NCBI GenBank assembly: GCA_014380825.1
Contig: JACMJD010000289.1
Location: 1-14,182 of the forward strand
DNA from: Phycisphaerae bacterium
GTDB lineage: Bacteria; Planctomycetota; Phycisphaerae; Tepidisphaerales; Tepidisphaeraceae
DNA: 14,182 nucleotides
Direction of reading: 5' to 3'
Both the position numbers and the translations under genes were made by a program. The stretch's first letter is position 1; each line of letters opens with the position of its first letter. Below are positions 1 to 14,182 of the stretch, one piece after another. Under the pieces are notes generated by a model that did no database searches, was not told the DNA's origin, and saw only the letters and a list, made by a program, of their open reading frames with translations.

Positions 1-2
1 AT

Positions 3-152
3 GGTGTGATCGACTTCGATGATTACTCGTTGATCGACAATAACTTCAACAATCGGCCGCGGGGATTGACTGCCGTACCGGAGCCGACGACGATCGTGCT
101 GATCGGACTGTCGCTCTTCCTGCGACGTCGCCGGGCTCGTTATCGGGCCTGA
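3..152 (+). CDS. C-terminal end of a PEP-CTERM sorted exported protein (partial)
   Basis: Only the last 49 codons are in the window; the frame is open at the left edge and stops with TGA at 150-152. The tail has the PEP-CTERM layout: a V-P-E-P motif (codons at 75-86), a short hydrophobic stretch (TIVLIGLSLFL) and an Arg cluster (RRRRARYR) just before the stop. This signal normally leads exported proteins to exosortase/archaeosortase-type processing at the envelope. Just before it is an acidic F-D-D-Y-S-L-I-D-N-N-F-N-N stretch. It resembles the dockerin-like linker that often precedes PEP-CTERM in planctomycete extracellular proteins, and that resemblance is from memory. The function of the missing N-terminal part cannot be told. 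The hydrophobic segment is rather short. Confidence 0.8.
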   Translation, partial: GVIDFDDYSLIDNNFNNRPRGLTAVPEPTTIVLIGLSLFLRRRRARYRA

Positions 153-153
153 C

Positions 154-167
154 TTGTGCGTTCACAA
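154..167. promoter_or_regulatory. small perfect inverted repeat upstream of ku
   Basis: TTGTG-CGTT-CACAA is a perfect 5-base inverted repeat with a 4-base spacer, placed between the PEP-CTERM stop and ku. It has no following T-tract, so it is a poor terminator. It could be a small operator for ku, or chance. Confidence 0.2.
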
Positions 168-216
168 TCATTCCACGGATGGACGATATGGACCCTAATT
201 CACTGAAGGGTGCTTC

Positions 217-1086
217 ATGCCATCGTCTCGTGCCGTCTGGTCCGGTTACATTCGCTTCAGCATGGTCTCGATGCCCGTCAAGGCGTACTCGGCCGCGGCA
301 TCGGGCGGCGGCGGCGCTCCTGCGCTCAATCAGCTGCACAAAGATTGCAACAGCCGAATCAACTACAAGAAGGTCTGCCCGATCCACGGGGAGCTTTCCG
401 CGGACCAAATCGTCTCTGGCTACCAGTTCGCCAAAGACCAGTATGTCGTGATCGACACCGACGAGATCGATAAGCTGCGGCCCAAGAGCGAGAAGGACAT
501 CGCGATCGCGGCGTTCATTAAGCCCGATGCGATCGATCCGTCGCAGTTCACCGGCAAGTCGTACTACCTGCTGCCCGACGGCCAAGTCGCGGCCAAACCG
601 TACGCGCTGCTCGTTCGCGCGATGGTGGATCAGAAGCGCTTCGCCTTCGCACAAGTCGTATTCTCCGGTCGCGAGCAGATCGTGCTAATGCGGCCGGTCG
701 GCAAGGTGCTGATGATGTCGATGCTCAGCTACGCGTCGGACATGAAAAGCCGCAGCGAGTTTGAGGGAGATGTCCCGGACGTCGACCTCCCTGCCCCGGA
801 GCTGAAGCTGGCCAAGACCCTCACCGATGCCCTGAGCGAGGAGAAGTTTGACCTGACCGAATACAAGGACAGTTACGCTGACCGGCTCACCAAACTGGTT
901 GAAGCGAAAGTGGCGGGCAAGGAGATCGTAGCTCCGCCGGACGAACCAGCGCCCCGCGCAATCAATCTCATGGAAGCGTTACAACAGAGCTTGGACGCAG
1001 CGAAGAATAAGAAAAAACCGAGCAAGGTTGTGATGCCCAGCAAGGCTGCCGCCAAAGCGGGCGCACGTAAGCGTAAAAGTTCTTGA
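217..1086 (+). CDS. ku: Bacterial Ku protein (non-homologous end joining)
   Basis: This is a DNA end-binding protein of bacterial non-homologous end joining; the family forms a homodimeric ring on double-strand break ends and recruits the ligase LigD. The 289-residue length is typical. The N-terminus has the family opening W-S-G-Y-I-R-F-S-M-V-S-M-P-V-K (residues 8-22). It is followed by the H-K-D-C-N-S-R-I-N-Y-K-K-V-C-P segment (41-55), the usual Cys-bearing motif near the ring. Residues 58-175 fit the Ku core barrel (G-Y-Q-F-A-K, Y-V-V-I-D, L-L-V-R-A-M). The tail (about 260-289) is rich in Lys and Ala, as in Ku proteins with extra DNA-binding C-termini. The start is supported by AAGGG six bases upstream. 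No ligD, ligase or polymerase gene is adjacent in the window, so the ligase partner must be encoded elsewhere. The long minus-strand frame over its 5' half is a shadow. Confidence 0.95.
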   Translation: MPSSRAVWSGYIRFSMVSMPVKAYSAAASGGGGAPALNQLHKDCNSRINYKKVCPIHGELSADQIVSGYQFAKDQYVVIDTDEIDKLRPKSEKDIAIAAFIKPDAIDPSQFTGKSYYLLPDGQVAAKPYALLVRAMVDQKRFAFAQVVFSGREQIVLMRPVGKVLMMSMLSYASDMKSRSEFEGDVPDVDLPAPELKLAKTLTDALSEEKFDLTEYKDSYADRLTKLVEAKVAGKEIVAPPDEPAPRAINLMEALQQSLDAAKNKKKPSKVVMPSKAAAKAGARKRKSS

Positions 1087-1095
1087 CCAGTCGGG

Positions 1096-1124
1096 CTGAC
1101 GATCGGTCAGCGATTCGGTAAGAT
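1096..1124 (+). promoter_or_regulatory. possible promoter with inverted repeat before the MerR-TPR gene
   Basis: CTGACG (1096-1101) and TAAGAT (1119-1124) are separated by 17 bases and each matches the sigma-70 consensus at four of six positions. The -35 part lies inside an inverted repeat, CTGAC-GATCG-GTCAG (1096-1110), which a MerR-like dimer could in principle bind. The 68-base ku to MerR-TPR gap also allows simple co-transcription. Confidence 0.3.
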
Positions 1125-1154
1125 TGTGGGCACTCCAACTAACGGACGCCCAGC

Positions 1155-2012
1155 ATGAAGCTACAGACACAGGATATGGACATCCGCCCAGCCGCATCGG
1201 GCTACAGCATTGATGAACTCGCCGAAATCGTCGGCGTGCCACTGGCCGATGTCTCGAAATGGGTGTCGCGCGGTCTGCTTGTTCCATCGGCCGATCACGA
1301 ACGATTCCACTTCCAGCAGCTCTCGCGGGCACAGACGCTGCGCGACTTGGTAGCCTCCGGTGCAAGCCTTAAGAAGCTGCGCGATGCGATGTCACGCTTC
1401 AGCGCGAGCTTGACCACTTCTCCGAGCACAGTCGTCTGCAATGATGGTCAGGTTTTTGCCCGCCTTCAAAATGGCGAGCTCATGAGCCCCGTCGGTCAGT
1501 TGCAGATGGACTTCGCCCCAGACGTTGAGCCGCTCCCGCTCTCGTCGCGCCAGCCGCAGAGCGCCGCGCAGTGGTACGAATGCGGAATCGCACACGAGAT
1601 CGACGGTCGGTTGGCCCTATCAATCGACTGCTACCGTGAGGCGTTGCTTGCCGGCGGACCGGACACGGAGATCTGCTTCGCGTTGGCGCATGCCTTGGCT
1701 GAAACCGGCGCCATGGCGCAGGCGGCAGAGCGTTACGGACAAGTCGTTGAAATGGATCCAAAGCAAGCCGATGCCTGGAACAACTTAGGGGTGGCGCTCT
1801 GCGAGTTGAAACGGCACGACGAAGCGTGTCGTGCGTTTCGTCACGCGCTGGAGCTAAAACCAGATGACGCTGGGGCGCGCTTCAACCTGGCCGATGCATT
1901 AGATGAAACCGGAAACGCCTCTGCGGCACAACCGCACTGGCAGGCATATCTACGCCACGATCGCTCGAGTGAACGCGCCGCTTACGCGCGACGCCGCTTG
2001 AGCGCGAGCTGA
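1155..2012 (+). CDS. MerR-type HTH protein fused to TPR repeats
   Basis: This 285-residue protein has two parts. Residues 16-82 form a MerR-like winged helix-turn-helix (Y-S-I-D-E-L-A-E-I-V-G-V, then W-V-S-R-G-L-L and a segment ending L-R-D-A-M). There is no Cys set for metals, so it is not a classic metal regulator. After a linker with a G-Q-L-Q-M-D-F element (114-120) come about four tetratricopeptide repeats (about 138-273; clearest is A-W-N-N-L-G-V-A-L around 207-215). TPRs are protein-protein interaction scaffolds, so it may be a DNA-binding protein whose activity depends on a partner. It follows ku on the same strand after 68 bases, so it may be co-transcribed with ku or have its own promoter. 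No strong ribosome binding site is seen before the ATG. A role in repair regulation would be inference from position only. Confidence 0.85.
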   Translation: MKLQTQDMDIRPAASGYSIDELAEIVGVPLADVSKWVSRGLLVPSADHERFHFQQLSRAQTLRDLVASGASLKKLRDAMSRFSASLTTSPSTVVCNDGQVFARLQNGELMSPVGQLQMDFAPDVEPLPLSSRQPQSAAQWYECGIAHEIDGRLALSIDCYREALLAGGPDTEICFALAHALAETGAMAQAAERYGQVVEMDPKQADAWNNLGVALCELKRHDEACRAFRHALELKPDDAGARFNLADALDETGNASAAQPHWQAYLRHDRSSERAAYARRRLSAS

Positions 2013-2074
2013 TTGAAAGTTTGCACCGAACTTCAGGATCTTGAGTGTTGCGCGACACCCTAGACGAATTGCCC

Positions 2075-2105
2075 TTGCATTCGGGCTGCGCGCTGGTGCT
2101 ATGAT
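2075..2105 (+). promoter_or_regulatory. extended -10 promoter for the 90-residue RHH-like gene
   Basis: TGC-TATGAT (2097-2105) is a good extended -10 element, with TTGCAT (2075-2080) as a weak -35 at 19-base spacing. The predicted transcript start, near 2112, lies just before the GGAGGA ribosome binding site (2118-2123), so the leader would be very short. The coherent promoter/RBS/start arrangement supports the small downstream gene being real. Confidence 0.5.
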
Positions 2106-2129
2106 GCACCAGTTAGTGGAGGATAGCTG

Positions 2130-2402
2130 ATGCCTCAAAAACGATTTGTGATGCGAATCGAACTGACCGGCTCTGCCAAGGAGAAGATGTCCGAGCTGAG
2201 CGACGATCTGGGCACGCAGCAAGTGGAAGTGATGTCGAGACTGGTCGATTGGTTTACGCGTCAGCCGGACCTCATCCAAGCCGCCGTGTTGGGACGATAT
2301 CCCGCAGAGATCGAGGCCGAGGTGGCGCGGCTAATCCTGCATCGAACGTATGGTGGTCCGGCACCTGCGACGGATTCGAAACGGCTTCCGTCTCATCGTT
2401 AG
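2130..2402 (+). CDS. Small, probable ribbon-helix-helix-like protein
   Basis: This 90-residue protein opens with a short beta-like strand (R-F-V-M-R-I-E-L, residues 5-12) followed by two predicted helices (S-A-K-E-K-M-S-E-L, then T-Q-Q-V-E-V-M-S-R-L-V-D-W-F). That strand-helix-helix order resembles ribbon-helix-helix DNA-binding proteins of the CopG/Arc type. The C-terminal half (Q-P-D-L-I-Q-A-A-V-L-G, then a helical stretch to about residue 73) is an extension I cannot assign. The start is fixed by GGAGGA six bases upstream and an extended -10 promoter before it. The gene ends 22 bases from the stop of the convergent LuxR-type gene. No toxin-like partner is adjacent, so a toxin-antitoxin role is not supported. 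The DNA-binding assignment is by fold pattern only. Confidence 0.75.
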   Translation: MPQKRFVMRIELTGSAKEKMSELSDDLGTQQVEVMSRLVDWFTRQPDLIQAAVLGRYPAEIEAEVARLILHRTYGGPAPATDSKRLPSHR

Positions 2403-2424
2403 CGCATGTGCGATCGCCATGGGC

Positions 2425-2988
2425 TTACCTCGGTGCAGTATTGCTTATCAACGATGGCGGCAATTCCTCGCCCGAGGCATGTCCTGTCTGGTTAGCGAAG
2501 CCCTCGCGGAGGCATCTGGCCATCAGTTCGGCTCGGCTGTTCACCACAAGCCTGCGATGAATCGCCTTGATGTGTTCGTGCACCGTGTGCCGACTCAGAC
2601 CCATCCGTTCCGCGATGGCCTTTTCGGACAGCCCGAACAGCACCAGTTTCAGGATCTGGTCCTGCCGCTCGGTCAACGCATAACCGATGCTGACACCATC
2701 GACATTGCCGGTACGTGGGAACTCGGCCAAGCGTTGACGCAGCGCGCTGGTCGAACGGATGACGTCCGCCATTGCCGAGAGGCGCTTGCCATCCGGCGGC
2801 AGCGGCGGCGCGATCGACGGATCGTTCAGCCGTCGGACTTCATCCGCCAGCAGCATCGCTGCCACTTCTAACCGCTGCGCCACCGGCACCAGCGACAAGA
2901 TGGCTTGCGTGGAGATGTTGCGGGCAGCGGAGGACGTTAGCTCTCGTTTGTGGACCACCAGCGCCCGCTCTGGATCACGTGTTGTCAT
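2425..2988 (-). CDS. LuxR/GerE-type helix-turn-helix regulator without receiver domain
   Basis: The 187-residue protein ends in a LuxR/GerE DNA-binding domain (about 103-163): L-T-E-R-Q-D-Q-I-L-K-L-V, then the recognition region G-L-S-R-H-T-V-H-E-H-I-K-A-I-H-R-R-L. The N-terminal ~100 residues are helical and unrecognised. They have neither the CheY-like receiver of NarL-type regulators nor a clear autoinducer domain. The start at 2988 has an AGGGGGG ribosome binding site four bases upstream, and its ATG overlaps the previous gene's TGA as ATGA, so translation is likely coupled. The frame stays open upstream to 3372, but that part lies over the preceding gene in another frame and is not protein-like. 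As the last gene of the sigma/kinase operon it is a candidate output of the kinase (inference); Ser/Thr residues in the N-terminal part could be phosphorylated. Confidence 0.88.
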   Translation of the reverse strand: MTTRDPERALVVHKRELTSSAARNISTQAILSLVPVAQRLEVAAMLLADEVRRLNDPSIAPPLPPDGKRLSAMADVIRSTSALRQRLAEFPRTGNVDGVSIGYALTERQDQILKLVLFGLSEKAIAERMGLSRHTVHEHIKAIHRRLVVNSRAELMARCLREGFANQTGHASGEELPPSLISNTAPR

Positions 2989-3518
2989 CGTCCCCCCTGC
3001 GAATCGATCCCACCCAATTCGCGGCTCGCCAGTTCCATCGCGTTGGCTGTGCCTGGGTCCATCCACGGTCGTGACGCGGCCCAGCCGGCGCGCCGCGCCA
3101 GTTCGGTGTCTGACCCGTTGATCAACTTCGTAGCACAACGAACTCGGGCCAACACGATGCAGACATTGAACAGCGAGAGCGCAACTTCGCGCGGCAGAAG
3201 TTCCTCCGGGTCTCCAAGCGCCCGTTCCATCCATCGCGCCACCATCGTCAGCAATTTCACGTCCGGCGCTGGTCGCGCGAACAGAGCCCGCAGGCTCGCG
3301 ATTGGCGGAACGGCGCTGCCGCACAGCGTCTGGCAGTGCAGCGCATGTACGAGGCTCAACTCCTCGATGCACTTGGACACGTTGGCTTCAAGCTGATGAT
3401 GCCAGACCTCGGCCAGCTCATCGCGCGACCACATCGATTGCGCGCCCGTATCTTGCGCCAAGTCAACGAGGCGCAAGTACCACGCCGAATCGTTTTGTTT
3501 GGTGAAGTCACACATCAT
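2985..3518 (-). CDS. Unknown helical protein in the sigma/kinase operon
   Basis: I cannot name this 177-residue protein. It is predicted to be almost all helical, without a signal peptide or membrane segment. It has a W-S-R-D-E-L-A-E-V-W block near the N-terminus (30-39), an L-F-A-R-P-A-P-D-V-K-L-L block (79-90) and an L-P-R-E-V-A-L-S-L-F-N block (108-118). It carries six cysteines (3, 50, 62, 66, 120, 128). From memory the L-P-R-E-V-A pattern recalls hypothetical proteins found next to Ser/Thr kinase genes in planctomycetes; I could not check this. The start is one of two adjacent ATGs (3518 or 3515), with AAGGTG just upstream in the 10-base gap from the previous stop. An in-frame extension to 3596 overlaps the upstream gene and is less likely. 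The stop overlaps the LuxR-type start. It may be an adaptor or regulator of its neighbours (inference). Confidence 0.85.
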   Translation of the reverse strand: MMCDFTKQNDSAWYLRLVDLAQDTGAQSMWSRDELAEVWHHQLEANVSKCIEELSLVHALHCQTLCGSAVPPIASLRALFARPAPDVKLLTMVARWMERALGDPEELLPREVALSLFNVCIVLARVRCATKLINGSDTELARRAGWAASRPWMDPGTANAMELASRELGGIDSQGGR

Positions 3519-3528
3519 GTATTCACCT

Positions 3529-4005
3529 TCAAATCGGGTCTTCCGGTTCCTCGGGAAACTCCGCCTCCAATGCCTGCTCGGCATCGGCCAGGTCATCAGC
3601 GGTCTCCGGCATGCTGCTGGCCACGTACGTCTGCGCGGCGCTGATGACCGCAGGGTTCGAGTGCTCTACGTCAATGAATTCGCCAGGACTGAACGATTGC
3701 TGGCCAGTGCCGTCCAGCCGAGACACGGAAGCGCTGCCCGACGACTCAAGCAGGACGAATCGACTCGTCGACGGCTTACCTGCGGCCGGGGCTGCGAAGT
3801 TCTGCAAAAGCAGCTTGCTGCCCGCAGCCGAACCGGAGGCATGGTTGTTCCTGACCTGAACGTTCCTTCCGGCAGTGATCACCCAACCCACGCTTGGAAA
3901 GACCATCAATGCACCGGCGCCCGTCCCCTCTGTGGTGATGTCGTCGCTTGCGACGCCGTTAAACGCTGTCCCATCGGGTCGAGTGATCGTCGCTGTATTT
4001 GCCAT
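3529..4005 (-). CDS. Unknown 158-residue protein with acidic tail, in the sigma/kinase operon
   Basis: I do not recognise this protein. Residues 1-125 are rich in Gly, Ala, Ser, Thr and Val and look like beta strands joined by loops (V-G-W-V-I-T-A-G-R-N-V-Q-V-R-N-N, 39-54; R-F-V-L-L-E-S-S-G-S-A-S-V, 82-94). The last 25 residues are strongly acidic (many Glu/Asp, ending E-E-P-E-D-P-I). There is no signal peptide or membrane helix, so a cytoplasmic location is likely. The start is supported by GAAGGAA about six bases upstream. It follows the CHASE2 kinase gene by 49 bases and precedes the 177-residue gene by 10, inside the same operon. The many Ser/Thr residues make it a plausible kinase substrate, but that is speculation from context. 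Confidence 0.78.
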   Translation of the reverse strand: MANTATITRPDGTAFNGVASDDITTEGTGAGALMVFPSVGWVITAGRNVQVRNNHASGSAAGSKLLLQNFAAPAAGKPSTSRFVLLESSGSASVSRLDGTGQQSFSPGEFIDVEHSNPAVISAAQTYVASSMPETADDLADAEQALEAEFPEEPEDPI

Positions 4006-4024
4006 GTGTATTCCTTCGCTCTCT

Positions 4025-4042
4025 CGTCAGCCAGCGCTAACG
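4025..4042 (-). promoter_or_regulatory. intergenic hairpin between kinase and 158-residue gene
   Basis: On the minus strand CGTTAGC-GCTG-GGCTGACG-type pairing gives a 7-base-pair stem (one G-T wobble) with a 4-base loop in the 49-base gap. No T-run follows, so it is not a classical terminator. It could act as an RNA processing or stability element that lowers or protects the downstream message. Confidence 0.25.
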
Positions 4043-4054
4043 ATTGCTTCGAGG

Positions 4055-6466
4055 TCAGATGGTTGATTCCCGTGCGCGATAGATACGCAGCACGAGTTCG
4101 CCGGCCACGACGACGCACAGCACCGGCGCCAGCGGTAAGTAAATGAAGCCCCCTACGCGGAAGGCCAACAACGTGGATAAGACGATTGCAATGGAAACGA
4201 CGAGGTACGCCGTCACTCTCGTCCAGGACCGATCGCGCAACCAAATCGCGGCGATCGCACCAGCGACCGCTGCACTGACCACGATCGGAATCTCGCCCGT
4301 GATCGACCACGACGATGCGGAGATGTAGCGCGGTCGCTTCAATACCTCGCCACTCAGCAGGCGCTCGATGGCAACTGCCTGCATGATCGCCCCCGGCATC
4401 GATCGGCCGTCCGGATGTGCGAACGGACCATCAGCACCTTGGCGGAAGTCACCAATCAAGAGGACGTTGCCGTCGAGGCGATCGCGCAAGTCAGCGTCGC
4501 TCATCGAGAAGACGTCTCGGTAGTCGAGCGAGCTGCGCTCCAGGTCATGGTCATCCGGCACCTCGATTACGAACTCCGCGAACGGCGTACCCTTGCGCAG
4601 GCCCAACTCGAGGTTCTCGTCGGGCATTGGTGCAACGCTGGTCACGTCCACTCGACGCGTGCCTCCCTCGGCGTACCGTAGTTGAATGGCATCCGGCAAC
4701 CACTCCATCGCCGGCATCTGCTCCGGCCGCCAACAACGCGACGCAGTCATTAACGCCAGTGAGGGATAGATCCCACCGTTGGGCAGCGTCGTCGCTAGGT
4801 CTGCCGTCCACGGTCCGTCCGCGCGCATCAGTCCGTTCGTGCCGCCGGCCGAGACGAGCGGACGCAGTGCAGGCGCGAGGATCGGTTCGAGCGGGCTATC
4901 GCTCGTCCCCGCGTACGCGCCAACGATGATCGGCACGCCGCTCGACGCACGGATGCCATCAGCGAACTCGAGATCCCACTTGCTTTCCGGCGGAAAGCGG
5001 ATGTCGAAGGTCACGGCACGCGGTCGAACGCCGGCTTGTGCCAGCCGCTTCAGGAACTGACCGTGCGCGCGGCGCGCGAATCGAGGGTGCAGCGCGTCTT
5101 CCGGACCATCGGACGGCTTTGTGCCTGCAATCGCGGCGATATCCGTGCCGTCGCGCAGCTTGACGATGACCACGTGTGAAAGCGGCGCCGACGGGACGTG
5201 ATGCACGTTCTGCGTTAGCAACAGCTCGAATGCGAAGTTCAGACCCCTCGTTGCGATTCTCGTGCTGAGGGTTCCGCAAAAGATGGAAGCGACAATTAGC
5301 GATACCGCCACCGCGAGCAATCGATGACGTGCGATCCAACGCTCGCCTTTGCGCCTTGCCCGGTAGATGCGCCGGCGATCCGGTGAGACCGGCTCCCCGC
5401 GTAATAGAAGTTGAAGATCATCCTCCAGTGCACGGACCGTCTGATACCGGCTATCTGCGTCCTTAACCAACGCCTTGTCCAAGATCTTCTCGACGTCACC
5501 GCGCAGCGATCGATTGTGTTTGCGCGGTGTGGTCGGGTCGGATTCCAAGATCGATTTGGCGGCCGTGACCGACGACGTGCGATCCACCTTGTATGGCAAG
5601 TGACCGCAAAGCAGCTCGTACAGGATCACGCCCAACGCGTAGACATCGCTGCGCTGGTCGAGCTCAAAGTCATGGCCACTCACCTGCTCGGGGCTCATGT
5701 ACTGCGGCGTGCCGAAGATCACGCTTGCATCTGACCAGCTAGTGCCGGTCGACTCGTCCAGTTGCATCGAGCGGGCGACGCCGAAGTCGATCACCTTCAC
5801 CTGGCCCTCGCCGTTCACCAGGATGTTCGATGGCTTCAGATCGCAGTGGATCACGCCTTGTTCGTGCGCGTGCCGAACGCCGGCGCAGACTTGCAGAAAC
5901 AGTTCGATCTTCGCCTTGGTGCTCAAGCGCTTGGACTGGGCGAACACAGTGATGGAGCTGGCCCCCCTGACCAGCTCCATCACGCAAAACGGCACATGCA
6001 GGACCCCATGATGATGCACTCCCGCGTCGTACAACTGGGCAACGTGCGGGTGATTCAGCGTTGCCAGCAGACGGGTTTCGCGCAGGAAGCGCCCTTCCGC
6101 GGCGGCGGAGGAGGACTGCTTGGACTTCATGATCTTCACGGCGACCGTGCGGGCCGGTTCATTCTGTTTCGCTTCGTAGACCGTGCCCATCGCGCCCTCG
6201 CCTAGCTGGCGGAGCAACAGGTATCGGTCGAACGGAACATTGATCTTGTTATCGCCCACCTGCGACAGAAGTGGAACGTGCTGCACGTCGAAGTCGCCAT
6301 CTGCTGGTACAGGGGTCACGGGAGGTTCGCTGCCGTCGGAATGCATGCCCATGCAGAACACTTTAACGTCGAAGGGCGCAGCGACGATGCCATCGCTCGT
6401 CGTCCCATTCGACACCGCGATGACCTTGCGCTGCGGGCGCGCAGATTTGCTCTTCAGTCCCACCAT
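4055..6466 (-). CDS. Membrane Ser/Thr protein kinase with CHASE2 sensor domain
   Basis: About 803 residues (numbered from the ATG at 6466). The Hanks-type kinase domain spans about 82-350: glycine loop L-G-E-G-A-M-G-T-V-Y (88-97), catalytic Lys in V-A-V-K (111), H-C-D-L-K-P-S-N (207-214), D-F-G (227-229) and S-P-E-Q (258-261). All catalytic residues are present, but HRD reads HCD, so it is a non-RD kinase. One membrane helix follows (about 382-398), then a CHASE2-like extracytoplasmic sensor (about 412-722), then three helices (725-743, 752-770, 774-792), the usual CHASE2 arrangement. It probably senses an envelope or periplasmic signal and phosphorylates cytoplasmic Ser/Thr targets. The start is uncertain: the frame opens with TTG at 6535, directly after the sigma gene's TGA, but ATG 6466 is more plausible. 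ATGs near 6352 also exist, and none has a strong ribosome binding site. Confidence 0.93.
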   Translation of the reverse strand: MVGLKSKSARPQRKVIAVSNGTTSDGIVAAPFDVKVFCMGMHSDGSEPPVTPVPADGDFDVQHVPLLSQVGDNKINVPFDRYLLLRQLGEGAMGTVYEAKQNEPARTVAVKIMKSKQSSSAAAEGRFLRETRLLATLNHPHVAQLYDAGVHHHGVLHVPFCVMELVRGASSITVFAQSKRLSTKAKIELFLQVCAGVRHAHEQGVIHCDLKPSNILVNGEGQVKVIDFGVARSMQLDESTGTSWSDASVIFGTPQYMSPEQVSGHDFELDQRSDVYALGVILYELLCGHLPYKVDRTSSVTAAKSILESDPTTPRKHNRSLRGDVEKILDKALVKDADSRYQTVRALEDDLQLLLRGEPVSPDRRRIYRARRKGERWIARHRLLAVAVSLIVASIFCGTLSTRIATRGLNFAFELLLTQNVHHVPSAPLSHVVIVKLRDGTDIAAIAGTKPSDGPEDALHPRFARRAHGQFLKRLAQAGVRPRAVTFDIRFPPESKWDLEFADGIRASSGVPIIVGAYAGTSDSPLEPILAPALRPLVSAGGTNGLMRADGPWTADLATTLPNGGIYPSLALMTASRCWRPEQMPAMEWLPDAIQLRYAEGGTRRVDVTSVAPMPDENLELGLRKGTPFAEFVIEVPDDHDLERSSLDYRDVFSMSDADLRDRLDGNVLLIGDFRQGADGPFAHPDGRSMPGAIMQAVAIERLLSGEVLKRPRYISASSWSITGEIPIVVSAAVAGAIAAIWLRDRSWTRVTAYLVVSIAIVLSTLLAFRVGGFIYLPLAPVLCVVVAGELVLRIYRARESTI

Positions 6467-6535
6467 TGACAACCCTGGTCTGCGGACAGAGGTGCTTCCC
6501 ACCCTTACTCCGCAGGCGACCAGGTTTTCGAGCAA

Positions 6536-7252
6536 TCAATTTTGAAAAATATTTCGCAGCTCCGCGAGGGCAACGCCGAGGTCCTGGTGGGTTGCGCCAA
6601 ACTCGATCAGTACGTCATTGAGCTTGCGGCGGAAGATGCGCTTGGCGGTGTTCAACGCGATCGCCGCCTGGCTGGGCTTCTCGAAGCCGAACTCGTTGGT
6701 CAGCACCTGGTAGCTCCGGGCGGCTTCGCCCTGCTCCAGCAATCGTCGGCTGAAGACCTCCCAAGCTGCCGCGCGATTGGTCGCGCACAGCCGCTCCTTC
6801 GTCAGTCGTAGCGCCTCGGCAATCGCGTGCTCGGCCCAATGTCGCTCGAACAGTACCGCTGGATCACTGGTCGCCGGTGCGGCGATCTCTACCGGGGATT
6901 GCTCATCCGTGCCGTGACCGTTGGGACCACGAGTTCGTCGGCGACGGAATTGATCAATCCCGTAATCAGCCAGTGCCCGGCTGAGCAATGCGCGGAACTT
7001 GCCGTGGTCCTGATCCGCCCGGCTGAGCAGCGCGCTCTGCAGGAGCTTCGACGTGATGAACCCCTGCAGCCAGTCTTCCGCCTCATCATCGTTCAGGCGG
7101 AACCGCTGTCGGATGAACCGGCGCATCGGCGGCATGTAACGTTTGAGCAGCTCATTCAAATCGAGTCGTCGGGCCGCCGGTTCCTCGTCACCGGCCACGC
7201 GCCGGATCAGTGACCAGTCGGTCATCGGGAATGATGAGGTGTCCTCGCTCAT
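6536..7252 (-). CDS. ECF-like RNA polymerase sigma factor paired with the kinase
   Basis: This 238-residue protein fits the planctomycete ECF-like sigma factors. Residues 11-21 have T-D-W-S-L-I-R-R-V-A-G. A sigma-2-like region (about 33-105) has F-R-L-N-D-D-E-A-E-D-W-L-Q-G-F (51-65), followed by F-R-A-L-L-S-R-A-L and an Arg-rich F-R-R-R-R-T-R. A sigma-4-like helix-turn-helix (about 160-215) ends in T-A-K-R-I-F-R-R-K-L. Residues 215-238 are a short extension. It directs RNA polymerase to a specific promoter set. No anti-sigma gene is present; the next gene is a membrane Ser/Thr kinase, and this family is known to be linked with such kinases in planctomycetes, so control by phosphorylation is likely (inference). 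I chose ATG 7252 because the open frame upstream to 7390 reads as low-quality sequence. The ribosome binding site is weak. The stop is adjacent to the kinase frame. Confidence 0.88.
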   Translation of the reverse strand: MSEDTSSFPMTDWSLIRRVAGDEEPAARRLDLNELLKRYMPPMRRFIRQRFRLNDDEAEDWLQGFITSKLLQSALLSRADQDHGKFRALLSRALADYGIDQFRRRRTRGPNGHGTDEQSPVEIAAPATSDPAVLFERHWAEHAIAEALRLTKERLCATNRAAAWEVFSRRLLEQGEAARSYQVLTNEFGFEKPSQAAIALNTAKRIFRRKLNDVLIEFGATHQDLGVALAELRNIFQN

Positions 7253-7290
7253 GGCAGATTCACCGGCTGTCGGCCGACCCTCCCCCGATC

Positions 7291-7310
7291 TTATGTGCGC
7301 ATAAAAATGC
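7291..7310. promoter_or_regulatory. overlapping small inverted repeats in the sigma-gene leader
   Basis: TTATG-TGCG-CATAA (7291-7304) and GCAT-AAAA-ATGC (7299-7310) overlap, about 40-60 bases upstream of the sigma-factor start. They are locally AT-rich inside GC-rich sequence, which fits an operator or promoter region. No matched promoter boxes were found. Confidence 0.3.
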
Positions 7311-7318
7311 CGGCGGGT

Positions 7319-7344
7319 GAAGAAGGAGGGGGGGAACCTTCTTC
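7319..7344. repeat. perfect 8-bp inverted repeat around a G-run
   Basis: GAAGAAGG (7319-7326) and CCTTCTTC (7337-7344) are perfect inverted copies around a 10-base purine loop with seven consecutive G. On the minus strand this sits in the sigma-gene leader with a C-run in the loop. No T-tract directly follows either arm, so it is not a classical terminator. It could be a leader hairpin that affects sigma-factor expression. Confidence 0.45.
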
Positions 7345-7822
7345 GGGGATCTCCGCCGACGGCAGCATCGTAACGTCGCCGCTGCAGCAATCAATTGAAA
7401 TATCGATCAAGGGTACCCTACTTCCTCGGCTGCTTTGTCGAAGCCGCATATGCCAAGATCGCGTCCTTGAGGATTGCTGAAGAGTCGCGACGCTCGCGCC
7501 CGGCCAGCTCAGCGAGCAATCCCGCGCTCGGCTTCGACAGTGACAGCAGTGGTGCATCGTCGTACGATTTCTTGGCCGCCGCGCCTTCCGTGTTGTCGAT
7601 TCGCTATCGATTCACGACTTACGTTGACGAATTCCGTCGCTGACGACGTGCTGCGGGCCAACGTATTCAGTTGTCAAAGAGAGTTACAGACAGCGCGCCA
7701 AAAAACCAGCGTGCGCCCGCCACCGATCTGACATCGTTCGCAGCATGTCGCTACTGATCTTGGTGTCGTCTCTCGTTGCTGCTGTTCTGCCCGGCAATCG
7801 CGGCGGTCGGGCTGGTCTGGCT

Positions 7823-8260
7823 TCAAGAGCGGCCTGATGGAATATCCCACGTCCACCCGAGGTCGGTAATTGGCGGACGGTGGCCGGCGAGCATCCTGCG
7901 CACTACCTCGTCGCGCTCGCGCAGAACAGCGGGGAGAACACTCGCCACGTCGCCCAGCGGCACAAATGCATCTCGAAGCGTTGGCACGGTCCAGGCGCAC
8001 ATCACAGGATCGTCGTCGGTAGCAACACACATGATGCGCACACCGCTCATGTCACCGCTCACGTTCATGGTGCCATACATCTCGATCATCGGGCACTCGT
8101 GCGGCCAAGCTTCGCGCGACGCCATCACCGCCACGAACCGGGCGCCGCGGCCTTTCACGAAGGAGTTCATTCGCTTGACTATCACTAGGCCCGCAAGCTT
8201 GCAGGCGTCGGCCATCCTCCGCGCGGCGTCTTCTGCGGGCTCGCGACCTGCTCGTATCAT
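7823..8260 (-). CDS. Unknown 145-residue protein
   Basis: I do not recognise this protein. From ATG 8260 it has a helical N-terminus (A-E-D-A-A-R-R-M-A-D-A-C-K-L-A), a Met-rich middle with several Cys (C-P-M-I-E-M-Y-G-T-M-N-V) and a helical segment near the end (V-L-P-A-V-L-R-E-R-D-E-V-V-R-R-M-L). AAGGTG just upstream supports this start. The frame stays open to 8422, but residues between 8332 and 8260 in this frame are His/Arg/Ala-rich and look like a wrong frame. In the other frame the same DNA encodes a signal-peptide-like segment ending in ATGA over this start. Either the two frames are separate, coupled genes, or one gene is broken by a frameshift and this is the mature part of an exported protein. 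The gene is divergent from the soluble kinase gene at 8428. Confidence 0.55.
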   Translation of the reverse strand: MIRAGREPAEDAARRMADACKLAGLVIVKRMNSFVKGRGARFVAVMASREAWPHECPMIEMYGTMNVSGDMSGVRIMCVATDDDPVMCAWTVPTLRDAFVPLGDVASVLPAVLRERDEVVRRMLAGHRPPITDLGWTWDIPSGRS

Positions 8261-8328
8261 GTGCGCACCTTCTGCGCGAGGGCCGCGATGCTGGCGAGCA
8301 GGATGATGAGTGAGATGAGCTTCCGCAT
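8257..8328 (-). CDS. Tiny hydrophobic ORF, signal-peptide-like, overlapping the next start
   Basis: A 23-residue frame reads M-R-K-L-I-S-L-I-I-L-L-A-S-I-A-A-L-A-Q, then K-V-R-T and stop. It has the charge, hydrophobic core and A-L-A end of a Sec signal peptide or small single-helix membrane protein. Its TGA overlaps the ATG of the 145-residue protein (ATGA), which suggests translational coupling. The ATG lies in a perfect inverted repeat, CCGCAT-TC-ATGCGG (8323-8336), and no ribosome binding site is seen. It may be a genuine mini-protein or leader, or the severed signal peptide of the downstream gene. Confidence 0.4.
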   Translation of the reverse strand: MRKLISLIILLASIAALAQKVRT

Positions 8329-8413
8329 TCATGCGGTTATATCTGCGGCCCGCCGCGCCAGCGACGGAAGTCGCGAGGCGGGGTGAATGCTCCGGCCGCC
8401 GGGTGGTTTCATG

Positions 8414-8419
8414 TAGAAT
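8414..8419 (+). promoter_or_regulatory. -10-like TAGAAT close to the soluble-kinase ATG
   Basis: TAGAAT ends eight bases before the ATG at 8428, and no ribosome binding site lies between them. Transcription would then begin at or within a couple of bases of the start codon, as in leaderless mRNAs. No good -35 element is seen. Confidence 0.3.
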
Positions 8420-8427
8420 CATAGACC

Positions 8428-9228
8428 ATGAAGTTGAAGCAGGATGAGGTCGTCGGCGGGCGCTGGCGACTCACTTCCCAGTGTCGAAACCAGGGCGCTA
8501 ACGGAATAGTTTGGTTTGCGGAAGACACCACTGCCGCCGGGAGCGGCGAGTACGCGATAAAATTTCTTAAGAGCGAGAGCTTTTTTGGTACCCCAAAGCA
8601 TGAAAGATTTCTCGCAGAGATGCGATTCGGCAGGTTGCACGCATCGAATCCTGGAATCCTGCCCGTGATCGATTCCGATGAAGGTAGTCTAGAGAATCCG
8701 CGATCTTGGTTCGTGATGCCGCGCGCGGTTCCACTTTGGGAGCGATTTCCACCAAGACGAAGCACGACCGACAGGCTGTTCAATCTCTCGTGCGTTTGCA
8801 CGCATCTGCTCGAAGTCGCGCGGACTCTGGAGCAGTTTCATTCGCAGATGGTTTGGCATCGTGACATCAAGCCCGACAACATTTTTGTGTGGCAGGACAA
8901 GACAGTCTTAGGTGATTGGGGCTCGGCTGACTTTCCAGAGAAGCCATCGCTTACCGCTGTGGGCGATCGACGTGGCGCCGAAGGTTATCGGGCCCCGGAG
9001 CTTTCCGCTGCGGCAGCAGTCACTGACTTTGGACCGGCAGATGTTTGGGCGTTTGCGAAAACGCTCTTTGTTCTCGGAAGTGGACATAGTTGGCCGATTG
9101 AGGGTTCGCCGGCGAGGTGGGCAGGCGCCAGATTGAGCACCTACCGAACCATGAGCCGCGTGCGATGCTTCTCGATTATCTGCTCGAACAAGCGACGCAA
9201 GAAGACCCTGCGAAAAGGGTCGCGATAA
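8428..9228 (+). CDS. Soluble Ser/Thr protein kinase, N-terminal part (frameshifted)
   Basis: The frame encodes 266 residues, of which the first 231 are kinase. The glycine loop is N-Q-G-A-N-G-I-V-W (21-29), the catalytic Lys is in Y-A-I-K (45), then H-R-D-I-K-P-D-N (144-151). The magnesium-binding motif reads D-W-G (163-165) instead of D-F-G. G-A-E-G-Y-R-A-P-E-L (183-191) and D-V-W-A-F-A (205-210) follow. The catalytic residues are intact, so a full-length product could be active. After W231 the reading frame turns into a Lys/Arg-rich 35-residue tail and stops, while the true C-lobe continues in the -1 frame (next entry). It has no membrane helix, so it is cytosolic. The DNA looks less GC-rich than its neighbours (A/T-rich codons around 8560-8620), which may mean horizontal transfer. 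No ribosome binding site precedes the ATG. Confidence 0.85.
   Translation: MKLKQDEVVGGRWRLTSQCRNQGANGIVWFAEDTTAAGSGEYAIKFLKSESFFGTPKHERFLAEMRFGRLHASNPGILPVIDSDEGSLENPRSWFVMPRAVPLWERFPPRRSTTDRLFNLSCVCTHLLEVARTLEQFHSQMVWHRDIKPDNIFVWQDKTVLGDWGSADFPEKPSLTAVGDRRGAEGYRAPELSAAAAVTDFGPADVWAFAKTLFVLGSGHSWPIEGSPARWAGARLSTYRTMSRVRCFSIICSNKRRKKTLRKGSR
9115..9122 (+). other. frameshift site splitting the soluble kinase gene
   Basis: Upstream the kinase reads in the frame of 8428; downstream it reads in the -1 frame. Adding one base to the G-run in GGTGGGC would give a continuous ...P-A-R-W-G-R-R-Q-I-E-H... C-lobe of about 457 residues in total. No slippery heptamer is present, so a single-base deletion or a homopolymer sequencing error is the simplest explanation. 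Confidence 0.75.
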
Positions 9229-9800
9229 CCATCGTGCGCGAGGAGCTGGACACTTGGCTACAGCCATGCAATCCGGCGTTACCGCCCCGAGCTGACGTGC
9301 CGCTGCATCGGGTCCGGTCGCTGTTGTTGGATCCGAACTTTGCGCCAAACGCGATTGAGAATGCGGAGAATGAATTGAAGCTCCTCGCGGATCGCGCGAT
9401 CATGCCGGTCATAAATCGACTCACAGACCAAGCCAAGGGCGCGGGCCTTGAACTCATTCCAAGCGGCGGGGATTTTTGGACGCAATGCGGCCTAGATAAA
9501 TCGGCGATTGGTCCGCTCAAGGCAAAAGCCACTTTTGGCGTACGATGGAAAGCGAAGAATTGTCATGTTGCGGCCGGCGTGTCTGCGAGAGTGACAATCA
9601 CGAATGAACTTCACATGGTCAGTGCGTTCGGGTTTAACGGCGAGGTAGCGGGCACGCTGTCGCAAGAAGCGCCCGCGGTACGATTTGGCTCGATACGTGC
9701 CGAGCAAGAAGCTAAGGTGGCCGCTGCTTGGTTGGAGCACAACTTTCCCGCCGCCATGGACAGACTCGCCGACATTCTGCAAAGCCGACTCATTTCGTGA
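9117..9800 (+). CDS. C-lobe end and unknown C-terminal domain of the frameshifted kinase
   Basis: This frame continues the kinase. Residues about 15-45 (A-M-L-L-D-Y-L-L-E-Q-A-T-Q-E-D-P-A-K-R-V) match the last part of a protein kinase C-lobe, with the conserved Arg before the end of the domain. The GTG at 9117 is only where the frame is first needed, not a likely natural start. After that come about 180 residues I cannot assign: a helical segment (N-A-E-N-E-L-K-L-L-A-D-R-A), a beta-looking middle (F-G-V-R-W-K-A-K-N-C-H-V-A-A-G-V) and a C-terminal helix (W-L-E-H-N-F-P-A-A-M-D-R-L-A-D-I-L). There is no membrane helix. This domain may sense a ligand or bind the substrate. The gene ends four bases from the end of a minus-strand short frame. 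Confidence 0.8.
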   Translation: MGRRQIEHLPNHEPRAMLLDYLLEQATQEDPAKRVAITIVREELDTWLQPCNPALPPRADVPLHRVRSLLLDPNFAPNAIENAENELKLLADRAIMPVINRLTDQAKGAGLELIPSGGDFWTQCGLDKSAIGPLKAKATFGVRWKAKNCHVAAGVSARVTITNELHMVSAFGFNGEVAGTLSQEAPAVRFGSIRAEQEAKVAAAWLEHNFPAAMDRLADILQSRLIS

Positions 9801-9804
9801 GACT

Positions 9805-9942
9805 TCAGCCATCCTGCAAACGCAACTTGGCGCTTATGGCTCCCGGGATCGCTCGTTTCACGCTCCGCGCAATGTTGTACCGCACGTTCGCCGGAAGCGT
9901 TGGCCACGCGTCAATGACCCGCTGCAAGTCAGCCGGATACAT
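9805..9942 (-). CDS. Short ORF with W-P-x-L-P motif (possibly a remnant)
   Basis: From the ATG at 9942 this encodes 45 residues, with a recognisable L-Q-R-V-I-D-A-W-P-T-L-P-A-N-V-R (6-21) followed by a helix. From memory, short planctomycete proteins with a W-P-x-L-P core and a following helix are common, sometimes near integrase genes; I could not verify this. The frame is open back to 10095, directly after the GH44 stop and in the same frame, with a TTG at 10074 as another possible start. No ribosome binding site is seen. It ends four bases from the convergent kinase stop. It may be a small gene or the tail of a lost one. Confidence 0.4.
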   Translation of the reverse strand: MYPADLQRVIDAWPTLPANVRYNIARSVKRAIPGAISAKLRLQDG

Positions 9943-10095
9943 TTCTGTGACCCGTACGTGACCCGCTGGCGGAAAATCGCTCGATTTCCTATTGATATGT
10001 GATGATTCCGTATACCCCGCTTGGGTATCCGGCCGCGAGATTTTGATGCTAGCGGGATTTTCGCTGGCGGGCAACTTGATCCGAATTTCGCTCGC

Positions 10096-11670
10096 TTAGC
10101 GCGACAATCGCAGCGTCGTCACGCTGTACGCCGGCAGGGTAGACGAAAGGTGATTCGGTTTCTTCAGCTCGGTTTGACCCAATGAATTGATCTTCGCCGC
10201 GGCGCTCGTGAGCTGGAATGTTTCGACCTTGATGAGCGGTGTCGCGTGCTTGATCGAGAGTTCGCCGGTCACGTCTGTGTCGGATCGATTGATGAGCACG
10301 ATCGTCATGACCGATGGATCTTTTTCATCGACGCTCGCGTATACGGATGCCGTGGCGATGTCGTCGCTCGTAGCCGCGATCGATTGATCGCCGAAGTGTC
10401 CGCCCTTGCCGTCGTAGTTCTGATACATGTCGAACGCGTTTTCGATGAAATCGGTCTTGTCGCTCTCGGGCCACCAGCAAGCGGCGAAGATTCCCTGCTG
10501 GCCGAAGATGCCGAGTACGTCCGCCTGCGCGATTGCGCCGGAGATGTGATCGGCGCCGCCGTAGTTGTATTCGGTGATGGCGATCTTCGTGCCCGGATAG
10601 AACTGCTCGACGTCATTCTTCAGGCGTGGGATCATCGCGATCGGTTTGCCTTGTGTTGAGTCCTTCGTGATCCAGCTCGTCTCGACGTAAGTCGGATCCC
10701 ACAGCGATCGCGGCGACTGCACGCGCGCCGCGACCACGTCGGGCGTTGTTTCCTTTCCGGTGACGCGGACGTCGTCGCCTCGCGCTTCGGGATACCAGTG
10801 CACGTCGAGCACATCGAGCAGACGCAGCCCGGCGCTCGCTTCGGCCTTCTTCATTTCGGCGAGGAAGAACTGATGAAAGTCGCGCCCGTTTTCATCGGGT
10901 GCATTTTGCAACGTGCGATATCCGTTCCAGCCATAATTCACGGCGCCGAACACCATCGCATCGGGCTTTACACCTTTGATTCCGCCGGCAAAATCAATCG
11001 TCTTCTGCGCGAGTTCGGCGTAGGTCAGTTTCTCGGGATGAATTCGCGCGTGCGTGTGCGACCACAGATCCGGTTCGTTATCCAGCGAATAGAAAATCAC
11101 TTGATTCGGATCGTGCTTCGATTTCTCCACCCAGTTGACGAACTCATCCTGATACACAAACGCGTCCGCAAGATCCGGTTTGAGCGACAGCGCGCTATTT
11201 TTCTTCGGCAGCGACTTTCGGAACCGCTTGTTCAGATAATCCGGCGTCTGGTTCACGTCGCCCTCGGGACCCTTGTCCGCCGACACGTAGCCGCCGATTG
11301 GGACGGTGACGACCAGCGCCTGTTTGTTCTTCGCCGCCTGTTCGAGCACAAGCCGTACGGGTTCGCCGGGCACGTCGGACTTGGACATGAAATCATCGCT
11401 CTGATGATGCCAATCCGAGCCGGCATTGGAGGCGTTGTTCTCCCAGTTGTACGCCGTCCAACGATTGCCGCCGATTCGCGTCAGCGGGCGCGAGCTGACA
11501 GTCTTGGCGTGCTGGTTCATGCCGTAGATGTAAGGTGAGATCGGTCGAACGTCGGCCGAGCTGTCGATCGCGAAACGCACGACCGTCGGCTTTGTAGCTG
11601 GATCGGCGGCCAGGGCGTTCCTGCTCGCGAGAATCATCACAATCGCCGCTAATGTGATCATCGTTTTCAT
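10096..11670 (-). CDS. GH44 endoglucanase/xyloglucanase-type glycoside hydrolase, secreted
   Basis: The 524-residue protein begins with a Sec signal peptide (M-K-T-M-I-T-L-A-A-I-V-M-I-L-A-S..., cleavage likely after A-L-A at 19-21). The mature part matches glycoside hydrolase family 44: the R-I-G-G-N-R-W-T-A-Y-N-W-E-N-N block (65-79), S-L-D-N-E-P-D-L-W (195-203) with the likely acid/base Glu199, L-D-V-H-W-Y-P-E (288-295), and I-T-E-Y-N-Y-G (365-371) with the likely nucleophile Glu367. GH44 enzymes cut beta-1,4-glucan or xyloglucan internally with retention. The C-terminal ~90 residues form a beta-sandwich-like domain, as usual in the family. The start was chosen at ATG 11670; the TTG at 11706 adds residues before the signal and is less likely. 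No strong ribosome binding site is visible. It is divergent from the GH9 gene, so the two are probably co-regulated. Confidence 0.92.
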   Translation of the reverse strand: MKTMITLAAIVMILASRNALAADPATKPTVVRFAIDSSADVRPISPYIYGMNQHAKTVSSRPLTRIGGNRWTAYNWENNASNAGSDWHHQSDDFMSKSDVPGEPVRLVLEQAAKNKQALVVTVPIGGYVSADKGPEGDVNQTPDYLNKRFRKSLPKKNSALSLKPDLADAFVYQDEFVNWVEKSKHDPNQVIFYSLDNEPDLWSHTHARIHPEKLTYAELAQKTIDFAGGIKGVKPDAMVFGAVNYGWNGYRTLQNAPDENGRDFHQFFLAEMKKAEASAGLRLLDVLDVHWYPEARGDDVRVTGKETTPDVVAARVQSPRSLWDPTYVETSWITKDSTQGKPIAMIPRLKNDVEQFYPGTKIAITEYNYGGADHISGAIAQADVLGIFGQQGIFAACWWPESDKTDFIENAFDMYQNYDGKGGHFGDQSIAATSDDIATASVYASVDEKDPSVMTIVLINRSDTDVTGELSIKHATPLIKVETFQLTSAAAKINSLGQTELKKPNHLSSTLPAYSVTTLRLSR

Positions 11671-11753
11671 ATATTTCGCAGTAAGCGTAACCCACTTCGG
11701 GTACAATCCGCAATCGGTTGCTTAGGGGCGAAATTCGCAGTGTGGAGGTTGGG
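11671..11753. promoter_or_regulatory. divergent promoter region between GH44 and GH9 genes
   Basis: These 83 bases serve both cellulase genes. TTCGCAGT occurs twice in direct orientation (11675-11682 and 11734-11741). The second copy overlaps a perfect palindrome, GCGAA-A-TTCGC (11728-11738), and the first is preceded by ATTTCGC-like sequence, as if it were a half-site. TACAAT at 11702-11707 could be a plus-strand -10 but has no clear -35. The repeats are candidates for an operator that controls both genes. Confidence 0.4.
11744..11749 (+). promoter_or_regulatory. ribosome binding site of the GH9 gene
   Basis: GGAGGT lies a few bases before the ATG at 11754 and fixes that start, so the protein truly begins with M-S-R-F-E-Q-L-E-T-R and has no longer signal peptide upstream. 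Confidence 0.7.
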
Positions 11754-14182
11754 ATGTCTCGATTCGAGCAGCTCGAAACGCGAACGCTTTTCAGCGTCGG
11801 AACGCCCAGCGATCTGATCATCGTCGACCAGTTCGGCTGGCGCGCCAATGCTCCGCGCAAAGTCGCGATCTTCGCCGATCCGGTGAACGGCCAAAACTCG
11901 GCGGGAAGTTACTCGCTGCCAGTGAACGCGCCGTTTCAGGTACTGCGTGTCAGCGATGACAGTGTCGCGCACAGCGGCACGGTCACGCAGTGGAAGGCCG
12001 GGCAGACAGATGCGGTTTCGGGCGATCGAGTTTGGTACGCTGACTTTTCTAGTCTCACCGCGCCGGGCGATTACTACATTTACGATTCAACGAACAACCG
12101 CCGCTCGTTTCCGTTCAAGCTCGATAATTTGGTGTTCGATTCGGTGCTGAAGACGAGTCTGCGCACGTTTTTCTATCAGCGCGCCGGCACCGCGATCGAC
12201 GCCGCGCACGGAATCAACTGGACGCACGCGGCCGGTCACGTCGGACCGAATCAGGATCACGCGGCGCGCTTGTGGACCGGTTCCAATCAAGGTCAGCCGC
12301 GCGATCTGTGGGGCGGATGGTACGACGCAGGCGATTACAACAAATACGTTCCGTTCACCACGAGCGTGATGTGGAACTTGCTCAACGCGTACGAATGGAA
12401 CCCGGCCGCGTACGGGGACAACACGAACATTCCCGAAAGCGGCAACGGCGTCCCGGACACGCTGGATGAAATCAAGTGGGAGCTTGATTGGCTGCTGCGG
12501 ATGCAGAACGTGAACGGATCGGTGCTGAACCGCAACGCGAACGCGACGTATAACGCTGGTAATTACGATCCATCCACCGACACGCAGCCGCGCTACTACA
12601 CGCAGGCGACGACGTGGGCGACATCGAGCTTCATCGCGGCGATCGCGCACGGCGCCCGCGTGTTCGAGAACTTCGACGCGCAGTACCCGGGCTATTCGAC
12701 AACCCTGCGCATGGCGGCGGAAAATGCGTGGAACTATCTCGCCGCGACACCGAACATGACGCCCGCCAGCGGCACCGACGGTGGCGGCGGCGGTGGAAGC
12801 AACGGCGTGAGCGGTGGCTTGGCCGCAGCGGAGGCGAGCAGCGATGCGAACGGCGATCGACGGCTTCGCGTTTTTGCCGCCGCGGAGTTGTACAAGACGA
12901 CGGGCAGTGCAACGTACAAGTCGTATTTCGAAGCGAACTACAAGAACGCCAACACCAGCGACAACGGATTTCATCCTCTCACCGATGCCACGCCACGCTT
13001 CGATTCAAGCGTGGCGGCCGATCTGAATCGCGCGTTCGTCACGTACGCAACCACGCCCGGCGCGAGCGCGACGATCGTCAGCGAAATCAAGAACGCGCTG
13101 CGCAACAACATCACGCAGAGCTGGCTGGCGGTTGGCGAATACACCAATCAGACCGACCCGTATCGCTCGTTCATGTGGGACGGCCATTACACGTGGGGTT
13201 CGAATTCGCTCAAGAGCGAATGGGCGAACATCCTGATGTACGCGGTTCGTCTGAACGTCGGCACGCAGTTGGAGCGCGATCGCGCGAAGGAAGCCGCCGA
13301 GGAATATCTGCACTATTTCCACGGGCGAAATCCGCTGTCGATGGTTTACCTGACGAACACCGGATCGATCGGCGCCGAGCGCAGCGCGATGCAGCCGTAT
13401 CACAGTTGGTTCGGCGACGGCTCACCGTTGTATGACGGGCCCAGTTCCACGTTCGGGCCGCCGCCGGGATATCTGGTTGGCGGGCCGAATCAATTCTTCA
13501 GCGTCAGCACGATCTCGCCACCGCGCGGCGAGCCGCCGATGAAGGCGTTTAAGGATTGGAACACCAGCTTCCCGGAAAACTCCTGGGAGATCACCGAGCC
13601 GGCGATTTACTACCAGGCCGCGTACAGCCTGCTCGCTTCTCATTTCACAGGCGCCCAGTTCGCGAGCGTGTCGAACAACAAGCTCACGATCACCGGCACG
13701 TTCGAGAACGACACGATTTCCCTCGGCGCCAGCGGCACCGATTACACCGTGACGATGAATGGTCAGGCACTATCGTTCGCGAAGGCGTCGGTGAATCAGA
13801 TCGAAGTGATGGCGCTGTCCGGCGATGATGCGCTGAGCATCAACGCCGCGATCACGGCCCCGCTGACGTTCACCGGCGGCGCGGGAATCGACACAGTGAA
13901 CGTCACCGGCGCTGGCAGCGTCACGTTCACTACGTCGCAGACGATCGACGCGCTGTCGATCTCCAACAGCGGCGTGGCGACGCTTGCGACGGGCGGCGGG
14001 AAGGTGCTGGTCGTCAGCAGTCTTGTCCTTGGCGCGAGCGCGAAGTTGGGTCTGACCGACAACAACCTGATCGTGAACTACACAAGCGGTTCGCCGCGGG
14101 CAACGATCCAATCCGCGATCAACACCGCCCGCGCCGGCGGCGCGTGGAATGGATTTGGTTTGACGAGTCTCGCCGCGCAGTC
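11754..14182 (+). CDS. GH9 endoglucanase with CelD_N-like domain and C-terminal beta region (partial, 3' end outside)
   Basis: The frame is open for 809 codons to the right edge. It begins M-S-R-F-E-Q-L-E-T-R-T-L-F-S, the planctomycete N-terminal motif found on extracellular proteins in place of a normal signal. Residues about 18-110 look like the Ig-like cellulase N-domain. The GH9 catalytic domain follows (about 125-635): G-G-W-Y-D-A-G-D-Y-N-K-Y-V carries Asp191 and Asp194, the expected catalytic base pair, and S-W-E-I-T-E-P-A-I-Y-Y-Q-A carries Glu615, the likely catalytic acid; the family's Asn after it is Gln here. GH9 enzymes cleave cellulose or related beta-glucans by inversion. After about 640 come Gly/Ser/Thr-rich beta segments. 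Near the edge L-G-L-T-D-N-N-L-I-V-N-Y is followed by G-G-A-W-N-G-F-G, a tail pattern I know from planctomycete surface proteins. A Gly-rich linker sits at about 344-349. Confidence 0.92.
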   Translation, partial: MSRFEQLETRTLFSVGTPSDLIIVDQFGWRANAPRKVAIFADPVNGQNSAGSYSLPVNAPFQVLRVSDDSVAHSGTVTQWKAGQTDAVSGDRVWYADFSSLTAPGDYYIYDSTNNRRSFPFKLDNLVFDSVLKTSLRTFFYQRAGTAIDAAHGINWTHAAGHVGPNQDHAARLWTGSNQGQPRDLWGGWYDAGDYNKYVPFTTSVMWNLLNAYEWNPAAYGDNTNIPESGNGVPDTLDEIKWELDWLLRMQNVNGSVLNRNANATYNAGNYDPSTDTQPRYYTQATTWATSSFIAAIAHGARVFENFDAQYPGYSTTLRMAAENAWNYLAATPNMTPASGTDGGGGGGSNGVSGGLAAAEASSDANGDRRLRVFAAAELYKTTGSATYKSYFEANYKNANTSDNGFHPLTDATPRFDSSVAADLNRAFVTYATTPGASATIVSEIKNALRNNITQSWLAVGEYTNQTDPYRSFMWDGHYTWGSNSLKSEWANILMYAVRLNVGTQLERDRAKEAAEEYLHYFHGRNPLSMVYLTNTGSIGAERSAMQPYHSWFGDGSPLYDGPSSTFGPPPGYLVGGPNQFFSVSTISPPRGEPPMKAFKDWNTSFPENSWEITEPAIYYQAAYSLLASHFTGAQFASVSNNKLTITGTFENDTISLGASGTDYTVTMNGQALSFAKASVNQIEVMALSGDDALSINAAITAPLTFTGGAGIDTVNVTGAGSVTFTTSQTIDALSISNSGVATLATGGGKVLVVSSLVLGASAKLGLTDNNLIVNYTSGSPRATIQSAINTARAGGAWNGFGLTSLAAQ

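What the first reader, a model, noticed from the sequence alone, without database searches (positions are those of the whole stretch)
2425..7252. Five-gene operon linking an ECF-like sigma factor, a CHASE2 membrane kinase, two unknown proteins and a LuxR-type regulator
All five genes lie on the minus strand with gaps of a few to 49 bases and one ATGA overlap. Sequence shows a sensor kinase (CHASE2 outside, kinase inside) encoded with two different DNA-binding outputs and no anti-sigma factor. ECF/Ser-Thr kinase pairs are known in planctomycetes; the extra LuxR-type protein without a receiver and the two unassigned proteins may be the missing signal-relay parts. I infer that the kinase phosphorylates one or more of them.
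Basis: partly seen in the sequence, partly recalled or inferred. Interest (0 to 1): 0.75.

Follow-up and report, generated by a model that had tools for sequence, protein, structure and literature searches.

The report
Membrane-kinase and gene-switch regulator gene cluster
Five neighbouring bacterial genes probably form one signalling unit in which a membrane kinase with an outside sensor is made together with a gene-switch protein (sigma factor), a second DNA-binding protein and two proteins of unknown kind; it looks like an unusual version of a known type, but whether other bacteria keep the set together could not be tested here.

Summary
The five-gene arrangement is real: four frames score as coding and the kinase has clear domains. 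Pkinase plus CHASE2 in one membrane protein, and a GerE/LuxR helix-turn-helix without receiver, are firm. The sigma factor is weaker: one ECF-superfamily match over region 2, below cut-off, and no region 4 match. The two middle proteins match no family. The sigma/kinase pair fits the known ECF/Ser-Thr-kinase kind; all 7 plasmid records compared have a kinase beside the ECF (three by motif only). It is a variant: 8 of 8 comparison ECFs carry TLxxT and lack an acidic DxxDxxQ motif, whereas this sigma factor has EAEDWLQ. The published ECF43 threonine switch therefore probably does not apply, although MAFFT uses another register that sets S68 opposite their threonine. No anti-sigma factor is recognisable, but either unassigned protein could be one. 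Conserved gene order, the finding's main test, could not be examined: protein searches timed out, two genome scans found nothing, and no genome handle was available. Phosphorylation targets are inference. Verdict: new variant of a known kind, moderate interest.

The parts
6536..7252 (-). ECF-like sigma factor, 238 aa
   Evidence: TIGR02937 21.4 bits over residues 32-149 (below cut-off 42.9); coding score 0.290 bits per codon
6806..7159 (-). region of the sigma factor matched by the ECF-superfamily model (region 2 and linker)
   Evidence: residues 32-149; coordinates computed from the gene start
7064..7084 (-). EAEDWLQ, residues 57-63: acidic DxxDxxQ-type motif of sigma region 2.2
   Evidence: motif scan; meaning of the motif from passages; register differs in MAFFT
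4055..6502 (-). membrane Ser/Thr kinase with CHASE2; 815 aa from GTG 6502 or 803 aa from ATG 6466
5420..6217 (-). Pkinase domain (residues 84-349 of the 803-aa form)
   Evidence: PF00069, 181.4 bits; aligned to PknB at E 1.3e-50 with Lys, HxD and DFG kept
4256..5203 (-). CHASE2 domain (residues 422-737), predicted outside the membrane
   Evidence: PF05226, 52.9 bits
4088..5320 (-). span holding one hydrophobic segment before CHASE2 (5264-5320), one at its end (4238-4294) and two after it (4160-4216, 4088-4144)
   Evidence: hydropathy
4006..4054 (-). 49-base gap with a stable stem-loop and no U-run
   Evidence: -17.0 kcal/mol, z -3.09, 2 of 200 shuffles fold as well
3529..4005 (-). unassigned protein, 158 aa, no hydrophobic segment, net charge -13, acidic C-terminal tail
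   Evidence: no match in Pfam, NCBIfam, PHROGs, PADLOC
2985..3518 (-). unassigned protein, 177 aa, six Cys, H58xxxC62xxxC66
   Evidence: no match in Pfam, NCBIfam, PHROGs, PADLOC
2425..2988 (-). LuxR-type regulator, 187 aa, unassigned N-terminal part
   Evidence: no Pfam match for residues 1-103
2521..2679 (-). GerE helix-turn-helix, residues 104-156
   Evidence: PF00196, 49.3 bits

Best explanation
A kinase-centred signalling operon, a variant of the known ECF/Ser-Thr-kinase pair. The CHASE2 domain senses a signal outside the membrane and changes the activity of the cytoplasmic kinase (architecture shown; sensing inferred). The kinase sets the activity of the co-encoded sigma factor and probably of the LuxR-type regulator (inferred). 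Because the sigma factor already has an acidic RNA-polymerase-contact motif, control is probably not the ECF43 threonine charge switch. It acts either on Ser/Thr in the sigma linker (T115, S119, T128, S129) or through a co-encoded partner, with the 177-aa and 158-aa proteins as candidates (inferred).
For: Five co-directional frames with short gaps and an ATGA overlap, four of them scored as coding. Pkinase plus CHASE2 with a consistent four-segment topology. Catalytic Lys, HxD and DFG align with PknB. All 7 plasmid records holding a relative of the Paludisphaera ECF (8 of the 11 matching places were fetched) have a kinase gene or kinase motif beside it; it follows the ECF in 6 of 7 (L004, L005 and L007 by motif only). 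EAEDWLQ in this sigma factor against TLxxT in those 8 of 8 ECFs. A review passage says STPK-linked ECFs outside ECF43 show a DAED or similar motif and may work differently (PMC8999054). STPK phosphorylation of LuxR/NarL-type regulators is published for VraR and DosR (PMC4601284 passages; PMC12919924 abstract and outline).
Against: The sigma match is below its curated cut-off and region 4 was not detected. MAFFT, at 13-25% identity, puts a 5-residue gap at the motif and pairs S68, not the acidic residues, with the comparison Thr, in all four runs. The comparison ECFs are of a different family (TIGR02999/PF07638 in the two scanned). No relative of either unknown protein or of the sigma factor was found in anything searched, so the association may be peculiar to this contig. 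A stable stem-loop lies between the kinase and the third gene. For VraR, the passages report one study in which Stk1 did not phosphorylate it.
Confidence: 0.45

Rival explanations
1. Two adjacent units: a sigma/kinase pair, and an unrelated three-gene unit (two unknowns and the LuxR-type regulator) that is merely downstream.
For: The 49 bases before the third gene carry a stable stem-loop (z -3.09). The last three genes are the tightest set (10-base gap, 4-base overlap). In three annotated comparison records (L001, L003, L006) no LuxR-type gene is listed directly after the kinase, and no relative of either unknown protein was found in the plasmid collection.
Against: No U-run follows the stem-loop and no promoter-like match lies in the cluster on this strand. 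49 bases is within ordinary operon spacing (general knowledge).
Confidence: 0.3
2. Direct activation of the sigma factor by phosphorylation, as in ECF43 (EcfP/PknT, EcfK/PknS), with the other three genes as accessories or targets.
For: Adjacency of kinase and sigma factor. PknS also phosphorylates EcfK in its linker (PMC13147305 passages), and this linker has T115, S119, T128, S129. In the MAFFT register S68 pairs with the comparison Thr, and one review passage names a serine as the switch residue in ECF59 and the original ECF60 (PMC8103513).
Against: EAEDWLQ matches the acidic motif that ECF43 members typically lack.
Confidence: 0.2
3. The 177-aa protein is a soluble anti-sigma factor released on phosphorylation.
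For: It is co-encoded, is mainly helical in a low-confidence model (mean pLDDT 44.7), and has H58xxxC62xxxC66.
Against: The zinc anti-sigma motif HxxxCxxC (recalled) is not met, and no anti-sigma family matches. It has one moderately hydrophobic stretch (residues 112-130), so solubility is not certain.
Confidence: 0.1

Closest known systems
ECF/Ser-Thr kinase pairs of TIGR02999/PF07638 type, e.g. Paludisphaera plasmid L001 and Eleftheria L002
   Same: ECF gene followed by a Ser/Thr kinase; kinase regions 37% identical over 361 positions to L001's
   Different: This sigma factor does not match PF07638 or TIGR02999, has EAEDWLQ instead of TLxxT, and its kinase has CHASE2, seen in 0 of 5 comparison kinases scanned at E up to 1e-5 (the kinases of L004, L005, L007 and the second pair of L003 were not scanned)
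ECF43 (EcfP/PknT, EcfK/PknS)
   Same: Sigma factor encoded beside a Ser/Thr kinase
   Different: ECF43 typically has an uncharged motif with a phosphorylated Thr; here the motif is acidic (passages)
ECF groups ECF59, 61, 62, 217, 283, proposed to be kinase-controlled, with planctomycete examples (table seen in PMC8999054)
   Same: STPK neighbour; DAED or similar motif reported for groups other than ECF43
   Different: Group membership could not be tested; no group models are held
Eleftheria terrae L002: ECF, two kinases, LuxR regulator
   Same: ECF, kinase and LuxR-type genes in a row on one strand
   Different: That LuxR has an autoinducer-binding domain (PF03472) and lies 150 bases past the second kinase; only its HTH resembles this one (18 of 46 residues)
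EACC2-caspase/CHASE2 systems with ECF sigma factor and DUF1822 (PMC8195603 passages)
   Same: CHASE2 is one of the variable sensor domains, and ECF genes are reported in many of these neighbourhoods
   Different: No caspase or DUF1822 match here

Membership tests
ECF sigma factor (group 4) | sigma region 2 | tested here: inconclusive
   TIGR02937 E 1.6e-4, 21.4 bits against cut-off 42.9, residues 32-149; DxxDxxQ-type motif at 57-63
ECF sigma factor (group 4) | sigma region 4 | tested here: inconclusive
   No Pfam match for the last 89 residues at E up to 10; by recall the stretch resembles region 4 of a family starting FPxTxWSL
ECF43-type phospho-activated ECF | uncharged region 2.2 with a phospho-accepting Thr | tested here: not met
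   EAEDWLQ by motif; 8 of 8 comparison ECFs have TLxxT. In the MAFFT register S68 stands opposite that Thr
ECF43-type phospho-activated ECF | adjacent Ser/Thr kinase | tested here: met
PF07638/TIGR02999 ECF | match to the family model | tested here: not met
   0 Pfam families; TIGR02999 not listed
CHASE2 Ser/Thr kinase | Pkinase and CHASE2 in one membrane protein with catalytic residues | tested here: met
LuxR/NarL-type regulator | GerE helix-turn-helix | tested here: met
   49.3 bits, cut-off 23.5
LuxR/NarL response regulator | receiver domain | tested here: not met
   no receiver match
zinc anti-sigma factor (177-aa protein) | HxxxCxxC motif (recalled) or family match | tested here: not met
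   HxxxCxxxC instead (by eye; Cys positions); no family match
conserved five-gene operon | same gene order in related genomes | not testable with these tools
   time-outs 15, 16, 18, 21, 30, cap 39; scans without a relative 13, 27; no genome handle 29, 32, 33
operon | one transcript | not testable with these tools
   only spacing, pattern scans and folding

The most novel reading that the evidence does not exclude
A one-kinase, two-output system: a CHASE2 membrane kinase drives both a sigma factor that can already bind RNA polymerase and a receiver-less LuxR regulator through two new dedicated signal-relay proteins, giving a mechanism for kinase-linked ECFs that keep the acidic RNA-polymerase motif.
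Probability: 0.25. Interest if true: 0.65.

Novelty: new variant of a known kind. Interest (0 to 1): 0.42.

Why it matters
How kinase-linked ECF sigma factors outside ECF43 are switched is described as needing further work in a 2022 review (PMC8999054, passages). This cluster offers a sigma factor with the acidic motif, a sensor kinase and a short list of candidate relay proteins, so the question could be tested on five genes.

Tried and rejected
Genome scans with the sigma factor (21 pattern matches) and the kinase (110) gave no relative. Viral-contig scans with all five proteins and two typed patterns gave none. Plasmid tblastn with the sigma factor (twice), both unknowns and the CHASE2 part found no match, nor did phage tblastn with the 158-aa protein. 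Plasmid tblastn with the whole kinase hit 952 records, 0 of them over 80% of its length; with the LuxR-type protein it hit 575 records, 3 of them over at least 80%, at 30-34% identity; those were not followed up. The empty searches are weak evidence of absence: the scans need exact short peptides and the plasmid set probably holds little from environmental phyla.

Structure models from single sequences were too poor to use: mean pLDDT 44.7 for the 177-aa protein (50) and 43.7 for the 158-aa protein (63); no fold search was run on them. An FHA-domain reading of the 158-aa protein was considered and dropped for lack of any family match (11, 66). A phage-defence reading was considered because the kinase domain matches PADLOC's PD-T4-6 models (best 270.1 bits, residues 77-359); it also matches PknB and other kinase models, below their cut-offs where one is given (12), so this says no more than 'Ser/Thr kinase'. 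A split-sigma reading (region 2 in the first gene, region-4-like HTH in the last; TIGR02937 matches residues 32-149 of one and 105-147 of the other) was considered; GerE domains resemble region 4 in general, so it was not kept. The weak xylanase match of the 158-aa protein (E 0.48), the designed-protein matches of the sigma factor (best E 0.068) and the formate dehydrogenase match of the 177-aa protein (E 0.79) were taken as chance. Promoter-like and terminator-like matches (53) were not used: 1 promoter, on the other strand and outside the cluster, against 1.3 expected; 8 terminators against 4.0 (sd 2.5). Five of those 8 are on the minus strand inside the sigma or kinase coding sequence; the one at the end of the sigma gene folds no better than shuffles (z -0.44), and the other four were not folded.

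By recall only, the sigma factor resembles a family beginning FPxTxWSL found in Acidobacteria, Verrucomicrobia and Planctomycetes, and the 177-aa protein resembles small planctomycete hypothetical proteins. No call confirmed either.

Full report
Observation. Five minus-strand reading frames lie at 2425-7252. A codon-usage score trained on five genes of the window, one of them the kinase of this cluster, is highest in the annotated frame for the other four genes, with no stops (sigma 0.290, 158-aa 0.197, 177-aa 0.237, LuxR-type 0.200 bits per codon). The kinase was not scored against other frames; its domains carry it. ORF length alone would show little: 375 of 500 random sequences had an ORF of at least 158 aa. 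Gaps are 49 and 10 bases, then a 4-base ATGA overlap. The kinase start is uncertain: GTG 6502 has the better ribosome-binding-like sequence by eye and leaves a 33-base gap, ATG 6466 leaves 69.

Kinase. Residues 84-349 match Pkinase (181.4 bits) and 422-737 match CHASE2 (52.9 bits). The closest solved structures by sequence are PknB kinase domains (best E 1.3e-50), and the alignment keeps the ATP-binding Lys, the catalytic HxD (here HCD) and DFG. Four hydrophobic segments, at 383-401, 725-743, 751-769 and 775-793, with basic stretches on the predicted inner side, fit kinase inside and CHASE2 outside.

Sigma factor. The only family match is TIGR02937 at E 1.6e-4, 21.4 bits against a cut-off of 42.9, residues 32-149. 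Pfam gives none, even at E up to 10, and the last 89 residues match nothing there. I treat it as ECF-like, with region 2 probable and region 4 unproven. Residues 57-63 read EAEDWLQ, of the DxxDxxQ type described as the RNA-polymerase contact (PMC13147305, passages).

Comparison with known pairs. A kinase search of the plasmid collection led to a Paludisphaera ECF/kinase pair. That ECF, used as query, matched 11 places in 7 records. One place from each record was fetched, and a second lay in the L003 stretch, so 8 of 11 places were examined. An annotated kinase follows the ECF in L001, L002, L003 (two pairs) and L006. L007 has a kinase-motif ORF after it and L004 a kinase motif after it; in L005 the kinase motif found lies before it (these three stretches carry no annotation). 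All eight ECFs have TLxxT and none has the DxxDxxQ type. Those scanned are of a different family from the window's protein. MAFFT at 13-25% identity, and three further settings on region 2 alone, set a 5-residue gap there, so that S68 of the window's protein falls opposite their Thr. The motif reading is therefore likely but not settled. Of five comparison kinases scanned, none has CHASE2 at E up to 1e-5.

LuxR-type gene. GerE 49.3 bits at residues 104-156; no receiver, and residues 1-103 match nothing in Pfam. In one of the 7 records, Eleftheria terrae L002, a LuxR-type gene follows the ECF and two kinases on the same strand, 150 bases on, but it has an autoinducer-binding domain and resembles this protein only in the HTH. 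The three stretches without annotation were not examined for LuxR genes. Ser/Thr kinases are reported to phosphorylate such regulators: VraR, though one study cited there found no transfer, and DosR (PMC4601284, passages; PMC12919924, abstract and outline).

Unknown proteins. Neither the 158-aa nor the 177-aa protein matches Pfam, NCBIfam, PHROGs or PADLOC, and solved-structure matches are at chance level. Both single-sequence models are poor. The 177-aa protein has H58xxxC62xxxC66, one residue off the zinc anti-sigma spacing as I recall it. The statement 'no anti-sigma factor' must be weakened to 'none recognisable'.

Transcription. No promoter-like match lies in the cluster on this strand. 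Five terminator-like matches do, all inside the sigma or kinase coding sequence; the total of 8 in the region compares with 4.0 (sd 2.5) in shuffles. The 49-base gap before the third gene holds a stem-loop that only 2 of 200 shuffles match; it has no U-run, so it may be a processing or stability element or nothing. One transcript is likely but not shown.

What could not be tested. The finding's own test, conserved gene order, was out of reach: five protein searches failed or timed out and the cap followed, two genome scans found no relative, and the genome search needs a handle that I could not obtain. The window's organism is unknown.

Literature. Ten searches in the held open-access library listed, by title and start of abstract, no paper describing this gene set; three of the lists were cut (43: 10 of 32; 85: 10 of 122; 94: 8 of 71), and three papers on planctomycete signalling and sigma-factor phosphorylation were not held. 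One review passage says kinase-linked ECFs outside ECF43 show a DAED or similar motif and may act differently (PMC8999054); another says the motif is replaced in STPK-regulated ECFs, naming ECF59 as well (PMC8103513). The two disagree, and a sigma factor with the motif beside a kinase bears on that.

Verdict. A real gene cluster, best read as a variant of the ECF/Ser-Thr-kinase pair with a CHASE2 sensor and three extra genes. Mechanism beyond the pair is inference.

Noticed in passing
8428-9228 and 9117-9800, + strand: A second Ser/Thr kinase: the Pkinase match (53.2 bits) ends at residue 220 of the first frame, and by eye a kinase-like continuation appears in another frame near 9110-9230 (no Pfam kinase match there), suggesting a frameshift or sequence error; codon scores are low in both frames.
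   Followed up: partly
217-1086 and 1155-2012, + strand: A bacterial Ku gene (TIGR02772, 240 bits) followed by a MerR-HTH protein with tetratricopeptide repeats.
   Followed up: no
10096-11706 (-) and 11718-14180 (+): Divergent glycoside hydrolases: GH44 (192 bits) and a GH9 cellulase cut by the window end; the GH9 N-terminus FEQLETRTLFS recalls the planctomycete LEPR-type motif (recall; NCBIfam did not report it).
   Followed up: no
2130-2402, + strand: A 90-aa protein without Pfam or NCBIfam match, convergent with the cluster, ending 22 bases from the LuxR gene's stop codon.
   Followed up: no
4006-4054, - strand: Stable stem-loop between the kinase and the 158-aa gene, -17.0 kcal/mol, z -3.09.
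   Followed up: partly
L002 5432-11261: Eleftheria terrae plasmid: ECF gene overlapping a kinase gene, then a second kinase and an autoinducer-type LuxR gene, all on one strand.
   Followed up: partly
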